The notes beneath the pieces were generated by a model. That model worked only from the letters and a program-made list of their open reading frames with translations, made no database searches and was not told the origin of the DNA. A program made the position numbers and the translations under genes. Source: Halobaculum gomorrense (lineage in GTDB: Archaea > Halobacteriota > Halobacteria > Halobacteriales > Haloferacaceae). From it: a stretch of DNA of 64,000 bases. The stretch covers positions 1 through 64,000 of the forward strand of contig NZ_FQWV01000002.1 in NCBI RefSeq assembly GCF_900129775.1. Reading direction: 5' to 3'. Positions within the stretch are counted from its first letter, which is position 1, and each line of letters starts with the position of its first letter. This document shows, piece after piece, positions 1 to 64,000 of the stretch.

Positions 1-145
1 GAAGCAGTCGCTACCTCCGTTGAGGCGGGCGATTTCGAGCATAGATCACTCAAAGATCGTTCCGCCTCACTCTTCATCCTTATCTGAACACCGCCCCGAT
101 CGGCCGAGGAAGGTATTTGCGGCTCCATCCCATAACGATGGTACC

Positions 146-1746
146 TTGAACGACCGTTCGATCGGAGCGGCCGCGCTCGTCGCCGCCCTCCTCATCGCCA
201 CCTCGGCGCTCGCGCCGTTCGTCGGCGTCGCCGGCGCGGTGCCGGACGCCCGCGTCGCGGTGACCGACGCGACCGTCGCGCCCGCCACCCCGACCGCGGG
301 GGCGCCGATCACCGTCGATGTCACCGTCCGCCTCTCGGCCGGCAGCGACTCCGCGGCCGATCTCGACAGGGTCGCAGTCCGCGACGCCAACGGCACCGTC
401 CTCGGGGTCGCGACCGGTCTCGGAACGCTCTCGCCCGGCGAGACGCTCACGGTCCCGGTGACGTTCACCGTCGACGACCCCGGCGCGTACGACCTCTCGG
501 TCGTCGCCACCGTCTCCGATTCGGATGACGAGACGGCGACGGCCAGCCGCCCGCTCTCGCTCGTCGTCGAACGGGGCGCACCGCTGGTGGAGATCGCCGC
601 GCCCGCGGCCGTCGCCGGCGACGACTCCGCCGTCGAGGTCACCGTCTCGAACCCGACGGCCGCCGCCCTGCGTGACCTCGCGGTCACGGTCGTCTCGCCG
701 CCCGACGGCGAGCGGCTCCGCCGGGCCGTCGCGACCCTCCCGGCGGGCGCGAGCCGGACGCTCAACTTCTCTGTGGTGCCCGCCGCTCCGGGCGAGCGGA
801 CGATCCGCGTCCGGGTCGACTACACGACCGTCGCGGGCACCCGCGCGACCGTCGCCCAAGAGCGCGGCGTCACGGTCGACCCCCTGACGGCCGACGTGGG
901 CGTCCGGGTCGCGGCCGCCAGCGCCGACGGGGCGGGCGACGCCGCCACCGCCGGCGGCGGCGCGGCCGGCCTCGCGGGCCTCATCGGCGTCGGGGGCGGC
1001 GGCGCCCTCCAGCAGTCGACCGGCGGGAGCGGCGGGGACGCGAGCGGCGACCGCCTCGCGGTGACCGTGACCAACTTCGGTAACGCCGCGATCGAACGGG
1101 TCGTCCTCGTCCCCCGGGGCGACGACGGGACGACCGTCTCCGCGATCGGTCGCGTCGCCGTCGCGGACGCGCTCGCGCCCGGCGAGGCGGCGACCGTGAC
1201 CGTCGACCTCTCGGACGTGGAGACCGCCGGCGAGGTGGCGTTCGTCGCGCGGTACGACCTCGGCGACGAGCGACGATCGGCGGTCGCCGGCTACGAGTTC
1301 AGGCCGAAGCGCGGCGCCGTCGAGCTGACCGGGCTGAACGTCAGCATCGCCGACGACGGGTACGTCACGATCGACGGCAACCTCGGCAACGTCGGCGGCG
1401 GCGAGGTGTCCGGCGTCGTCGTCGGCGTCGCCGCCGCCGAGGTCGCCGCCCCCGCGTATCCGCAGCGGAGCTACTTCGTGGGCACCGTCGGGGCCAGCGA
1501 GTTCGCCCCGTTCAGCGTGACCGGCCGCGTCGACGCCGCGAACGCGACGGCGATCCCTGTCCGGGTGGCGTACACCACCGGCGACGACCGCGTCACCGAG
1601 GTGATCGAGGTCCCGCTCCCCGCAGACCAGCCGTCCGCGAGCGGGCCGCTCGGTGCGCTCGCGGCGATCGACCCCGTCGGCGGGCTCCTGCTCGCGGTCG
1701 GGTTCGCGGTCCCGATCGCGGTCGCCGTCGCCGTCCGCAGGTACGT

Positions 1747-1750
<4 letters not shown>
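146..1750 (+). CDS. Exported CARDB/COG1361-type surface protein, membrane-anchored
   Basis: About 534 residues. I place the start at the TTG at 146, because the residues after it form a clean signal peptide (NDRSIGAAALVAALLIATSA, ending in ALA/GAVPDA-like residues); an upstream TTG at 20 would add a basic, non-hydrophobic tail. The body is Val/Thr/Ala-rich with repeating beta-strand patterns typical of CARDB/COG1361 Ig-like folds (about residues 45-240 and 300-490), separated by a Gly/Ala-rich linker. The C-terminus is a single hydrophobic helix followed by RRYV, which would anchor the protein with its bulk outside the cell. The stop overlaps the next ATG (ATGA), so it is translationally coupled to the ABC transporter genes that follow. 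Inference: an extracellular partner or adaptor of that MacB-like transporter. Substrate unknown. Confidence 0.8.
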
Positions 1751-2452
<702 letters not shown>

Positions 2453-2460
<8 letters not shown>

Positions 2461-3742
2461 CTGGTCCCGGCTCCGGGCGTGGCTCCGGGGCGCCCGTCGG
2501 CGTGCGGACCGCGGTCGCCGTGGCGTCAGCGACGCGGTCGCGGGGGCGGTCGCCGCCGCGGTCGCGGCCGCGCCGTCGACGGTCGTCGACCGGACCCGTC
2601 GGACGGCGGCCGCGCTCGGTCGTCGCTTCCCGGCGGTCTCGCTCGCGCTGCGCAACCTCTCACGTCAGCGCCTCCGCGCCGGGCTGGCCGCGCTGGGCAT
2701 CGTCATCGGCGTGTTCGCGGTCGTCGCCCTGGGGATGCTCGGCACCGCGCTCCAGACAGCCGCGACCGAGGAACTCGGCGGCCTGGGGAACCAGGTGATC
2801 GTCAGCCCGGCCGCCGAGTCCGGCCGGGAGTCGCTGAACAGCCGCGACCTGGCGGCCATCGAGCGCGCCGCCGCCGGTCGCGGGACCGTGATCCCGCTGA
2901 AGTCGACCGGCGCGACCGTCAGCGGCGGCGGCGGCCGGACGGTCGCACAGGTGTACGGCACGACGAACCCCCGACCGCTGTTCGGCGACGCGCCAGGCGT
3001 CCCCGACTACCACCGTCAGGGCGCGCTCGTCGGCGCCGACGTGGCCGACGCGCTCGACCTCCGCGCCGGCTCGCAGGTCACGATCGAGTCGAACACCTAC
3101 CGCGTCGTCGCGGTGCTCCCGCCGCAGTCGAGCATCACCCCGCTGCGAGCCGACTCGGCCGTCGTCCTCCCGCCCGACGAGTTCGCGACCGAGGAGTTCT
3201 CGCAGGTGGTCGTCCAGGCCGACTCGGGGAGCGACGCCGACGCCGTCGCTCGCGAGGTGCGCGAGCGGCTCAACGCCCGCGAGCGACGGGTGTCGGTGTT
3301 CTCACTGACGAGCGTGCTCGACCGGATCACGGAGTTCTTCGCGCTGCTCAACGGCTTCCTGCTCGCGGTCGCGGGCGTCTCGCTCGTCGTCGCGGGCGTG
3401 TCCATCTTCAACGTCATGCTGATGACCGTCTCCGAGCGCCGCGGGGAGATCGGCGTCCTGCGCGCGGTCGGCATCCACCGCGACCAGGTGCTGCGGACCC
3501 TGCTGGTGGAGGCGACGCTGCTCGGCGTCGCCGGCGGCGTCGTCGGCGTGCTGCTCGGAACCGCCGGCGTCGTCCTCGTGGCGCTCAACACCGAGCTCCC
3601 GATCGACGCGGTGCTCGTGGCGGCGAACGCGCTGGTGGCGCTGGGGGCGTTCGCCTTCGGCGCGACGGTCGCACTCGTGGGCGGCCTCTACCCCGCGTAC
3701 CGCGCGGCGTGGGAGCCGCCGGTCGATTCGCTGCGCGGCTGA
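2453..3742 (+). CDS. ABC transporter permease (MacB/FtsX type)
   Basis: A 429-residue permease with the MacB architecture: a cytoplasmic N-terminus of about 60 residues, a first membrane helix (LAALGIVIGVFAVVALGML), an extracellular MacB_PCD-type domain (about residues 95-275), and three C-terminal membrane helices forming the FtsX domain, with the conserved ERRGEIGVLRAVG cytoplasmic loop and the final YPAYRAA motif. It pairs with the upstream ATPase. The N-terminal Arg/Ala-rich stretch is longer than usual for the family. Substrate cannot be read from the sequence. Confidence 0.92.
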
Positions 3743-3815
3743 GTCGTCGCCGGTCGACGCCGACTGGCGGCGACCGACCCGAAGACACTTGCGGCCGTGT
3801 TCGCTCCTGACACCC

Positions 3816-5126
3816 ATGTCCACCTGCGTGGGCACGATCGACGAGGACCGCGCCCCGGAGACGACGACGCTGGTCACGATCCAGGGCGCGCGCGCCGGCG
3901 AGAAGACCGCATCGCTCATGGTCGGGTTCGCGCCGAACGGCTCGGTCGTCGGCGTCCACAACGACACCGCAGCAGGCCGGTGGTGGCAGTACGACGTTGA
4001 CCCGCTCCCCAACGGCGACCTGCTCGTGGCGACGACCGAGCCCGGCATCACCGTCGTCGAGCGCGTCGACCCCGCCACCGGCGAGCACGTCGAGGTGACC
4101 CGCCTGGAGCACGTCGAGGACGCCCACGACGTGGACTACCTCGGCGACGGCGAGTTCGCGACCGTCGACAAGGGCGACGAGCGCAACCGCGTCGTGATCT
4201 ACGACGAGTCGGGCGAGCTCGTCTGGCAGTGGCGCTTCGGCAATCACACCGACCGATTCCCCCGCGACGGCGGCGGCCCCTACGGCAAGGACTGGACCCA
4301 CGTCAACGACGTGGACCAGATCGGCGACGACACGCTGCTCGTCTCCGTGCGCAACTTCGATCAGGTGATCGCCATCGACCGCTCGACGAAGGCGGTGAAG
4401 TGGACGCTCGGGGCCGACGACGAGCACGACGTCCTGAACGAGCAGCACAACCCCGACTTCATCGAGGGCGCCGACGGCCGCGCGACGGTCCTCGTCGCCG
4501 ACTCCGAGAACGACCGCGTCGTCGAGTACAGCCGGACCGCCGACGGCGAGTGGGAGCGCACGTGGTCGCTGTCGGGCGGCGGCCTCCACGAGCCGCGCGA
4601 CGCCGACCGCCTCCCCAACGGCAACACGCTCGTCACCGACCGCCGCGGCCACCGCGTGCTGGAGGTCACCCCCCGCGGGGAAGTCGTCTGGGAGGTGTAC
4701 ACCCCGTGGCAGCCGTACGACGCCGAGCGCGTCGGCACCGCCCGCGGCTCTGACGGCCCGACGATGCGGCAGGTCGGCGCCGAGGGCGACCAGACGATGA
4801 CCGGCGGCACGAGCTTCGACACCGCGGCGATCGAGGCGTGCTACGAGTACCTCACCGGCGTCGAGCGCGACCGGCTCGTCCCCGAGGACGAACTGTGGGG
4901 CACCGGCGGCGAGCTGGGCGATGCGGGGACCGTGACGCCCGGCGGAGCCGGCGCGGACGGCGACAGCGCAGGCAACGACGGGGACGCCGGCACCGACCGC
5001 GCGTGGACGACCGTCCCGGACGAGTCGATCGTCGAGACGCCCGGCCTCGGCGTCCCGGCGGCGCTGACGGCGCTCGCGGCGGCGGTCGCGCTCGCGGCGC
5101 TGGTGGCGGTCCGGCGTCGCCCCTGA
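3816..5126 (+). CDS. Arylsulfotransferase (ASST)-like beta-propeller protein with C-terminal membrane anchor
   Basis: About 436 residues from the ATG at 3816; a TTG 27 bases upstream is in frame but adds no plausible signal. Repeats with WxW, DVDxLxNGxLL and HDVDYL patterns (GRWWQYDVDPLPNGDLL; EDAHDVDYLGDGE; THVNDVDQIGDDTLLVS; HEPRDADRLPNGNTLVTD) match the six-bladed propeller of the ASST family. The C-terminus has TPGLGVPAAL followed by a hydrophobic helix and RRRP, resembling an archaeosortase (PGF-type) sorting tail. Oddly, no N-terminal signal peptide is visible, so how the propeller reaches the outside is unclear. Whether it transfers sulfate is not shown; many archaeal members are of unknown function. 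Confidence 0.75.
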   Translation: MSTCVGTIDEDRAPETTTLVTIQGARAGEKTASLMVGFAPNGSVVGVHNDTAAGRWWQYDVDPLPNGDLLVATTEPGITVVERVDPATGEHVEVTRLEHVEDAHDVDYLGDGEFATVDKGDERNRVVIYDESGELVWQWRFGNHTDRFPRDGGGPYGKDWTHVNDVDQIGDDTLLVSVRNFDQVIAIDRSTKAVKWTLGADDEHDVLNEQHNPDFIEGADGRATVLVADSENDRVVEYSRTADGEWERTWSLSGGGLHEPRDADRLPNGNTLVTDRRGHRVLEVTPRGEVVWEVYTPWQPYDAERVGTARGSDGPTMRQVGAEGDQTMTGGTSFDTAAIEACYEYLTGVERDRLVPEDELWGTGGELGDAGTVTPGGAGADGDSAGNDGDAGTDRAWTTVPDESIVETPGLGVPAALTALAAAVALAALVAVRRRP

Positions 5127-5143
5127 GCCGACCGCCGACGGGG

Positions 5144-6109
5144 CTACCCGAACCGGTCCAATCCCGCCTGCCGGCGCGCGACGCCCGGCGGGTCGCGCTC
5201 CCACGGCGTCCGCGCGTCGCGAAGCGCCGCGGCGTCGTCGTCGCCGGAGGCCGGGTCTCCCGGCTGCCACCCGGAACACGACTCCCCGCAGTCGCTCGCG
5301 GGGTCGACGACGCGGTCGAAGTGGGCACAGCGTGGCCGCCCGTCGGCGGTCGCCCCGCAGTTGTCGCAACCCGGGAACGCGTACGTCCGCCACCCCTTCC
5401 CGTAGGCGCGCTCGGCGATCCGGCGGCGCTTCTCGGCCTTCTCGTCGGCGCTGACGATGGCCACGTCCGTCCGTCCGGGGTGTTCAGCGAGCAGTTCCAC
5501 GCCGGGACCGTCGGTATCCAGCGGGGTCGCCTCGCGGATCACCTCGTGCTCGCCGGCGGCGGGGCGGAAGCGCCAGACGCCGACCGACTCGGGGATGCGG
5601 TTCAGGTGCGCGCCGGTGACGTGGCTCTCGGTCGCGAGCACGACGCGGTCGAACAGCGCGAGGCTGGCGTCGACTCGGAGCTGGCGCCGGAGGTCGCCCG
5701 GGCGACCGAGATCCGGCTTGTTCTCGATGGCGACCAGTTCGTCGACCCAGTCGTCGGGGTAGCGCGTCGCCTTGCGGACGTAGCGCGTCCCGCCGTGGCG
5801 CTCCTCGGTGAAGAAGCCGCGGTCGACGGCGGCGTCGGCGATGCCGCGCGCGCGGTCGGGGCGGGCGTCGACGGCCTCGGCAACGGGAACCGCCTCCCCG
5901 ACGCCCGCGTCGCTCTCGACGGCCTTCGGCGGGATCGTTCGGTCGGTGATCCGCGTGCGCTCGTCGAACGCCGGACCGGGGACGAGGCCGACGATGTCGA
6001 CGATGCGGCTTCCGGGGGCGGCGACGGCGCCGCCGAGCTGGCGCGCGAGCACCCAGTCGGTCGCCGCTTCGAGGTGGGCACACAGCGCCAACTCGAAGCC
6101 GAACTCCAT
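5144..6109 (-). CDS. DUF5787-like haloarchaeal protein with nuclease-like and Cys motifs
   Basis: A 321-residue soluble protein. The middle has WVDELVAIENKPDLG followed by LRRQLRVDASLALFDRVVLAT, which resembles the D...ExK core of PD-(D/E)xK nucleases (E-N-K in a beta strand). The C-terminal third contains CDNC, a CAHF and CGESC motif, which could bind zinc. It is convergent with the gene to its left (17 bases between stops). I recall the haloarchaeal family as DUF5787. The nuclease reading is inference from motif spacing only. Confidence 0.65.
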   Translation of the reverse strand: MEFGFELALCAHLEAATDWVLARQLGGAVAAPGSRIVDIVGLVPGPAFDERTRITDRTIPPKAVESDAGVGEAVPVAEAVDARPDRARGIADAAVDRGFFTEERHGGTRYVRKATRYPDDWVDELVAIENKPDLGRPGDLRRQLRVDASLALFDRVVLATESHVTGAHLNRIPESVGVWRFRPAAGEHEVIREATPLDTDGPGVELLAEHPGRTDVAIVSADEKAEKRRRIAERAYGKGWRTYAFPGCDNCGATADGRPRCAHFDRVVDPASDCGESCSGWQPGDPASGDDDAAALRDARTPWERDPPGVARRQAGLDRFG

Positions 6110-6261
6110 ACCGGGGCGCGGGACCGGACGGGCAAAAGCGCTCGCACGCGGCGGCGGCGGGACGGGTCGCGGCCGCGTCGCTGCGCCGCGGCGGGACCGA
6201 CCGCTATCGGGGGTGATACGCGCGACGACGGGCTTTTGTGTCGGATCGACGCCTCAATCGC

Positions 6262-7029
6262 ATGGACAGACGACGATTCCTCGCGGGCGCGGCCGCCGCC
6301 GGCGTCGCGGGACTGGCCGGCTGCGGAACCGCGTCGGGGACGGTTCGGCCGCCGTCGCTCCCCGAGGACCGACTGGACGAAGGGGGCTGGGAGCGGACGC
6401 GCACGGACACCCGGGAGGTACTCTCGCGGACGGTCGCCGGCGTCGACGTGACCGCGACGGCGGTCACCCGCGTGTACGACGACGCGGCGCTGCGCGCGGC
6501 GGTCTCGGAGAAGACGCTGGGCGCGCTCGACGCGCCGCTGTCGAACGTCTTCGCCAGCCGGATCGCCTTCTCGCCGAACCTCGCGGAGATCCCGCTGGAG
6601 TCGGCGCGGGAGGAACTCGCCGCCCGCGCGGGTGCGGTCGCGCGCGACCAGTTCGAATCGCAGCTCTCGTCGGCCGGGCTCACCGACATCTCGGCCAGCG
6701 ACGCCGGGACGCTCACCGTCGAGACGGGCGAGGACGCCTCGCTCACCGAGTACAGCGCCGCCTTCTCGTTCGACGCGCTGTCGTTCGACGTGCGCGGCGA
6801 GACGGTCACCGTCGAGGGCGGCAGCGCCGCCGTCGAGGGGTTGCTCGCCTCGTGGATCCACGACGGCGGCCTCCTGATCGCGGGCGGGGCGTACCCCGCG
6901 GAGAGCTTCGCGCGGACCGTCGAGCAGGATCTCTCCGGGGCGATCACCGTCACCGTCGACGTGGATCTGGGGCTCACCCCCGACGCGTACCGCGATGAGG
7001 TCCGCGGGATCGTGACGCACGTCGAGTAG
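6262..7029 (+). CDS. Tat-exported lipoprotein, DUF6517-like
   Basis: About 255 residues from the ATG at 6262. The N-terminus has a twin-arginine signal (MDRRRFLAGAAAAG) and a lipobox (LAGC), so the product should be exported folded and tethered to lipid on the outer face. The remainder has the pattern I associate with the haloarchaeal DUF6517 family, including two hydrophobic segments near the C-terminus (ASWIHDGGLLIAGGAYPAE). A T-rich element (gggcttttgtg) lies about 25-30 bases upstream, consistent with a leaderless transcript. Function unknown. Confidence 0.75.
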   Translation: MDRRRFLAGAAAAGVAGLAGCGTASGTVRPPSLPEDRLDEGGWERTRTDTREVLSRTVAGVDVTATAVTRVYDDAALRAAVSEKTLGALDAPLSNVFASRIAFSPNLAEIPLESAREELAARAGAVARDQFESQLSSAGLTDISASDAGTLTVETGEDASLTEYSAAFSFDALSFDVRGETVTVEGGSAAVEGLLASWIHDGGLLIAGGAYPAESFARTVEQDLSGAITVTVDVDLGLTPDAYRDEVRGIVTHVE

Positions 7030-7121
7030 GTTCGACTCCCGTGGCCCGCCATCGCTCTCGCTTCACCCCGCGGACCGCCGGATGCACAAGCGGTTAGTCG
7101 CGCCCCGCCGAGGCGACCGGT

Positions 7122-8354
7122 ATGCGAACCACCGACGCCTTCGTCGCGCTGCGCTGTATCGACTGCGACGCGCGCCACGACCCCGGCGAAGTCACCCACC
7201 GCTGCCCCGACTGCGGCGGCATCACCGACCCTGAGTACGACCTCGACGCGGTCGACCTCACTCGGGCGGACCTGGAGTCGCGCCCGTTCGACTCCCTGTG
7301 GCGCTACGAGGAGCTGCTCCCGTTCCCCCGCGAAATCGCCGTCTCGCTGGGCGAGGGCGCGACGCCGCTGGTCGAGTGCCCGACGCTGGCCGATCGGATG
7401 GGCGTTGGCGCCGTCTACATCAAAGACGAGGGCCGAAACCCGACGGGGACGTTCAAGGACCGCGGGCAAACGGGGGCCGTCACCGCCGCCGTCGAGCACG
7501 GAGCGAGCCAGATCGCCTTGAACAGCGCCGGCAACGCCGGGCAGGCCGCCAGCGCCTACGCCGCCCGGGCAGGGCTCGACTCGCACGTGTTCCTCCCCAA
7601 CCGCGCCGGCTTCACGCAGAAGGGGATGACGGAGGTCCACGGCGGCGACCTCCGGGTCGCCGAGGGAGAGATTACCGACGCCGGCGCCGAGTACGCCGCC
7701 GCGATGGAGCCCGGAAACGAGGGCGACGAGGCGGGCTGGTACTCGACGAAGACGTTCGTGACGCCGTACCGCCACGACGTGAAGAAGACGATGGCCTCCG
7801 AGACGATCGAGCAGTTGGACTGGGACGTGCCCGACGCGGTCGTCTACCCGACCGGCGGCGGCGTCGGCCTGATCGGGATGCACAAGGCGGCGCTGGAGCT
7901 TCGCGAGCTGGGGTTCACTGACGACCTGCCAGGGATGTACGCCGCGCAGGCGGAGGGCTGCGCGCCGGTCGTCCGCGCGTGGGAAGACGGTGCGGAGGCT
8001 CACGACGCCTGGGAGGAGATCACCACCGTCTGTAACGGCATCGCCGTCCCCGACCCCGGCGCGTCGTCGTGGATCCTCGACGCGATCGAGGCGTCCGGCG
8101 GCGGCGCGGTCGCCACGAGCGACGGGGCGATCCTCGACGCCGCGATCGAGGTCGCGCAGGCGGAGGGCATCGAGGTCGGCGCGACGTGCGCCTCGGCGGT
8201 GTCGGGCGCGTTCGAACTCGCCGAGCGGGGCGATCTCGGCGCCGACGACACGGTCGTCCTGCTCAACACGGGCGCCGGGAACAAGGACGTGGACACCCTG
8301 CGGAGCCACCTCAGGTCGCGCGAGGAGGAGTCCGAGCGCGACGCGGCGGCGTAG
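7122..8354 (+). CDS. thrC: Threonine synthase
   Basis: A 410-residue PLP enzyme that converts O-phosphohomoserine to threonine. The N-terminus carries a short zinc-ribbon (CIDC and CPDC, residues about 13-33) typical of archaeal threonine synthases. The PLP lysine lies in NPTGTFKDRGQT, followed by the phosphate/PLP contact region LNSAGNAGQAASAYAA, and the C-terminal LLNTGAGNKD motif. Length and motifs fit the family. It is a single gene, with an unexplained 210-base gap after it. Confidence 0.95.
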   Translation: MRTTDAFVALRCIDCDARHDPGEVTHRCPDCGGITDPEYDLDAVDLTRADLESRPFDSLWRYEELLPFPREIAVSLGEGATPLVECPTLADRMGVGAVYIKDEGRNPTGTFKDRGQTGAVTAAVEHGASQIALNSAGNAGQAASAYAARAGLDSHVFLPNRAGFTQKGMTEVHGGDLRVAEGEITDAGAEYAAAMEPGNEGDEAGWYSTKTFVTPYRHDVKKTMASETIEQLDWDVPDAVVYPTGGGVGLIGMHKAALELRELGFTDDLPGMYAAQAEGCAPVVRAWEDGAEAHDAWEEITTVCNGIAVPDPGASSWILDAIEASGGGAVATSDGAILDAAIEVAQAEGIEVGATCASAVSGAFELAERGDLGADDTVVLLNTGAGNKDVDTLRSHLRSREEESERDAAA

Positions 8355-8395
8355 CCGGCGAACGCGGCGCCGGCGGCGAAGGTTTTTGTCCGAAG

Positions 8396-8491
8396 ATGGG
8401 GGCAGTCACTCGCGATGTAAACGCCACACGAGCCCCTCCGTGTACGCCACACAGCCGCGGCTCGCGGGTCGGTATCGGGCGGCTCGGGTGA
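8396..8491 (+). other. Possible 31-codon leader ORF or small RNA locus
   Basis: In the gap after thrC, a T-rich box (ggtttttgtc, 8381-8390) is followed at short distance by an ATG at 8396 opening 31 codons (MGAVTRDVNATRAPPCTPHS and so on). Nearby there are two near-direct repeats of acgccacac (8417-8450) and two copies of ccctcgtcac (about 8491-8534). The promoter-like spacing is right, but the peptide has no recognisable features. It could equally be a small RNA or nothing. Confidence 0.2.
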
Positions 8492-8567
8492 ATCCCTCGT
8501 CACACGGGGCTCGGTGGGGGTAACCCTCGTCACGGCCGCCCGGGCCGACGTAGCCGACCGGCGCGTA

Positions 8568-9995
8568 TCACTCCTTCCCATCGTCGCCGCGAGCGTCCGC
8601 GTCGTCGGCGCGGTCCCACGCCGCGAGCGCGCGGTGCCGCTCGGCCGCCGCGCGGACCGCGTCGGCGTCGAGCACCCCGTCCTCGGTCACGATCGTCACG
8701 GTGTCATCGGGGGCGCAGTCGAACAGCGGCGCGTAGGGGTCCACGCCCTCGGGCGCCTCGAAGTCGGCCCGTTCGGGGTGGAACGCCGCACCGTCGGGAG
8801 CGATCTTGTCGCAGGCGGTCACCGCGTACACCGGCACGTCCTCGCGGGCGGCAGCCAGCGCCAGTCCGCGCGTGCCGACCTTGTTGGCGACGCCGCCGTC
8901 GGGCAACACCGCGTCGGCGCCGACGAGCGCGGCGTCGACGCGGCCCTCGGCGAGCAGCGACGCGACCGCCGAGTCGGGGAGCAGGGTGACACCGCGGTCG
9001 TCGTGAGCCGCGCGGTCCGTCCCGGCGTCCGCCGCCAGCGACGCGGCCACCTCGCGTCCCTCGCCGCCCGGCTCCGATTCGGCGACGAAGGCCGGACCGT
9101 TGAGGCGTTCCAGCGCCGCGGCGACGGTGCCCGAACGCGACAGCGTGAGCACCGCCGCCGACTCGCCGTCGTCGCCGTCCCCGCGATCGGCCAGCAACGC
9201 GGTCGCCTCTCGCGCCGCGCGGTCGTCGGCGTCGGCGGCCGCGTCGACCGCCCGGATCGCGCGGTCGCGAACCGCGGTGGGTGTCCGACCGGCCTCGCTT
9301 CGCTCACGGGTCACTGTGTTCCCCGTTCGTGTCGAGGCCTCCCTGCGGTCGGCCTCGCTCATCACCCGGTTCACCCGCGTCGCCAGCGCGGTCATCCCCG
9401 GCCGAGCGTCCCGCAGGGCGCGGGCGGTGTCGGCGACGCGCGCCCAGCCGTCGTCATCAGCGTTGTCGCCGTCGTCATCAGTGCTGCCGCCGTCGTCGTT
9501 CGCGAGCGTCGCCTCCGCGGCCTCGTCGCGTAGCGCCTCCAGAGCCCGCAGCGAGATTGACGCGGAGCCGTGCGTCCGGTCGCCAGCGACCGTCGCGACG
9601 GTCGGGCCGACCGCCCGGTAGGCGTCCCACAGCGACGGCACCGTCTCGCGCTCCAACATCGCGATCGGCTGGATCCACTCGGTCTCGGCGAGTTCCTCGT
9701 TCGGTCGCACGCGACGGGTCGCGCAGTCGAACAGGAACGGGTGGACGGTGAACGAGTCCTGTTCGTCGTCGACGGCGATCGGGTCGCCGCGGCGAACGGG
9801 GGAGAGGTCGCCCTCCGCGATCCCCGTCTCCTCTCGGATCTCGCGGAGCGCGTCGTCCAGGGCATCGTCGGCGTCGCCCTCGACGTAGCCCGAGATGCCG
9901 CCCCAGCGACCGCGGTACGTGCTGACGGCGTCGCTTCGTCGGACGAGTAGCACCGCGCCGCGGTTCCGGAGGAACGCGGTGACGACGTGTGCCAT
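8568..9995 (-). CDS. NUDIX domain fused to eIF2B-alpha/R15P-isomerase-like domain
   Basis: A 475-residue two-domain protein. Residues 1-150 are a NUDIX hydrolase with the box GYVEGDADDALDDALREI followed by REETGI. Residues about 190-470 resemble the eIF2B alpha / ribose-1,5-bisphosphate isomerase family, with the conserved GADAVLPDGGVANKVGTRGL and FDCAPDDTVTIVTEDGV segments. In archaea this isomerase family can act in the AMP/NMP phosphorylase-Rubisco nucleotide salvage route; a NUDIX partner would hydrolyse a nucleotide-sugar-type diphosphate. Fusion of the two suggests a linked nucleotide-salvage reaction. That is inference. Confidence 0.85.
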   Translation of the reverse strand: MAHVVTAFLRNRGAVLLVRRSDAVSTYRGRWGGISGYVEGDADDALDDALREIREETGIAEGDLSPVRRGDPIAVDDEQDSFTVHPFLFDCATRRVRPNEELAETEWIQPIAMLERETVPSLWDAYRAVGPTVATVAGDRTHGSASISLRALEALRDEAAEATLANDDGGSTDDDGDNADDDGWARVADTARALRDARPGMTALATRVNRVMSEADRREASTRTGNTVTRERSEAGRTPTAVRDRAIRAVDAAADADDRAAREATALLADRGDGDDGESAAVLTLSRSGTVAAALERLNGPAFVAESEPGGEGREVAASLAADAGTDRAAHDDRGVTLLPDSAVASLLAEGRVDAALVGADAVLPDGGVANKVGTRGLALAAAREDVPVYAVTACDKIAPDGAAFHPERADFEAPEGVDPYAPLFDCAPDDTVTIVTEDGVLDADAVRAAAERHRALAAWDRADDADARGDDGKE

Positions 9996-10107
9996 ATCGG
10001 CGTGTCGGCCGCCTGCGACTTCGAGCTACCGGCGGTGGTGCGGCGCGAACACCGGCCACGTGTACCACCACCGGCGCGCTTTTGCGGGCGACGGCCGCAG
10101 GACGCGT

Positions 10108-10863
10108 ATGGAGCTCTTCGCCGTCCCCGACCTGCCCGAGATCCGGGAGGGGGACGACCTCGGGGCGCTGATCGACGATCGGGTCGACCTCCGGCCCGAC
10201 GACGTGGTCTGCGTCGCCTCGACGGTCGTCTCGAAGGTCGAGGGCCGCGCCTTCGACCTCGACGACTTCCCCGCCGGCCCGCGTGCCAGAGAGATCGCCG
10301 CCCGCCTCTCGGAGATCTCGGGCGACGAGAAGGACCCCCGGTTCGCGCAGGCAGTGCTGGAAGAGTCGACAGAGGTGATCATGGACGCGCCGTTCCTGCT
10401 CACGGAGTCGCGCTTCGGGCACGTCGGCGTCAACGCCGGCATCGACCGCTCGAACGTCCCCGGCCACGACCTCCTTCTGCTCCCGGAGCGCCCCTCCGAC
10501 TCGGCCGAGCGCATCCGATCCGGGCTCTCCGCCGACCGCGTGCTCGTCACCGACACGTGCGGGCGGCCGTTCCGCCACGGCCAGCGCGGCGTCGCGATCG
10601 GCTGGGCCGGCATGGCCCCCGCCCGCGACTGGCGCGGCGAGGCCGACCGCGACGGCCGCGAACTCGGCGTCACCGTTGAGAGCGTCGCCGACGAGCTCGC
10701 GGCCGCCGCTAACCTCGTCGCGGGCGAGGGCGACGGGGGAACCCCGGTGGTCGTCGTCCGCGACTTCGAGTGGGGCGACCACGGCGAGCACGACGCCCAC
10801 TTCCGGGACGTGGACGGCGACCTGATCCGGCAGGCGGTTCGGGGGTGGGAGTTCGATGAGTGA
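10108..10863 (+). CDS. cofE: Coenzyme F420-0:L-glutamate ligase
   Basis: About 251 residues starting at the ATG at 10108 (MELFAVPDLPEIREGDDLG). CofE adds gamma-linked glutamates to F420-0 with GTP. Family signatures include VVSKVEGR near residue 45, the metal/GTP-binding SRFGHVGVNAGIDRSNV, and DTCGRPFRHGQRGVAIGWAG. Length agrees with the stand-alone archaeal CofE. It overlaps the following F420-dependent reductase gene by 8 bases, so cofactor maturation and use are encoded together. A tttgcg box lies about 25 bases upstream. Confidence 0.94.
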   Translation: MELFAVPDLPEIREGDDLGALIDDRVDLRPDDVVCVASTVVSKVEGRAFDLDDFPAGPRAREIAARLSEISGDEKDPRFAQAVLEESTEVIMDAPFLLTESRFGHVGVNAGIDRSNVPGHDLLLLPERPSDSAERIRSGLSADRVLVTDTCGRPFRHGQRGVAIGWAGMAPARDWRGEADRDGRELGVTVESVADELAAAANLVAGEGDGGTPVVVVRDFEWGDHGEHDAHFRDVDGDLIRQAVRGWEFDE

Positions 10864-11893
10864 CGAGGTCGGAGGCGGCGCTCACGCCGCCGACGCGGAC
10901 GCGCCGATGATCGGCGTCGAACTCGCGCCCGAACACTCGGTCGACCGCATGGTCGAGTTGGGGACGCTCGCGGCGGATGCCGGTTTCGACTCGCTGTTCG
11001 TCTCCCACCACTACAACAACCGCGACGCGTTCTCCGTCCTCTCGCGGCTGGCGGCCGCGACGGAGACGGCCCGCCTCGGCCCCGGCGTCGTCAACCCGCT
11101 GGAGTTCCACCCGGCGACGCTCGCCTCGAAGGTGGCGACGCTCGACGAGGCCAGCGGCGGCCGCGCCGTCTTCGGCGTCGGTCCGGGCGACCCCTCCACC
11201 CTCCGGAACCTCGGGCTCGCCGACGACCGCGGGCTCCGACCGGTGCTGGAGGCGTTCAAGACCGCGCAGAAGCTGTGGGCCGGCGAGCGCGTCGACGGCG
11301 GGTCCACGTTCGACGCGGCCGACGCGGGGCTGAATTACGAGCCGCCGCAGGGCGCCGACATCCCGGTGTACGTCGGCGGCGAGGGGCCGCACATGTGCCG
11401 GATGGCGGGCAAGCACGCCGACGGCCTGCTGTTCAACGGCTCGCACCCCGACGACCTCGCGTGGGCCAGAGAGCAAGTCGAGCAGGGCACGGCCGACCGC
11501 CCGGACTCGCGCGGGGGCTTCGACCTCGCGGCCTACGCGGCCGTCAGCGTCGCCGAAGACGCGGCAGCCGCGCGGGAGGCCGCCCGCCCTCCCGTGGCGT
11601 TTATCGCCGCCGGCGCGGCCCCGCCGGTGCTGGAGCGCCACGGGGTCGACGCGGACCTCGCGGGCGACATCGGCGACCTGATCGCCGCCGGAGAGTTCTC
11701 TGAGGCGTTCGAACTGGTCACGCCCGCGATGGTCGACGCCTTCTGCATGGCCGGCGACCCCGAGGCGGTTGCCGAACGGATGGCCGCCGTGCTGGACCAC
11801 GCCGACTCGCTGGTCGTCGGGTCGCCGCTGGGACCGGATCTCGACGCCGCGATCGAGCTGGCGGCCGAGGCGGCCGCCCGCGCGACGACGTGA
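10856..11893 (+). CDS. mer: F420-dependent methylene-tetrahydromethanopterin reductase-like protein
   Basis: 345 residues of the luciferase-like monooxygenase (LLM) superfamily. After a 20-residue acidic N-terminal extension come IGVELAPEHSVDRMVELG, FDSLFVSHHYNNRD, LGPGVVNPLEFHPATLASK and FGVGPGDPSTLRNLG, a pattern of methylene-H4MPT reductases. In haloarchaea, which are not methanogens, the enzyme is thought to serve folate/pterin C1 metabolism. Coupling with cofE supports F420 as cofactor. Confidence 0.88.
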   Translation: MSDEVGGGAHAADADAPMIGVELAPEHSVDRMVELGTLAADAGFDSLFVSHHYNNRDAFSVLSRLAAATETARLGPGVVNPLEFHPATLASKVATLDEASGGRAVFGVGPGDPSTLRNLGLADDRGLRPVLEAFKTAQKLWAGERVDGGSTFDAADAGLNYEPPQGADIPVYVGGEGPHMCRMAGKHADGLLFNGSHPDDLAWAREQVEQGTADRPDSRGGFDLAAYAAVSVAEDAAAAREAARPPVAFIAAGAAPPVLERHGVDADLAGDIGDLIAAGEFSEAFELVTPAMVDAFCMAGDPEAVAERMAAVLDHADSLVVGSPLGPDLDAAIELAAEAAARATT

Positions 11894-11947
11894 TCCGCGA
11901 GAAGTAGCGTCGATCCGACGGTTCGAGCTGTGTCGACGCCGCGCCGT

Positions 11948-12193
11948 TCAGCGCTGGCTGCGGGCGCGCTCGCGCCGGCTCTTCGCCGCGAGGTTGCCGA
12001 TGCCGAACTCGTAGCCGAGCGCGCCGAGCGCGAGGTACCCCAGCACCAGCGACGCGCCGCCGACGAACGCGGCGCCGAACAGGAACGAGACGAACGACAG
12101 CGGGTCCCGGAGCGCCACCTCGGTCACGAAGATGACGATCAGGTCGACGACGCTGGTGACCAGCCGGACGAGGAAGTCGATGACGGTTACCAT
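11948..12193 (-). CDS. Small two-helix membrane protein
   Basis: 81 residues from the ATG at 12193. Two hydrophobic stretches (VTSVVDLIVIFVTEVAL, and FVSFLFGAAFVGGASLVLGY continuing to LALGALG) are followed by a basic tail (KSRRERARSQR), which should lie in the cytoplasm. No domain is recognised. It is convergent with the mer gene (54 bases between stops) and divergent from the zinc-ribbon gene. A longer upstream reading frame exists but has no hydrophobic or conserved character, so I use the short start. Confidence 0.65.
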   Translation of the reverse strand: MVTVIDFLVRLVTSVVDLIVIFVTEVALRDPLSFVSFLFGAAFVGGASLVLGYLALGALGYEFGIGNLAAKSRRERARSQR

Positions 12194-12322
12194 GCCTCGG
12201 GGTCGGCCCCGCGGGGACTTGAGCGTTGATGTGTCCGCGCAGCGAGGCCGGGACCCGTCGCTCGCTCCCGCCGCCGCGGGGCGCTCGCCGGAGTTAACTC
12301 CGCGGCCGCAGAGGTATCGTCC

Positions 12323-12604
12323 GTGCCGGAGGACCACTCGCTGGAGGAGTTCGCGTCGGCCGACCCGGGCGGTTCGACCGACTCGACCGAGCCGAACGAC
12401 GACGCTGTCGATCGCGTCGACGCGGACGGCGACGGCGCCGACACCGACGCCGCCGCCGACGCGACCGCTGACGCGGTCAACCCCGCGGCCCCGACCTACG
12501 ACCACTCGCCGGACGGCGCCGCCTGCGCCGCCTGCGGCGACTCGGTGACGCGCCGCTGGCGCGACGACAGCGACTACGTCTGCGCCGACTGCAAGGAGTG
12601 GTGA
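12323..12604 (+). CDS. Small acidic protein with C-terminal zinc ribbon (DUF7573-like)
   Basis: 93 residues, GTG start. The first 60 residues are Asp/Ala-rich and probably disordered. The C-terminus has CAACGDSVTRRW followed by CADC, a four-cysteine zinc ribbon ending at the last residues (KEW). Such small zinc-finger proteins are common in haloarchaea and have unknown roles. A gaggtatcg element precedes the start closely. Confidence 0.65.
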   Translation: MPEDHSLEEFASADPGGSTDSTEPNDDAVDRVDADGDGADTDAAADATADAVNPAAPTYDHSPDGAACAACGDSVTRRWRDDSDYVCADCKEW

Positions 12605-12667
12605 GGGGCGCATCGCCGCCGCCGGCGACACCGCGGTGCGCTCGCCGCGCCCGCCGCGCCTCCCGCC

Positions 12668-14356
12668 TCACCGCGATCCGTGGCGCTCGAATCCGTCCGC
12701 CAGCGTCGACGCCTCGACCGACAGCACCGTCGGCCGCCCGTGCGGACACGCGTACGGCTGGTCGCACTCGCCGAGCCGCTCGACCAGCCGTCCCGCCGTC
12801 TCGCGATCGAGCGCGTCGCCCGCCTTCAGCGACGGGTGACACGCCAGGTCCGCGAGCAGGGCCTCCCGGAGGGCGTCGGTGCCGCCGCGCCCGCCCGAGT
12901 CGCGGAGGTCGGCGGCGACCCCGCACAGCGCCGCCGCGTCGGCGACGCGCCCCAGCGGCGCCGGCACCGCCGTGACGCGGTAGGTGGTTCCGCCGAAGGG
13001 GTCGACCGAGAAACCGAGCGTCGCGAGGTCCTCGCGGTGCTCCTCCACGGCCGCCGCCGTCGGCGGGTCGAGCGTCACCGTCTCCGCCGGGTCCAACGCG
13101 GCCGACGGCACCGCTTCGTCCGACAGCGCCGTCCGGAGGCGCTCGAAGTTGACGCGCTCGTGGGCGGCGTGCTGGTCGACAACGAGCAGGTCATCGCCGG
13201 CCTCACAGACGACGTACAGGTCCCGGAAGACGCCCAGCACGGTCGCGTCGGCGAACTCGGAGTCGGTTCCCTCGACGGGCGCCAACGAGGAGTCCAGATC
13301 CATCGCCACCTCGCCCGACCGGCGGAGGTCGGCGGTTGTCAGTGCCTCGCACACGCCCGTTTCGACCGCGTCGGCGACGGCGTCGGCACCGCGGATCGCG
13401 ACCCGCGCCTTCGCGGGGTGGACGTTCGGGTCGACCGCCCACGCGGGCAGATCGATGCGGACGACGGCGACCGGTTCGCGGCCGCTCGGGAGGAGACTTC
13501 CGTAGCCGCGGGCGACGGCGCGCCGGAGGGCGTCGTCGCGCACCGGCCGTCCGTTCACCGCGACGTGGACGTGATCGCGCGTCGATCTGGTCGTGGAGGG
13601 GTAACAGAGCCGTCCCTCGACCGCGAGGTTGGCCGCGCGGTCTGCGAGGTCGACGCCGGAGCGGTGGGTGACCGCCGTCGACTCGCCACCGGTCTCGCGG
13701 CCGTACAGCGCGACGAGCGCGTCCCTGAGTCCGGTTCCGGGCGTCGACGCCGTCTCCCGACCGTCGTGTTCGAGCGAGAACGCCACCTCGGGCCGGGCGA
13801 GCGCATACGCCGTGAGCAGTTCCGACACGCGGCCGAACTCCCGGGCGGGCGAGGCCAGCGACTCCCGGCGGGCGGGCCGGTCGCCGAACAGGTCCGTCAC
13901 GACGACCGTGGTGCCGCGGGCGCGTCCGGCGTCCTCGATCCGCTTGTCCCCGTCCGTGATGGTCACGCGCGTCCCAACGGGCGAGCCGTCGCTCGTCACG
14001 AGTTCGATGTCGCCCGCGTCGGCGATCGCCGCCAGCGCCTCGCCGCGAAAGCCCATCGTGGTCGCCTCCCGGAGGTCGTCGGCCGCCCGGATCTTGCTCG
14101 TCGTGTGCGGCTCGACCGCGCGGGCGGCGTCCTCGCGGGCCATCCCGCGGCCGTCGTCGGCGACGCGGACCCGTTCGGTGCCGTCGCCGTCGACCGACAC
14201 GTCGACCCGGTCGGCGCCGGCGTCGAGGGCGTTCTCCACGAGCTCGGCGACCACGCGGGCCGGGCGGGTGATCACCTCGCCGGCGGCGATGCGCTCGACG
14301 GTGGCCTCGGACAGTTCGCGGACCGCGGGGGCGTCGGTCTCGGCGTCGCGGCTCAC
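12668..14356 (-). CDS. mutL: DNA mismatch repair endonuclease MutL
   Basis: 562 residues, GTG start overlapping the mutS stop by 4 bases (GTGA). The N-terminal GHKL ATPase has VAELVENALDAGADRV (motif I), DDGRGM (motif II) and TMGFRGEALAAI (motif III). The C-terminal region carries the metal-dependent nicking motif DQHAAHERVNFE, matching DQHA(X)2E(X)4E, and the accessory ACPHGRPT motif, so strand nicking should be active and no separate MutH is needed. Length is normal for archaeal/bacterial MutL. It is expressed with mutS. Confidence 0.95.
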   Translation of the reverse strand: MSRDAETDAPAVRELSEATVERIAAGEVITRPARVVAELVENALDAGADRVDVSVDGDGTERVRVADDGRGMAREDAARAVEPHTTSKIRAADDLREATTMGFRGEALAAIADAGDIELVTSDGSPVGTRVTITDGDKRIEDAGRARGTTVVVTDLFGDRPARRESLASPAREFGRVSELLTAYALARPEVAFSLEHDGRETASTPGTGLRDALVALYGRETGGESTAVTHRSGVDLADRAANLAVEGRLCYPSTTRSTRDHVHVAVNGRPVRDDALRRAVARGYGSLLPSGREPVAVVRIDLPAWAVDPNVHPAKARVAIRGADAVADAVETGVCEALTTADLRRSGEVAMDLDSSLAPVEGTDSEFADATVLGVFRDLYVVCEAGDDLLVVDQHAAHERVNFERLRTALSDEAVPSAALDPAETVTLDPPTAAAVEEHREDLATLGFSVDPFGGTTYRVTAVPAPLGRVADAAALCGVAADLRDSGGRGGTDALREALLADLACHPSLKAGDALDRETAGRLVERLGECDQPYACPHGRPTVLSVEASTLADGFERHGSR

Positions 14357-17139
14357 GGTCTTCCACCGTCGAGTGTGGCGTCGTCGTCAGTGTCGTCGCG
14401 GTCACCGTCGCCGGCCTCCGCGGCGCGCCGCTGGAGGTCGTGAAGTCGGTTCAGTGCCTCCAGCGGCGTCGTCTCCGCGAGTGGGAGGTCACGGAGGTCA
14501 GCGAGGAGGTCCGCGACCGCGTCGTCGCGGACGGCGGGCGGGCCGGCGTCTTTGTCGCCGTCCCGCTCCCCGTCGCCACGATCGTGCCCGTTCGTCGCCA
14601 CCTCGGCGAGCGTCCGTTGGCCGTCGCCGCCGGCCGCCTCGCCGTCGTCGGTGCCGGCGGGGTCGGGCGGTGACTCGGCGCCGTCGCCCCCGCCGCCCTC
14701 GCGGTCGGCGGCGACAAGGTCGTGTGCGCGGGCGACGACCGGGTCCGGAACGCCCGCCAGCTCCGCGACCTCGACGCCGTACGACGAGGAGGCGGCGCCC
14801 TCGCGGACCCGGTGGAGGAACGTCACCTCGCCGTCGCGCTCGGCCGCCGCGAAGTGGCGGTTCACCACGCGGTCGTACTCGTCGGCCAGGTCCGTCAGTC
14901 CGTGGTAGTGGGTCGCAAAGAGTGTCGTCGCGCCCGTCTCGTCGTGGAGGAACTCGACGGCCGCGCGGGCGATTGCCCGGCCGTCGGTCGTCGACGTGCC
15001 CCGGCCGACCTCGTCGAGTACGACCAGCGAGTCGGCGGTCGCGTCGTGGAGCACGTCCGTCAGCTCGCGCATCTCGCGCATGAACGTCGACTCGCCGCCG
15101 GCGATGTCGTCGCTGGCGCCGACGCGGGTGAACACGCGGTCGACCACGGGGAGGCGCGCGGCGTCGGCGGGCACGAAGGAGCCGGCCTGCGCGAGCACGA
15201 CCGCGAGCGCCACCTGCCGCATGTACGTCGACTTCCCGCTCATGTTCGGCCCGGTGATCAGCGCGACGGTCCCGCGCGGGAGGGCAGCGTCGTTCGGGAC
15301 GAACTCCGCGGCAGTCTCCTCGACCACCGGGTGTCGAGAGCGCTTCAGGCGGATCTCGTCGACGTCCGCGCCGACCTCGGGACGGACGTAGTCGCGCTCG
15401 ACGGCGGCGGTCGCGAGGGCGGCGAGGGCGTCGACGCGGGCGACGGCGTCCGCGAGTGCGCCGATCCGGTCGGACTCGACGGCGACCCCCTCGCGCAGGT
15501 CGACAAACAGCTCGTACTCCAGCGCGTCGGCGCGCTCGTCGGCGCCGAGGATCTCGTCCTCACGGCGTTTCAGCTCGGGCGTGTAGAACCGCTCGGAGTT
15601 CTTCAGCGTCTGGCGGCGGGTGTAGTCGTCGGGCACCTTGTCGAGCTGGCCGTTCGTCACCTCGATGTAGTAGCCGTGGACCTGGGTGTAGCCGACCTCG
15701 AGGGTGTCGATCCCCGTGCGCTCGCGCTCGCGCTCCTCCAGCTCCGCGATCCACTCGCGCCCCTCGCGGGCGGTCGTCCGGATCTCGTCGAGCTCGTCGT
15801 CGTAGCCCGCGCGGATCACGCCGCCGTCGGTGATCTCCTGTGGCGGGTCCTCGGCGACGGCGGCGTCGATCAGCTCGCGGAGGTCGTCAAGCGGGTCGAG
15901 GTCGGCGCGCACGTCCGCGAGCGCGTCGACGCCCGCGAGCGCCTCGCGGACCGCTGGCACCGCCGCGAGCGTGTCGTGGAGCGACCGGAGGTCGCGGGCG
16001 TTCGCCCGCCCGCGGGAGACCCGACCGGCGAGGCGTTCGAGGTCGTACGCCGCCGAGAGCGCCTCGCGGACGTCCTCGCGGACGAGCGTGCGCTCGGCGA
16101 ACGCCGCGACGGCGTCGTGGCGCGCCTCGATGGCCTCGCGGTCGACGAGCGGCCGGCGCAGCCACGCTCGGAGGCGCCGGCGACCCAGCGCCGAGCGCGT
16201 CTCGTCGAGTGTGTCGAACAGCGTCCGTCCGGAGCCGACGTGGTTCTCGAACAGTTCCAGTCCCCTGAGGGCGGTCGCGTCGAGGCGCAGCGACCGCCGC
16301 GGGTCATACCGGCGGACGCGGCGGACGTACTCGAGGGGGCCGTCGTCGCCCTGCGTGTACTCGGCGTACGACAGCAGCGCGCCGGCGGCGACGCGCTCGG
16401 CGGCGTCGAAGCGGTCGGGGTCGGCGTAGCGGTCGAGCACCGCGCCGGCGGCGTCGGGCGCGAACTTGCCGGCGTCTCGCTCGGTGACCATGCAGTCGGC
16501 GCCGTCGACGACGCCGGGGTCGACGCCGGGGCCGCCGAGGAGTTCCGCGGGGTCGATCCGCGCGAGTTCCTCGTCGACGGCGGCGGCGTCGCCGGCCGTG
16601 ACGGCGCACTCGCCGGTCGACACGTCGACGTGGGCGACGCCGTAGGTCGGACCGTCGCGGGCGCCGTCCCCGCCGGCCTCGGCGGCGCTGTCATCGCTTC
16701 CCCCGTCCGCGGTCGCCACGCAGGCGACGTACGTGTTCGACCCCTCCGCGAGCAATTCCTCCTCGACGACCGTGCCGGGCGTGAGCACCTGCGTGACCGC
16801 TCGCTCGACCAGCCCGGAGGCCTCCTCGGGGTCCTCCACCTGGTCGGCGACGGCGACGCGGTACTCGGCGTCGAGCAGGCGCTTCAGGTACTTCGGGGCG
16901 TTGTCGACGGGGATGCCGCAGGCGGTGTAGGTGCCGGTGGAGTCCTCGCGCTCGATCCGAGTGAGCTCGCAGACGCGCGCGACCTCGTCGGCCGCCTCGC
17001 AGAACGCCTTGTAGAAGTCGCCGACGCGAAACAGGACGACCGCGTCGTCGTACCGCTCGGCGACCTCGACGTACTGCGCGAGCATCGGCGTCAGCTCCTC
17101 CCGGCGGTCGAGCATCGTCGCCGGCGCTCCAGTGATCAT
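14353..17139 (-). CDS. mutS: DNA mismatch repair protein MutS
   Basis: 928 residues (start ATG 17139; an in-frame ATG at 17115 is an alternative). Domain order is mismatch-binding, connector, lever/clamp, then ATPase with Walker A GPNMSGKSTYMRQ and the LDEVGRGTSTTDG block, and an acidic disordered stretch (about residues 820-890) before the C-terminal dimer helix. In the mismatch-reading Phe-X-Glu motif the glutamate is replaced: VGDFYKAF, F42-Y43-K44 (codon AAG), where E. coli has FYE. Glutamate contacts the mismatched base in well studied MutS, so specificity may differ. Followed by mutL with a 4-base overlap. Confidence 0.95.
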   Translation of the reverse strand: MITGAPATMLDRREELTPMLAQYVEVAERYDDAVVLFRVGDFYKAFCEAADEVARVCELTRIEREDSTGTYTACGIPVDNAPKYLKRLLDAEYRVAVADQVEDPEEASGLVERAVTQVLTPGTVVEEELLAEGSNTYVACVATADGGSDDSAAEAGGDGARDGPTYGVAHVDVSTGECAVTAGDAAAVDEELARIDPAELLGGPGVDPGVVDGADCMVTERDAGKFAPDAAGAVLDRYADPDRFDAAERVAAGALLSYAEYTQGDDGPLEYVRRVRRYDPRRSLRLDATALRGLELFENHVGSGRTLFDTLDETRSALGRRRLRAWLRRPLVDREAIEARHDAVAAFAERTLVREDVREALSAAYDLERLAGRVSRGRANARDLRSLHDTLAAVPAVREALAGVDALADVRADLDPLDDLRELIDAAVAEDPPQEITDGGVIRAGYDDELDEIRTTAREGREWIAELEERERERTGIDTLEVGYTQVHGYYIEVTNGQLDKVPDDYTRRQTLKNSERFYTPELKRREDEILGADERADALEYELFVDLREGVAVESDRIGALADAVARVDALAALATAAVERDYVRPEVGADVDEIRLKRSRHPVVEETAAEFVPNDAALPRGTVALITGPNMSGKSTYMRQVALAVVLAQAGSFVPADAARLPVVDRVFTRVGASDDIAGGESTFMREMRELTDVLHDATADSLVVLDEVGRGTSTTDGRAIARAAVEFLHDETGATTLFATHYHGLTDLADEYDRVVNRHFAAAERDGEVTFLHRVREGAASSSYGVEVAELAGVPDPVVARAHDLVAADREGGGGDGAESPPDPAGTDDGEAAGGDGQRTLAEVATNGHDRGDGERDGDKDAGPPAVRDDAVADLLADLRDLPLAETTPLEALNRLHDLQRRAAEAGDGDRDDTDDDATLDGGRP

Positions 17140-17281
17140 CGTCGTTGGTTGCCAGCGGGCGGGCGAGCGGCGAAAGGGTTTCGCACCGGGTCGGTCCGCC
17201 TTGCGGCGGTCTGCTCCGTCCCGCTCTCCGTTGGCTCTGCCGGGACGGCGTGGTGGCGCCGCGGCGCGACCGCGTCGCCGT

Positions 17282-19531
17282 TCAGATCCCGATCCCGTCG
17301 TCGCCGGCGGCGTCCCACTCCCAGTGTTCGCCGGTCAGGCGGGCCGACGAGCGCCGCACGCCCGCGTCGTCGAGTCCCTCGGCGTCGGTGAAGCCGTACG
17401 TCGGCGGCTCGTACTCGTTGGGGTCGGTGAACGCCTCGTTCCTGCGGAACCGCCGCGCGACCAACAGGACGGGCGTGCCGCCGGCCGCCTCGCCCGACAG
17501 CTCCCGGAGTTGCTCCAGTCGGTACCACTGCGGGACGCGCTCGCGGAGCTTCTCACCGAAGCGGGTGTCGCGGAAGCGGCCGGCGACGCGCAGCGCGAGC
17601 GTGCCGTTCTCCGCGAGCCAGTCGCTCGCGCGCTCGACGTACAGCGCGGACGTGTCGTAGGTGTAGTACGCCGCCTCGTACTCGGCGTACGCGTCGGCGA
17701 CCGGGCCGTCGGCCACGTCGCGCCGCAGCGTCGCCGGGGGCGCCCCGACCACGTAGTCGTAGTCCTCGCGCGCCAGCGGGGCCGGCGCGCCGTCGCCGGC
17801 GTCGCCCTCCCGGATCAGCGGGTCGCTGCAGTACACCGGGAGCGGGTCGAGGGCCACACCCGGGTCCGTAGACCGCGCGGCCCGGTAGTCGCCGAGCAGC
17901 CGCAACAGCAGCCGCGTCTCGGTCACGCGACACGCCAGCGGGTCCGGGCTGGCGCCCGTCAGCCGCTCCCGGACGGCCCGCAGTCGCTCGACCGGCTCGG
18001 CGTCTGCGAGCCCGGACCGGAGCCGGTCGGCGGCCGCGAGCAGGTACCGGCCGTCGCCGACGGCGGGGTCGAGCAGGTCGCCGCCGAGCGGGGTCGCCTC
18101 GGCGTCCGCGTCCGCACTCCCGCCCGATCGCGCTCCGGCGTCGGCGTCCGCGGCCGCCGAGGCGCCGTAGCCGGCGGCGTCGAGCAGCGCCTCGGGCAGC
18201 GGGTCCGGCGCGGCGGGGTCGGTGTCGACGCCGTGCAGCCCCGCCACCGACAGCAGGCGGTCGTACGCGGCGACCGCGCGGCCGTGGTCGCCGTCGAACG
18301 AGAAGTGATCGAGGTAGCCGACCGTCCGTGCGAGCGCCTCGCAGACGCCGTCGTCGTCGAGCGCCCACCCGGCGAGGTCCGGCGCGCGCCGGTCGTACAC
18401 CGCGGTCCGTCGCTCCCGGGCCAGCGCCAGCAGGTCGCCGGCGTCGCGGTCGACGCCGGCCTCTTCGGCGAACGCCGTCAGGCGGTCGAGCGCGTCGCCC
18501 GTCGCGGCCGCTGCGACGAGGTCCGCGCCGGCGAACACCCGGTCGAGCAGCGCCTCCTCGACCACCTGGAAGGCGACGACCCGGGCGAACGCGCGGCGGT
18601 TCTCCGAGGGCGTGAAGCCCGTCCGCCCGGCGCCGCGGACCCACGTGCCGTAGGCGGCCCGCAGCGCCCGCGCGTCGGCGTGGGCGCGCTCGTGAGCGAG
18701 CAGTCGCGCCCGGGCGGGCCCGGCGGCGGTCTCGTCGCCGTCGCCGCGCCGGGCCGCGCGGACGGCGTCCCGAAGCTCGGCCGCGCGCTCGTCGTAGCCC
18801 TCGATGTCGTCGACGAGCCGCGCCTGTGCCGCCTCGACCGCTGGCGCGAGCAGGTCGGTCAGGCAGTCGCGCAGCGTCCCCACGAGCGTGTTCAGCCCGT
18901 CGTCGTCGGCGACGGAGCGGCGCGCGGGCGCGCCGGTGTTCCCGGTTCCGGCGTCGCCGTCGGCGTCGACGGCGGACACCTCCGCCGGCCGCAGCGCCGT
19001 CAGCTTCGCAACCGCAAGCTGCTGGGCCGGGCGGAGCGTCTGCGAGAGGCGCCCGCTGCGGCCGGCGGCGACGATCCGCGCCAGCGGGATCTCGGTGTGG
19101 GTGACAGCCGTCACGCCGGCGACCGTGCGGCGCTCGTCCGCGCCCTCGCCCTTGGCCTCGTCGGGCTCGACGCGCTCGAAGACGAGCAGCCGGTCGAAGC
19201 CGCCGGCCGCGACGTACCGCACGGTCGGCTCGGCGCTGGCGGCCTCGAACGCCGCGAACACCGCGGCGCCCACGTCGTCGGCGTCGCGCCCGGCGGCGGC
19301 GAACGTCACCGCCACGTCGCCGTCGGCGTCACGGACCCGCGCGACGCGCCCGTCGAGGTCGTACGCGGTCGGGTCGTACCCGAGCACGTCGCCGAACAGC
19401 GCCGCACACAGCGTCGCCGCGACGGTCTCGGCGCCGGCGTCGGCGCCAAGCGTCGCCTCGGCCCGGTCGGCCGCCTCGACGACGCGCTCTACGAAGCCCT
19501 GTCCGTACGAACCGTGTGGGGCACCTGACAT
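17282..19531 (-). CDS. Large protein resembling a type IIG/Eco57I-like DNA methyltransferase with degenerate catalytic motif
   Basis: 749 residues from the ATG at 19531. The C-terminal half reads like an N6-adenine methyltransferase of the Eco57I/type IIG group: motif I-like LLDPAVGDGRYLLAAADRL (D488 onward), a segment YCSDPLIREGD, and a motif-IV-like YDYVVGAPPATL where the usual NPPY is APPA (A597-P598-P599-A600). After this come LRVAGRFRDTRFGEKLRERV and a C-terminal target-reading-like region. The N-terminal 200 residues contain a nuclease-domain-like stretch without clear catalytic residues. It lies 142 bases upstream of mutS on the same strand. As written it should not methylate DNA; a binding role is possible. 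Confidence 0.55.
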   Translation of the reverse strand: MSGAPHGSYGQGFVERVVEAADRAEATLGADAGAETVAATLCAALFGDVLGYDPTAYDLDGRVARVRDADGDVAVTFAAAGRDADDVGAAVFAAFEAASAEPTVRYVAAGGFDRLLVFERVEPDEAKGEGADERRTVAGVTAVTHTEIPLARIVAAGRSGRLSQTLRPAQQLAVAKLTALRPAEVSAVDADGDAGTGNTGAPARRSVADDDGLNTLVGTLRDCLTDLLAPAVEAAQARLVDDIEGYDERAAELRDAVRAARRGDGDETAAGPARARLLAHERAHADARALRAAYGTWVRGAGRTGFTPSENRRAFARVVAFQVVEEALLDRVFAGADLVAAAATGDALDRLTAFAEEAGVDRDAGDLLALARERRTAVYDRRAPDLAGWALDDDGVCEALARTVGYLDHFSFDGDHGRAVAAYDRLLSVAGLHGVDTDPAAPDPLPEALLDAAGYGASAAADADAGARSGGSADADAEATPLGGDLLDPAVGDGRYLLAAADRLRSGLADAEPVERLRAVRERLTGASPDPLACRVTETRLLLRLLGDYRAARSTDPGVALDPLPVYCSDPLIREGDAGDGAPAPLAREDYDYVVGAPPATLRRDVADGPVADAYAEYEAAYYTYDTSALYVERASDWLAENGTLALRVAGRFRDTRFGEKLRERVPQWYRLEQLRELSGEAAGGTPVLLVARRFRRNEAFTDPNEYEPPTYGFTDAEGLDDAGVRRSSARLTGEHWEWDAAGDDGIGI

Positions 19532-19839
19532 GTCTCGCACCCGAATCGGATACCCCTCCAAATCGGACCCACGTAATCCTTTCTCAGTCGACCGGCCGCG
19601 ATCGGTGTGGTCATCGGGCGAGTTCCACCCGAAACGGTCGGGTTTGGTTCCCGCCGGCCCGGTCGTCCCCGGTCGGCTCCCGAGCGCTCGGTACCGCTCC
19701 GGATCGCCCTCGTCGACGGCTCGGTGTGTCCCACGTCCACATGCGGCAGAGTTAGGTCCGTCCGGCTCTTGTCATGGGCTGTGAACGGCACCCAGAGGGC
19801 CCGCATCCGGGTGTATTCTTCCGCCGGGGTGTGCGCCGC
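19532..19839. promoter_or_regulatory. Divergent intergenic region
   Basis: 308 bases between the methyltransferase-like gene (leftward) and the MoxR operon (rightward). On the right, a gtgtattctt box at 19811-19820 lies 20-29 bases before the GTG start of the MoxR gene, the spacing of a leaderless haloarchaeal promoter. On the left, minus-strand AT-rich boxes occur at 19544-19556 and 19571-19581. I see no credible gene, repeat or structured RNA in the middle. Confidence 0.45.
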
Positions 19840-20838
19840 GTGAGCGACGCAGAGGCGGAGCCAGAGACCGACCGCGACGCCGCGGACCGAGACGGCGCGT
19901 CCCACGACCTCGCACCGCTGCCCGTGACGGAGGCGGCCGACCTCGTCGAGCGCGTCGCCGACAACGTCTCCCGGGTCATCGTCGGCAACGACGCCGCCGT
20001 CGAACACATCCTCGTGACAGTGCTCGGCCGGGGCCACCTCCTCTTGGAGGACGTGCCCGGCGTCGGCAAGACGATGCTCGCTCGCGCGCTCGCGACCTCG
20101 GTCGACTGCGAGTTCAAACGCGTCCAGTTCACGCCCGACCTCCTCCCGTCGGACGTGACCGGCATCAACGTGTACAACCAGAAGACCGGCGAGTTCGAGT
20201 TCCGCCCGGGGCCGGTGTTCGCGAACATCGTCCTCGGCGACGAGATCAACCGCGCGCCGCCGAAGACGCAGTCGGCGCTGCTGGAGGCGATGGAGGAGGG
20301 GCAGGTGACCGTCGACGGCGTCACCCGCCGGCTCCCGGACCCCTTCACGGTCATCGCGACGCAAAACGACGTGGAGCCGGGGCGCACCTACGAGCTCCCG
20401 CTCGCGGAGATCGACCGCTTCATGAAGAAGCTCCGGCTCGGCTACCCCGACCGGGCCGACGAGACGGAGATCCTCAGCCGAACCGCGGGCGAACACCCGA
20501 TCGAGTCGCTGGAGCCGGTCGCGACCACCGAAGAACTGCGCCGCGCCCGCGCCACTGTCGGCGAGGTGGGCGTCTCCGAGCCGGTGCGCGAGTACGTCAC
20601 CGACCTGGCGACGTACACCCGCGAGCACGCCCAGCTCGGCGTGAGCCCCCGCGGGAGCATCGCACTCGTTCGCGCCTCGCAGGCCCGCGCCGTCATCGAC
20701 GGCCGCGACTACGTCGTCCCCGACGACGTGCAGACTGAGGCGCGGTCGGTGTTCGCCCACCGCGTCCGTCCCCGGACGGGCAGCGAGTCCGGTCTCGACG
20801 TGGTCGAGGACGCCCTCTCGTCGGTGACCGTCGAGTAG
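19840..20838 (+). CDS. MoxR-family AAA+ ATPase
   Basis: 332 residues from the GTG at 19840, chosen because a TATA-like box sits 20-29 bases upstream; longer in-frame starts lack support. It has the AAA+ Walker A (EDVPGVGKTML), Walker B (GDEINRAPPKTQSALLEAME), the sensor 1 segment (VIATQNDVE) and the MoxR LPLAEIDRFMKKL motif. MoxR proteins act as chaperones that activate or assemble partner proteins, often with VWA/DUF58 proteins. The next gene is DUF58, 2 bases downstream. Confidence 0.93.
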   Translation: MSDAEAEPETDRDAADRDGASHDLAPLPVTEAADLVERVADNVSRVIVGNDAAVEHILVTVLGRGHLLLEDVPGVGKTMLARALATSVDCEFKRVQFTPDLLPSDVTGINVYNQKTGEFEFRPGPVFANIVLGDEINRAPPKTQSALLEAMEEGQVTVDGVTRRLPDPFTVIATQNDVEPGRTYELPLAEIDRFMKKLRLGYPDRADETEILSRTAGEHPIESLEPVATTEELRRARATVGEVGVSEPVREYVTDLATYTREHAQLGVSPRGSIALVRASQARAVIDGRDYVVPDDVQTEARSVFAHRVRPRTGSESGLDVVEDALSSVTVE

Positions 20839-20840
20839 CA

Positions 20841-21944
20841 ATGCGGCTCACCCGCCGCGGGAAGGCGGTCGTCGGCGTCGCCGCGGTCGCCGTCGCCTCG
20901 GGGCTCGCGTTCGGTCCCCGCTCGCTCAACGCCGTCGTCGTGCCCGCCGTCGTCGCGTTGAGCGCCGCGTACCTCCAACTGCGCTGGGTCGAGTCGCCCG
21001 CGGTCGCCCGCGCCGTCCCGCCCGACGACCACGTCGGGCGGACGCACCCCGTCCGGCTGTTCTTCGGCGACCGCGACGGCCCGCGCCCGAGCGCCGAGTC
21101 GGGGATGGACCGCCCGTTCGCCGGCGCCGTCCGGGAGCGGATGGGCGACGGGCTCGACACCGACCGGGTCGCCTTCGAGACGGTCGTCGGCGCGACGCCC
21201 GTCGAGTACGAGGTGACCTACGAGGCGCGCGGGCGCCACCGGCTCGGCCCCGCCGAGGTGACGGCCCGCGACGCGCTCGGCCTCGCGGCGGTCGACCTCC
21301 CGACGACGGAGACGACCGAGGTGCTCGTCTACCCCGAGGTCCACGCCATCGCCGGCTGGGCGCGGCGCGACCTGCGCGCGCTCCACGAGACGGGCGTTCA
21401 CGAGGAGCGCCGCGAGTTCGACCGCCTCCGCGAGTACGACCGCGGCGACTCGCTGCGCGACGTGCACTGGAAGTCGACCGCCAAGCGCGACGACCTCATC
21501 GTGAAGGAGTTCTCCGCGGAGGCGGAGACGGAGGCGGTCTCCCTCGCCGCCGGCGCCGCCGCGGCCCCTGGCGCCGCCGACGGCATGGCCGAGGCGACCG
21601 CCAGCCTCACGCTCGCGCTCGTCGAGGACGGCGTCCCGGTCGACGTGCGCCTCCCGGACGGCACGCTCACCGTCTCCGGCGAGCGCGGCAGCCAGGTGCG
21701 CCTGCTCGAACGGCTCGCGGTGATCGGCCCCGGCCGCGTCGCCGACGCGGACGCCGACATCACCGTCTACGGCGAGGCCGACCGCGTGCGCGTCTCCGTC
21801 CCCGGCGAGGACCGCGACTTCGCCGACTTCCGCTCGGACCGCCCCACGACGTACGGCGTCTCGCGGCCCGACCCGCGCCTCGACGCCGACCGCGCGGGGC
21901 GGGAGGGCCGCGGGACCGTCGAGGACGGGGAGGTGGTCGCGTGA
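20841..21944 (+). CDS. DUF58 domain protein
   Basis: 367 residues. Two N-terminal hydrophobic helices (AVVGVAAVAVASGLAFG; LNAVVVPAVVALSAAYLQL) are followed by a DUF58 domain with the signature EFDRLREYDRGDSLRDVHW and KSTAKRDDLIVKEF. The family is normally encoded with MoxR and a transglutaminase-like protein, as here; the trio is thought to handle envelope proteins. It overlaps the next gene by 4 bases. Confidence 0.9.
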   Translation: MRLTRRGKAVVGVAAVAVASGLAFGPRSLNAVVVPAVVALSAAYLQLRWVESPAVARAVPPDDHVGRTHPVRLFFGDRDGPRPSAESGMDRPFAGAVRERMGDGLDTDRVAFETVVGATPVEYEVTYEARGRHRLGPAEVTARDALGLAAVDLPTTETTEVLVYPEVHAIAGWARRDLRALHETGVHEERREFDRLREYDRGDSLRDVHWKSTAKRDDLIVKEFSAEAETEAVSLAAGAAAAPGAADGMAEATASLTLALVEDGVPVDVRLPDGTLTVSGERGSQVRLLERLAVIGPGRVADADADITVYGEADRVRVSVPGEDRDFADFRSDRPTTYGVSRPDPRLDADRAGREGRGTVEDGEVVA

Positions 21945-24277
21945 GCACGCCCGTCGGCGACCGCTTCGGCGCCATGGGGGATGGGAGCGCCGATCGCGGG
22001 GAGTCCTCCGGCCGACGCGGCGGCGAGGGAGGCGACGGGCGCAGTTCGGGCCGCTACTCGCTGTCCGGGGCGGTCCGGAACCCGGCTGCGCTCGGCGTTG
22101 GTCTCGCTGTCGCGTCGTTTCTCACGGTGTTCTACCATGTCGTCGACGTGGTCGGCGGCGCGACGTTCCTCCTCATGGAGGTGGCGCTCGTCGCCGCCGC
22201 GGCCGCGTGGCTCGGCGGCTTCCTCCGCGAGCGGACCGCCGTCGGCCTCACCGCCGTCGGCTTCGCGCTCGCGCTGATCGGCTACTTCCTGTCGGTGCCG
22301 CCGTCGGCGCGCGCGCTGTTCACCGTCGGCCGCGTCGCCGCCGACGTGCTCGCGCTGCTCACCGGGCTGTCGGTGCTGCGGCTGCTCAACGCCGGCGCGT
22401 GGGCGCTGTTTCTCGTCCCGGTCCCGACGTTCCTCGCGACGTACCTCCTCGTGCGCCGGCGGTACGCCCTCGCGGCGACTGTCGCCGCCGGCACGACCGG
22501 CTTCTTTCTGCTCACCGGCGACGCCGGCGTGGGCGTCGGCCTCGCGGCCGCCGTCGGCCTCACGCTCGCGGTCGGCTTCTCGGAGCTGGCCGCGGCCGGG
22601 CGCTCCGGCGTGCAGTGGGACACGATCGCGGTGGTCGTCGCCGCGATGATCGTCGTCACCTCCGTCGTCACCGTCGTCCCCGGGAGCGCGGCGAACCCGG
22701 TGCTCCCCGGCGGCGCCTCGCCGACCGTCGAGTCGAGCCTGGTCGCGAACACCGAGTCCGTGGGCGTGCTCGGCAGCATCCGCCTGTCCCCGACGGTCCG
22801 CTTCACGGTCGAGGCCGACGAGTCGGCGTACTGGCGCGTCGGCTCGTACGACCGCTACACCGGCGGTCGGTGGGTCCGGACCGGCGAGGCCAGTCCGTAC
22901 ACCGGCTCCGGATCGCTGGGAGCGCCCCCCGGCGAGAGCGAGCGGCTCGTCCAGCGGGTGACCGCGCGCGGGAAACTCGACGCGCTGCCGGCGGCGTGGA
23001 AGCCGGTCGAACTCCGCGGGCGCGCCGCCGACACCGCGCAGGTCACCGATCACGGCGGACTCAATCCGGGGACGACGCTACTGGCGAACGACACCTACAC
23101 CGTCGTCAGCCAGCGGCCGACCGCCACGCCAGGGGAACTTCGCCGCGCGGGAACGGACTACCCGTCCGCGATCGCCTCGCGGTACACCCAGTTGCCACAG
23201 AGCACGCCCGACCGGGTCGGCGAGCGCACCGCCGCGGTGATCGACCAGGCGGGGGCGTCGAACCCCTACGAGGCGGCGGTCGCCATCGAGCGCTACCTCG
23301 AACGGACGAAAGAGTACTCGCTGCAAGTGCCGACCCCGCAAGGGAACACCGCCGACGCGTTCCTGTTCGAGATGGAGTCGGGCTACTGCGTCTACTTCGC
23401 GACGACGATGGTCGCGATGCTGCGCACGCAGGGCGTTCCCGCCCGATTCGTCACCGGCTACACGTCCGGCCAGCAGGTCAGCGAGGACACGTACGTGGTC
23501 CGCGGCCTCGACTCGCACGCGTGGGTCGAGGTGTACTTCCCCGGCCACGGGTGGATCCGCTTCGACCCGACGCCGTCGGGCCCACGCGAGCAGGCCGAGC
23601 GGGTCAGCGTCGAGGCCGCCCGCGAGGCGGGCGCTGAGGGCGTCGACGCCGCGGGTTCGGCCGACGGGACCTACGAGACACCGACGCCGACCCCGGCCCC
23701 CGGCTCCGGAACGACGACGGGGGTCGGCACGCCCGACATCGGTGCGATCCGACCCGGGGCAGACGAGTTCGGCAACGCGACCGTCACCTTCGCGGGCGGT
23801 CTCACCGCGAACGCCACGCCCGCGGGCGCCGGCGGCGGGGGCGATGACGGCCCAGAGGGGTGGACGCCCACCCGCGAGGACGTCGCCGTCGGCGCCGCGG
23901 CGCTGGTCGGACTCGTCGCCGGCGCGCGCCGCGTCGGCCTGACGGGTCGGGTCAGGCGGACGGCCTGGCTGCTCCACCAGTCGCGCGCCGACCCCGACAC
24001 GGACGCCGAGCGGGCGTTCCGGCGCCTGGAGTACCTCGCGTCGGTTGTCTACCGCTCGCGCCGCCCCGGCGAGACGCCCCGGCAGTACGTCGAGGCGCTC
24101 TCTCGCGATCGGTTCGGCGAGTCCGCCCGTACCGTCGCCGACGTGTACGAGCGCGCCCGCTACGGCGGCGGCGTCGACGAGTCGGCCGCCCGCGAGGCGG
24201 TCGAGGCCGTCGACGACCTCGTCCGCCAGCACGCGCCCGTCCTCCGCCGGCTGGGCGGGGCGGGCGCGCGTGCGTGA
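21941..24277 (+). CDS. Membrane transglutaminase-like protein (DUF3488 / transglutaminase core / DUF4129)
   Basis: 778 residues. Six or more N-terminal membrane helices (about residues 45-235) precede a large external region with the transglutaminase core: catalytic Cys in ESGYCVYFATTMVAMLRTQG, His in LDSHAWVEVYF, Asp in IRFDPTPSG. A Pro/Thr-rich linker, a further helix (VAVGAAALVGLVAGA) and a C-terminal DUF4129 region (RAFRRLEYLA...RRPGETPRQYV) complete the TgpA-like architecture. The catalytic triad is present. A GTG start overlaps the DUF58 stop (GTGA). Acts on the outer side of the membrane; substrates unknown. Confidence 0.92.
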   Translation: MSTPVGDRFGAMGDGSADRGESSGRRGGEGGDGRSSGRYSLSGAVRNPAALGVGLAVASFLTVFYHVVDVVGGATFLLMEVALVAAAAAWLGGFLRERTAVGLTAVGFALALIGYFLSVPPSARALFTVGRVAADVLALLTGLSVLRLLNAGAWALFLVPVPTFLATYLLVRRRYALAATVAAGTTGFFLLTGDAGVGVGLAAAVGLTLAVGFSELAAAGRSGVQWDTIAVVVAAMIVVTSVVTVVPGSAANPVLPGGASPTVESSLVANTESVGVLGSIRLSPTVRFTVEADESAYWRVGSYDRYTGGRWVRTGEASPYTGSGSLGAPPGESERLVQRVTARGKLDALPAAWKPVELRGRAADTAQVTDHGGLNPGTTLLANDTYTVVSQRPTATPGELRRAGTDYPSAIASRYTQLPQSTPDRVGERTAAVIDQAGASNPYEAAVAIERYLERTKEYSLQVPTPQGNTADAFLFEMESGYCVYFATTMVAMLRTQGVPARFVTGYTSGQQVSEDTYVVRGLDSHAWVEVYFPGHGWIRFDPTPSGPREQAERVSVEAAREAGAEGVDAAGSADGTYETPTPTPAPGSGTTTGVGTPDIGAIRPGADEFGNATVTFAGGLTANATPAGAGGGGDDGPEGWTPTREDVAVGAAALVGLVAGARRVGLTGRVRRTAWLLHQSRADPDTDAERAFRRLEYLASVVYRSRRPGETPRQYVEALSRDRFGESARTVADVYERARYGGGVDESAAREAVEAVDDLVRQHAPVLRRLGGAGARA

Positions 24278-24334
24278 CCGGCGGTACGGCCCCACACTCG
24301 CGGCGCCGCGGTTCGCGTGCGAACACCCGACAGG

Positions 24335-24343
24335 ATTTAATAC
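24335..24343 (+). promoter_or_regulatory. TATA box of the aIF1 gene
   Basis: The AT-rich box atttaatac sits 26-34 bases upstream of the ATG at 24369, in an otherwise GC-rich region. This spacing fits archaeal TATA/TBP promoters giving a leaderless transcript. Confidence 0.7.
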
Positions 24344-24356
24344 GGCGCTCTTGTAG

Positions 24357-24662
<306 letters not shown>

Positions 24663-24854
24663 CCACCGGACCGACCTGACACCGCACTCGAGCAGTCGCG
24701 TTTCGTTCTCTCGTTTTCGACGCCGCGAGCGCCGGCGCCGTCGTTCGGTGGCGATTCGCCCGTTCGCGCCGCGCTGGTTCGCCCGTTCGCGCCGCCCGCG
24801 GCCGCCGCCGCCGAGACGCCAACGGCTTTAGCCGTCCCGCAGTATCGGGAGCCA

Positions 24855-27065
24855 ATGCAGCAGCGAGGCTTCGTCGCGCTCGCGGTCGTCTGTCTGGTCT
24901 CGTCGCTCGCCGCACCCGCAGTCGCGGCCCCGACCGTGGGCGGCGCGGGCGCCGGCACCGTCGACACGCTCGCACCGTCCACGCCGTCGCCGGTGACCGC
25001 CACGACGCGCCCGTCGTCGTCGGGAGCCGCCTCTGCGTCGTCGCTGGCTGCCGCGTCGACCGCCACCGGCGGCGACATCCGGCTCACGACGACGCTCGCG
25101 CTCACGCCCGATCGGGCGGGCTCGGTCGCCGTCACGCTCCGGTTCGAGGTTCCCGACCGCGTCACCGCCGTCGAGGCGACGATCGCGGCCGACGCCGCGG
25201 CGGTGCGGACCGACGGCTTCGCTGCGACCGACGGCGACACCTACGAGTGGGACGGAGAGACCGCGACGCCGACGATCAGCTACCGGCTGCCGGCGAACCG
25301 GACCGCGTCGACCGGGCGGCTCGGCCGGTCCGTCTCCGACGGTCCGCAATCTGCGGGATCGAGTGTGGTCGACGGCTCCGGCCCGGTCGCCACGGCCGCG
25401 CTCGCGGCCGTCGCCGCCGCCGGGGACGAGGGGTACCTCTTCGTCGACCCCGGCCCGTGGGCGCTCGTGCAGCTCCCCGGAACGGGCGTCTCCTGGCGCT
25501 ATCGCGGGGAGACGGTGGGCCTCTCGCGGCGGGCGGCGACCGAGGGGGCGGGCGCCGTCGGCGGGCGCGTCGCCTTCCTCGGCGAGCACGTGACTCGCGA
25601 GCGGACCGCCAACGCCCAGACGTTCCGGCTGGTCGTCCCCGCGGCGTCCGGTGGCGAGCTGGCGCCACAGCCGGAGCGGGTGCTCGACTCGCTGGCGTCC
25701 GCGTCGGGCGCGCTCCGCGTCGGCGACCGCGACGAGTCGGTGTTCCTCGTCGCCGCGCCGGCGGGCGTCGACTGGGCGGTGCGCGGGCTCCAGACGGGCG
25801 ACGCCGACGCGTGGGTGCGCGCCGACGAGCCACTCACGGGCCCGCAGAGCGCGTGGCTCCACGAGTACGTCCACACGCGCCAGTCTTTCGCGACGACCGC
25901 CGAGACGCGCTGGATGGTTGAGGGGGCGGCGGACTACTACGCTGCACTGCTCGCGCTGCGACAGGGACTGACGGGGTTCTCGGCGTTCGCCGACCACCTC
26001 GAACGCGGCGCCGAGGCGCCGTACGCGGACGACGTGCTCGCGGATCCGAGCACGTGGACGACGGGCACGCCGTACCGGAAGGGTTCGCTCGTCGCCGGCG
26101 AGACCGACCGCCGGATCCGGCTGGCCAGCGACGGCGGCGCCACCCTCGCAACGGTGCTCACGCGGCTGAACGCCGAGTCCGAACCGGTGACCGCCGACCG
26201 CTTCCACGCAATCGTCGCGGCCGCGGGCAACGAGTCGGCCGCCGACGCGACCGCGCGGTTCGTCCGGACCGACGCCGCGCCCGACATGTGGTCCGCGTCG
26301 GCCCACGAGGCGGCGTTCGGGAGGCCCGTGGCCCGCATCGCGGTCGACCCGCCCTCGGCGGTCGCCGTCGAGGGCGCATACCGCAACGCGAGCCTCGACA
26401 CGCCCGCGACGGTCGCCGTCGGCGAGACGCTGACTGTCCCCGTCGCCGTCTCGAACGTCGGCGGCGCCGTCGGCGACTACCGAGTCGCGCTCGCGGCGAA
26501 CGACCGGACGGTCGCGGTCGCCAACGGAACCCTCGCGGCCGGCGAGAACGCCACCGTGCCGCTGTCGTGGACGCCGACCGCCCCCGGCGCGTACGCGCTG
26601 ACGGTCCGGGGATGGACCTACGAGGTGTTCGTCGAAGAGCCGTCGGCGCCGACAGCCGCCTCGGTCTCGCTGAACCGGACGGCTGTCGTCGCCGGCGACG
26701 CGGTGCTCGTCACCGCCGAGGTCGTCGCCGATGGAGCGGTCCCCGCCGCCGGCGATGTCGCGGTCCGCGTTGGCGGTCGGGTCGTCGCGACCGAGCGCGT
26801 TCGCGTCGGTCCCGACGCTCCCGAGACGCTCCGGGTGGCGATCCGCGTCGACGAGCCGGGTGACCACGTCGTCTCGGTCGGCGACGCGAGCGCGTCGCTC
26901 ACCGTCGAGCCGGCCGACGGCGCGAACGGAGAAGTGAGTCCCGCGGCCGACGGCTCCGGCGACATCGGCGTCTCGGCGCCGGGGTTCGGAGCCGGCGCGG
27001 CCGCGGCGTCGCTGGCACTGGCGCTCGCGGCGGCTGCCCTGGCGGGACGCCGCTCAGAAGGGTGA
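24855..27065 (+). CDS. Secreted HExxH metalloprotease with CARDB domains and PGF-type sorting signal
   Basis: 736 residues. Signal peptide at 1-25 (FVALAVVCLVSSLAAPAVAA). A gluzincin-type zinc site is seen as H336-E-Y-V-H340 with the third ligand E356 in WMVEGAADYYA, matching M1/M61-like enzymes. Two Ig-like CARDB stretches follow (about residues 515-600 and 605-690). The C-terminus has APGFGAGAAAASLALALAA then GRR, a PGF-CTERM signal recognised by archaeosortase A, so the mature protein is probably lipid-anchored at the surface. It ends 12 bases inside the convergent rhodanese gene. Substrate unknown. Confidence 0.8.
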   Translation: MQQRGFVALAVVCLVSSLAAPAVAAPTVGGAGAGTVDTLAPSTPSPVTATTRPSSSGAASASSLAAASTATGGDIRLTTTLALTPDRAGSVAVTLRFEVPDRVTAVEATIAADAAAVRTDGFAATDGDTYEWDGETATPTISYRLPANRTASTGRLGRSVSDGPQSAGSSVVDGSGPVATAALAAVAAAGDEGYLFVDPGPWALVQLPGTGVSWRYRGETVGLSRRAATEGAGAVGGRVAFLGEHVTRERTANAQTFRLVVPAASGGELAPQPERVLDSLASASGALRVGDRDESVFLVAAPAGVDWAVRGLQTGDADAWVRADEPLTGPQSAWLHEYVHTRQSFATTAETRWMVEGAADYYAALLALRQGLTGFSAFADHLERGAEAPYADDVLADPSTWTTGTPYRKGSLVAGETDRRIRLASDGGATLATVLTRLNAESEPVTADRFHAIVAAAGNESAADATARFVRTDAAPDMWSASAHEAAFGRPVARIAVDPPSAVAVEGAYRNASLDTPATVAVGETLTVPVAVSNVGGAVGDYRVALAANDRTVAVANGTLAAGENATVPLSWTPTAPGAYALTVRGWTYEVFVEEPSAPTAASVSLNRTAVVAGDAVLVTAEVVADGAVPAAGDVAVRVGGRVVATERVRVGPDAPETLRVAIRVDEPGDHVVSVGDASASLTVEPADGANGEVSPAADGSGDIGVSAPGFGAGAAAASLALALAAAALAGRRSEG

Positions 27066-27422
27066 CTGCGGGCCGTCGTCGGCCGCGGCCGACTCGTCTT
27101 CGGTGTCGCCGGCTTCCAGGTCGCCGCCCCACTCCTCGAGCCCGCCGGCCATGCTCTCGACGCGGGCGTCGGTCGTGCCCTCGAACGACTTGATGAGGTT
27201 CGCCGCTTGCACGCTAGCCTTCCCGTGCGGGCACACCGTCACGATGCGGTCGCTCCCCGTGAGCGACTCGACCCGGGTCGGAAGCTGGTTGAACGGGACG
27301 TTCTCGGAGCCGGGGATGTGGCCGCGCGCGTACGCCCCCGGCGAGCGGATGTCGACGACGCGGATGTCCGCGTCCTCGGCGAGGAGCCGCTCGACCTCCT
27401 CTGGGGTGATCTCGCCGTCCAT
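27054..27422 (-). CDS. Rhodanese-like sulfurtransferase
   Basis: 122 residues, one rhodanese domain. The CH2A-like VVDIRSPGAYARGHIPGS and the active loop VCPHGKASVQAA with the catalytic Cys are both present, and the WGGDL end of the domain is seen. An acidic C-terminal tail overlaps the end of the metalloprotease gene. Single-domain rhodaneses carry sulfane sulfur for cofactor or tRNA thiolation; the partner is not indicated here. Confidence 0.9.
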   Translation of the reverse strand: MDGEITPEEVERLLAEDADIRVVDIRSPGAYARGHIPGSENVPFNQLPTRVESLTGSDRIVTVCPHGKASVQAANLIKSFEGTTDARVESMAGGLEEWGGDLEAGDTEDESAAADDGPQSPF

Positions 27423-27516
27423 GCCCGTGAGGTGCCGTCGCCCGGTGAAAAGCGCTCCGCCGTCGGCGACTCGGACCGCCCTCGGTCTGCCGGTCCGGCG
27501 GTCGGGGCCGCGACGG

Positions 27517-28155
27517 CTACAGCAGCCCCTCCTCGCGAGCGAGCAGGACTCCCTCCAGGGTCGCGTCGTTGGTCGGCGGGGACCGGACCACGTCGACGGC
27601 CTCGTCGACGGGGACGGTTCGCGGGACGAGGTACTCGTTGTCGTCGAGCGCCTGCCCGACCGGCTCCAGCCCCTCCGCGAACACGAACCCGCGGGTGTGC
27701 CGGAGCAGTCCGGTCGTGCACTGGACCTCGCCGAGCAGCGAGACGCCGGCGGCCTCGAACCCCGTCTCCTCGCGCAGCTCCCGGCGGCCCGCCTCGGTGT
27801 ACGACTCCCCGCCCTCGACGATGCCCGCGGGGAGTTCCAGCTGCGTGTTGCGGACCGTCGGCCGGTACTGCTCGACCATGAGGAGGTCGTCGCCGGCGCG
27901 GGCGACGACGACCACGGCCGTCGCTAACTCCGACCAGTAGTAGCGCTTCGTCGAGCCGTCGGGGTGTTCCACCAGGTCGTAGCCGGCGGTCTGCCACCCC
28001 GTCTCGTACTCGACGACGGACTCCAGGACGGGCCACTCGGGCTCGCCCGGCCAGTCGTGGCGGCGACCGTCGCCGAAGTCGGGCTCGTCGGCGGTCCAGC
28101 TATCGCCGTCCGTGCAGTTCGCATCGTCCGCGCCGCCATGTGTGTCGTCGCTCAC
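27517..28155 (-). CDS. NUDIX hydrolase (ADP-ribose pyrophosphatase-like)
   Basis: 212 residues with a GTG start that overlaps the stop of the upstream gene by 4 bases. The NUDIX box GIVEGGESYTEAGRRELREE followed by TGFEAAG is intact and preceded by VEQYRPTVRNTQLELPAG, the pattern of ADP-ribose/nucleoside-diphosphate-sugar pyrophosphatases. An acidic N-terminal extension of about 25 residues is present. Confidence 0.88.
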   Translation of the reverse strand: MSDDTHGGADDANCTDGDSWTADEPDFGDGRRHDWPGEPEWPVLESVVEYETGWQTAGYDLVEHPDGSTKRYYWSELATAVVVVARAGDDLLMVEQYRPTVRNTQLELPAGIVEGGESYTEAGRRELREETGFEAAGVSLLGEVQCTTGLLRHTRGFVFAEGLEPVGQALDDNEYLVPRTVPVDEAVDVVRSPPTNDATLEGVLLAREEGLL

Positions 28156-28553
28156 GGTTGCACGACGGTTACGCGGTAGCGCGTATCGTTGTACCGGACG
28201 AAGACGGCGTCGCCGTCGACGGCGCCCGCGGGCGCGAACTCCCTGAACGTCGCCACCTCGTCGAACGGCGAGTGGGTGAACTCCTCTTTCAGCCCGTAGG
28301 GTCCCTTTCGGTACGCCTCCGAGCGGCCGTCCGTCGACTCGACCGCCGAGAGGAAGTACTGGAAGCGCTGCTCTGCGATGCCGCCCTCTGTCGCGTTCAG
28401 GGTGTAGGCGGGACCGCCGGTCGGCCCGGCCGGCTCGACCGTGAGGTAGTACGGGTCGCCGGCCCCGAGAGACGAGGGGACCGCCCCGAGCGCGAGGAGG
28501 GCGACGAGCGCGGCGAGGATGCCCGCGAGGAACGTCCGGGTGACCGATCGCAT
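28152..28553 (-). CDS. Small secreted or membrane-anchored protein
   Basis: 133 residues. The N-terminal helix TFLAGILAALVALLALGAV is a signal peptide or anchor. The exported part contains EPAGPTGGPAYTLNATEGGI, an aromatic stretch and a C-terminal VFVRYNDTRYRVTVVQP beta segment. I do not recognise the function (it resembles the DUF7979-type haloarchaeal proteins). It is co-transcribed with the NUDIX gene (4-base overlap). Confidence 0.65.
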   Translation of the reverse strand: MRSVTRTFLAGILAALVALLALGAVPSSLGAGDPYYLTVEPAGPTGGPAYTLNATEGGIAEQRFQYFLSAVESTDGRSEAYRKGPYGLKEEFTHSPFDEVATFREFAPAGAVDGDAVFVRYNDTRYRVTVVQP

Positions 28554-28584
28554 GGTCGGGGTAGGGGTCGACGGCGAAAACCCG

Positions 28585-29055
28585 TTACGGCTGTCCCGCC
28601 CCGTCGCCGTCTCCCTCCCCGTCGACGACCGGTCGGTACGCCCGGCCGAACGCGCGCCGGCGCAGCGTCCCGATCGCGGCCTCGCGCTCGGCCTGCCACG
28701 TCGCCGCGACGACGGGCTTCGGACCGTCGCCGTCGGGCGCGAACGTCACCGGATGCCAGACGACGTTGTCGACGTTGTCGCTGCCGGCCTCGTCAGGCTC
28801 GTACTCGGGGTGGTCGTCGAGCCACGCCTCGTACTCCTCGCGCGTCCCGACGTGGACCGCCAGCAGCGACGCGAACAGCGCGTCGCGGACGGTCTCGATC
28901 ACCTCGCCGGTGACGCGCTCGGCGTACTCCTCACGGTCGAACGCCATCGCCTTTGCCGCCTCGCGGACGGCGACCTTCGCGGCGGGCACGAGCGTGTCGT
29001 ACTCCTCGCGGGCCTCCGCCGGCGTCGCCGGCGCGAGCATCCCTTCGGTGTCCAT
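28585..29055 (-). CDS. DUF5809-like haloarchaeal protein
   Basis: 156 residues from the ATG at 29055. Mainly helical and acidic, with VTGEVIETVRDALFASLLAV and a central NVDNVVWHPVTFAPDG segment, ending in an Asp/Gly tail. Neighbouring DUF5810-like gene is 56 bases upstream on the same strand; in haloarchaea the two families commonly occur side by side, which supports both calls. Function unknown. Confidence 0.7.
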   Translation of the reverse strand: MDTEGMLAPATPAEAREEYDTLVPAAKVAVREAAKAMAFDREEYAERVTGEVIETVRDALFASLLAVHVGTREEYEAWLDDHPEYEPDEAGSDNVDNVVWHPVTFAPDGDGPKPVVAATWQAEREAAIGTLRRRAFGRAYRPVVDGEGDGDGAGQP

Positions 29056-29111
29056 ACCTGCGGCTGCGGGCGTCCGGTCAAAGAGTCGTTCCCTTCCGGC
29101 TCCCGAGACAC

Positions 29112-29522
29112 CTACTCCTCGGTCGCGTCGTCGCCGCCGTCGTCCAGCCCGTACATCTCCTCGGTCAACTCTTGGGCCTCCTCCAGCACCGACTCGACGG
29201 CGTCGTCGACGACCGCCTCCGCGGCGCCGCCCGTCGGATCCCCGGTCACGTCCGCCTGTGTGGGGTCGCCGTGCGCGTGGTCGTGGTAGCCGTGCCCGCT
29301 GCCCGTCGTGTCCTCGAACACCTCGTCGTACTCGGTCTCCTCGGCGAACTCGGTCACCGTCGACGCCAGCTCTGCGGGGGTGCGGTCGCCCCAGTCGTCG
29401 ACGTGTTCGTCCAGCCAGTCCTCGTGCTCGTCGCCGTGGAGCATCGCCGTGAACGCGAGGTGGTTCGCGAGGTGCTCGCCGTCGCGCTGGGGCGTCTCGC
29501 ACACCGGACACGCGTATCCCAT
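29112..29522 (-). CDS. DUF5810-like protein with N-terminal zinc motif
   Basis: 136 residues. The N-terminus MGYACPVCETPQRDGEHLAN has CxxC followed by a His pair (HLANHLAF), a likely C2H2-type zinc site. A His/Asp/Gly-rich linker (GSGHGYHDHAHGD) and an acidic C-terminal helix follow. Probably in one unit with the DUF5809-like gene downstream. Function unknown. Confidence 0.7.
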   Translation of the reverse strand: MGYACPVCETPQRDGEHLANHLAFTAMLHGDEHEDWLDEHVDDWGDRTPAELASTVTEFAEETEYDEVFEDTTGSGHGYHDHAHGDPTQADVTGDPTGGAAEAVVDDAVESVLEEAQELTEEMYGLDDGGDDATEE

Positions 29523-29619
29523 ACGTCGACTGAGGGACCGGCGGTGAAAACTGCTGTCGTCCGCGGTCGCGCCGCGCCGGAGCGCCGCTGCACGCCCGCC
29601 GCCCGGCGCGACCCCCGGC

Positions 29620-30174
29620 TTACGACCCGTCCGCGTTGCGCTCGCGGACCCACTCGCCCACGTCGAGGCGCATCACGAACGCCGCCTCGCCGTCGCCGTA
29701 GTACCGCGGGATCCGCCGCGCCGGCCGGAACCCCTCGTCGGCGTACAGCGACTGCGCGCGGTGATTGGTCTCGCGTACCTCCAACTTCACCGCGCTCGCG
29801 CCCGCGGCCGCCAACTCCGACAGCGACGCCCGGAGCAGTCTCCGGCCGAGCCCCCGTCCCTGGGTGTCCGGGCGGACGGCGAGGTCCTTGATGTGGCCGA
29901 TGTCCCGGCCGTGGTTCGGCGTCACGTCGCCGACGACGTAGCCGAGCACGTCACCGGCGTCGACACCGGTACCGTTCGCCGCCCAGCCGTCACCCTCGGC
30001 GACGAGAAAGCCCGGCGCGTCGAGCAGCCCCTCGAATGCGGCGTACGGCCACGGCTGGCTGAAGACGGCCTTCTCGATGCGGAACACGCCGAGCAGGTCG
30101 GCCCGGGCGACCGGACGGAGCCGTTCCTCGCCGGTCTCGTCATCGCCCGCGGCAGCGCCGCGCGAGGTGGTCAC
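29620..30174 (-). CDS. rimI: Ribosomal-protein-alanine/protein N-acetyltransferase
   Basis: 184 residues, GTG start. A GNAT fold with IEKAVFSQPWPYAAFEGLL, the acetyl-CoA-binding DLAVRPDTQGRGLGRRLLRA and the substrate-side KLEVRETNHRAQSLYADEGF, all of which are typical for RimI/NAT. Archaeal RimI-type enzymes acetylate many protein N-termini. Confidence 0.88.
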   Translation of the reverse strand: MTTSRGAAAGDDETGEERLRPVARADLLGVFRIEKAVFSQPWPYAAFEGLLDAPGFLVAEGDGWAANGTGVDAGDVLGYVVGDVTPNHGRDIGHIKDLAVRPDTQGRGLGRRLLRASLSELAAAGASAVKLEVRETNHRAQSLYADEGFRPARRIPRYYGDGEAAFVMRLDVGEWVRERNADGS

Positions 30175-30382
30175 GATTCGCTCTTTGGAGTTCGCGGGGA
30201 TAAATGAACTGGCGGACGGCCGCGCGGTTGACAGACACGTGGCTGGCGAAGAGCGTCGAAAGAGAGAAAGAGAGAAACTGTCGAGGCCGTGGCGGCTCGG
30301 TACCGCCGCGAGCGGCGAGCGGTCGTCTCGATTCGCTCGTGGACGGTTCGCTCTTCTTGACCTCGCTTCGCTCGGTCTCGCC

Positions 30383-32371
30383 TTAGTCGTCGGCGGGCGC
30401 CGCGCCGCTGCCGTCCGACTCGTGCTGCTGTTTCGTCCACGAGAGCTTCCCGCCGGCCGCGAGGATCTCGCGCTCGCGCTCGGAGGCGTCGAGGTGCGCC
30501 GTGGCCTCCCAGTCGTCGTTTACGCGGACGGTGAACTCGGTGGCGCCGTTTCGGACGCCCTCGCCCACGTCGTCGACGATCTCGATGTCGTCGCCCTGGT
30601 CGATGTTCTCGTACGTCTCCTCATCGATGGTGAGGGGCACGAGGCCGAAGTTGAACAGGTTCGCCTTGTGGATGCGGGCGAAGCTCTGTGCGAGCACGCC
30701 CTCCACGCCGAGGAACATCGGGCACAGAGCCGCGTGCTCACGCGAGGAGCCCTGCCCGTAGTTCTCGCCGGCCACGAGGAAGCCGCCGTCGGCGTCCAGC
30801 GCGCGCTGTGCGAACGTGTCGTCGACGCGCGAGAGCGTGAACTCCGAGAGCTTCTCGATGTTCGAGCGGAACTTGAGGATGTCCGCTGTCGCCGGGATGA
30901 TGTGGTCGGTCGTGATGTTGTCCTCCATCTTGAGGAGCGCCTCGCCCTCGATGTCGGAGGCGAGCTCGTCCTTCAGGGGAACGTCGCCGATGTTCGGGCC
31001 CTTGATGAGGTCGTCGTCGACGGCCTCGTCGGGGCTGATGATGTCGGGGTCGGACTCGCCCATGCCGGGGCCGTACTTCGTGCCCATCTCGAGGCCGGGC
31101 GCCTCGAGGTCGCCGAGCTCATCGGCCAGGTCGCGCGGGTCGACGATCTCCCCGGTGATGGCCGCCGCCGTGGCGACCTCGGGCGAGCAGAGGAACACCG
31201 AGTCGTCCTCGATGCCCGAGCGGCCCTCGAAGTTGCGGTTGAAGGTGCGCAGCGAGACGGAGTCGGAGGCGGGCACGTGGCCGATGCCGATACAGGCACC
31301 ACACGTCGCCTCCGAGAAGTTCACGCCCGCGGCCATCATCTCGGCTGTCCAGCCCTCGCGCGCCAGCATCTCGGAGGCCTGCTTTGAGCCGGGCGCGACG
31401 ATCATCTCGGTCTTCTTGGCGACCTCGCGGCCCTTCAGCATCTTCGCGCCAGGGAGGATGTCCTCGTAGGCGCCGTTCGTACAGGAGCCGATGATGACCT
31501 GCTCGACGTCCTCGCCCGCGACCTCGCGGACGGGCACGACGTTGTCAGGCATCGACGGCGTCGCGATGAGCGGTTCGAGGTCGGAGAGGTCGACCTCGAT
31601 GGTGTCGGCGTACTCGGCGTCCTCGTCGGGCGACAACTCGACGTACTCCTCCTCGCGGTCCTGGCGCGCCAGCCAGTCCTCGGTCTTCTCGTCGGTGCCG
31701 AAGATTGAGGACGTGGCGCCCAGCTCGGTGCCGAGGTTCGTGATGGTCGTCCGCTCGGGGATGGTGAGCGTCTCGACGCCGGGGCCGGTGTACTCCAGCA
31801 CCTTGCCGACGCCGCCCTTGACGGTCAGCTCGCCCAGCAGATGGAGCGCGACGTCCTTCGCGGTCGCCCACTCGGGGAGCTCGCCGGTCAGCTCGACGTT
31901 CACGATCTCGGGCATCTCGACGTAGTAGGGGCCGCCGCCCATGGCGACCGCGATGTCGAGTCCGCCCGCGCCGATCGCCAGCTGGCCGAGGCCGCCGGGG
32001 GTCGGCGTGTGCGAGTCGGAGCCCAGCAGCGTCTTGCCGGGGGCCGCGAAGTTCTCCTTGTGGACCTGGTGGCAGATGCCGTTGCCGGGCCGGGAGAAGT
32101 ATGCGCCGAAGGTGCCCGCCGCCGAGCGGAGAAAGCGGTGGTCGTCCGTGTTCTTGAAGTCGAACTGGTACGTCTGGTGGTCACAGTACTGCGCGGCCAG
32201 TTCGGTCTGGACCTCGTCGAGGTCGAGCGCCTCGAACTGCAGCCACACCATCGTCCCCGTGGTGTCCTGCGTGAGGACCTGGTCGATCTCGATCCCGATC
32301 TCCTCGCCGGGTGTCAGCTCGCCCTCGACGAGATGCTCGTCGAGAATCTGCTCCGTAATCGTCTGTCCCAT
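30383..32371 (-). CDS. Aconitate hydratase
   Basis: 662 residues from the ATG at 32371, chosen because the upstream frame is not protein-like and a TATA box lies 26-35 bases before this ATG. It interconverts citrate and isocitrate in the TCA cycle. The 4Fe-4S cysteines are seen in IIGSCTNGAYEDI and SEATCGACIGIGH; the active-site region has GSDSHTPTPGGLGQLAIGAG, and the swivel domain has NYGQGSSREHAA. Length corresponds to the shorter mitochondrial-type aconitase. The C-terminus is acidic. Confidence 0.95.
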   Translation of the reverse strand: MGQTITEQILDEHLVEGELTPGEEIGIEIDQVLTQDTTGTMVWLQFEALDLDEVQTELAAQYCDHQTYQFDFKNTDDHRFLRSAAGTFGAYFSRPGNGICHQVHKENFAAPGKTLLGSDSHTPTPGGLGQLAIGAGGLDIAVAMGGGPYYVEMPEIVNVELTGELPEWATAKDVALHLLGELTVKGGVGKVLEYTGPGVETLTIPERTTITNLGTELGATSSIFGTDEKTEDWLARQDREEEYVELSPDEDAEYADTIEVDLSDLEPLIATPSMPDNVVPVREVAGEDVEQVIIGSCTNGAYEDILPGAKMLKGREVAKKTEMIVAPGSKQASEMLAREGWTAEMMAAGVNFSEATCGACIGIGHVPASDSVSLRTFNRNFEGRSGIEDDSVFLCSPEVATAAAITGEIVDPRDLADELGDLEAPGLEMGTKYGPGMGESDPDIISPDEAVDDDLIKGPNIGDVPLKDELASDIEGEALLKMEDNITTDHIIPATADILKFRSNIEKLSEFTLSRVDDTFAQRALDADGGFLVAGENYGQGSSREHAALCPMFLGVEGVLAQSFARIHKANLFNFGLVPLTIDEETYENIDQGDDIEIVDDVGEGVRNGATEFTVRVNDDWEATAHLDASEREREILAAGGKLSWTKQQHESDGSGAAPADD

Positions 32372-32396
32372 ATCGTCCGCGTATCTTCGCTCAGCG

Positions 32397-32406
32397 GATA
32401 TAAATC
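32397..32406 (-). promoter_or_regulatory. TATA box of the aconitase gene
   Basis: Read on the minus strand the sequence is ggatttatatcc, an almost perfect haloarchaeal TATA box, about 26-35 bases upstream of the aconitase ATG. A leaderless transcript is expected. Confidence 0.75.
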
Positions 32407-32600
32407 CGGCGAGTTTCCACCCCGACGTTCGTGATAGACCGCCGCTCCGTCCGGTAATTCTTGCACGGTCGATGCGATTCTTGCCCGCAATTCTGGGCGA
32501 ATGATCTGCTAGTGCGGAGATACCTCGACGGTCTCCCCCGCCTCGTCGCGGTCGGTTACGGACCGGCGGGCTTTTCGGTCGGCCTGTATCTCCCTCGGGT

Positions 32601-33059
32601 ATGTTCGAATCGGGCGCCGTCGTCGCCGACAACGTCGAGCCGGTCACCGACGAGCAGATCCAGCCGAACGGCGTTGACCTGACCGTCGACGCGCTGTACG
32701 AACAGGCGCAGCCGGGCCGGATCACCCGCGACGGCAAGCGCGTGGGCGACCGGATCGAGATCGACCCCGAGGGCGGATTCTACCGCCTCGACCCGGGCGC
32801 GTACGTCCTCCGGTACGGCGAGCGACTCCGGATCCCCGACGGGCACGTCGGCTTCGTCTACCCGCGGTCGACGCTGCTGCGCAACTCCTGCATGCTGAAC
32901 ACCGCGGTGTGGGACGCCGGCTACGAGGGCCGCGGCGAGGGGCTGTTGCAGGTCGGACACCGGATCGAGATCGAACCCGGCGCCCGCGTCGCGCAGTTCG
33001 TCCTCGCCGAGGCCGACCACGAGGGGAACTACGACGGGACGTACCACGGCGAGGGGTAG
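32601..33059 (+). CDS. dUTPase / dCTP deaminase family protein
   Basis: 152 residues. The family trimer fold is indicated by IQPNGVDLTVD near the N-terminus, FVYPRSTLLRNSC (motif II-like, with the RS of the phosphate loop), AVWDAGYEGRGEGLLQV (motif III) and RVAQFVLAEAD (motif IV). Haloarchaeal members of this size are annotated as dUTP diphosphatases; dCTP deaminase is the alternative. It limits dUTP and so uracil in DNA. Confidence 0.85.
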   Translation: MFESGAVVADNVEPVTDEQIQPNGVDLTVDALYEQAQPGRITRDGKRVGDRIEIDPEGGFYRLDPGAYVLRYGERLRIPDGHVGFVYPRSTLLRNSCMLNTAVWDAGYEGRGEGLLQVGHRIEIEPGARVAQFVLAEADHEGNYDGTYHGEG

Positions 33060-33091
33060 CGTCGTCGCCGTACCGCGTTCCCGACATCACG

Positions 33092-33122
33092 CAGAAGCGG
33101 GCTGGGAGGGATTCGAACCACG
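33092..33122 (-). repeat. Partial tRNA-Lys 3' end copy A
   Basis: A 31-base segment identical to 33219-33249. Its core (33099-33119) is the 21-base 3' end of tRNA-Lys, meaning part of the T-arm and the acceptor strand on the minus strand. It lies 239 bases downstream of the tRNA 3' end. Best explained as a relict attachment site from an integrative element. Confidence 0.75.
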
Positions 33123-33176
33123 CCGACGGCTCGCTTCGCTCCTCGCCGTCTACTTCGGATCCCTCGGACAGCGTTC

Positions 33177-33219
33177 GTGCGCCGCGGCTCCTCGCTTCGC
33201 TCGTCGCGGTGCGGCGCAC
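33177..33219. repeat. Inverted repeat abutting tRNA-Lys fragment B
   Basis: Perfect 9-base arms gtgcgccgc and gcggcgcac enclose a GC-rich centre containing cgcttcgctcg. In the minus (tRNA) orientation the hairpin directly follows fragment B, as another hairpin follows the true tRNA. It could be a terminator-like or processing hairpin carried with the tRNA end. Confidence 0.55.
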
Positions 33220-33249
33220 AGAAGCGGGCTGGGAGGGATTCGAACCACG
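33219..33249 (-). repeat. Partial tRNA-Lys 3' end copy B
   Basis: Second 31-base copy, identical to 33092-33122, containing the same 21 bases of tRNA-Lys 3' end (33226-33246). The spacing to copy A is 127 bases. A further short T-arm remnant (gattcgaacc) is visible at 33284-33293. Confidence 0.75.
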
Positions 33250-33303
33250 GTCGTTCCGCTCGCTCCCGCTCGCTTCACTCCCTGATTCGAACCCTCCAGC
33301 GAA

Positions 33304-33338
33304 CGCTGTTCACCCTCGCTTCGCTCGCGAGAACAGCG
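33304..33338. repeat. Inverted repeat at the tRNA-Lys 3' end
   Basis: Perfect 8-base arms cgctgttc (33304-33311) and gaacagcg (33331-33338) around a cgcttcgctcg centre. The arm touches the last bases of the tRNA, so on the minus strand a hairpin would form immediately after the acceptor end. Possibly a 3' processing or termination structure. Confidence 0.5.
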
Positions 33339-33444
33339 GGCTGGGAGGGATTCGAACCCCCGACCGTCCGGTGACTTCCCCGAACGCACACGCCGTCCGA
33401 ACGGGCTAAAAGCCGGACGCTCTCCCTAACTGAGCTACCAGCCC
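33337..33444 (-). tRNA. tRNA-Lys (anticodon UUU), intron-containing
   Basis: A complete cloverleaf with 34 extra bases. Acceptor GGGCTGG pairs with CCAGCCC; D-arm GCTC/GAGC; anticodon stem TCCGG/CCGGA; loop C-TTT-TA with anticodon TTT; variable loop CGGTC; T-arm GGGGG-TTCGAAT-CCCTC. No CCA is encoded. The insertion lies between positions 37 and 38, the canonical archaeal site. An AT-rich box (aaacgcttat on the minus strand, near 33471-33480) lies about 27-36 bases upstream. Confidence 0.9.
33373..33406 (-). other. tRNA-Lys intron (34 bases) with bulge-helix-bulge
   Basis: Folding the precursor gives a textbook splice motif: outer helix TCCGG/CCGGA, central 4-bp helix CTTT/GAAG, 3-base bulges TA|G and TC|A on opposite strands, and inner helix CCCG/CGGG. 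Cutting after the second base of each bulge removes exactly 33373-33406 and leaves a normal 7-base anticodon loop. Confidence 0.85.
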
Positions 33445-33549
33445 TCATCCAATCTTACCGACGTGCGTGCATAAGCGTTTACGAACGACGGCGGCGACTC
33501 CAACCGCCGCCACCCACACGGCCTTACCCCTCCCCGGCGACAACTACCC

Positions 33550-34827
33550 ATGGCCCTTCCCGGCCTGCGTGACCTCGCGACCAGGCTGTGTTCGTTCGAC
33601 ACGACCGACGGCGACGAGGCGGCCGCCGCGGAGTGGCTCCGCGATCGCCTCGACGACGCGGGCTTCGAGACGTACACCTGGGAAGCGAACCCCGACCGAC
33701 TCGCCGAGCATCCCTCGTTCCCGGACGACCCCGCCGACATCGACGCGGCGGGTCGCCCCAGCATCGCGGGCGTGCTCGAACTGGGCGACCCAGACGCGGG
33801 CCGAACGATCGTGCTCAACGGCCACCTCGACGTGGTGCCCGCGGACGACGACCTCTGGACGAGCGACCCGTTCGACCCCGTGTGGGGCGAGGCCGACGAC
33901 GGCGCCGAGACGCTGACCTGCCGGGGCGCCGTCGACATGAAACCGGCCGTCGCCGCCTGCGTCCACGCCGCCGTGGACCTCCGGGAGGCGGTCGAGTCCG
34001 GCGGCCTCGATCTCGACGGCCGGGTCGTCGTCGAGGCGGTCGCCGGCGAGGAGGATGGTGGCATCGGGGCGGCCGCGGCGGCGCTCGACTCGCCGTACCC
34101 GTTCGACCGCGACGCCGCGCTCATCGCGGAGCCGACGGAACTGCGCGCCGTCACGGCGACCGAGGGGACCGTCATGAAGCGCCTGCAGATCGCGGGCCGG
34201 AGCGCCCACGCCGCGACGCGGTTGGAGGGTATCGACACGATCCCGCTGTTCGAGGAGATCCGACGAGCGTTCACCGATCTTGAGGCCGAGCGGTGCGAGC
34301 GCGTCACCCATCCGATGTACGACGAATTCGCGGTGCCGTGGCCGGTCGTCTGCGGCCGCGTGGAGGCGGGGTCGTGGGCGTCGACCGTGCCGGGGACGCT
34401 GACCGCCGAATGGCGGATCGGCGTCGCGCCCGGCGAGACGGTCGACGAGGTCGAAGCCGAGTTCGAGGAGCGCCTCGCCGAGGTGGTCGCGGACGACGAC
34501 TGGCTGTGCGAGCACCCGCCCGCGTTCGACCGCTTCTCGATCTTGTTCGAACCCGCCGAGGTCGACGCCGACGAGCCGGTCGTCCGATCGTTGCAGGCGG
34601 CGATGTCCGACGCGGGACTGTCGAACACTGATCCAACGGGCGCGACGTACGGCGCAGATAACCGCCACTACGTCGCCGCCGGGATTCCGACGGTCGTGTT
34701 CGGTCCCGGCAGCATCGACCGCGCGCACTTCCCCGACGAGACGGTCCGCTGGGGAGCGGTGGAGACGGCTCGCGAGGTGATCCGCGACGCCGCCGCGCAG
34801 TTCCTCGCAGGCGATGCGATCGACTGA
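33550..34827 (+). CDS. M20-family metallopeptidase (ArgE/DapE type)
   Basis: 425 residues. Zinc-site signatures: NGHLDVVPADDD (first His and Asp), CRGAVDMKPAVAA (bridging Asp), VEAVAGEEDGGIG (catalytic Glu-Glu), and a late His in GSIDRAHFPDE. The dimerisation domain occupies about residues 195-315. Family members remove acyl groups from amino acids (N-acetylornithine, succinyl-DAP) or are carboxypeptidases; the substrate is not determined by the sequence. It starts about 105 bases from the 5' end of tRNA-Lys, in the opposite direction. Confidence 0.88.
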   Translation: MALPGLRDLATRLCSFDTTDGDEAAAAEWLRDRLDDAGFETYTWEANPDRLAEHPSFPDDPADIDAAGRPSIAGVLELGDPDAGRTIVLNGHLDVVPADDDLWTSDPFDPVWGEADDGAETLTCRGAVDMKPAVAACVHAAVDLREAVESGGLDLDGRVVVEAVAGEEDGGIGAAAAALDSPYPFDRDAALIAEPTELRAVTATEGTVMKRLQIAGRSAHAATRLEGIDTIPLFEEIRRAFTDLEAERCERVTHPMYDEFAVPWPVVCGRVEAGSWASTVPGTLTAEWRIGVAPGETVDEVEAEFEERLAEVVADDDWLCEHPPAFDRFSILFEPAEVDADEPVVRSLQAAMSDAGLSNTDPTGATYGADNRHYVAAGIPTVVFGPGSIDRAHFPDETVRWGAVETAREVIRDAAAQFLAGDAID

Positions 34828-34895
34828 CGACACGACCGACTGAGACGCGATCGACTGACGACGCGGCCGCGCCGTGGGGCGAGCGCTGGATCCGG

Positions 34896-35603
34896 TCAGC
34901 GGTCTCGCGACGCGTCGAGCGCGTCGGCGATTACGTCGCCGGGCTCCCTGTTCTCCAGCGATGCGCGGTCCCGAAGCCGCCGGTACACGTCCAGCGGGAG
35001 AGCAACGCTGAGGGTTCCGGGAGTGACGCCCTCGGCTCGGAGCGCGGCCTCGGTGGACGCGCCGTCGTTGACCGCGCTGGCCGCGCGCCGGACCTCGCGG
35101 ACGGTGAGATCGGCGTCGAGGACCGCCCATGCGAGGTCGAAGCGCGCCTCGCCGGCGACGCGCGCGATGTGCTTGGCGGCCGTCGGCGCGATGTGGCCGC
35201 GGGCGACGTGCCGGCGGATGGACTCCGGAAGGTCGTGCACGCGCGCCCACTTGCGGATGAACGACACCTGCACGCCATCGCCGGCGGCCTCGGCGGCGGC
35301 CTTGTACGAGCCGTGGCCGCGAACGAGCGCGGCGCAGGCGGCCGCTCCGCGCAGCATGACGACGTTGTCGTCGCCGGCGACGGCCTCGCTGGCGAACCGG
35401 CGGACCGTGTCTGCGGCCTCGGCGAGACTCTCGGGGTCGTCGGGGTCGAAGCGGGCCGCGCGCTCGGCGCGCTCGCCGGTGACGGCCGGGTCGCCGCGGA
35501 CGACCGGCTCGCCGACCTCGGCCTCCCGGTCGGCGCGACGGCGGTCCCCGCGAGACGCTCGGCGTTGGTCGTCACGGTCGTCGCCGGGCCGCTCGTGACT
35601 CAT
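34896..35603 (-). CDS. DUF7119-like haloarchaeal protein with ParB-like helical segment
   Basis: 235 residues from the ATG at 35603. After an Arg/Asp-rich N-terminus comes a conserved PVVRGDPAVTG, then an all-helical region with VSFIRKWARVHDLPESIRRH and RGHIAPTAAKHIARVAGE, which resembles the KorB/ParB helix-turn-helix, and a C-terminal LPLDVYRRLRDRASLENREP that looks like a ribbon-helix or sigma-like segment. Inference: a DNA-binding regulator. Function not established. Confidence 0.65.
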   Translation of the reverse strand: MSHERPGDDRDDQRRASRGDRRRADREAEVGEPVVRGDPAVTGERAERAARFDPDDPESLAEAADTVRRFASEAVAGDDNVVMLRGAAACAALVRGHGSYKAAAEAAGDGVQVSFIRKWARVHDLPESIRRHVARGHIAPTAAKHIARVAGEARFDLAWAVLDADLTVREVRRAASAVNDGASTEAALRAEGVTPGTLSVALPLDVYRRLRDRASLENREPGDVIADALDASRDR

Positions 35604-35768
35604 CACAGAACCATGTGACCCGGCGGGGCAAAAGCGTCTCGGGGGTGGTCCTTCTCGCCGTGATCTGTGACGCGACCGATCTGCGGCCGATTGCGTCGCC
35701 GCCGGCTGCGTCGCACCCCGCGCCCGGCGTATCGACGCGGCTTTGCCCGGGCCGCCCCGAGCGCGGGT

Positions 35769-36398
35769 GTGCTCCGCTACGTCACGACGAACCCCGGGAA
35801 GGTCCGCGAGGCCCGCGAGTACCTCGGCGACGAGGTGTCCCAGCTCGACTTCGACTACACGGAGATCCAGGCCAACGACCTGGAACCGATCGCCGCCCGC
35901 GGCGCCCGCGAGGCGTACCGTCACGCCGGCGAGCCGGTGCTCGTCGACGACGCCGGGCTGTTCGTGCGGGGGTTCGACGGGTTTCCCGGCCCGTACTCCG
36001 CGTACGTCGAGGACACGCTCGGCGTCGAGGCGGTCCGCCGGCTCGTCGACGCCGAACTCGACGACCCTCGCGCGTCGTTCCGCTGCGTGCTCGCGTACTG
36101 CGACGGCGAGCCGTTCGACGCCTCTCCCGACCCGGTCGACCGCGACGACCGCGTCGCTGCGGCCGCCACCGGCGCCGACCGCGACGACGCGGAGACCGAA
36201 CCGCTCCCCGTGAAGCTGTTCGATGGCGTCGTCCGCGGCGAGATCGTCGACCCGCGCGGCGACGGCGGCTTCGGCTACGACCCGATCTTCGAGTACGACG
36301 GCGCGACCCTCGCCGAGATGGGCGCCGCCGAGAAGAACGCGGTCTCCCACCGCGGACGGGCGCTGGAGAAGTTCGCCGAGTGGGTCGCCGAGCGGTAG
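35769..36398 (+). CDS. rdgB: Non-canonical purine NTP pyrophosphatase (RdgB/HAM1)
   Basis: 209 residues from the GTG at 35769; a ggctttgcccg box lies about 25 bases upstream. The enzyme hydrolyses ITP, XTP and dITP to keep deaminated purines out of nucleic acid. Motifs: VTTNPGKVREAREYL (substrate loop), VLVDDAGLFVRGFDGFPGPY (metal and catalytic Asp), GGFGYDPIFEYDG, and EKNAVSHRGRALEKF at the C-terminus. An acidic insertion (about residues 120-142) is longer than in bacterial enzymes. Confidence 0.93.
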   Translation: MLRYVTTNPGKVREAREYLGDEVSQLDFDYTEIQANDLEPIAARGAREAYRHAGEPVLVDDAGLFVRGFDGFPGPYSAYVEDTLGVEAVRRLVDAELDDPRASFRCVLAYCDGEPFDASPDPVDRDDRVAAAATGADRDDAETEPLPVKLFDGVVRGEIVDPRGDGGFGYDPIFEYDGATLAEMGAAEKNAVSHRGRALEKFAEWVAER

Positions 36399-36411
36399 TG
36401 CCGCCGCCTCG

Positions 36412-36490
36412 GACCGCCGCTACGCTGTCGCCGCCGCTACGCTGTCGCCTCCGCTACGCTGTCGCCGCCGCTAAGCCGTCGCCGCCGCAA
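36412..36490. repeat. 17-base tandem repeat, about 4.6 copies
   Basis: Unit cgccgccgctacgctgt, at 36412-36428, 36429-36445, 36446-36462 and 36463-36479 with one to three mismatches each, then a partial copy. It fills the space between rdgB and the next gene and ends about 10 bases before that gene's ATG, so it lies where its promoter should be. Confidence 0.8.
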
Positions 36491-36499
36491 CCCGGTCGT

Positions 36500-37297
36500 A
36501 TGCCCCGTGCGGTCGCCATCAACGTCGCCGCTAACACGAACCTCCCGGGTCGTCGCGGGCCGGTGTACCCGGACGGCTCGTTCGTCTACGTGCCGATTCC
36601 CGAGCGCGAGCCGACCGCCGAGGCGATCCCCACCTACGCCGATCTCGACCTCGCCGCGCACGTCCCCGACGACGCGGTCGATTCGCCCGTCCACCTCGAT
36701 CCCGAGTTCGCGGGCACGCTCGGCCGGGAGGCGTACACGTACGGGGACCCCCACGGCGTGAAGGCCGGACCGCTCTCGCGGCTGGACTCGGGCGACTGGC
36801 TCCTCTTCTACGCGACGCTGACCGTCCGGGACGGTGACGACGACCACGGGATTGCCGACGACGACCACGGGATTGCCGACGACGACCGCGCCGACGGCCA
36901 CCGTGCTGACGGCGCCGACCGCGCGGACTGGCTCCCGCCCGAGTGGGGGTGTTTCCTGATCGGCGAGTTCCGGGTCGCGGAAGTGCTCACCGGGGACGAG
37001 TACCGCGAGGCTGACGCGGCGACACGCGAGCGGTTCGCCTCGAACGCCCACGTCCGTCGGGATTCGTTCGACGCCGCCGCGCTCGTCCGCGGCGACTCCG
37101 GCGGCTCTCGGCTGTTCGACCGCGCGGTCCCGCTGTCGACGCCCGCCGCCGGCGCCGACGCGAACCGGCTGGTCACCGAGCTCTCGAACGACTCCGGGAA
37201 CGGGCCGTGGTGGCGCCGCGTCCTCCGGTACGACGCCGACGCGACCGCGACGCTGCGCGATCGGATCGACACGGACCCGGACGGGTGTCCGACCTGA
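36500..37297 (+). CDS. Nucleotide modification associated (Nmad3-like) protein
   Basis: 265 residues from the ATG at 36500. The pattern GPVYPDGSFVYVPIPE, then PTYADLDL, VHLDPEF and DSGDWLLFYATL, matches what I recall of the Nmad3 domain (PDG...PIP...YsDL...HLDP...GDlFLFf), first described near DNA-modification genes. An exact internal duplication of 21 bases (36836-36877) encodes DDDHGIA twice in an acidic insert. The preceding tandem repeat replaces a normal promoter region. Role in haloarchaea unknown; the family call rests on recalled motifs. Confidence 0.6.
   Translation: MPRAVAINVAANTNLPGRRGPVYPDGSFVYVPIPEREPTAEAIPTYADLDLAAHVPDDAVDSPVHLDPEFAGTLGREAYTYGDPHGVKAGPLSRLDSGDWLLFYATLTVRDGDDDHGIADDDHGIADDDRADGHRADGADRADWLPPEWGCFLIGEFRVAEVLTGDEYREADAATRERFASNAHVRRDSFDAAALVRGDSGGSRLFDRAVPLSTPAAGADANRLVTELSNDSGNGPWWRRVLRYDADATATLRDRIDTDPDGCPT
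36836..36877 (+). repeat. Two exact 21-base copies inside the Nmad3-like gene
   Basis: Unit starts gacgacgaccacgggattgc and repeats without mismatch, followed by a further partial gacgacgacc. It keeps the reading frame and lengthens an acidic loop by seven residues. Lack of divergence points to recent slippage. Confidence 0.8.
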
Positions 37298-37558
37298 TCA
37301 CCCGATGACGCTGTGGTGGTACGCCCACCCCCACACGAACGTGAGGGCCACGAGGAGCGCGGCTGCGGCACCGCCGGCGATCGTGTCCGTCGCGCTCGCA
37401 ACGCCGACCTGACCGACGAGGTGGACGCCGGCCGCGTTGGCGTACGCGACGAGTTCGCGCGCGCTCACCACGTGTTTCAGGACATCTTTCAGATACGAGG
37501 CCGACACCATCGCCGCAAGCGCGGCGATCGCGTGGGAGGCACCGGTCTTGTGGGGCAT
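37298..37558 (-). CDS. Small membrane protein
   Basis: 86 residues from the ATG at 37558, directly abutting the stop of the convergent gene. A short helix near the N-terminus (HAIAALAAMVSASYL) and a clear C-terminal membrane helix (GGAAAALLVALTFVWGWAYH). No family recognised. A TATA box is present upstream (see 37582). Confidence 0.65.
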   Translation of the reverse strand: MPHKTGASHAIAALAAMVSASYLKDVLKHVVSARELVAYANAAGVHLVGQVGVASATDTIAGGAAAALLVALTFVWGWAYHHSVIG

Positions 37559-37581
37559 ATCTCGCTGTGGTCGCGTCGGGG

Positions 37582-37591
37582 TGATATATGT
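37582..37591 (-). promoter_or_regulatory. TATA box of the small membrane protein gene
   Basis: On the minus strand acatatatca, 24-33 bases before the ATG at 37558. The sequence and spacing match a haloarchaeal promoter and support the short start chosen for the gene. Confidence 0.7.
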
Positions 37592-37662
37592 TGGCGCCGG
37601 TGAACGACGCCGGCGGTCGGCGTCGCGGGCGCTCTCGGCCCATGCGGACGGCGGCCGGGCGT

Positions 37663-38028
37663 CTACGGGCGGATGTACGCCCAGCCGCCCCCCTGAAGCC
37701 GGGTGAGTTCGCCGACGCCGGAGGAGGCAGCCTCGACCCTCGCCGGCAGGTCGGTGAGCGTCGCCGTCGCGCCCCGGAGTGCGTTCGAGCAGACGCGGAA
37801 CGCGGTCTCCGCCCCGCTGTCGCCGGCGGTCTCGCCGTCGCCGGCGGCGAGGATGGCCTCGACGCGCTCGCGCCCGTCGCCCTCCGCCGCCGCGTCGACG
37901 ACCGCGGGGCTGTCGACGACGACCACGACGGCGCGCACGTCGACGGCGTCGTCGGCGAGGAGGTTGGTGACCTTCGCGTCGACGTACGAGAGCTGGTCCA
38001 CCGTGGAGACGTGGAAGACGGTTCGCAT
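37663..38028 (-). CDS. DsrE-family protein
   Basis: 121 residues. MRTVFHVSTVDQLSYVDAKV, VVVVVDSPAVVDAA, AFRVCSNALRG (the position of the possible persulfide Cys) and the C-terminal GVGELTRLQGGGWAYIRP match DsrE/F-like proteins, in which the conserved Cys takes part in sulfur relay. Single gene; partner unknown. Confidence 0.8.
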   Translation of the reverse strand: MRTVFHVSTVDQLSYVDAKVTNLLADDAVDVRAVVVVVDSPAVVDAAAEGDGRERVEAILAAGDGETAGDSGAETAFRVCSNALRGATATLTDLPARVEAASSGVGELTRLQGGGWAYIRP

Positions 38029-38107
38029 ACCGGGTATCGCGGTCGGCGGCGCCGTGGCTGTTTCGTTCGAAGTCGGGGGATGTGCGCCGGCGGCGACGGG
38101 TCTCGCC

Positions 38108-38146
38108 GGCGTTCGAGACAGTCATGCGCCGTCCGGGAATTGAACC
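38108..38146 (-). repeat. Partial tRNA-Gly 3' end copy
   Basis: 39 bases identical to 38220-38258. The copy covers the last 22 bases of tRNA-Gly (T-arm part and acceptor, minus strand) plus 17 bases downstream of it. The two copies are 112 bases apart. A likely relict attachment-site duplication. Confidence 0.75.
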
Positions 38147-38236
38147 ACGCCCAGACGTGCTCGCTGTGCTGCGCGCGACTAGTCTACTTCAATTCCTGTC
38201 GGCGATGATGTCTCTCACTGGCGTTCGAGACAGTCA

Positions 38237-38307
38237 TGCGCCGTCCGGGAATTGAACCCGGGCTATTAGCTTGGGAAGCTAATGTCCTACCACTGGACCA
38301 ACGGCGC
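38237..38307 (-). tRNA. tRNA-Gly (anticodon CCC)
   Basis: 71 bases. Acceptor GCGCCGT/ACGGCGC with discriminator A, D-arm GTCC/GGAC, anticodon stem TTAGC/GCTAA with loop TTCCCAA (anticodon CCC), and T-arm CCGGG-TTCAATT-CCCGG. No intron and no encoded CCA. Its 3' end is duplicated downstream at 38108-38146. Confidence 0.92.
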
Positions 38308-38510
38308 TCACGTACTCCGTGCGTTCGCCCCATGGCTCGCGATTCCCGCAGAATCGCTCGCAAACGGCGCACTCGACCGGAGTCACCTCAACGTATCCCA
38401 CCGCAACACTTCAACTAATCGGTCGCCGGCGTCGCCGCGGAACTGGACGCGCGTCCACGATCCGCGGACACGAGGGAGCTATTTGTCGGTCGACGCCCTA
38501 CGTGTGTCCG

Positions 38511-39344
38511 ATGAGCGAATCCGTCCTGTTGGACGAGGGATCGACGCCGCTGGATCTGCGCTTCTCCGACGCCGAACTCGACCGGGTGCACGACCACGTC
38601 ACCGACTTCATCGCCGAGCAGGTCGACGCCGCGGGCGCCGAGGGGGCGGTGATCGGACTCTCCGGCGGGATCGACTCGACAACAGTCGCGCACCTCGCGG
38701 TCGACGCCCTCGGCGCCGACGGCCTGCGGGGATTGGTGATGCCGGGGTCGGTCAACACCGACGAGAACATGAGCGACGCCGAGCGCGTCGCCGAGGACGT
38801 AGGGATCGAGTACGACGTGATCGAGATCGAACCCGTCGCCGAGGCGTTCTACGACGCGCTCCCGGGGGCGGCCGACGACAGGATGGCCGAAAGCAACGTC
38901 CGCGTGCGCGTGCGGGCCGTCCTCAACTACTTCGCGGCGAACGCCGACGACCGGATCGTCCTCGGCACGGGTAACCGCAGCGAGGCGCTCACCGGCTACT
39001 TCACGAAGTACGGCGACGGGGCGGTCGACTGCAACCCGATCGGGACCCTCTACAAACAGCAGGTTCGCCAGCTCGCCGCCCACGTCGGCGTCCCGCGCGA
39101 CCTCGTGATGAAGACGCCCTCCGCCGAGATGTGGCGCGGGCAGACCGACGAGGAGGAACTGGGGCTCGACTACGACACGCTCGACGCCGTGCTCGCGCTC
39201 CACGTCGACGGACCGCTGTCCACGGCCGCGACCGTCCGCGCGCTCGGCGTCACCGAAGCGCAGGTCGCCCGCGTCGAGGAACTGTACGAGTCCTCGAAGC
39301 ACAAGCGCGCGATGCCGCCTGCACCCGCCGAGTTGTCGCTGTAG
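38511..39344 (+). CDS. nadE: NAD+ synthase (ammonia-dependent type)
   Basis: 277 residues from the ATG at 38511. It amidates nicotinate adenine dinucleotide. Motifs: the PP-loop VIGLSGGIDSTTVAHLA, LGTGNRSEALTGYFTKYGDG, NPIGTLYKQQVRQLA and MKTPSAEMWRGQTDEEELG. Length fits the single-domain enzyme lacking a glutaminase domain. Confidence 0.95.
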   Translation: MSESVLLDEGSTPLDLRFSDAELDRVHDHVTDFIAEQVDAAGAEGAVIGLSGGIDSTTVAHLAVDALGADGLRGLVMPGSVNTDENMSDAERVAEDVGIEYDVIEIEPVAEAFYDALPGAADDRMAESNVRVRVRAVLNYFAANADDRIVLGTGNRSEALTGYFTKYGDGAVDCNPIGTLYKQQVRQLAAHVGVPRDLVMKTPSAEMWRGQTDEEELGLDYDTLDAVLALHVDGPLSTAATVRALGVTEAQVARVEELYESSKHKRAMPPAPAELSL

Positions 39345-39451
39345 CGCCGCCCGACGCGGCCGGCTCGCGTCGGTCTCTGCTCGCCCACCGGGCCTCGACT
39401 GGCCGGTCTTCCGGGAGAAAGGATTTACCGCCGTGAGCGGACCTGTCTGGT

Positions 39452-40808
39452 GTGTCTCGCTTCCGTTCTTCCTCCCTCCGTTCGGCCGTTGCGCTCGCGC
39501 TGGCGATCCTCCTGGTCGCCGGCGGCGCGGCCCTCCCAGCGCTCGCCAGCCCCGCACCCGTCTCCGCGTGTCCGCCTTGTGACGAGGGCTTTGTCCACGC
39601 AGCCGCCGAGCACGGCCTCGACACCGGGGTCGCCGAGAGCGAGGCGACCGTCCGCGTCCACCGCAACGACTCCGCGACGTGGCGGGTCCGCGTCGTCCCG
39701 ACGAACGAATCCGCGCTGGACCGTCTCGCCGAGAACGCGTCGCTCGCCCGCGCCGTCGCCGGCGACAGCTTCGGCGTCCGCTACGGCGACGGGATCGACC
39801 ACCGGTTGCTGGCGGCCGACGTGCGCGACGGCGCGTTCGTGATCCGCTACCACACGCTCGGCGTCGTTGAGGACGGGCCGCTCGGCACGAGCCTGCTCAC
39901 CTACTCCGCGACGACCTCGGCGCGTACGTCTACACGGATCTGGGCGCGGACGAACTGACCGTCGTCGGCCCCGAGAGAACGACCGTCGCCTGCGGCTTCG
40001 GCGAGGTCGACGGCCACCGGATGACCGCGACCGCGCTCCCGGACGTGCGCGACGGCCCGTTCGTCGTCCTCGCTCCCGCGGGAATGCCCGTCCCGGACTC
40101 GTCAGGAGCCTCGCGGTTCTGGGGACACTCGCCGGCGTCGTCGCCCGCAACCTCCTCGCGTTCGTCCTCGTCCCCGGCGGCGTCGTGGTCGGGGGGCTGG
40201 CCGCGCTCCGCCGGGTCGCCGACCCCGCTCGCGACCGCGACCCGCGGCGTCTCGGCTGGGGCGTCGCCGTCGCCGGGGCCGTCATCGTCGTCGCGACGCT
40301 CGTCGCTGAGGGCGATACACTCCCCGGTGCGACCGGGACTCTCCTCCTCGGCGTCGCCGTCGGAACCGTCGCGCTGGGACTCGGCTCGGCCGTTGCCGTC
40401 CCCGCGGCACGGCGGACGCTCACCGTCCGTCGGCTGCTCGGCGTCAGCATCGTCCTCGGCGCGCTTGTCGCGGCGGCCGGCGCCCGCGCGCTCGACGGCG
40501 ACGTCCACGCCGTGCTCGCGCTGGGCGGGGCGCTCCTTCCGGCGGTCGCGGCCCTCGGTCGTGCGGACGCGGGCGGGGGCGACGGCACCCGAACGGTCGT
40601 CGGGCTGGCTGCGGCGCTGTTCGTGGCGCTGCTCGCGCTCGCCCCGCTGACGGCACTGGGCGGGACGCTGTTCCTGATCGTTCCCGTCCTGCTGACGCTC
40701 GCGGCCGTCGCGTTCGTCGTCGCGGCGGTCCCGCTGTACCTCCTCGGCGGAGCCAGCGTCAGGCCGGATCAGGGAGCGCCGACCCCGGAGCGTCGACCCA
40801 CAGCGTGA
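39452..40808 (+). pseudogene. Haloarchaeal exported/membrane protein gene broken by two frameshifts
   Basis: A GTG start opens a signal peptide (VALALAILLVAGGAALPALA) and an external domain in one frame. At about 39895-39904 the coding sense moves to another frame (LRDDLGAYVYTDLGADELTV and MTATALPDVRDGPFVVLAPA), and at about 40100-40115 to the third frame (LVRSLAVLGTLAGVVARNLL and six more hydrophobic helices ending at 40808). Each change equals one lost base: inserting one base in tac-tcc near 39903 and one in ccgg-act near 40104 restores a single protein of about 450 residues with signal peptide, external domain and membrane part. Either a real pseudogene or sequencing errors. Confidence 0.75.
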
Positions 40809-40842
40809 GCGGTCGGGTCGCCGAATCGCCCTCTCGACCCCG

Positions 40843-41418
40843 TTATCGAACCGGGTTCTCGGGACCGCGCCCGAGGTACTCCGCCGTGAACGCTCGCACG
40901 ACGTCGGCGTCGTACTCGTTCATCCCGAGCAGGTGGCGCCACGCGGTGAGCGCGTACGGGGTTTCCGGCTGCTCGTAGGGGTACGGCATCGCGACGAAGC
41001 TCTGCCACGTCCCGGTGTGGGCGTTCGCCCACGATCGGAGGCTCGACCGGGCCTTCTCGGTCAGCGCCTCGGGCGCGTAGTACGCGACGACGGCGCCGTG
41101 TTCGAGGGTGTGAACCACGTCTCCGAGCGGCTGCGGCTCCTCGTAGAAGCCCGCCTCGACGACGCCACCGTAGTGCGGACCGGAGGTGGGCGGCCGGGTG
41201 CTGTAGTCGACGTCGGTGCCGCGCTGGACGTGCTCGGTCCCCTGGTTCGGGAACGACCGCACGTCCGCGAGGAGTTCGGGATCGCCGGATTCGGGCAGCG
41301 AGGTGTCGCCGCCGCCGAGACAGCCGGCGAGTGCGCCGACCGCGCCGGCACCGACGACGGCGAGCGCGCGGCGGCGGGAGGGCGAGCGGCGATCCGCGAA
41401 GTCGTGTCCGTCGGTCAT
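40843..41418 (-). CDS. DUF3105 family Tat lipoprotein
   Basis: 191 residues. The N-terminus SPSRRRALAVVGAGAVGALA then GC is a twin-arginine signal with lipobox. The DUF3105 domain is recognised by TRPPTSGPHYGGVVEAGFYE, VHTLEHGAVVAYYAP and the W-rich ITA/LTAWRHLLG end. Histidines in GPHY and LEHG may bind metal. Function unknown. Convergent with the frameshifted gene, 34 bases between stops. Confidence 0.85.
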   Translation of the reverse strand: MTDGHDFADRRSPSRRRALAVVGAGAVGALAGCLGGGDTSLPESGDPELLADVRSFPNQGTEHVQRGTDVDYSTRPPTSGPHYGGVVEAGFYEEPQPLGDVVHTLEHGAVVAYYAPEALTEKARSSLRSWANAHTGTWQSFVAMPYPYEQPETPYALTAWRHLLGMNEYDADVVRAFTAEYLGRGPENPVR

Positions 41419-41463
41419 ACCCGAAGTACACGGCCGCGAGGATTCAACTGTTGTGGTGCCGGG

Positions 41464-42144
41464 TCACTCCCCGAAGCGCTCGCCGTGAAGCCGGGCGAAC
41501 GCCTCCCGCTCGTCGGGCTCGGTCTGCGCGCCCCGGGCGCCCGCGCGGACGAGCCGCTTCACGGTCGCGAGAGCCTCGGGATCGTTGGCTGCGACCTCCC
41601 GCGCGACGGTCGACGGATCGGAGACGACTCGAGAGACGAGTCCGACCGCTCGCGCCTCCTCGGCGTCGACGACGCGCGCGGAGCAGGCGATGTCGAGGGC
41701 GACGCCCTCCCCGACCACCCGGGGGAGCCTGGCGGTGCCGCCCCACGCGCCGAACAGTCCAAAGGAGACGCCGGATTCCGCGAACGTCGCCTCGAGGGTC
41801 GCGACCCGGAGGTCGCACGCGAGCGCCAGTTCCACGCCGCCGCCGCGGGCCGCGCCGTCGACCCCGGCGACGACGACCGCGTCCGCCGACTCGATGGCGT
41901 CGGCGACGCGCTGGCCGTGCCCGGCGAACGCGGCGGGATCGTCGAGGGCTTCGACGGCGTCGAGGTCGGCGCCGGCGCAGAACGCCGAGCCGGCGCCCCG
42001 AAGCAGCACGACCGGCTCGTCGGCGTCGGCGACGGCGGCCTCCAGCGCGTCGAGGTCGTACGGTGTGAGCGCGTTTCGGACCTCGGGGCGGTCGATCGTC
42101 ACGGTTCGGTACTCCCCGTCGGCGGCCCGTTCGGTTCGAATCAC
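41464..42144 (-). CDS. Enoyl-CoA hydratase/isomerase family protein
   Basis: 226 residues from the GTG at 42144; a cctttggaaa box lies about 30 bases upstream. The crotonase fold shows TIDRPEVRNALT, the oxyanion loop RGAGSAFCAGADLDA and VDGAARGGGVELALACDLRV, with ESGVSFGLFGAWGGTARLPR at the active site. It is shorter than typical hydratases (about 255). The catalytic Glu pattern is ambiguous, so hydratase versus isomerase activity is undecided. Confidence 0.85.
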   Translation of the reverse strand: MIRTERAADGEYRTVTIDRPEVRNALTPYDLDALEAAVADADEPVVLLRGAGSAFCAGADLDAVEALDDPAAFAGHGQRVADAIESADAVVVAGVDGAARGGGVELALACDLRVATLEATFAESGVSFGLFGAWGGTARLPRVVGEGVALDIACSARVVDAEEARAVGLVSRVVSDPSTVAREVAANDPEALATVKRLVRAGARGAQTEPDEREAFARLHGERFGE

Positions 42145-42204
42145 GCGACGGGATAGCCCCCCGTTTCCAAAGGTCTTTGCGTGTGCCCGGCCTACCGAAC
42201 GTCG

Positions 42205-42870
42205 ATGGATGACGCCGTCCGGACTCGGACCGCCGCGGAGCGGGCGGTCGGCGATGTCGAGCCGGCGGCGCTCCGGAGCGCGCTCACCGATCGGTTCGAC
42301 GACGCGGAGATGACGCCCGGAGCCCTCACGCTCTTGTCCGCCCGCGCGCTCGACCCCAACGTTGATCTCGCCGGCGTCGAGGACCACGCCGCCGGCGTCC
42401 AGCTCATCTACGAGGGCCTGCGGCTCACCCGCGAACTCTCACAGACGGAACCGTGGGCCACTGCCGACCTCGACGCCGCCGGCGACATCGACGCCGACCT
42501 CGACGTGCTCGCGGCCGACGTGTCCGTCTCGCGCGGCTTCTACCTGCTCGCCCGTACGGCGGCCGCCGAGAAGGCCGTCGAGACGGTCCGCGCGTTCGGC
42601 CGCGACCAGACCCGCCGCCGCGACGCGGCCCCCGCCGACGCCGCGGCGCTGGACCGCAACCTCGAGGCGGACGTGTTCGAACTCGCGGTCGTCGCCGGCA
42701 CCGCCGCCGTCGGCGCCAGCGCTCCCGCCGACCTGCTGTCGTACGCCGCGGAGCTGGCCGCCGGCGACGACGACCGAATGCCCCCCGTCGGGTCGCTGCC
42801 GGACTCCACCGGCGACCGGATCGCAGCCCTCGCCGACGAGGACCGCGTGGCGTCGTCGGCGGACACCTGA
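42205..42870 (+). CDS. DUF7114-like helical haloarchaeal protein
   Basis: 221 residues from the ATG at 42205. Predicted all-helical and acidic: RSALTDRFDDAEMTPGALTL, GVQLIYEGLRLTRELSQ, LDVLAADVSVSRGFYLLART, VFELAVVAGTAAVGAS. The helical arrangement with a DxLDVLAADV stretch is reminiscent of polyprenyl synthetase relatives, but the aspartate-rich catalytic motifs are absent. I regard it as a haloarchaeal family of unknown function. Confidence 0.65.
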   Translation: MDDAVRTRTAAERAVGDVEPAALRSALTDRFDDAEMTPGALTLLSARALDPNVDLAGVEDHAAGVQLIYEGLRLTRELSQTEPWATADLDAAGDIDADLDVLAADVSVSRGFYLLARTAAAEKAVETVRAFGRDQTRRRDAAPADAAALDRNLEADVFELAVVAGTAAVGASAPADLLSYAAELAAGDDDRMPPVGSLPDSTGDRIAALADEDRVASSADT

Positions 42871-42997
42871 GCCGTCGGCACGACTCCCGCGCCGGACGAC
42901 CGGCCGGGCCGACCCGGTCGTCGTCCCGTGATACCGCGTGTCTCTCGCGACGCCTGATCGTAACGCCTAAAGACGACTCCCGGCTATCCCTATTCGC

Positions 42998-43069
42998 GCC
43001 TGGGTAGCTTAGCGGTAAAGCGCGTCCTTGGTAAGGACGAGAGCCCGGGTTCAAATCCCGGCCTAGGCT
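42998..43069 (+). tRNA. tRNA-Thr (anticodon GGU)
   Basis: 72 bases. Acceptor GCCTGGG/CCTAGGC (one G-U), D-arm GCTT/AAGC, anticodon stem CGTCC/GGACG, loop TTGGTAA (anticodon GGT), T-arm CCGGG-TTCAAAT-CCCGG. An AT-rich cctaaaga box at about 42966-42973 lies 25-32 bases upstream. The 3' half is the integration site of the island that follows; the gene itself stays intact. Confidence 0.93.
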
Positions 43070-43070
43070 T
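43035..43070 (+). repeat. Left attachment repeat (attL) inside tRNA-Thr
   Basis: 36 bases from the 3' anticodon stem to one base past the tRNA end, identical to 50302-50337. These two copies delimit the island. Confidence 0.9.
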
Positions 43071-43499
43071 GCTCCTTCGTCGCAGGCTGTAATTGGCACA
43101 CAGCGCCCTTCTAGCATAACTCTGTCGCCGATTAGCGCGAGAAGGCCACCCGTTTCTCGGCGTGTTTCACCGCAAACAACACCAGTGAAGGACTCCCGCA
43201 AGCGCAGTCCGGCGACTGCGTGCGGCGATTCTGCAAAAGGACGCCGAGCGCGGCGAGTCGAACGCGGCGGGAACGCCCCGTTCATTCCGGGAGGTCGATA
43301 ACTCTCGGGTATCCCCTATGGGGGCGGTTTGTAGAACTTGTAAGGGCCCTTCCAGAGTGGCAGAAACGTAGACCCCTCCTCATCTCCCATGACGCCGCCG
43401 TAGTACGGTTTCATCGGAACCGGCGATACAGGTATATACTCCGAATAAGTCGTGATGGGGGATACGGACGAGAGGTACTCGTTCTCCTCGTAACTACCT
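43071..43499. other. Non-coding left end of the island
   Basis: 429 bases between attL and the first clear gene. It contains a palindromic TATA-like box gtatatac at 43432-43439, usable in both directions. On the plus strand it lies 60 bases before the ATG at 43500. On the minus strand an ATG at 43414 opens 32 codons (MKPYYGGVMGDEEGSTFLPL and so on, to 43316) at near-promoter distance. No other coding or structured sequence is convincing. Confidence 0.4.
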
Positions 43500-44168
43500 A
43501 TGAGCGAAGCAGACACGAGTCATACGTATAGCGATCTGCACCACTGCGACACAAACTATGCGACCAAGTTCTACCCGTGGGAGAAAGGGGTTGATGAGTA
43601 TTGGAACGGCGATGAGACGTGGATGAACCCCGATGCGTTCCGCTTCTCGAACAAGAAAGCACAACTCACCTATATGGAGCAACTTCATCGGGGTATCCGA
43701 AACGGCAAGCGGACGAACAAGCCCTACTTTACCCGCGCGGACAACGTCGATCTCATCGAGAACGTCGCGTTCCAAATCGGGCTCACGTCCGCACAGGCGT
43801 CCCGTGCCAAGTCTGGGTACTTCTACGTCCATCCCGACCGAATCAAGGGGGAACGTAAGGATGTGACTGCTGTGGCCGTCTGCTTGTACGTGGCTGTCAA
43901 AGCAGGCCGGCCTTTCCATCCACAGAAACATGATGAAAACGGCGTTCCACTGGCCAATCGCTATGCTCGGATGTTCGTCTGTGACCCGAGCGACATCGTA
44001 AGCCGATACGGGAAGGTACAACACCACCTCCGAAACGGAATCCCCAACTTTGCGGAGGAAGCCGAGCGCGAGCCTAAGTCAATGCTCTTGATCGACGAAG
44101 ACCCCTTCCACGATGAAGCAGGCATCGGGGAAGGGGGTATATATGGGTTTGACCATTCCTCTTGGTGA
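43500..44168 (+). CDS. Island protein of unknown function, possible TFIIB-type cyclin fold
   Basis: 222 residues. No clear family. The central part DLIENVAFQIGLTSAQASRAK...GERKDVTAVAVCLYVAVKAG followed by RPF resembles one cyclin repeat of archaeal TFB (helix, then AxAAxYLAxxxxGxP-like), but the N-terminal zinc ribbon and second repeat are missing. Several His/Trp-rich aromatic patches (DLHHCDTNYATKFYPWEK) lie at the N-terminus and an acidic tail at the C-terminus. The first gene of the island by position; regulator is an inference only. Confidence 0.65.
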   Translation: MSEADTSHTYSDLHHCDTNYATKFYPWEKGVDEYWNGDETWMNPDAFRFSNKKAQLTYMEQLHRGIRNGKRTNKPYFTRADNVDLIENVAFQIGLTSAQASRAKSGYFYVHPDRIKGERKDVTAVAVCLYVAVKAGRPFHPQKHDENGVPLANRYARMFVCDPSDIVSRYGKVQHHLRNGIPNFAEEAEREPKSMLLIDEDPFHDEAGIGEGGIYGFDHSSW

Positions 44169-44389
44169 GGACAAGGGGAAGTCGGTGGAGCCCCCGAAAC
44201 TTCTTCTCACGTAACGCCCAAATCTGCGAGAACGCGCTCCTTCAATCGGAAATTCACCGGATTGGAAGTTCAAAGGCTGCAAGAACGCGCCTTTCGGCTT
44301 GGAGGCCCCGATCAAAGTCAGGGCTTCCCGCCGTTTTGGATTCGAGAGGGCGAGACAGATTAGTACTCTCGTCGCTGACTCATCCTCGA

Positions 44390-44698
44390 ATGACCATCCA
44401 AATCGTTCCCGAGGACTACCGTTGGCGAAGTGAGACAGTTCGTGTCGGGGAGCGATTTACCCTCCCATACCACTCTACCGGCATCTCGATTCTTCCTGCT
44501 GACGACACTGGCGAGGTTGTGACCGTGACGTATCTCAAAAAGTCTGGTGAGAATGACGATGAAGGAAACTGCTTCACGGTTAAGCGGGACTCTCTCAACT
44601 CTCATGAAGCCGTTATCGGCCTGCCTCACTATTCTACGGGCGAGACAGTTTGTCCCGAGCTCGACGGTGAAAAGGCGACAGTCTATTGGCTCGGATAA
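44390..44698 (+). CDS. Small island protein of unknown function
   Basis: 102 residues from the ATG at 44390 with an AT-rich box (gattagtact, about 44358-44367) 23-32 bases upstream. The sequence is beta-rich, with LPYHSTGI and LPHYSTGE as an internal echo and the alternating VTVTYLKK strand. Two similar half-repeats suggest a small beta-barrel. No domain recognised. Confidence 0.5.
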   Translation: MTIQIVPEDYRWRSETVRVGERFTLPYHSTGISILPADDTGEVVTVTYLKKSGENDDEGNCFTVKRDSLNSHEAVIGLPHYSTGETVCPELDGEKATVYWLG

Positions 44699-44828
44699 GG
44701 CCCCTTTCGCGCTCGGCAAAATGACCCATTTTCTCGAACGGAGTTACGTACTTCCTCTGCTAATGGCCGGATTGATGTGATAACCGCCGTTGAGTAGCGC
44801 GTTCCTGCTGTATGTGGCGACCTCACGA

Positions 44829-46313
44829 CTAATCGAACAACTCTGCCGAGTTCACATCGAGAGCCGCTTCGTCCATCTTCTCACCAATCTTGTCTATACT
44901 CAACCCTGTCTTCTCGGCCAAATCCATGTATGCGACGACGGATGCGCCCATGAATCGGCGTGCTTCAGCCACTACGTCTTTCGGATGGTCAAACTCCTCG
45001 TCTAATACCTTCAAACGGTTATTTTGGTCTAACACATCTGCGAGATACTGGTTCTCGTGAACGATGTCTCCCCTAAGCGAGTAGATGTCTTGTAGGAACT
45101 TCTGGATGTACTCTCTTTCGTAGGGGAGTCTATCCTGCAATATCTGACCTCCACGCAATTTGAGTCGAAGGGTGATTGAACTCCCTGACCCGACTCCTTG
45201 GAGAAGGAGCCCTTCCAGCCCGATTAGACAATCAAGGAGTTGGTCTTCGTAGAACCTCTTCGACCAGATCTCGTTGAACCTCTGAATTGAACGGGTGAAC
45301 TGACCGTCCTTATCGAGACGAATCCGTTGGCAGTGACGCTCCCAGAACTCAGTAAACTCTTCAACCGAGTCTGGATACAACAGGTATGCTTCTTGCCGTT
45401 GTGTTCGGTCTTTATGTGCGTCTCCGATCACCGTGAAATCCGGAATACCCTCTCTGAATTCTAGCCAGTTTGGCTCTCGCCGGAAGGTAGTGCCAACGAC
45501 TAGATCACCTGTTTCTGGGTCAGGGTCAAAGAGCCGAAGTGCTGTCGCTAATCGCTCTCCAACTTCTTCACCGGGGTCATAGAGTGTTCCTTCAGGTTCT
45601 CGTGCCGCTATTTCTGCATGGATTTTGTACTCACAGGCGTCAACAGGGTTTAGATTGAACTGCTCCCCTCCACCTGCTGATGACGTATGGATTCCCCGCC
45701 TTTCCGAATCAGTAATAGGGCAGATACGAAGAGACTCAACTCGATAGTAATTGTGCCGTCTTCGACGGAGTTCAAATTCTGGAGATAATTCGATAACTGC
45801 CTCGTCGTCTCTTGGGATATTGAATAGGTGGAGTGGAATGATAATTTCGAATGTTTCCAGCCCGGTCTCATACTTCGGAAGCCAGTGCTCCTCGTATGCC
45901 CGATTGAACCCTTCATCTGTGACCACGTAACCTCCTGAATAATCCATCACTGTGCCAGCGAAGTTGAAAAGTGCGTTAACGTAGGGGAATAGATTAGGTT
46001 CCTCCGGGGGCTCGTAGTCCTCCGGTGCACCAAGAAATACTACGTCTTCGTCGTGGTCAGCAGGCTCATTAAGACCAAATCCGTTCCCGGTCGTGTGCAT
46101 CCACTCTGCGGTCTCTTTGAAGAACTCCTGCTGGCGTGAGGAATAGAACGTAATAATCCGGGAGGGCTCATCGATAGTCGTCTCTTTTCTGTCCATCCGA
46201 TCTCCTGCGGCAATCCGGAGTTTGGGAACGAAATCCTGCTCCTCACGGACAGTCTTGGCAAAATCCTCTACGCACCCTCTTACCCGCTTCTTCAATTCAT
46301 CTTGACTGTCCAT
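44829..46313 (-). CDS. HEPN-domain protein, ApeA-like, putative abortive defence effector
   Basis: 494 residues from the ATG at 46313; a TTG start 30 bases upstream is possible. The C-terminal part, QLLDCLIGLEGLLLQGVGSG then LPYEREYIQKFLQDIYSLRG and DIVHENQY, is a HEPN domain: a conserved helix with E, then R414-x4-H419, the catalytic RNase motif (Rx4-6H). The long N-terminal region (about 300 residues) with FEIIIPLHLFNIP and aromatic strands resembles the sensor region of ApeA-type antiphage proteins. Function inferred: RNA cleavage after phage sensing. Its gene sits downstream of an McrA-like nuclease gene on the same strand, separated by a small insertion element. Confidence 0.7.
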   Translation of the reverse strand: MDSQDELKKRVRGCVEDFAKTVREEQDFVPKLRIAAGDRMDRKETTIDEPSRIITFYSSRQQEFFKETAEWMHTTGNGFGLNEPADHDEDVVFLGAPEDYEPPEEPNLFPYVNALFNFAGTVMDYSGGYVVTDEGFNRAYEEHWLPKYETGLETFEIIIPLHLFNIPRDDEAVIELSPEFELRRRRHNYYRVESLRICPITDSERRGIHTSSAGGGEQFNLNPVDACEYKIHAEIAAREPEGTLYDPGEEVGERLATALRLFDPDPETGDLVVGTTFRREPNWLEFREGIPDFTVIGDAHKDRTQRQEAYLLYPDSVEEFTEFWERHCQRIRLDKDGQFTRSIQRFNEIWSKRFYEDQLLDCLIGLEGLLLQGVGSGSSITLRLKLRGGQILQDRLPYEREYIQKFLQDIYSLRGDIVHENQYLADVLDQNNRLKVLDEEFDHPKDVVAEARRFMGASVVAYMDLAEKTGLSIDKIGEKMDEAALDVNSAELFD

Positions 46314-46379
46314 AATAGGACGAGTGTACCTCGTTGTCTTCAAATTGTGGCTCTATTGATAAAGTGAAGTCCAACTTAG

Positions 46380-46387
46380 ACAATTCA
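46380..46387. repeat. Target-site duplication, left copy
   Basis: acaattca, directly before the left inverted end of the small element; the same 8 bases follow the right end at 46513-46520. An 8-base duplication is typical of IS6-family transposition. Confidence 0.85.
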
Positions 46388-46512
46388 GGCTCTGTTGAAA
46401 TCCTTCAGAGTTGACATTGGGAAGAGCGACTCTCCCCACCGGTTTTCGTCGGTACGGTTGGAAACTAGCCTCTCAGCAAATCGCAAGACGTGAAGAGGAT
46501 TTCAACAGAGCC
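46388..46512. mobile_element. 125-bp MITE with IS6-like terminal inverted repeats
   Basis: Terminal inverted repeats of 17 bases, ggctctgttgaaatcct (46388-46404) and its exact complement (46496-46512), enclose about 90 bases without a gene. Flanking 8-base duplications acaattca prove insertion by transposition. The ends resemble what I recall of IS6-family termini (GGxxCTGTTGxAA), so an IS6-family transposase elsewhere in the genome probably moved it. The insertion preserved the TGA of the upstream gene, which now lies in the right duplication. Confidence 0.88.
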
Positions 46513-46517
46513 ACAAT

Positions 46518-47363
46518 TCACGGTTGAAGACGCTGGTTTCGGGTTTCTGCTTTCTCGATGAGACTGTCATTTAATTCGTCTCCGTGCTGTCCGTTGTGGA
46601 CTTCCCGATGGCAGTTCGGGCAGATGGCAATTACGTTTTCAGGGTCGTCTACTCCCCCATCGCTGACCCGGTAGAGGTGATGAACTTCCAGAAACGGCTC
46701 ACCGGCCTTAGAAATAAATGGTGCATCCTCCATACACGCTTGACAAACCCCTTCCGACATACGAAGAGCGAAGTCTCGAACAAGATCGCTCCGCGTATAC
46801 GATGTTCTTGTACCGCTTGTGGATGAAACTGACTTCCCTGGTGCGCTCTCTTTGGCCCGTTTGAACAACTCTTCTTTAGAGAGATTATTCACTTCTGACT
46901 CGTCTAAGTCCGTATCAAGACCCCCTTTCGGACTCAATTTGAATCGAACAGCGTCACGCATCTCATCGTTGTCGTCCGGGGCACGTTCCCAGTAGTGGTC
47001 TACGTACTCGTACTCTCCATCATAAGTCACTACGTCGGCTCCGTTCTGCTCACCTACCTTTTCGAAGACGAGTAGAGAATCCCCATTCTCTTTGTGATTG
47101 AGAATACGTCCGTTCCCGCCGTCTAGAGTCATATCACCGACTCGCCCTTCACCAGAATAGACAAAGAGTCCGTTATCGAGGAATCGATCACTATATCCAT
47201 GTTCCTCGGAGTCTGGGTCAGTGAAGACGAATATGAATGACTCCGAAGAAGGGGTTGAGATTCCATACTGGCGTTGTCCCCTGAATTGATCGTGGAGTTC
47301 TTTTCGGAGGTACTGATTCCCCACTGTAAAATTGGGATTCAGGGGGACGTCACTAATCTCCAT
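46518..47363 (-). CDS. Modification-dependent HNH endonuclease, McrA-like (SRA-like + HNH)
   Basis: 281 residues from the ATG at 47363. Residues about 25-125, with RQYGISTPSSESFIFVFTD, YSDRFLDNGLFVYSGEG and ILNHKENGDSLLVFEK, resemble the SRA-type modified-base reader of ScoMcrA-like proteins. The C-terminus is a complete zinc HNH nuclease: C207-x2-C210, H228-H229, N243, C248-x2-C251-H252. Such type IV enzymes cut DNA carrying methyl- or phosphorothioate-type modifications; which one is not visible. The stop codon overlaps the right target duplication of the MITE. Confidence 0.82.
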   Translation of the reverse strand: MEISDVPLNPNFTVGNQYLRKELHDQFRGQRQYGISTPSSESFIFVFTDPDSEEHGYSDRFLDNGLFVYSGEGRVGDMTLDGGNGRILNHKENGDSLLVFEKVGEQNGADVVTYDGEYEYVDHYWERAPDDNDEMRDAVRFKLSPKGGLDTDLDESEVNNLSKEELFKRAKESAPGKSVSSTSGTRTSYTRSDLVRDFALRMSEGVCQACMEDAPFISKAGEPFLEVHHLYRVSDGGVDDPENVIAICPNCHREVHNGQHGDELNDSLIEKAETRNQRLQP

Positions 47364-47535
47364 GTGGACATAGAACAACTAATGGATAATTATTCTATTC
47401 AATGTGTTTTAACTACCGGGACTCAAAATAATCAATTGTGCAATCCCCTCCTGCGTATCGACGAGGAGACCGGCACTAATGAATATAGAAGCCAACGAGA
47501 CAATTTTTAAACCTCGCTGTTAATCTCCCGAACAA

Positions 47536-48834
47536 ATGGATAATTCCGACGACCGATGCAGGTTCTCTCTAGATTCAGAGGACTTACCTGAGGGACTTGG
47601 CGGTTTTTGTTGCTGGCGCCCCACCTGGAGGGAGACAGATCAGTGTATCTGGCATGCAGATGTTGAAGATAAGCCGAGTGAAGAACTAGAAGATAGCCGA
47701 TCTGAGTATCCTGAGCGCTTAGATGGAGCGCGATTAGTCGGTGCAGACTTGTCATGGATTTCGTTTTATGAATGCTCATTAGCGAAGGCAATACTGAACA
47801 GAGCTGTTCTAGATAATACCAACCTCGCCGATGCGAACTTAGTAGAGGCAAATCTCTCAAGAGCAGGGCTATCCTCCATCAATCTTAGAGGCGCTAATCT
47901 ATCTGATGCAATCATAAACCAAGCTGATTTACACAGCGCCGATCTTTCTATGTCGAATTTAGCTACTTCTGATTTTTCGGGGTCTGAGTTGATACATGCT
48001 GACCTGGCTGGAGCAGATATTTCGGGAGCTAACTTCAGTGATACTCGATTACCATTCGCCGACCTTGTCGATACCAACATCAGAGGTGCTCAATTTAGTC
48101 GTGCAAATTTGCAAGGTGCAGACCTTTCTCGATCAACGGGCGGATGGGAAGATCTCACAGAATCCGATATACGTAATTGGAATATCTCTGAATCTGAACT
48201 CGGTAGAGTTGATTTCTCTGAGGCGTTATTAAAAGGCGTTGCTGGGAGAAAAGCTGATCTTAGTGGTGCAAAATTCACAAATGCCAATCTATCTGATTCT
48301 GACTTTGTCGGGTCAAGCTTCAATAACGCAGATTTCAGCCAATCTAATTTAATCGAAGGAAATTTTTCAGGAGTAGACTTCTCGTCAGCTGATTTTTCTG
48401 AGGCAGATTTAACAAACGCCGATTTGTCAAGGAGTAAATTAATAAACTCTACTATTCACAATACTAAGATTCGTGAGGTTAACCTGTCCTATGCCGATCT
48501 CACTGATGCAGATGTTTCCAATTCTGATTTCTCAGGTGCTAATTTCGAGAGCACTATCTTACAGAATATCGATCTCTCGAATAGTAACCTGTCTGCGGTC
48601 AATATACGATCAGCCAATCTCTCGAACACCACTCTGCCCCGGGGACTTACCATCAAAAGATTCCTTCCAATTGCGATAGGGGCCACTACGATACTTCTGA
48701 CATCTGCTTTGGTTACATCCCTCTACTTCAATTTATATAAGGGAATGTATCTTTCTTACCTTGTCATACTTTTCGCCCTTGCTTCTTCTTTGTTATCTTT
48801 CTATAGCTTTCTATCAAATGAGGGGATTCGATGA
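47536..48834 (+). CDS. Pentapeptide-repeat protein with C-terminal membrane helices
   Basis: 432 residues. An N-terminal Cys/Trp segment (FCCWRPTWRETDQCIWH) precedes about 60 tandem pentapeptides of the A(D/N)LxX type (LDGARLVGADLS, ADLSMSNLATSDFS and so on, residues about 60-365), which fold as a right-handed beta-helix. Two membrane helices follow (LPIAIGATTILLTSALVTSL; YLVILFALASSLLSFYSFL). The gene is strikingly AT-rich (many TTA, AGA and ATA codons) compared with the rest of the window. It overlaps the next gene by 4 bases. Confidence 0.88.
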   Translation: MDNSDDRCRFSLDSEDLPEGLGGFCCWRPTWRETDQCIWHADVEDKPSEELEDSRSEYPERLDGARLVGADLSWISFYECSLAKAILNRAVLDNTNLADANLVEANLSRAGLSSINLRGANLSDAIINQADLHSADLSMSNLATSDFSGSELIHADLAGADISGANFSDTRLPFADLVDTNIRGAQFSRANLQGADLSRSTGGWEDLTESDIRNWNISESELGRVDFSEALLKGVAGRKADLSGAKFTNANLSDSDFVGSSFNNADFSQSNLIEGNFSGVDFSSADFSEADLTNADLSRSKLINSTIHNTKIREVNLSYADLTDADVSNSDFSGANFESTILQNIDLSNSNLSAVNIRSANLSNTTLPRGLTIKRFLPIAIGATTILLTSALVTSLYFNLYKGMYLSYLVILFALASSLLSFYSFLSNEGIR

Positions 48835-49151
48835 GTTTATTTGGGTTATCTACTCGGGCTTGGAGAATTTGGGGGTTAGTGAATGGTGGGTTTGCTGGTC
48901 TTTTTTACCTTACATACGAGGTTATCGGTATTGTTTCCCCTTCTTTAACCCTGTTAATGTTAGAAAATTTGATTCTATCTGGACTTTTCGGAGGTTTAGC
49001 AGCAATATGCGTGTTTATAGCAGAAACACCACATAGAACTGCTCAAGATAGAGGTCAAACATCTCAACAAGAATCGACTATGGAAAGTAGCCAAGACGTT
49101 GGCACATCATCACAAGATGGAGAAGAGGCTGTGGAACTAGAAGAAAGTTAA
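48831..49151 (+). CDS. Small membrane protein coupled to the pentapeptide-repeat gene
   Basis: 106 residues; ATG overlaps the upstream stop (ATGA). Two helices (GLVNGGFAGLFYLTYEVIGI; LILSGLFGGLAAICVFIAET) are followed by a Ser/Gln/Glu-rich soluble tail. AT-rich like its partner. No known family. Translational coupling suggests the two proteins form a membrane complex. Confidence 0.7.
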   Translation: MSLFGLSTRAWRIWGLVNGGFAGLFYLTYEVIGIVSPSLTLLMLENLILSGLFGGLAAICVFIAETPHRTAQDRGQTSQQESTMESSQDVGTSSQDGEEAVELEES

Positions 49152-49229
49152 ATAATATTAGTATAATATGGTAGAATATAACTTCAATTGGTAAAGTTAA
49201 GTAAAGTCCAAAATTATTATGATTAGAAC
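49152..49229. terminator. AT-rich convergent spacer
   Basis: 78 bases of about 80 per cent A+T between the stops of the small membrane protein gene and the integrase gene, with T-rich stretches on both strands. Probably the shared termination region. No stable hairpin stands out. Confidence 0.35.
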
Positions 49230-50237
49230 TCAAATGTCTCTTATGTAGCTTCGTCGTCTCTCGGCTTTCTCCGCACTCGACCCCTTATCGTAGTGCTTAT
49301 CAAGCACTTTCCCGCTCATGTTGACCCGTTCCCCGGTAACGTCCTTGGGTTGCCCTGCGTTCCGCGCCGCCGTGACGTAGCCCCGGCGAAGGGCGTGAGG
49401 GCTGACCGAACCGGGACATTTGCAAGAGGCGTTCCACGACATAGCCTCACACTCTTCGGGATTTCGGTCGAACGGACAGCTTCCGCCGTTGTAGTAGCAT
49501 GGACGGGTCGCCGTGTAGACGTACCGCTGTATGGTCGTCTCAACGATGCGCCCGCTCTTGGACGTCAGTAGCGGCTCTCTGCCGTGATCGTCGGTGACGT
49601 CCTTCCGGTTCATATCGACGTAGTCACGGACGACCTCGGCCACCTCTGGGGTTATCAGCACGTCCCGCTCGCTTCGCTCCTTGTTTTTGAGCGGCGTTCC
49701 CTCAGTTGGACGGTGACGGAGTTCCAGCGCCGGGCGGCCTTCGTCAAAGTCTCCGAGGTCGAGCGCCCGGAGACCGCTGAGACGCATCCCGGTCTTCCAG
49801 AGGAGTAGTAGAGTGACGTGTCGATTGCTGGCGTACTCGAACTTATCGAGGAAGTTCAACAACTCGGAGGCTTCGTCCCGCGTGAGAAGGTCGTCACAGA
49901 TTTCGTCGTTCTCGCTGACTGCGGGTATCCGAACCATATCAGCCATCCCCCGTGGGACAGCCGCGATATGCCCGCAGAACTCGATGAACTGCTTGATGGT
50001 CATCATATCCTGACGAGCCGTGATGACCTTGACCTTGGATAGCCGGAACTCCTTGTACCGCTGGATGAGTTCGCTGTCGAGGTCGTTCAGGTTCGTGAGT
50101 TGCTGGTCGTCCAGCCAGTCGCAGAACTGCCGGAGACAGGTGCGGTAGTTCTTGAGCGTCTTCCGCGTGACGCCCGGCTTCTTGTCGTTGAGGAATCGGT
50201 TCTTGGCTTCGTGCGGCGGCGTCGGTTTCAGGCTCAT
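49230..50237 (-). CDS. Tyrosine recombinase / integrase of the island
   Basis: 335 residues. An N-terminal SAM-like core-binding domain (KNYRTCLRQFCDWLDDQQL) and a C-terminal catalytic domain with Arg in LLLLWKTGMRLSGLRALDL, the HxxR motif in SPHALRRGYVTAARNAG, and the nucleophile Tyr in VLDKHYDKGSS. The protein is intact and does not contain the attachment site, unlike SSV-type integrases. Its GC content is closer to the host than the pentapeptide module. The gene reads into the island from the attR side. Confidence 0.9.
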   Translation of the reverse strand: MSLKPTPPHEAKNRFLNDKKPGVTRKTLKNYRTCLRQFCDWLDDQQLTNLNDLDSELIQRYKEFRLSKVKVITARQDMMTIKQFIEFCGHIAAVPRGMADMVRIPAVSENDEICDDLLTRDEASELLNFLDKFEYASNRHVTLLLLWKTGMRLSGLRALDLGDFDEGRPALELRHRPTEGTPLKNKERSERDVLITPEVAEVVRDYVDMNRKDVTDDHGREPLLTSKSGRIVETTIQRYVYTATRPCYYNGGSCPFDRNPEECEAMSWNASCKCPGSVSPHALRRGYVTAARNAGQPKDVTGERVNMSGKVLDKHYDKGSSAEKAERRRSYIRDI

Positions 50238-50283
50238 AGGCTATCTGGGTACAGCCTGCGTAAACGGGTCGTCCGGGTACACA

Positions 50284-50298
50284 GGGCGTGAAACGCCC
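50284..50298. repeat. Perfect hairpin beside attR
   Basis: Arms gggcgt and acgccc around gaa, four bases left of the right attachment repeat, in the integrase upstream region. Possibly an arm-type binding site for the integrase or a control hairpin. Confidence 0.4.
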
Positions 50299-50301
50299 GG
50301 C

Positions 50302-50337
50302 GGACGAGAGCCCGGGTTCAAATCCCGGCCTAGGCTT
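50302..50337 (+). repeat. Right attachment repeat (attR)
   Basis: Identical to 43035-43070, the tRNA-Thr 3' end. It is followed by a run of seven T (50336-50342), which lies where the terminator of the pre-insertion tRNA would be. Confidence 0.9.
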
Positions 50338-50387
50338 TTTTTGCGTTCACACCGACCGCGTCCGTCCCTCCCTCGTCACTCCTGTTG

Positions 50388-52085
50388 TCACTCCTCCACC
50401 GGCGCCAGCCGCGGCACGCGCACCGTCACCACGGTGCCGCCGCCCTCCCGGTCGTCGATCTCCAGGTCGCCGTCGGCCATCTCAGCTCCCCAGGCGATGA
50501 GCCACAGTCCGAGTCCGCTCCCGTGATCGAGCGGGGTCTCGTTGCCCCGTTCGAGTGCGGTCCGCTCGTGGTCGCTGATCCCGGGGCCGTTGTCGGCGAC
50601 GCTGATCTCGACAGTCTCCTCGGCGCAGGTCGCCCGGATTCGGACCCACGGGTCGGCCGCGTCGTTGTGCTCGGCGGCGTTCTCGACGACGTTCTTCACG
50701 ACGGAGGTGAGCACCGGAGACACCGCGGCGCCGGAGGCGTCCACGGAGTCGACCGCCGACTCGATCTCGAGGTCGACCGTGACCGACGGGTACTCCTCGC
50801 GCAGCGTCGCGACACACTCCTCGAGGACGCCCGACAGCGTCAGCGACCGGCCGGACTGGCGGCCGCGCTCGAAGATATCGATCACGTCGCGGGCCTTGTC
50901 GCTGATCTCCTCGATCCGCATCGCGCCCGCCTTGATCGCGTCGACGTGGTCGCCCTCCGCGTCGATGAGGTCCGCGTTGCCGTAGATGAGGTTCGTCTCC
51001 GTGCGGATGTTGTGTCGGAGCACGCGGTTGAGCACCTCGAGGCGCTGCTGCCGGCGGAGGTGGTCGCTCACGTCGTGAAACGAGATGACGCCCCCCAGCG
51101 AGCGGCCGTGGAAGTCGTCGACAGCGGTCACCGTCGCGTCGTACTGGCGGGTCTGAATCCCCTCGCCGAGCGTCAGGTGTCGGGAGGCGCGCCCCTCCTC
51201 CGGCAGGTGCTCGTACCGGGGGATCACCTCGGTGGCCGGGTCCCCCAGCACGTCCCGTGGGTCGATGTCGAGGATCTCGGCGGCCTGCTCGTTCATGTCG
51301 ACGACGTAGTCGTGGCGGTCGACGACGACCGCGCCCTCGCGCATCCGCTCGAACACCAACCGGCGCGCCCGGTGGTTCGCGGACGGGCTCGTTCCCAACA
51401 GGCGAAAGCGGGTGATGGCGCCGAGGTACGCCACCCCGGAGACCGCGAAGAACACCGGCGTCGGGTCGAGATTCGGCACCGGAACCGCCCCGACCAGGAA
51501 CAGCACGTTGCTCGCCCACGGCGCGAGCGTCCCGACAAGCAGGCCGAGGCTCTGCCCCCGGAACGGGACCGCGTCGCTGCGCACCAGCCCCAGCAGCGGG
51601 ATCGACCCGAGCAGCCCGAGGAGATAGGTGTAGCCGGTGATCACCCAGTACCAGGGTCCGCCGACGCGGTCGAGCACCACCCGACCGCCCTCGGTGACGA
51701 GCCGGGTGTCGAGGTACAGGAGGTCGTGGTAGTCGTTCGTCGCCGCGAGGACGACCGTGACGGCCGGAACGAGCGACAAGAGCGCGATGTATCGCGGGCG
51801 GACGTAGCGATCGCGGCCCGTGTACTCCAGGGCGAACAGGAGCCAGGCGACCGGGATGACGACGACGCCGACCCACTGAACGTCCGAGTAGAACACCTTC
51901 TCGGCGAGCGTGGGCGCGTGGTACTCGAAGATGAAGAACACCGACCACCAGACCTGCCCGGCCAGCATGGCCGTCAGTGGCACCGCTCCCGGTTCCTGGC
52001 GCTCGCGCCACGCAAGCAGCGCGGCGGTCATCCCCACGACGACGGCGACCAGCATCACTGCCGTCAGCGTTCCAGACGGGAGCAC
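50388..52085 (-). CDS. Membrane histidine kinase (7TM sensor, PAS, HATPase)
   Basis: 565 residues. Seven N-terminal helices (residues about 5-230), including WWSVFFIFEY and the conserved YTGRDRYVRPR loop, form the histidine-kinase N-terminal 7TM domain. A PAS domain (about 240-350: VVVDRHDYVVDMNEQAAEIL) follows. The phosphoacceptor His lies in LNRVLRHNIRTETNLIYGNA, and the ATPase has the N-box KNVVENAAEHN, G1 DNGPGIS and G2 GSGLGLWLIAWG. The partner response regulator is not in the window. Confidence 0.92.
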   Translation of the reverse strand: MLPSGTLTAVMLVAVVVGMTAALLAWRERQEPGAVPLTAMLAGQVWWSVFFIFEYHAPTLAEKVFYSDVQWVGVVVIPVAWLLFALEYTGRDRYVRPRYIALLSLVPAVTVVLAATNDYHDLLYLDTRLVTEGGRVVLDRVGGPWYWVITGYTYLLGLLGSIPLLGLVRSDAVPFRGQSLGLLVGTLAPWASNVLFLVGAVPVPNLDPTPVFFAVSGVAYLGAITRFRLLGTSPSANHRARRLVFERMREGAVVVDRHDYVVDMNEQAAEILDIDPRDVLGDPATEVIPRYEHLPEEGRASRHLTLGEGIQTRQYDATVTAVDDFHGRSLGGVISFHDVSDHLRRQQRLEVLNRVLRHNIRTETNLIYGNADLIDAEGDHVDAIKAGAMRIEEISDKARDVIDIFERGRQSGRSLTLSGVLEECVATLREEYPSVTVDLEIESAVDSVDASGAAVSPVLTSVVKNVVENAAEHNDAADPWVRIRATCAEETVEISVADNGPGISDHERTALERGNETPLDHGSGLGLWLIAWGAEMADGDLEIDDREGGGTVVTVRVPRLAPVEE

Positions 52086-52168
52086 GTACCCTCTGCTGTG
52101 GAGAGCACCGTAATAAATTCCGCCGTCGCGCAGCGCGCGACGATATGACAGATCGACCGACGGCCCGC

Positions 52169-53104
52169 CTACGCCACCAGGAGCGGTCCCACCAGCGCGG
52201 CGGCGACGACGAGATACTCACACTCCGACGCCAGCTCGAGCGCGTCGGTGTCGACGCGGCCGAGCAGCCCCGTGACGACCAGCGAGTACGCCACCCCGGC
52301 GCCGAGCGCGACCGCGGGGCCGGTCGCCAGCACGCCCGTGACTACCGCAGCGGCGACGAGCACGACCGTGAGCAGGTCGACGGCGTACAGCGCCCGCCGC
52401 GTCGCCGGGACGCCGAACGCGACCGGGAGCGTCGCAACGCCGATCGCGCGGTCGGCCTCGATGTCGCCGACGTTCGGGATCTCCGTGTCCACGAACGAGC
52501 GCAGCAGGAAGTACGCGAACACGACCGCCGTCCCCGGCGTGATCGCCGCGTCGGTGAACGCGACCGGGAGCGCGGTCAGCGTCGTCGCCCACGCGAGCGC
52601 GACGACGAGGGAGTTGACGACGAGCACCTCCTTTAGCCGGCGGACGTGGGGGCTGACGTTCGGGATCCAGTCGGCGGCGTACGCGACCCAAAATACGCCC
52701 GGCAGCAGCGTCACCGCGAGCGCGACCGGTCCCCCGAGCACCGATATCGCGACCGCGAGCCCGTAGGCGATCGAGGCCAGCAGATACAGCGCGTCGCGGT
52801 GCCGGCGGACGAACGCCGCCCGCTCGGGGTCGGAGACGGCGTCGGTGTCCGCGTCGGCGACGCGGTCGTTGGTGTACACCGCGAACGTCACCAGCCCGAC
52901 GACCACGGGCGCCGGGTTCGGCGACAACGACAGCAACGCCATCGCGATCGCCACCTCGACCGTCGCGATCGCCGCCAGATACGCGGAGCTGTACACGAGC
53001 GCGGTTCCGGCGCGCTCGCCCGTACTGGTCAGCAGTTCGACGATCCGCTCGGTCCGGCCGTTCGCGCCGCGCTCGTCCGACGCGTAGGTGGGTTCTTGAG
53101 ACAT
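52169..53104 (-). CDS. UbiA-family prenyltransferase
   Basis: 311 residues from the ATG at 53104. Eight or nine membrane helices. The two Asp-rich prenyl-diphosphate/Mg motifs are present: NDRVADADTDAVSD near residue 75 and DIEADRAIGVATLPVAFG near 200. Family members prenylate quinone precursors, lipids or carotenoids (lycopene elongase in haloarchaea); the acceptor is not evident. The promoter region to the right has two AT-rich boxes. Confidence 0.88.
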   Translation of the reverse strand: MSQEPTYASDERGANGRTERIVELLTSTGERAGTALVYSSAYLAAIATVEVAIAMALLSLSPNPAPVVVGLVTFAVYTNDRVADADTDAVSDPERAAFVRRHRDALYLLASIAYGLAVAISVLGGPVALAVTLLPGVFWVAYAADWIPNVSPHVRRLKEVLVVNSLVVALAWATTLTALPVAFTDAAITPGTAVVFAYFLLRSFVDTEIPNVGDIEADRAIGVATLPVAFGVPATRRALYAVDLLTVVLVAAAVVTGVLATGPAVALGAGVAYSLVVTGLLGRVDTDALELASECEYLVVAAALVGPLLVA

Positions 53105-53172
53105 GTGTGATTGCTGGACTCGCCGGCCGTCGTGCCGCCGGCAGACCCCTGGAGGAACCATCTTCGCACTCT

Positions 53173-53230
53173 GATAAAAATTCTGGTGTTTGTGACACTG
53201 AATTGAATCGGGTTCGGACGGATATAAAAA
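53173..53230 (-). promoter_or_regulatory. Two TATA-like boxes upstream of the UbiA gene
   Basis: Minus strand aatttttatc (53173-53182) and tttttatatc (53221-53230), about 70 and 118 bases before the start codon at 53104. Both are strongly AT-rich in a GC-rich region. If used, the UbiA transcript would have an untypically long leader. A plus-strand reading of the second box (gatataaaaa) has no gene to drive. Confidence 0.5.
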
Positions 53231-53291
53231 CCCTCGGCGATACCCAACGTACGTATACTCGGTCGCCCGGTCGAAGTGAGGGTCGTCGGCG

Positions 53292-53945
53292 TCAGCCGTC
53301 GATGCCGGTTCCGGTCGCGGCGTCGGGGACCTCGTTTTTCACCACGTCGAGGCCCAGCTCCTCGATGGCGGCCGCCATGTGTTCGTCGTCGACGTAGTCG
53401 TCGCCGGCGGCGACGCGCTTCGACTGCGCGAGCGCCATCACCTCGCCACGGCGGTCGTCGGGGAGCTCGTACTTGTCGACGACGAGCTCGATGGTGAGAC
53501 CGTTGTGGTCGCGGGTGTACAACGAGTGGAACGCGCCGCGGTCGAACTCGCTGAAGCGGTGGCCGTGTTCGGAGAGCGCCTCCTTGATGTCGGGTAGCTC
53601 CTCGGCCTCGATGCTGAACGCGAGGTGGTGAACCGCGCCGATCCCGGGGCGCTGGCCGGGCGCGTTCTCGCGCCCCTCCTCGACGAAGAACGTGATGATG
53701 CGGCCGTCGCCGCTGTCGAAGAACAGGTGCGTCACCTCCGGCGCGTCGAGATTCGGCTGGCGCATCACCAGCGGCATCCCGAGCACGTCGCGGTAGAACG
53801 CCACCGTCTCCTCCTTGTTGCTCCCGATGAGCGTGATGTGGTCGGTGCCCGTGGTCCGCAGCACGCTGTCGTCGGGGCGCTCGGCGGTCACGGGGACGTC
53901 TGACTGGTCGGCGGGTACCTCGGTGTTGCTGTCGTCCGTTGCCAT
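53292..53945 (-). CDS. VOC-family (glyoxalase/dioxygenase fold) protein
   Basis: 217 residues from the ATG at 53945. After an acidic N-terminus comes a VOC unit: TGTDHITLIGSNKEETVAFY (first metal His), GMPLVMRQPN, THLFFDSGDGRIITFFVEEG and VHHLAFSIEAEELPD, FHSLYTRDHNGLTIELVVD (Glu ligand). It resembles haloarchaeal ring-cleavage-type VOC proteins. Substrate unknown. Confidence 0.82.
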   Translation of the reverse strand: MATDDSNTEVPADQSDVPVTAERPDDSVLRTTGTDHITLIGSNKEETVAFYRDVLGMPLVMRQPNLDAPEVTHLFFDSGDGRIITFFVEEGRENAPGQRPGIGAVHHLAFSIEAEELPDIKEALSEHGHRFSEFDRGAFHSLYTRDHNGLTIELVVDKYELPDDRRGEVMALAQSKRVAAGDDYVDDEHMAAAIEELGLDVVKNEVPDAATGTGIDG

Positions 53946-53992
53946 ACTCCGGCTACGGTCGCCGGCCACTTAGCCGCTCGCTGACATCGGTG

Positions 53993-54454
53993 TCACCGGC
54001 TCCCCTCTGCGTCCCCGTCGTCGGCCGTCCCGTCGGGAGCGCCGGCGCCGCCGCTCGCGACCCGCCCGCGGCTCACGCCGGTCGCCAACTCGGTCACGTC
54101 GTTGGTCCGACCGTCCCCGGTGTCGCCGGCGTCGCCGGTGTTCTCGGTGCCGGCCGGCTCGAACAGCGCCACCTTCGCCGCCTCGCGCGCCACGGGGCGG
54201 TGTTCGACGCCCGCGGGGACGACGAGCAGCTCGCCGGGCACGAGGGTCTCGGTCGGGGCGTCGCGGAACTCAACGTCCAGCGGACCGCCCTCGACGACCC
54301 AGAACAACTCGTCCGCGTCGGGGTGGCTGTGCCAGACGAACTCGCCGTCGAGGCGGGCGAGCTTCACCGCCTGTCCGTTCAACTCGGCGGCGAGGCGTGG
54401 GGACCACGGTTCCTCGAAAGAGTCGAAGCCCTCAGTGAGGGTCACCGTCTGCAT
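53993..54454 (-). CDS. Cupin-domain protein
   Basis: 153 residues. The cupin metal motif is seen as FVWHSHPDADELFWVVEGG (HxH...E) and GELLVVPAGVEHRPVA (second His). An acidic disordered tail of about 45 residues follows. Small cupins serve as isomerases or sugar/metabolite binding proteins; the substrate is not shown. Confidence 0.85.
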   Translation of the reverse strand: MQTVTLTEGFDSFEEPWSPRLAAELNGQAVKLARLDGEFVWHSHPDADELFWVVEGGPLDVEFRDAPTETLVPGELLVVPAGVEHRPVAREAAKVALFEPAGTENTGDAGDTGDGRTNDVTELATGVSRGRVASGGAGAPDGTADDGDAEGSR

Positions 54455-54541
54455 ACCCGGTCGTCGTCGTCGGAGGGCGAAAAGGCGTCGGCGGCGCGGC
54501 GGCTTCCCGGCCGGCGACGGTCGGATCTCGGCGGCCGCGCG

Positions 54542-55150
54542 CTATCGCAGGTCCTCGACGAGCGTCTCCGGCACGACCGTGAGCACCGACTCCGGCACGG
54601 CCGCGACGATGCGCTCTCCCGCGTCCACGAGCGACCGGCGCGCGAGCGTGTACACCGCGGAGACGACGACGAGTCCGACGATCGCCGCCCGCGCCGGGCC
54701 GTCGAGGGTCGCCGCCGCCGGGAGCGCGAGCGCGAGGCCGACGAGGAAGTCTTCCGGCGCGCCGTCGTAGCGGATCCATCGGCGGGGCGGGTGCCACCGC
54801 CCGCGGAGGTGCTCGTACACCGCCCGGTCGCCCGTCGCCTCCCACGGCCGGAGCGTGAGGTCCCCGCCGAGGATGTCCGAGACCGCATGCAGCGCGGCCG
54901 CGACGAGGAACGCCGCGAGCGACAGCGTCGCCGGCGACGGCGCGACCGCGGCGACGGCGACCGCCAGCGCAGCCGCGAACGTGCCGTACCCCGGGAAGTG
55001 GAGGTCCTTCCGGTGGTCGCCGAGCAGGTCGAGGTCGGGCGCGATCCCGCCCAGCGCTCCCGCCAGCACGACGGGTCCGGCCTCCGGCGCGAGCGCGAGC
55101 GTCCCGAGCCCGACGACCACGCCGAGGAGGGCGTGGGTCGTTGCCATCAT
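54542..55150 (-). CDS. Membrane-bound metal-dependent hydrolase (YdjM type)
   Basis: 202 residues. Motifs of the family: N-terminal ATTHALLGVVVG (His), GGIAPDLDLLGDH (PDxD), LHAVSDILGGD (His/Asp). About four membrane helices. Related proteins are annotated as inner-membrane metal-dependent hydrolases of unknown substrate. Two consecutive Met codons make the start ambiguous by one residue. Confidence 0.82.
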   Translation of the reverse strand: MMATTHALLGVVVGLGTLALAPEAGPVVLAGALGGIAPDLDLLGDHRKDLHFPGYGTFAAALAVAVAAVAPSPATLSLAAFLVAAALHAVSDILGGDLTLRPWEATGDRAVYEHLRGRWHPPRRWIRYDGAPEDFLVGLALALPAAATLDGPARAAIVGLVVVSAVYTLARRSLVDAGERIVAAVPESVLTVVPETLVEDLR

Positions 55151-55303
55151 GGCCGAAATCAGGCGGCCGAGGCTGAAAAGCTGGACGTGTTCCGTGCTAG
55201 CGCGCCGATGCTACCGACGTGCGCGGCTGCGTCCGGGTCGTCCCCGAGCTGAGGCTGCGGCGTCGGCGATAGCGCTTTGTGCCATGACGTGTCATACCAC
55301 AGC

Positions 55304-55960
55304 ATGAACATCGTCATTGTGGGATACGGTCGGGTCGGCGCCCGGACCACGCGAGTGCTCGACGAGGAGGGCCACGACGTGACCGTCGTCGACAACGACC
55401 ACACGAAAGTCGAGCGCGCGCGGGACCGCGGGCTGCGGGTCGTCGAGGGTGACGGCTCGAATCCGGCGGTGTTGGCCGAGGCGGACGCGGCGGCGGCCGA
55501 CGCGGTCGGCGCGATCACGGGCGACCCGAAGCTGAACTTCGAGATCTGCATGGAGGCGAGGGAGCTGGTCGACTGTCGGACCGTGATGCGCGTCTCCGAG
55601 GACTTCCACGAGGAGATCTACGACGAGTTCGAGGGCGCGGTCGACGAGATCATCTACCCGGAGCGTCTCGGCGCCGCGGGCGCGAAGACCGCCATGCTCG
55701 GGGGGAACTTCAACGCCATCGGCGACCTCACCGAGCAACTCCAACTCGTGACGATCGCGGTCGAAGACGACTCTCCCGTGATCGGCGGGCACGTCAACGA
55801 CCTCTCCGTCGATGGCGGTCGTGTGTACGCCCACGGTCGAGCCAGAGAGCCGCTCACGATCCCGCTTCCCGGGATCACTGTCGAGGCGGGCGACCGGCTC
55901 GCCGTGCTCGCCGAGACCGAGCGGGTCTCCGACGTGCGCGCGGCGCTGCTCGGCGAGTGA
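55304..55960 (+). CDS. TrkA-type potassium channel/transporter regulatory protein
   Basis: 218 residues from the ATG at 55304. The N-terminal RCK/TrkA-N Rossmann domain has IVIVGYGRVGARTTRVLDEE and the NAD-binding acidic VVDNDHTK; a TrkA-C domain (VEDDSPVIGGHVNDL...TVEAGDRLAVLAET) follows. It binds nucleotides and gates K+ uptake, but no transporter subunit is adjacent. Confidence 0.9.
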   Translation: MNIVIVGYGRVGARTTRVLDEEGHDVTVVDNDHTKVERARDRGLRVVEGDGSNPAVLAEADAAAADAVGAITGDPKLNFEICMEARELVDCRTVMRVSEDFHEEIYDEFEGAVDEIIYPERLGAAGAKTAMLGGNFNAIGDLTEQLQLVTIAVEDDSPVIGGHVNDLSVDGGRVYAHGRAREPLTIPLPGITVEAGDRLAVLAETERVSDVRAALLGE

Positions 55961-56277
55961 GGGTGGGGAAAAAGACAGGGCGAGGCCCTGGCAGGCGGAT
56001 CCGGGTCCGCGGGCCTGCGACGCGGATTTCGGGTGAGCGTGTGCGGCGCTCGACGCCGACGCGTCCTCGCGAGCCGACTCGCGGTCGACGGTCGAGAAAC
56101 GACGGACGGTCTCGCGCCCGTTCGCCGGGTTCGGGTCTCGGTTCATAAAGCCGCGTCAGACGGGACCCGTCCGTCAGACGCCCGGACGACCCGATTTCGG
56201 TGGCCGCGCACTTCGCCGTTCCCTCCTCTCGGCGATCGACGGGAACGCTCTTGACCCCGGCTGTCGACGCACCCCCC
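55961..56277. other. Intergenic region before the aldolase gene
   Basis: 317 bases. A T-poor, GC-rich sequence with several short inverted repeats (ggcgaggccctggc; gcggatccgggtccgcgg at about 55996-56013), a tcataaagcc box near 56145 and a cgctcttgac box about 25 bases before the ATG at 56278. No gene or recognisable riboswitch seen. Confidence 0.35.
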
Positions 56278-57159
56278 ATGCACGGAACCGGACCGCCGCT
56301 CGTCACGCCGTTCGACGCCGACGCCGACCTCGATGAGGACGCCCTGCGCGACCTCGTCGGCTGGGTCGAAGCCCGCGGCGTCGACTTCCTCGTCCCCTGC
56401 GGGTCGAACAGCGAGGCCGAACTCATGACCGCCGAAGAGCGGGCCCGCGCGATCGAGATCGTCGCCGCGGAGGCGTCGGTGCCGGTGCTCGCGGGCACGG
56501 GTAGTCCCGGGAAGCGGGAGACGCTCGTGGCGACGGAGGCCGCGGCCGACGCCGGCGCCGACGCCGCGTTCGTGGTGACGCCGTTCTACTACGGTCACGA
56601 CCAGTCGACCCTGGCCGCGTACTACCGTGAGGTCGCCGACGCGGCGGCGATCCCGGTGTATCTCTACTCGGTGCCGGTGTTCACCGACGTGACGCTGGAA
56701 CCGGAGACGGTCGGCCGACTCGCCGAGCATCCGAACGTCGCGGGCATGAAGGACTCGTCGGGCGACATCGCGGCGTTCCAGCGGATCCGCGAGCGCACCG
56801 CCGACGCCGACTTCGACCTCATGGTCGGCGCCGGCGGCGTCCTCGGGCAGGCGCTCGCGGCCGGCGGGACCGGCGGCGTGCTCGCGCTCGCCAACGTCGC
56901 GCCGGAGGCGACGACCGCGGTCTACGAGGCGAGCGAGGCGGGCGACGACGAGCACGCCCGCGAGCTCACCGCCGCCTGCGTCGAGTTGAACCACGCGGTT
57001 ACCGCCGACTACGGCATCCCCGGGCTGAAGTACGCGATGCGCCAGCGCGGCGCGCCTGCGGGCCACGCCCGCTCGCCGCACCGCCCGGTCGACGAGGACG
57101 CACGGGCGGCGCTCGACGACCTGCTCGACGAACTCGCGGACCTGCGCATCGACCGCTGA
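56278..57159 (+). CDS. Dihydrodipicolinate synthase / KDG aldolase family protein
   Basis: 293 residues from the ATG at 56278. A class I aldolase TIM barrel with PLVTPFDADADLDED, VPCGSNSEAELMTAEERARA, the catalytic Tyr in IPVYLYSVPVFTDV and the Schiff-base Lys in NVAGMKDSSGDIAAF. DapA (lysine/DAP) and 2-keto-3-deoxygluconate aldolase (haloarchaeal sugar degradation) share this fold; the neighbours do not decide between them. Confidence 0.87.
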   Translation: MHGTGPPLVTPFDADADLDEDALRDLVGWVEARGVDFLVPCGSNSEAELMTAEERARAIEIVAAEASVPVLAGTGSPGKRETLVATEAAADAGADAAFVVTPFYYGHDQSTLAAYYREVADAAAIPVYLYSVPVFTDVTLEPETVGRLAEHPNVAGMKDSSGDIAAFQRIRERTADADFDLMVGAGGVLGQALAAGGTGGVLALANVAPEATTAVYEASEAGDDEHARELTAACVELNHAVTADYGIPGLKYAMRQRGAPAGHARSPHRPVDEDARAALDDLLDELADLRIDR

Positions 57160-57203
57160 GGCTCGGTCCGCCCCCGCTGCTCCCCCGTTCCGTCGTTCCG
57201 TCG

Positions 57204-57971
57204 CTACCGCTCCCGAGCGGCCGCTCCGTCGCCGGCGCCCGTGCGGGTCGCCCGCGTCGCCGTCGCCTTGAATGACGCGACCACCTCGCTCCCCTCGCGC
57301 AGTCCGAGGCGGTCGGCGCTGTCGACCGTCACCAGCGCCGCCAGCGGGTCGCCCGCGCCCACGTCGACCCGGACATCGACGACGGCGTCCCCGCGGTCGA
57401 CCGCCGAGGCAACGCCCGAGAAGCGGTTGCGCGCGCTCGTCGCGTCCGGGGAGGGGGTCTCGCTCGGGTCGTGCAGCGTCACGGCGTCGGCGCGGACGCT
57501 CACCTGCACCGCGTCGCCGGAGCCCGGCTCCGAGTCGCCCACCGCGAGCGCCCGCAGCGTCCCGGCGCCGGTGTCGACGACCGCGAGTTCTCCCTCGCGC
57601 CCAGTCACGGTCCCGTCGAACACCGACTCGGCGGCGCCGGCAGTCCCCGCCAGCGCGGCTGTCAGCCGCGCGAACCGCGCCAACAGCGCCTCGGCGTTCC
57701 CGGTGAGTCGGCTCCCCCCGCCGTCGGCGCCGCCGCGGCGCCGCTCGACCAGGTCGCCGAAGGCGGCCTCCAGCGCCTCCAGCCGCGAGAGTGCCCGCGC
57801 CCGCGAGCGACCAAGGTCGCTCGCGGCGCCGCTGACCGACCCCGCGGCAGCGATGGCGCGCAGGAGGGCGGCGTCGCGGCCGTCGAACGTCGCCTCCCCG
57901 GCGGTGAGGCTCGCCTCGAACCCGGCGGTGCCCTCGCCGTCGCCCGATCCCGCGTTCCCGTGCGATCCCAT
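57204..57971 (-). CDS. ModE-like regulator with TOBE domains
   Basis: 255 residues. An N-terminal winged helix of the ModE type (LLRAIAAAGSVSGAASDLGR, then SRARALSRLEALEAAFGDLV) is followed by two molybdate-binding TOBE domains (about residues 115-170 and 180-245: VRADAVTLHDP; NRFSGVASAVDRGDAVVDVR). It is divergent from the WtpABC operon (185 bases), so it most likely represses or tunes molybdate/tungstate uptake in response to oxyanion level. Confidence 0.85.
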   Translation of the reverse strand: MGSHGNAGSGDGEGTAGFEASLTAGEATFDGRDAALLRAIAAAGSVSGAASDLGRSRARALSRLEALEAAFGDLVERRRGGADGGGSRLTGNAEALLARFARLTAALAGTAGAAESVFDGTVTGREGELAVVDTGAGTLRALAVGDSEPGSGDAVQVSVRADAVTLHDPSETPSPDATSARNRFSGVASAVDRGDAVVDVRVDVGAGDPLAALVTVDSADRLGLREGSEVVASFKATATRATRTGAGDGAAARER

Positions 57972-58124
57972 CGGTCTCGGGTTCGACGACCCGCCGGAAA
58001 ACCGTTGCGCGCCGCGATCAGTTGCGCGCCGCTATCCGCCGCCTGCCCGGTCCATCGTCGTCGGCGGAACGAGAACCGGTTCCGCGAAACCGCGCTCACG
58101 CGCCGGGCGTAACCGATTCCCACA

Positions 58125-58133
58125 ACTATATAC
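58125..58133 (+). promoter_or_regulatory. TATA box of the tungstate/molybdate transporter operon
   Basis: actatatac, 24-32 bases upstream of the wtpA ATG. A leaderless start is expected; the ModE-like regulator presumably binds nearby in the divergent 185-base region. Confidence 0.75.
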
Positions 58134-58156
58134 GTCAGTGGCCGATCGTTGTTCCC

Positions 58157-59269
58157 ATGTCGAAACAACGGAACGGCGACGGGACCGGTGCGACCGACAG
58201 GCGATCGTTCCTGGCGACCGCGGGCGCGACGGCGGCGGCGGTCGGTCTCGCGGGCTGCACCGGCGGCGGTGGCGGATCCGGAGACTCGACGGCCACGTCG
58301 GCGTCCGGGGGGATGAACACCGGTGGCGGCGACGCCACCACGTCCGGCTCGGGGATGGACCTGGAGGACTCGATGACGATCTTCCACGCGGGCTCGCTCG
58401 CGCCGCCGTTCTCGGCGGCCGAGCCCCAGTTCGAGGAGGAGTACGGCGTCGACGTGACCCGCGAAGCGCAGGGGTCGGTCGCCTCGACCCAGAAGATCAC
58501 CCAGCAGGGTCGCGTCGCGTCGGTGCTGGGCGTCTCGGACTTCCGCCTCATCCGCAACCGGGTGCTGCCGGAGTACGGGAACTGGTACGCGATCTTCACG
58601 ACGAACGCAATGTCGATCCAGTACCGCGAGGACTCCCCCGGCGCCGACGAGATCTCGAAGGATAACTGGTGGGACGTGCTCTCGCGCGACGGGGTCACCA
58701 TCGGCCACTCGGACCCCGCGATCGACCCCGGCGGCTACCGCGCGGTGATGTCGCTCCAACTGGGCGCCGAGGAGTTCCAGGGCGAGCGGCTGTACGACGA
58801 CGCCACCCGGGAGGCGCTCATGAGCAACACCGTCGTTCCGACGGGCACCGAGACGAACCTGGAGGGACAGCTCGAATCCGGCGAACTGGACTACGCGATC
58901 TACTACCAGTCGATCTCCAGCACCTCCGGGCTCCCGTTCATCGACCTCCAGCCGGCGGTCGACCTCTCGCGGGCGACCAGCGAGTACGCCCAACACTACG
59001 CGAAGGCGACCGTCGAGACGGACTCGGGGACGTTCACGGGCGCGCCGATCGCCTACGGGATCACCGTCCCGAGCGTCGCGCCGTCGCCCAACGCGGGCGC
59101 CAAGTGGGTCGAGTACTTCGGCACCGAGCCGGGTCGACAGATCCTCCGGGATCAGGGGCTTCAGCCGGTGGATCCCATCGTCGTCCCCGCCAGCGGCGAG
59201 GACGCCGTGCCGGAGAACGTCATGCAGGTCGCGAGCGCGCAGGAGACGCTCGGCCCGCTGGAGCTGTAG
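58157..59269 (+). CDS. wtpA: Tungstate/molybdate ABC transporter substrate-binding lipoprotein
   Basis: 370 residues. Tat signal TDRRSFLATAGATAAAVGLA with lipobox LAGC, then a Gly/Ser linker and a periplasmic-type binding protein: IFHAGSLAPPFSAAEPQFEE, SDFRLIRNRVLPEYGNWYAI, TIGHSDPAIDPGGYRAVMSL and GELDYAIYYQSIS. This matches the WtpA/ModA-like family of archaeal oxyanion receptors. First gene of a three-gene transporter operon. Tungstate versus molybdate preference cannot be read from sequence alone. Confidence 0.88.
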   Translation: MSKQRNGDGTGATDRRSFLATAGATAAAVGLAGCTGGGGGSGDSTATSASGGMNTGGGDATTSGSGMDLEDSMTIFHAGSLAPPFSAAEPQFEEEYGVDVTREAQGSVASTQKITQQGRVASVLGVSDFRLIRNRVLPEYGNWYAIFTTNAMSIQYREDSPGADEISKDNWWDVLSRDGVTIGHSDPAIDPGGYRAVMSLQLGAEEFQGERLYDDATREALMSNTVVPTGTETNLEGQLESGELDYAIYYQSISSTSGLPFIDLQPAVDLSRATSEYAQHYAKATVETDSGTFTGAPIAYGITVPSVAPSPNAGAKWVEYFGTEPGRQILRDQGLQPVDPIVVPASGEDAVPENVMQVASAQETLGPLEL

Positions 59270-59318
59270 GCGCAGCGAAGGACATCGTATTTCATGACTC
59301 ACACCCACAGGGGATTCC

Positions 59319-60299
59319 ATGGCGACCGGAACTGAGACCGACGTTCGAACGGGGCGACTCGGCCGCGCGCCGATAGTCGTCGCGTTCGCAGCGGTGCAGC
59401 TGGCAGCGTTCGCGGCCGCCTACGCGTCCGGAAGCCCGACGCTGTACGCGTACTTTGTCGTCGGCAGCGTCGCCGTCGCCGCCTACGCGCTCGACGGCAG
59501 CGCGTTCGTCGTCGGCGCCGCGACGCTCGGGAGCGTCCTGCTGGTCGCGCTCGGGCTCCCGCTCGCGCTGTTCGTCGCCCGACAGCAGCCGGGCCTGATC
59601 GTCCAGAAGGCGTTGAACCCGGACGTGCACCGCGTGCTGTACCTGGGAGTGTACGGCCCGCTGTTGGCGGCGCTCGCGAGCCTGCTGTTCGGGGTCCCGC
59701 TCGCGCGGTTGCTCGCGGACGGCTTCCCCGGCCAGCAGGTGATCGAGAGCCTCGTCGACCTCCCGCTGGTCGTCCCGCACTCGGTCGCGGGGATCATCAT
59801 CCTGTTCGGGTTCGGGCAGGGCGGCGCGTTCCCGTCGGTGTCGGTGCTGGGCACGATGACGGGGATGGTGCTGGCGATGTCGTTCGTCTCCGCGCCGTAC
59901 GCGGTCAACGCCGCCCGCGAGGCGTTCGAGTCGATCGACGACCGCCTGGAGTACGCCTCGCGGATCCACGGCGCCTCGCGGTTCCAGACGTTCCGCCGCG
60001 TCACCGCCCCCCTCGCCGTGCGGGGGATCGTCACCGGCGGCGTGCTCGCGTGGGCGCGGGCCGTCTCCGAGTTCGGCGCCGTCGCCGTCGTCGCCTACAC
60101 CGTCGAGTTCTTCTACCTGCCGGCGGGCGAGTCGGTCCGCGCCCAGCACGCGCCCGTGTTCGTCTACAACACCTACCTCACGGGCGGGCTGGAGGAGAGC
60201 GGCGCGGTCGCCTTTCTCCTGCTGGCGGTGTCTGCGGTCATCTTCCTCATCGTGCGGTACCTGACCAGCGACACCGCGACCACCGGAGGTGTCGTCTGA
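59319..60299 (+). CDS. wtpB: Tungstate/molybdate ABC transporter permease
   Basis: 326 residues, longer than typical because of two extra N-terminal helices. Six or more membrane helices with the permease EAA loop (EYASRIHGASRFQTFRRVTA) that contacts the ATPase. LVDLPLVVPHSVAGIIILFG is characteristic of ModB/WtpB. It overlaps the ATPase gene by 1 base. Confidence 0.9.
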   Translation: MATGTETDVRTGRLGRAPIVVAFAAVQLAAFAAAYASGSPTLYAYFVVGSVAVAAYALDGSAFVVGAATLGSVLLVALGLPLALFVARQQPGLIVQKALNPDVHRVLYLGVYGPLLAALASLLFGVPLARLLADGFPGQQVIESLVDLPLVVPHSVAGIIILFGFGQGGAFPSVSVLGTMTGMVLAMSFVSAPYAVNAAREAFESIDDRLEYASRIHGASRFQTFRRVTAPLAVRGIVTGGVLAWARAVSEFGAVAVVAYTVEFFYLPAGESVRAQHAPVFVYNTYLTGGLEESGAVAFLLLAVSAVIFLIVRYLTSDTATTGGVV

Positions 60300-61327
60300 T
60301 GGGGCTCTCGGCCGACGTGACCGCCACGTTCACCGCCGACGGCGCCGACGCGTTCGTCGTCGACGCCACCGTCGAGGTCGAGCGCGGCGAGAGCCTCGTC
60401 GTGCTCGGCCCCAGCGGAAGCGGGAAGACCCTCCTGCTGGAGACGGTCGCCGGCTTTCACGACCACGAGGGAGTCGTCTCGCTCGACGGTGAGGCGCTCA
60501 ACGGCCTGGACCCGGAGGACCGCGGCTTCGGCTTCGTCTTCCAGGACTACGCGCTGTTCCCGCACCTCACCGTCACGGAGAACGCCGCCTACGGCACCCG
60601 CTACCGCGACGACCACCGTGACCCCGACGACCTGCTCGCGGAGCTGGGCGTCGCAGACCTGTGCGACCGCTACCCGCCGACGCTGTCGGGCGGGGAGAAG
60701 CAGCGCGTCGCGCTGGCGCGGGCGCTCGCGGTTCGCCCGAAGGTCATGCTGCTGGACGAACCGCTCGCCGCCCTCGACGTGCCGACCCGGCAGGCGCTGC
60801 GCGACGACCTCGCGGCGGTCCTCGACGACGTGACGGCGGTGTACGTCACGCACAACCGGACGACCGCGCGCGCCGTCGCCGACCGGATCGCCGTGATGCG
60901 GGACGGGCAGATCGTGCAGACCGGCACGCCCGAGGCCGTGTTCGAGCGCCCTGCCTCTCCCATGGTCGCGGCGTTCACCGGCTCCAACGTGATCGCCGCC
61001 GACGCCCTCCGGGGTGTCGTCGACGTGCCGGCTGACGCGATGACGGCGGCCGTCCGCCCCGAGCACGTCGCGCTCGTCGACGGCACCGGGGATGGCGGCG
61101 ACCTCACTGGCGAGGTCGCGCGCTCGGTCCGCGAGGACGCCGCTCACCGGATCACCGTCGACCTCGACGCCGACGATCCCCGAGCGGAGCTGTCGACGGG
61201 CGCCGTCGCCGACGGCGGCGACGCCCGCCTCTCGCTGTTCGTCGCCGACGATCCCCCGGCGCCGGGCGAGCGCGTCGGCGTGTCGGTGCCGCCCGAGCGC
61301 GTGACGCTGTTCGCCGCCGCCGAGTAA
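60299..61327 (+). CDS. wtpC: Tungstate/molybdate ABC transporter ATP-binding protein
   Basis: 342 residues. Walker A VLGPSGSGKTLLLE, Q-loop FVFQDYALFPHLT, signature LSGGEKQRVALARAL, Walker B VMLLDEPLAALDVP and switch His (YVTHNRTTARAVAD). A C-terminal TOBE-like regulatory domain (about residues 240-340: VRPEHVALVDGTG) is present as in ModC. The ATG overlaps the permease stop (TGATG). Confidence 0.93.
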   Translation: MGLSADVTATFTADGADAFVVDATVEVERGESLVVLGPSGSGKTLLLETVAGFHDHEGVVSLDGEALNGLDPEDRGFGFVFQDYALFPHLTVTENAAYGTRYRDDHRDPDDLLAELGVADLCDRYPPTLSGGEKQRVALARALAVRPKVMLLDEPLAALDVPTRQALRDDLAAVLDDVTAVYVTHNRTTARAVADRIAVMRDGQIVQTGTPEAVFERPASPMVAAFTGSNVIAADALRGVVDVPADAMTAAVRPEHVALVDGTGDGGDLTGEVARSVREDAAHRITVDLDADDPRAELSTGAVADGGDARLSLFVADDPPAPGERVGVSVPPERVTLFAAAE

Positions 61328-61396
61328 CTAAAAATGGTTTCTCACCGGCGGTCGGTGGATCGGGATCGGTTTCTGGACACGCTCAAGTGTGACCGG

Positions 61397-62530
61397 ATGA
61401 ATCCGGATGTAGTGGCGTTTTCAGAACAGTTCGCGTCGACACGCTCGGTCCGGATCGCCGCCGGCGAGGTCACCGGCGCGATCGGGGATTCGGTTACGGT
61501 ACTCCCGATCGTCGTCGGCCTCGCGGCGCTCACGCCGGTGTCGCTGGCGCACGCGCTGCTGTTCTTCGGCGTCTTTCAGGTCGTGTGGGGCCTCGTCTAC
61601 GGTCTCCCCCTCTCCGTGGAGCCGATGAAGGCGTTGGCGGGACTGGCGCTGGCGGGCACGCTCACCGCCGGCGAGTACGCGGCCGCGGGTCTCCTCGCGG
61701 GCGTCGTGCTCGTCGTCGCCGCGGCGACGGGCGCGCTCTCTCGCGTGCAGCGGTACGTCGGGGAGCCGGTGATCCGCGGCATCCAACTGGCGGTCGCGCT
61801 GCTGTTGCTCGAGGCGGGCATCGACCTGGGCGCCGCTGACCCGACGCTCGCGCTGGCGGCCGCCGGCGTCGCGGGCGTCGCCGCGTTGGCGGGGTTCCGA
61901 CGGGGCGCGGCGCTCGCGGTGCTGGGCGTCGGCCTCGCGCTGGCGCTCGCCGACGCTGGCGTCCCCGCCTTCGACCTCCCGGCGCTCGCGCCCTTCCCGG
62001 CCGGCGCCCCCGCGCTCACGGCGAACGCGCTGTCGGCGACGACCGGACAGCTCGCGATGACCGTCGGCAACGCCGCGGTCGCGACGAGCCTCCTCCTGTC
62101 GGACCTGTTCGACGCCGACGTGTCGCCCGACCGGCTTTCGGGCAGCATGGGCGCGATGTGCCTGTCGGCGATCCCCCTCGGCGGCGTGCCGATGTGTCAC
62201 GGCTCCGGGGGCCTCGCCGGCAAGCACGCCTTCGGCGCGCGCACCGGCGGCGCGAACCTCGTGCTCGGCGGCCTGTATCTCGCGGCCGTCCCGTTCGCCG
62301 GCGTCGTCGCCGCCTTCCCGATGGCGGTGCTCGGCGTGCTGCTCGTCGTCGTCGCGGTCCACCTCGCTCGCCGCGCGGTCGACGTGGGCGGCCGCCGGGC
62401 GCTCGCGCTCGTCGGCGTCGTCGGCGTCGTCGGCCTCCTGTGGAACGTCGGCGCGGCGTTCCTCGTCGGCGTCGCCGTCGACGGCGTCCGCAAGCGGCTG
62501 GCGGCAGACGCGGCCGACGCGACGAACTGA
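61397..62530 (+). CDS. MOT1-like molybdate/sulfate permease
   Basis: 377 residues from the ATG at 61397 (an in-frame ATG at 61334 would add 21 basic residues). About 10 membrane helices. The MOT1/SulP-related signatures are VTGAIGDSVTVLPIVVGLAA, the YGLPLSVEPMKALAGLALAG loop and MAGxx-like PMCHGSGGLAGKHAFGARTG. Molybdate transporters of this family take up the same oxyanions as the ABC system directly upstream; a sulfate role is the alternative. Confidence 0.82.
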   Translation: MNPDVVAFSEQFASTRSVRIAAGEVTGAIGDSVTVLPIVVGLAALTPVSLAHALLFFGVFQVVWGLVYGLPLSVEPMKALAGLALAGTLTAGEYAAAGLLAGVVLVVAAATGALSRVQRYVGEPVIRGIQLAVALLLLEAGIDLGAADPTLALAAAGVAGVAALAGFRRGAALAVLGVGLALALADAGVPAFDLPALAPFPAGAPALTANALSATTGQLAMTVGNAAVATSLLLSDLFDADVSPDRLSGSMGAMCLSAIPLGGVPMCHGSGGLAGKHAFGARTGGANLVLGGLYLAAVPFAGVVAAFPMAVLGVLLVVVAVHLARRAVDVGGRRALALVGVVGVVGLLWNVGAAFLVGVAVDGVRKRLAADAADATN

Positions 62531-62565
62531 CCGGCTTTTTGCGCGCCGGCCCCCTTCCCGACGAC

Positions 62566-63177
62566 ATGGAGACGTGGGCGACGCTGTTCGACCGGGCGGA
62601 GGCGTTCGGCGTCGACGCCGACGGGATCGAGACGGCGCTGTCGGAGCGACGGGCGACGGACCGCGGCGACGCCGGTGACACGGGGGACCGGGACCCGCCG
62701 AGCGACCGCGCGGACCCCTCGCCGGCCCGCGTCGTCGCCGACGCGGACGTGCTCGCGGCGGACCTGCTCGTCGGCGGCGACGCCCGCGACGCCCTGGACG
62801 GCCTTCGCTCGCACTCGTGGACGACACTCGTCGCCAGCGACGACCTCGTCGCCGACGCGGAGGCGGTGATCGCCGCCCTCGCGGACGCCGCCCTCGCGGC
62901 CGACTGGCGCGAGCGCGTGGGGGCGTGGCGCGAACCGGTCGTCCAGCCGGCTGGCGATCACCCGGCGCTGGCGTCGGCCTACCGCGGCGGCGCGATGCAC
63001 GTGCTGTCGTTCGACGAGCGACTGACAGCGGCGGGTGTCGGAGCGGGCCTCACCGACCGCCTCCCCGTGAGCGTGCGCGAGCCGCGGGCGTTCGCGGCGC
63101 TGTTCGACGCCGAGCGGCTGTACCCGGAGGTCGCCGAGGGGGCGTATCCGGGACCGGATCGCGATCCGCGGGCGTGA
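62566..63177 (+). CDS. PIN-like haloarchaeal protein (DUF7384-like)
   Basis: 203 residues from the ATG at 62566; a ggctttttgcg box lies about 25 bases upstream. A variable acidic linker divides an N-terminal helix pair from a PIN-like fold with RVVADADVLAADLLVGGDAR, WTTLVASDDLVADAEAV and MHVLSFDERLTAAG. Acid residues typical for PIN sites are partly kept (D of ADADV, FDERL). Not linked to an antitoxin gene. Nuclease activity uncertain. Confidence 0.6.
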   Translation: METWATLFDRAEAFGVDADGIETALSERRATDRGDAGDTGDRDPPSDRADPSPARVVADADVLAADLLVGGDARDALDGLRSHSWTTLVASDDLVADAEAVIAALADAALAADWRERVGAWREPVVQPAGDHPALASAYRGGAMHVLSFDERLTAAGVGAGLTDRLPVSVREPRAFAALFDAERLYPEVAEGAYPGPDRDPRA

Positions 63178-63200
63178 CACCCGTCCGCTAATTCGGAGCC

Positions 63201-63210
63201 AAATTACTTT
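63201..63210 (+). promoter_or_regulatory. TATA-like box of the toxin-antitoxin operon
   Basis: aaattacttt, 25-34 bases before the ATG at 63235. The spacing fits a leaderless haloarchaeal promoter. Confidence 0.6.
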
Positions 63211-63234
63211 ACCTCCGCCGACCTCAGATCAGGT

Positions 63235-63480
63235 ATGTCGGGTGTCGAAGACGAGACGACGGTCAACGACAGCTTCTCCGTGACGGTGCCGGCCGCGGTT
63301 CGACGCGAGGCCGGGATCGAGGCGGGCGACAAGATCAGGTGGCGCGTCGGCGACGACGGCGAGTTGTCGATCGAAGTCGTCAAACAGCGGTACGGTGCCT
63401 TTTCGTCGCTTGACCCGATCGACACGGGAGCCGAAACCGACGTGGCCGAGGACCACGACCTCGTCGCCGGCGACTCCTGA
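63235..63480 (+). CDS. vapB: AbrB/VapB-type antitoxin
   Basis: 81 residues. A SpoVT/AbrB swapped-hairpin domain with VNDSFSVTVPAAVRREAGIE and AGDKIRWRVGDDGELSIEVV, then an acidic C-terminal part (AETDVAEDHDLVAGDS) that would bind the toxin. The stop overlaps the toxin start by 1 base, the usual coupling. It probably represses its own operon. Confidence 0.82.
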   Translation: MSGVEDETTVNDSFSVTVPAAVRREAGIEAGDKIRWRVGDDGELSIEVVKQRYGAFSSLDPIDTGAETDVAEDHDLVAGDS

Positions 63481-63908
63481 TGGCGCGCGTCGTCGTCGAC
63501 TCGAACGTGCTCATCGCGGCACGACTCTCCCGCGATCAGAACCACGACCGAGCGGTTCCGATCGTCGGCGCCGTCGATCGCGGCGAGCTTCCGACCGCCT
63601 ACGTTCCGAGCGATATCCTCGTCGAAGTGTGTAACTACATCCGAGCGAAGGCCACACAGGATGCCGCGGTGGCGACGCTCGACGCGCTCGTCGAGAGCGA
63701 GGGCTTCGAACTCGCGTACACGCCGAAGGCGGATCTCGACGCGGGTCGATCGCTGTTCCGGCGCCACGAGGGGCTCTCGCTCACCGATTCAGTGATCGCC
63801 GCATCGATGCGTCGCGAGGGTATCGAGTTCCTCTATTCCTTCGATGACGACCTCGACGCGGTAGAAGATATCACGCGGCTCACGACGGCCGAAGATCCGT
63901 TCGAGTGA
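63480..63908 (+). CDS. vapC: PIN-domain toxin (VapC family)
   Basis: 142 residues. PIN acidic residues: first Asp in VVVDSNVLIAARLS, Glu in SDILVEVCNYIRAK, Asp in HEGLSLTDSVIAASM and a last Asp in YSFDDDLDAVEDI. This four-acid set marks an active ribonuclease. Paired with the upstream VapB. Confidence 0.85.
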   Translation: MARVVVDSNVLIAARLSRDQNHDRAVPIVGAVDRGELPTAYVPSDILVEVCNYIRAKATQDAAVATLDALVESEGFELAYTPKADLDAGRSLFRRHEGLSLTDSVIAASMRREGIEFLYSFDDDLDAVEDITRLTTAEDPFE

Positions 63909-64000
63909 CCGCTCACAGGGTCGCCGTCCGGGTATGGGCGCGGACTACTCCGCGTCGGGGGCGTCGACGCCGTCCGGCGGCGTGAGGTCGCGCTGGAACT
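63909..64000. other. Right edge, no assignable gene
   Basis: 92 bases after the toxin gene. A minus-strand reading with FQRDLTPPDGVDAP enters from the right edge and is the most protein-like frame, suggesting the end of a gene outside the window. A TAG lies nearby in a neighbouring frame, so the gene end cannot be placed. Confidence 0.25.

What the first reader, a model, noticed from the sequence alone, without database searches (positions are those of the whole stretch)
17282..19531. Dead DNA methyltransferase relative beside mutS-mutL
A 749-residue protein keeps a motif-I-like DPAVGDG and the type IIG layout, but the NPPY catalytic motif is APPA (597-600). It lies just upstream of mutS on the same strand. 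A non-catalytic DNA reader next to mismatch repair could guide strand choice or repair, or be a remnant of a restriction enzyme kept for another role.
Basis: partly seen in the sequence, partly recalled or inferred. Interest (0 to 1): 0.65.

Follow-up and report, generated by a model that had tools for sequence, protein, structure and literature searches.

The report
Dead restriction enzyme beside moxR
A protein in salt-loving archaea descends from a DNA-cutting and DNA-marking defence enzyme, but both catalytic sites and its DNA-recognition part are gone; it has nevertheless been kept beside a membrane-protein machine (moxR), so it was probably given a new, non-enzymatic job unrelated to mismatch repair.

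Summary
In detail: minus-strand 17282-19531 encodes 749 aa with DPAVGDG (488-494) and APPA (597-600) where active-type relatives have NPPY, 142 bp upstream of mutS-mutL. The protein is more degenerate than noted. Its ~1200-aa haloarchaeal relatives carry an HsdR-like nuclease region, an Eco57I methylase and a TaqI-type specificity domain, with ExK and NPPY intact. In all 14 aligned short proteins ExK and NPPY are gone and the C-terminal specificity region is missing. The short proteins form one clade (100/100), occur in 17 of 170 genomes of the family, and show dN/dS 0.22-0.40. The mutS link is genus-level only (8 of 17). All 17 instead sit divergently beside moxR-DUF58-transglutaminase. The mutS-moxR neighbourhood also exists without the gene in relatives. 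Trees fit one acquisition, vertical descent and about seven losses. The SAM-binding loop is the most conserved stretch; motif IV is average. Best reading: a domesticated, doubly dead type IIG-like restriction enzyme kept as a non-catalytic SAM/ligand-binding scaffold or regulator, tied by position to moxR rather than to mismatch repair. Identity is well supported; function is inferred.

The parts
17282..19531 (-). Pseudo-restriction-methylation protein (called MTL here), 749 aa
   Evidence: Open frame; Eco57I-like; orthologues in 17 of 170 family genomes; AlphaFold2 pLDDT 83.5
18956..19495 (-). aa 13-192: PD-(D/E)XK-like N-terminal domain without catalytic residues
   Evidence: Model pLDDT 89.1; nearest structures by VIA-align are nuclease domains of restriction enzymes DrdV Z 8.4, EcoR124I HsdR Z 6.9, BpuSI Z 6.5; Foldseek alone not significant (best E 0.51)
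19283..19303 (-). aa 77-83 FAAAGRD: position of the ExK nuclease motif (E-A/G-K in 5 of 5 aligned long relatives), E and K lost
17303..18232 (-). aa 434-743: N6-adenine methyltransferase fold
   Evidence: VIA-align to CamA Z 23.9, 246 aligned, rmsd 2.9
18050..18070 (-). aa 488-494 DPAVGDG: SAM-binding motif I, most conserved 7-residue window of the protein between clades
17732..17743 (-). aa 597-600 APPA at the catalytic motif IV (NPPY) position
19532..19773 (.). Divergent intergenic region between MTL and moxR (242 bp; moxR may start somewhat further downstream)
19774..20838 (+). moxR (AAA_3 E 7.8e-60; also above the cut-off of bpMoxR, 29.3 vs 27 bits)
20841..21944 (+). DUF58 protein
21941..24277 (+). 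Transglutaminase-like protein (Transglut_core E 9.7e-30, TgpA_N, DUF4129); relatives in 359 of 391 Halobacteria genomes
14353..17139 (-). mutS (neighbour; not judged part of the system)
12668..14356 (-). mutL (neighbour; not judged part of the system)

Best explanation
The gene is a domesticated, doubly inactivated descendant of a type IIG-like restriction-modification enzyme. One ancestral gene settled next to moxR in the common ancestor of at least four haloarchaeal genera. It lost the nuclease catalytic residues, the methylation motif IV and the C-terminal specificity region, and has since been inherited vertically, kept under purifying selection in some lineages and dropped in others. Shown: homology, double motif loss, truncation, single clade, constant divergent adjacency to moxR-DUF58-transglutaminase. 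Inferred: it works without catalysis, as a protein that still binds SAM or a similar ligand in the retained motif-I pocket and acts as a scaffold or regulator, most plausibly of or with the divergently transcribed MoxR-DUF58-transglutaminase machine. No step in mismatch repair is proposed.
For: Full-length alignment to ~1200-aa relatives at 27-32% identity. Those relatives have Eco57I (up to 4.5e-33), TaqI_C (1.6e-12) and weak HSDR_N_2 matches (3.3e-5, just under cut-off), and ExK and NPPY in 5 of 5 aligned rows. In 14 of 14 aligned short proteins no NPPY/DPPY-type motif exists, and neither the E nor the K of ExK. Short proteins are one clade, support 100/100. dN/dS is 0.22-0.40 in 9 pairs, against 0.22-0.23 for mutS and 0.11-0.24 for moxR. 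moxR is divergently adjacent in 17 of 17 carriers. The moxR-operon tree places all 17 carriers in one clade of 25 rows, with 7 losses needed for one gain; branching of g8, g17, g6 and g1 is the same in both trees. Motif I is at the 100th percentile of between-clade conservation, motif IV at the 61st.
Against: Adjacency to moxR may be only inheritance of one insertion, so it does not prove function together. The gene is lost repeatedly (absent from 3 of 11 genomes of its genus, one with a short remnant), so it is dispensable. dN/dS is somewhat higher than for its neighbours, compatible with weak constraint. SAM binding is doubtful in the window's own genus: the motif-II acidic residue is S, and motif-III D is N in 2 of 7 rows. 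Motif I may be conserved for folding alone. The carrier clade in the operon tree has SH-aLRT 87, not starred. No expression or biochemical data exist here.
Confidence: 0.5

Rival explanations
1. Slow relic: the protein has no present function. It is a defence gene decaying since an ancient insertion, still open in some genomes because decay is slow.
For: Repeated loss, about 7 in the operon tree; remnant of about 58 residues in G340; dN/dS above that of neighbours in comparable pairs.
Against: Frames are open and full-length in 15 of 17 carriers; the two broken ones (G385, G400) are genomes of 85% and 79% completeness in which neighbouring genes are split too. dN/dS stays well below 1 in 9 of 9 pairs, and motif I is nearly unchanged across clades at 33% overall identity.
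Confidence: 0.2
2. Decoy or immune accessory: the dead enzyme still offers a methylase/nuclease-like surface that titrates viral anti-restriction proteins (DNA mimics) or partners with active restriction enzymes elsewhere in the genome.
For: Its closest folds include BrxX and type I methylases solved in complex with the DNA mimic Ocr; patchy retention resembles defence genes. A published analysis proposes that dead nuclease domains act as sensors (PMC12839542, passages).
Against: No defence genes were recognised beside it; the locus is housekeeping in character (moxR operon in 359 of 391 genomes). Descent is vertical rather than by transfer. No relative in viral contigs at tblastn E 1e-3 (1 scan).
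Confidence: 0.15
3. Mismatch-repair accessory: a DNA-binding pseudo-methylase that guides strand choice for the adjacent MutS-MutL.
For: Same strand, 142 bp upstream of mutS; adjacent to mutS in 8 of 8 carriers of the window's genus.
Against: No mutS beside it in 8 of 9 carriers outside the genus, and on the opposite strand in the ninth. mutS-mutL-moxR adjacency without it in 11 of 20 sampled relatives and in 3 congeners. Specificity domain lost. mutS and mutL themselves were reported dispensable for mutation rate in Halobacterium salinarum (PMC2816208, abstract).
Confidence: 0.05
4. Still an enzyme: altered motif IV (APPA, RFPA, DAPT) supports a different methyl transfer, for instance to protein or RNA.
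For: Motif I is strictly kept and the fold is intact.
Against: Motif IV differs between clades without a common replacement (APPA, APPT, SPPA, RFPA, AFPA, RFPT, DPPN, DAPT), unlike a new catalytic motif.
Confidence: 0.07

Closest known systems
Type IIG restriction-modification enzymes (Eco57I/TaqI-type methylase fused to a PD-(D/E)XK nuclease; e.g. DrdV, BpuSI)
   Same: Order of N-terminal nuclease-like fold, helical region and gamma-type N6-methylase fold; homology to ~1200-aa haloarchaeal members over nearly the whole short protein.
   Different: ExK and NPPY lost in all aligned short members; specificity domain missing; chromosomal position fixed beside moxR.
BREX methylase PglX/BrxX
   Same: Weak sequence match (NCBIfam BREX_2_MTaseX 16.5 bits against a cut-off of 400) and fold (BrxX Z 22.0, rmsd 6.0).
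   Different: No NPPY; score far below the cut-off; neighbours identified are mutS-mutL and moxR-DUF58-transglutaminase, none a BREX gene.
Inactive REase sensors in BREX-related helicases (PMC12839542)
   Same: PD-(D/E)XK fold with all catalytic residues lost but steadily retained.
   Different: There a domain of a helicase; here fused to a dead methylase and not in a defence island.
MoxR-vWA-sensor ternary conflict systems (PMC12839542, passages)
   Same: An inactive enzyme-like protein beside a MoxR ATPase; this MoxR passes the bpMoxR cut-off.
   Different: This moxR-DUF58-transglutaminase operon is near-universal in the class and mostly lacks the dead protein; no vWA match was returned for DUF58.

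Membership tests
Type IIG restriction-modification enzyme | Gamma-type N6-adenine methylase fold | tested here: met
   CamA Z 23.9, M.TaqI Z 19.5; Pfam Eco57I E 2.5e-5, just under cut-off for the query, above it for orthologue G190
Type IIG restriction-modification enzyme | SAM-binding motif I | tested here: met
   DPAVGDG or DPACGDG in 14 of 14 aligned short proteins; binding itself untested
Type IIG restriction-modification enzyme | Catalytic motif IV (N/D/S)PP(Y/F) | tested here: not met
   0 of 14 short proteins; present in 15 of 15 long homologues of the tree
Type IIG restriction-modification enzyme | PD-(D/E)XK nuclease fold at the N terminus | tested here: inconclusive
   VIA-align best DrdV Z 8.4, then other restriction nucleases; Foldseek best E 0.51; long relatives match HSDR_N_2 just under cut-off
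Type IIG restriction-modification enzyme | ExK nuclease residues | tested here: not met
   E and K absent from 14 of 14 short proteins, present in 5 of 5 aligned long relatives
Type IIG restriction-modification enzyme | Target-recognition (TaqI_C-type) domain | tested here: not met
   TaqI_C at ~865-1020 in 3 of 3 long relatives scanned; short proteins end near 730-810 aa and 5 of 5 scanned give no TaqI_C match
BREX methylase PglX | Score above the family cut-off | tested here: not met
   16.5 of 400 bits
Mismatch-repair accessory gene | Conserved linkage to mutS across lineages | tested here: not met
   Same-strand mutS neighbour in 8 of 17 carriers, all one genus
MoxR-vWA-sensor ternary system | MoxR ATPase of that kind | tested here: met
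   bpMoxR 29.3 bits against 27; AAA_3 scores far better
MoxR-vWA-sensor ternary system | vWA partner fused to an effector | tested here: inconclusive
   Partner is DUF58 (28.1 bits, cut-off 23.4) plus a separate transglutaminase-like protein; no vWA model matched at E 0.01. That DUF58 resembles vWA is recalled, not tested
MoxR-vWA-sensor ternary system | Physical or functional coupling of the third component | not testable with these tools
   Only gene order is available

The most novel reading that the evidence does not exclude
A dead restriction enzyme has become the sensor of a MoxR-DUF58-transglutaminase membrane machine: the former SAM/DNA-handling body binds a cue (SAM level, nucleotide or invading DNA/protein) and sets the activity or expression of the divergently encoded MoxR complex. 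This would be a domesticated immune enzyme serving as a regulatory subunit of a housekeeping AAA+ system.
Probability: 0.12. Interest if true: 0.75.

Novelty: new variant of a known kind. Interest (0 to 1): 0.45.

Why it matters
Dead restriction genes are usually read as short-lived debris. Here one dead lineage, with both catalytic centres and the specificity domain lost, forms a single clade that has been inherited through at least four genera with purifying selection and a constant chromosomal neighbour. That makes it a concrete, testable example of a restriction enzyme turned into a non-enzymatic cellular protein, and gives a handle on the poorly understood MoxR-DUF58-transglutaminase operon of haloarchaea.

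Tried and rejected
Mismatch-repair role: rejected as the main reading because mutS adjacency is confined to one genus and the mutS-moxR neighbourhood exists without the gene.

Active methylase of BREX or type I: rejected on motif IV and scores.

Recent pseudogene or sequencing error: rejected for the family; only G385 and G400 are broken, in low-completeness genomes where neighbouring genes are split as well.

Hidden MTL in carriers' relatives: tblastn of the short proteins against 24 loci from 23 genomes lacking it found a remnant only in G340; the two hits in L124 (E 0.043 and 0.095) were taken as chance. The 1.9-kb mutS-moxR gap of G120 holds unrelated reading frames.

G408 (g3, 716 aa frame) looked like a further short member by profile, but it keeps EAKR and NPPY and is not by moxR, so it was not counted. 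Carriers of 1e-60 matches not counted as short members: G077, G408, G204, G347, G345 (5 of 22).

No PDB sequence relative at E 1. Plasmids: 3 records, none covering 80% of the query. Viral contigs: none. Genome contigs: one locus, Halobaculum saliterrae.

Literature: no description of this family was seen in the listings of the 8 searches made, nor for the terms looked up in PMC6471742, PMC5867850, PMC10609329, PMC12839542 and PMC5898192 (passages only). PMC2816208: abstract only. This does not show that it is unpublished.

Limits: in the operon tree I used 23 genomes without the gene, of which 20 were chosen mainly by transglutaminase similarity, not at random. Tree method there was 'quick'. 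Dropped rows: G385 was left out of A1, A2, the MTL tree and the motif counts because it is frameshifted; G412 and G400 were found later and are not in those alignments; five near-duplicate long homologues were dropped before the MTL tree. Carrier counts rest on genomes held by the tool; completeness varies.

Full report
Observation. The frame lies on the minus strand, 17282-19531, 749 aa from an ATG. DPAVGDG is at 488-494 and APPA at 597-600. mutS starts 142 bp downstream and overlaps mutL. Sequence libraries give only weak methylase matches: Pfam Eco57I 24.9 bits against a cut-off of 25.3, PADLOC MTase_II 1.8e-10, NCBIfam BREX_2_MTaseX 16.5 bits against 400, no PDB chain by sequence. The AlphaFold2 model is confident (mean pLDDT 83.5) and its C-terminal half matches N6-adenine methylases: CamA Z 23.9 over 246 residues, M.TaqI Z 19.5.

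What the relatives show. A search of 391 Halobacteria genomes found close orthologues and a second set of ~1200-aa proteins matching at about 27-32% over most of the query. Three of these long proteins were scanned: all have Eco57I (4.5e-33 to 3.2e-28), N6_Mtase, TaqI_C near 865-1020, and weak HSDR_N matches near 55-124, just below cut-off. Five aligned long proteins carry E-A/G-K in the N-terminal region, DPACGSG and NPPY. They are type IIG-like restriction-modification enzymes by layout; their activity was not tested.

Two dead centres and a lost domain. In the 14 short proteins aligned (window; 6 of its genus g1; 2 of g6; 1 of g17; 4 of g8), none has an (N/D/S)PP(Y/F/W/H) motif. The motif IV position reads APPA, APPT, SPPA, RFPA, AFPA, RFPT, DPPN or DAPT. 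The E and K of the nuclease motif are absent from all 14. The N-terminal domain folded alone (pLDDT 89.1) is most like nuclease domains of restriction enzymes, DrdV Z 8.4, HsdR 6.9, BpuSI 6.5, though Foldseek alone gave nothing significant (best E 0.51), so the nuclease ancestry rests mainly on alignment to the long relatives. The short proteins are 729-809 aa, apart from the 782-aa G279 whose start is uncertain, and lack the TaqI_C region.

One origin, vertical descent, repeated loss. In a 29-row tree the 14 short proteins are one clade against 15 long ones (100/100). In the whole family (170 genomes) 22 match the profile at 1e-60; 17 are short members: 8 in g1 (of 11 genomes), 3 in g6, 5 in g8, 1 in g17; the other 5 are long-type. 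In a tree of moxR, DUF58 and transglutaminase from 40 genomes, all 17 carriers fall in one clade with 8 non-carriers (SH-aLRT 87), and the order g8, g17, then g6 and g1 is the same as in the MTL tree. One gain and seven losses explain the pattern (8 changes). G340 keeps a short remnant between moxR and mutS.

Selection. Nei-Gojobori dN/dS is 0.22-0.40 in nine MTL pairs; mutS gives 0.22-0.23 in three pairs, moxR 0.11-0.24 in five. The gene is constrained, but in comparable pairs less than its neighbours. Between clades, motif I is the most conserved seven-residue window of the protein, motif IV is at the 61st percentile, motif II at the 97th and the former ExK site at the 91st. The motif-II acidic residue is kept in g8 and g17 but is S or T in g1 and g6, so SAM binding in the window's own protein is uncertain.

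Neighbourhood. moxR-DUF58-transglutaminase is divergently adjacent in all 17 carriers (window; 14 loci; 2). mutS follows on the same strand in 8 of 17, all g1. Of the nine others, eight have no mutS in the ~20-kb stretch read, and G412 has mutS-mutL nearby in opposite orientation. Of 20 relatives without MTL, 11 have mutS divergent to moxR (in G120 with a 1.9-kb gap holding other frames), as do the 3 non-carrier congeners. So MTL seems to have entered between moxR and its older neighbours; its mutS adjacency is then a by-product of place. The moxR operon is far older and wider: transglutaminase relatives in 359 of 391 genomes. Constant adjacency by descent from one insertion does not by itself prove a joint function; that MTL stayed with moxR while mutS did not is suggestive only.

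Mechanism. Committed reading: a non-catalytic scaffold or regulator that may bind SAM or a related ligand, acting on or with the MoxR machine. Shown: dead motifs, truncation, single clade, constraint, position. Inferred: ligand binding, partner, regulation. Published work proposes that dead REase domains act as nucleotide sensors, and describes MoxR-vWA systems with an inactive sensor component (PMC12839542, passages); this MoxR passes the bpMoxR cut-off. mutS and mutL are reported dispensable for mutation rate in Halobacterium salinarum (PMC2816208, abstract), which further lowers the mismatch-repair idea.

Verdict. The thing works unlike a type IIG enzyme and fails three defining features of that family (motif IV, ExK, specificity domain), although it descends from it. 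It is a new variant of a known kind: a domesticated pseudo-restriction enzyme. The organism is probably a Halobaculum: the only named orthologue locus is Halobaculum saliterrae, whose contig has the same length as a contig of the same-genus genome G293.

Noticed in passing
window 17140-19773; L115, L046, L112, L114: The space between mutS and moxR seems open to insertion: MTL in some genomes, unrelated frames (HTH-like and CPBP-like by eye) in G120, nothing in others.
   Followed up: partly
L039, L043 and other g8 loci: In g6 (G311) and g8 a gene that looks by eye like threonine synthase (thrC) lies just beyond MTL; in G042 and G073 (g8, no MTL) a similar frame lies directly beside moxR. This supports the same insertion place, but the gene was not identified by any search.
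   Followed up: no
G000:C5:509467-512193: A second, more distant mutS paralogue (46% identity) in the own genome; the matched frame shows one TGA inside the aligned stretch. Similar paralogues occur in the other genomes of the genus searched.
   Followed up: no
L141:8708-10855 (G408): A 716-aa frame of the NPPY-bearing long family, with EAKR and NPPY intact but without the C-terminal specificity region in that frame; possibly split or frameshifted.
   Followed up: partly
window aa 741-749 of MTL (17285-17311): The acidic C-terminal tail ending GIGI or similar is conserved within the genus and kept in the G340 remnant, but absent from g6 and g8.
   Followed up: no

Follow-up and report, generated by a model that had tools for sequence, protein, structure and literature searches.

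A 125-bp MITE of haloarchaea with the terminal repeats of IS5-family elements

Members of the ISH1 subgroup of the IS5 family are expected to leave 8-bp target duplications, and a start of the form GGCnCTGTTG resembles IS26-type ends. The closest described systems are the haloarchaeal IS5 elements ISHla2 and ISHxa2, IS6-family MITEs (PMC7986276) and the MITEs and small mobile repeats (SMRs) of Haloquadratum; in Haloquadratum walsbyi, there are likewise MITEs for which the genome offers no intact helper transposase (PMC3119063). Here we analyzed an inverted-repeat element in a 64-kb window (the whole stretch of Halobaculum gomorrense DNA under study, 64,000 nucleotides), which had been predicted to be a perfect MITE of the IS6 family between two defence genes. 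Judged from sequence comparison, it is very probably a copy of a 125-bp haloarchaeal family that is moved in trans by an IS5 DDE transposase of the ISHla2/ISHxa2 group and that left its neighbours here unharmed.

The element and its family

The MITE consists of perfect 17-bp inverted repeats separated by 91 bp, exactly 125 bp in total, and is flanked by an exact 8-bp duplication; the element had been predicted correctly to the base. Its features are as follows.

46380 to 46387 (strand not applicable): target-site duplication ACAATTCA, left copy
46388 to 46512, plus strand: MITE (non-autonomous IS5-type element), 125 bp, recognized by its inverted ends, its target duplication and dispersed copies that are nearly identical
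46388 to 46404, plus strand: left terminal inverted repeat GGCTCTGTTGAAATCCT, identical to the IS5-family element ends in L037 and L060
46411 to 46418, plus strand: left subterminal box TTGACATT, conserved in the family alignment and compared with IS ends
46472 to 46489, plus strand: right subterminal box CTCAGCAAATCGCAAGAC, more conserved in the family alignment than the middle of the element
46496 to 46512, minus strand: right terminal inverted repeat AGGATTTCAACAGAGCC
46513 to 46520 (strand not applicable): target-site duplication ACAATTCA, right copy, within which the HNH gene ends (stop codon at 46518-46520, minus strand)

When the window was scanned for perfect inverted pairs with arms of at least 15 bp, no more than 600 bp apart and bordered by an exact 8-bp direct repeat, the MITE was the only one found. 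As a control for chance, 100 Markov-1 random sequences of window size contained no pair with arms of at least 12 bp and an 8-bp duplication, and six in total when arms of at least 9 bp were accepted. The boundaries are further supported by copies elsewhere in the genome, which stop at identical bases. The MITE is non-coding, its longest stop-to-stop frame being 38 codons.

The presence of further copies, suggested as a check on the original prediction, was borne out by four more full copies (80-98% identical) and several remnants in the same genome.

C10:441054-441178: full copy, 98% identical, without duplication, lying against an IS5 transposase fragment and itself between unrelated flanks
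C14:8377-8501: full copy, 97% identical, with its own 8-bp duplication GTTCTTGG
C5:641618-641742: full copy, 96% identical, without duplication
C9:43627-43751: full copy, 80% identical, with its own 8-bp duplication ACTCTTTC

The duplication is thus absent at two of the five full copies in this genome (C10 and C5:641618). Within the order Halobacteriales, the MITE was matched, partly or wholly, in 91 of 392 genomes, many of the weakest matches being the shared IS/MITE end alone. It was also matched in 27 plasmid records, all with haloarchaeal names, and was absent from the viral contigs and phage records searched. We extracted 41 near-full copies for the family analysis. Flank matching over 129 end-pairs was bimodal, with 37 pairs matching at 8/8 versus a chance-like hump at 0-5. 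Flanks matching at 7-8 of 8 positions were present in 28 distinct elements, 19 of which are 124-125 bp long with duplications that differ between copies, and one genome held two more elements with matching flanks beyond those 28. Among the 8-bp targets of the 28 elements, position 1 is preferentially a purine and position 8 a pyrimidine (45 of 56 counts after strand symmetrisation).

These copies also bear on the idea of a static conserved intergenic sequence, or of a repeat expanded by recombination, that was never transposed. Such an origin would fit the conservation of the interior across genera; however, the copies are scattered over unrelated sites and bear individual 8-bp duplications, and the MITE is missing from a homologous gene pair. 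Because the duplications differ between copies, a static sequence is contradicted and we assign it a negligible probability.

In order to define the family by its ends, we searched for GGCTCTGTTGAAA ... TTTCAACAGAGCC with a free interior and an allowed length of 100-130 bp. This recovered 26 places in 16 genomes, with lengths (counted by hand) of 125 bp in 21, 124 bp in four and 108 bp in one, whose interior is unrelated; no place was recovered with the reversed pattern that served as a control. Divergent relatives with ends GGCCTTGTTGAAACCC are likewise 124-125 bp long. An alignment of 36 copies showed a variable middle and the two conserved subterminal boxes TTGACATT and CTCAGCAAATCGCAAGAC, and IS ends carry TTACA or TGACA/TGATA at about the same position as the left box. 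Although ordinary in kind, the family is well defined and has an unusually fixed length of 124-126 bp, which may stem from common descent alone. A less probable reading, to which we give some minor weight, is that the family is an old, independently evolving non-autonomous lineage rather than a set of recent deletion derivatives, with its length and the two boxes under selection. The boxes could then be, for example, sites for the transposase or a host DNA-bending protein, and the bound protein would need to be placed on set faces of the synapsed DNA, which is very short. The family is widespread in haloarchaea and apparently undescribed in the open literature searched, in which the end sequence did not turn up in connection with mobile elements, nor did the names of the IS elements.

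Ends shared with IS5-family elements

Elements that end exactly in GGCTCTGTTGAAATCC encode IS5-family transposases (NF033579, DDE_Tnp_1). The transposase P0001 scores 219 bits against NF033579 IS5 (cut-off 140) and 69 bits against DDE_Tnp_1, and the NCBI names of its close relatives are ISHxa2 and ISHla2. L037, a 101,378-bp replicon, carries a complete IS5-family element of 1418 bp with both exact ends and the duplication GATTTTCT; an identical transposase is found in H28, a plasmid record of Halorubrum hochsteinianum. A second IS5-family element with both exact ends, flanked by CCCAGGGT, lies in L060, a Halobacterium salinarum plasmid, and in L127 this type of transposase occurs in a 1586-bp element, flanked by the duplication ACATGAGA, whose left end, CTTCAGCGTTGACATTGA, is of the MITE type. 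The similarity of the MITE to the exact-end IS elements is that of the ends alone, about 17-21 bp, with no significant similarity between its interior and the IS interiors. The 8-bp duplication, the feature expected of the ISH1 subgroup, is present in the MITE. Being short and non-coding, with inverted ends, differing duplications and ends common to an autonomous element, the element is indeed a MITE, as originally proposed.

The proposed family did not survive the comparison. IS6 elements and the MITE have 8-bp duplications and a GGCnCTGTTG-like start in common, the latter recalling IS26-type ends, and IS6 MITEs of 227 and 336 bp have been recorded (PMC7986276), all of which would suit mobilization by an IS6 transposase. 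In contrast, the elements with the exact ends of the MITE encode IS5 transposases, and we encountered no IS6 element with such ends; the single haloarchaeal IS6 that was examined terminates in GGCACTGTCTAGTT versus GGCTCTGTTGAAATCC. This 744-bp IS6, with the duplication TCATTGAC, interrupts the IS5 element of L060 that bears the exact ends of the MITE, so that both families lie side by side and can be distinguished by their ends. The Halobaculum gomorrense genome itself has one weak PF13610 match (28 bits), near which MITE-type ends were not found. An IS6 origin is therefore very unlikely, and the MITE is almost certainly mobilized by IS5-type transposases. The earlier assignment was a plausible one, resting on similar ends and an equal duplication length, and is corrected here.

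Without a transposase of its own, the MITE would depend on a DDE transposase of the IS5 family, from the ISHla2/ISHxa2 group, acting in trans. The enzyme would recognize the GGCTCTGTTGAAATCC ends, excise or copy the MITE and join it to target DNA opened by cuts 8 bp apart, and repair of the gaps would produce the 8-bp duplication. An intact transposase frame of 285 codons is present in the same genome (C5:645873-646694), 70% identical and with D118, D188 and E237 kept. It belongs to a 2262-bp IS5 element (G000:C5:645823-648084; L053 1451-3712) that combines the frame with extra genes, has variant ends GGCCTTGTTGAAACCC (13/16) and sits inside a MITE copy with a 7/8 duplication, while the IS5 copies with exact ends in this genome are broken or truncated. 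Given the variant ends of the one and the broken state of the others, an active source within the genome is at most a candidate.

Several units with the same ends were also observed. L043 (1501-2467) contains a transposase-less unit of 967 bp with the duplication GGAGAACT. Its cargo is a gene for an HVO_A0114-type protein together with one for a TumE-type toxin, a mobile pair that resembles a toxin-antitoxin system. A 701-bp unit with a HalOD1 gene and the duplication AAACGGGC is found in L158 (1111-1811) and, at the same site, in L101 (1501-2201); one of its ends is a whole MITE, which suggests that a MITE end may mobilize neighbouring DNA. Units of 1323 bp (L032 1501-2823) and 2392 bp (L113 175-2566) have 7/8 duplications; the latter has a MITE inserted inside and carries acyl-CoA-dehydrogenase-like and regulator-like genes, assigned by eye. 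In L159 (1053-1763; likewise L160), the octamers to the left of the end at 1053 (TTGTGACC) and to the left of the MITE at 1639 (GGTCACAA) are reverse complements of each other, a pattern as after intramolecular inversion by transposition. The toxin pair and the HalOD1 gene lie in units that have these ends but no transposase, so that small genes may be moved by the same machinery.

Insertion site and neighbouring genes

The MITE lies between an HNH gene and a HEPN-type gene, within a 7.3-kb integrative island in tRNA-Thr(GGT) at window positions 42998-50337.

42998 to 43069: tRNA-Thr
43035 to 43070 and 50302 to 50337: 36-bp direct repeat of the island
44829 to 46313, minus strand: HEPN-type protein, 494 aa, downstream neighbour, with the Rx4H motif RGDIVH and a homologue annotated as HEPN domain-containing protein
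46349 to 46359, plus strand: degenerate terminal repeat GGCTCTATTGA, an 11-mer match to the terminal repeat at a break in homology
46518 to 47378, minus strand: HNH endonuclease, 286 aa, upstream neighbour, with a weak SRA-like N-terminus and a C-terminal HNH
47536 to 48834: pentapeptide-repeat protein of the island
49230 to 50237: tyrosine integrase of the island

The HNH protein matches HNH with 42 bits and SRA weakly, below the cut-off. Its HNH part also matches type IV restriction enzymes in PADLOC, and the protein is a candidate type IV restriction enzyme. The HEPN protein has no match in Pfam, NCBIfam or PADLOC and owes its label to the Rx4H motif and to the name that NCBI gives to a homologue with 91% identity. 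The description of the pair as defence genes is plausible on these grounds and short of proof. Searches for HNH relatives in genome contigs and for HEPN relatives in viral contigs gave none.

Both genes are intact. The right duplication holds the HNH stop codon, as had been noted (TCA on the plus strand at 46518-46520, i.e., TGA on the minus strand, 46520-46518), and because the copy of the duplication on the HNH side is complete including this codon, the insertion left the HNH protein unchanged, again as predicted. The MITE was further expected to form a new spacer between the two genes, and a homologous island free of it was sought. Among the 392 genomes, G291, from another family, is the sole one found with close relatives of both proteins encoded next to each other (84% and 93%), and its pair is MITE-free with a spacer of 155 nt. 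The MITE does sit between the genes, but the separation itself is nothing special, since the pair in G291 is spaced by 155 nt without it. Subtracting 133 bp from the window spacer gives an inferred pre-insertion length of 71 nt, which, compared with 155 nt in G291, indicates that they do not simply represent an occupied and an empty form of one spacer. Close relatives of the HEPN gene also occur without an HNH gene upstream, and the exact target junction was not found among genomes taken one per species.

The spacer contains a degenerate third end at 46349-46359 that the original prediction had missed. GGCTCTATTGA is the only 11-mer in the 64-kb window within one mismatch of the terminal repeat, apart from the ends of the MITE itself. 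The HEPN-gene relatives have a common leader (ACAATTTGAAGACA...), and homology to this leader resumes at 46348 (minus strand), the next base after the degenerate end (TCAATAGAGCC on the minus strand), suggesting that the latter is a remnant of an earlier insertion. The stretch between it and the MITE gave no meaningful match when its origin was searched. The MITE would have inserted at the 3' terminus of the HNH gene, into a spacer that bore the scar of an older related insertion, and left both neighbouring proteins intact.

It had also been proposed that the insertion supplies a promoter or insulates expression, and more generally the MITE might serve the host as a promoter, insulator or RNA element controlling the HEPN gene, whose start lies 74 nt downstream of it. 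No promoter-like or terminator-like site was found within the MITE; as the promoter model is bacterial, TATA-like hexamers were scanned as well, and the best of them, TTTATC, is located not in the MITE but beyond it, 50 nt before the HEPN start. The fold of a single copy is more stable than that of shuffled sequence (z about -5), which is unavoidable in an element with inverted ends of 17 bp. The consensus fold of 36 copies reaches only -2.5 kcal/mol, its well-kept pairs being those of the terminal repeats, and Rfam gave no match; a conserved RNA structure in the interior was accordingly rejected. Moreover, copies occur in many unrelated contexts, and under the match 24 of the 27 plasmid records have no annotated gene (two have a hypothetical protein and one record is unannotated). 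A host function is therefore improbable, and the MITE is most economically viewed as a neutral passenger in a place where it is tolerated.

Comparison with known systems

This work defines a MITE family across Halobacteriales genomes and plasmids and ties it to a likely transposase group, and provides a ready marker of IS5 activity in haloarchaea. The SMR-A repeats of Haloquadratum are of similar size, about 110 bp, with prominent inverted ends, but SMRs lack target duplications and their ends match no known transposon (PMC3119063), whereas the MITE has both target duplications and IS5-shared ends, which rules out its classification as an SMR. The IS6-family MITEs resemble it in their 8-bp duplications and short inverted ends and differ in length (227 and 336 bp; PMC7986276) and in family, the haloarchaeal IS6 ends observed here being different. 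Compared by description, the MITEs of Haloquadratum walsbyi are similar in being non-coding, with ends common to a transposon and a target duplication (PMC3119063). ISHla2 and ISHxa2 have the same left end, GGCTCTGTTGAAATCC, as the MITE, their complete relatives have 8-bp duplications and one related element has the MITE-type left end; in contrast to the MITE, which is 125 bp long and non-coding with an unrelated middle, they are autonomous, measure about 1.2 kb or more and encode a transposase.
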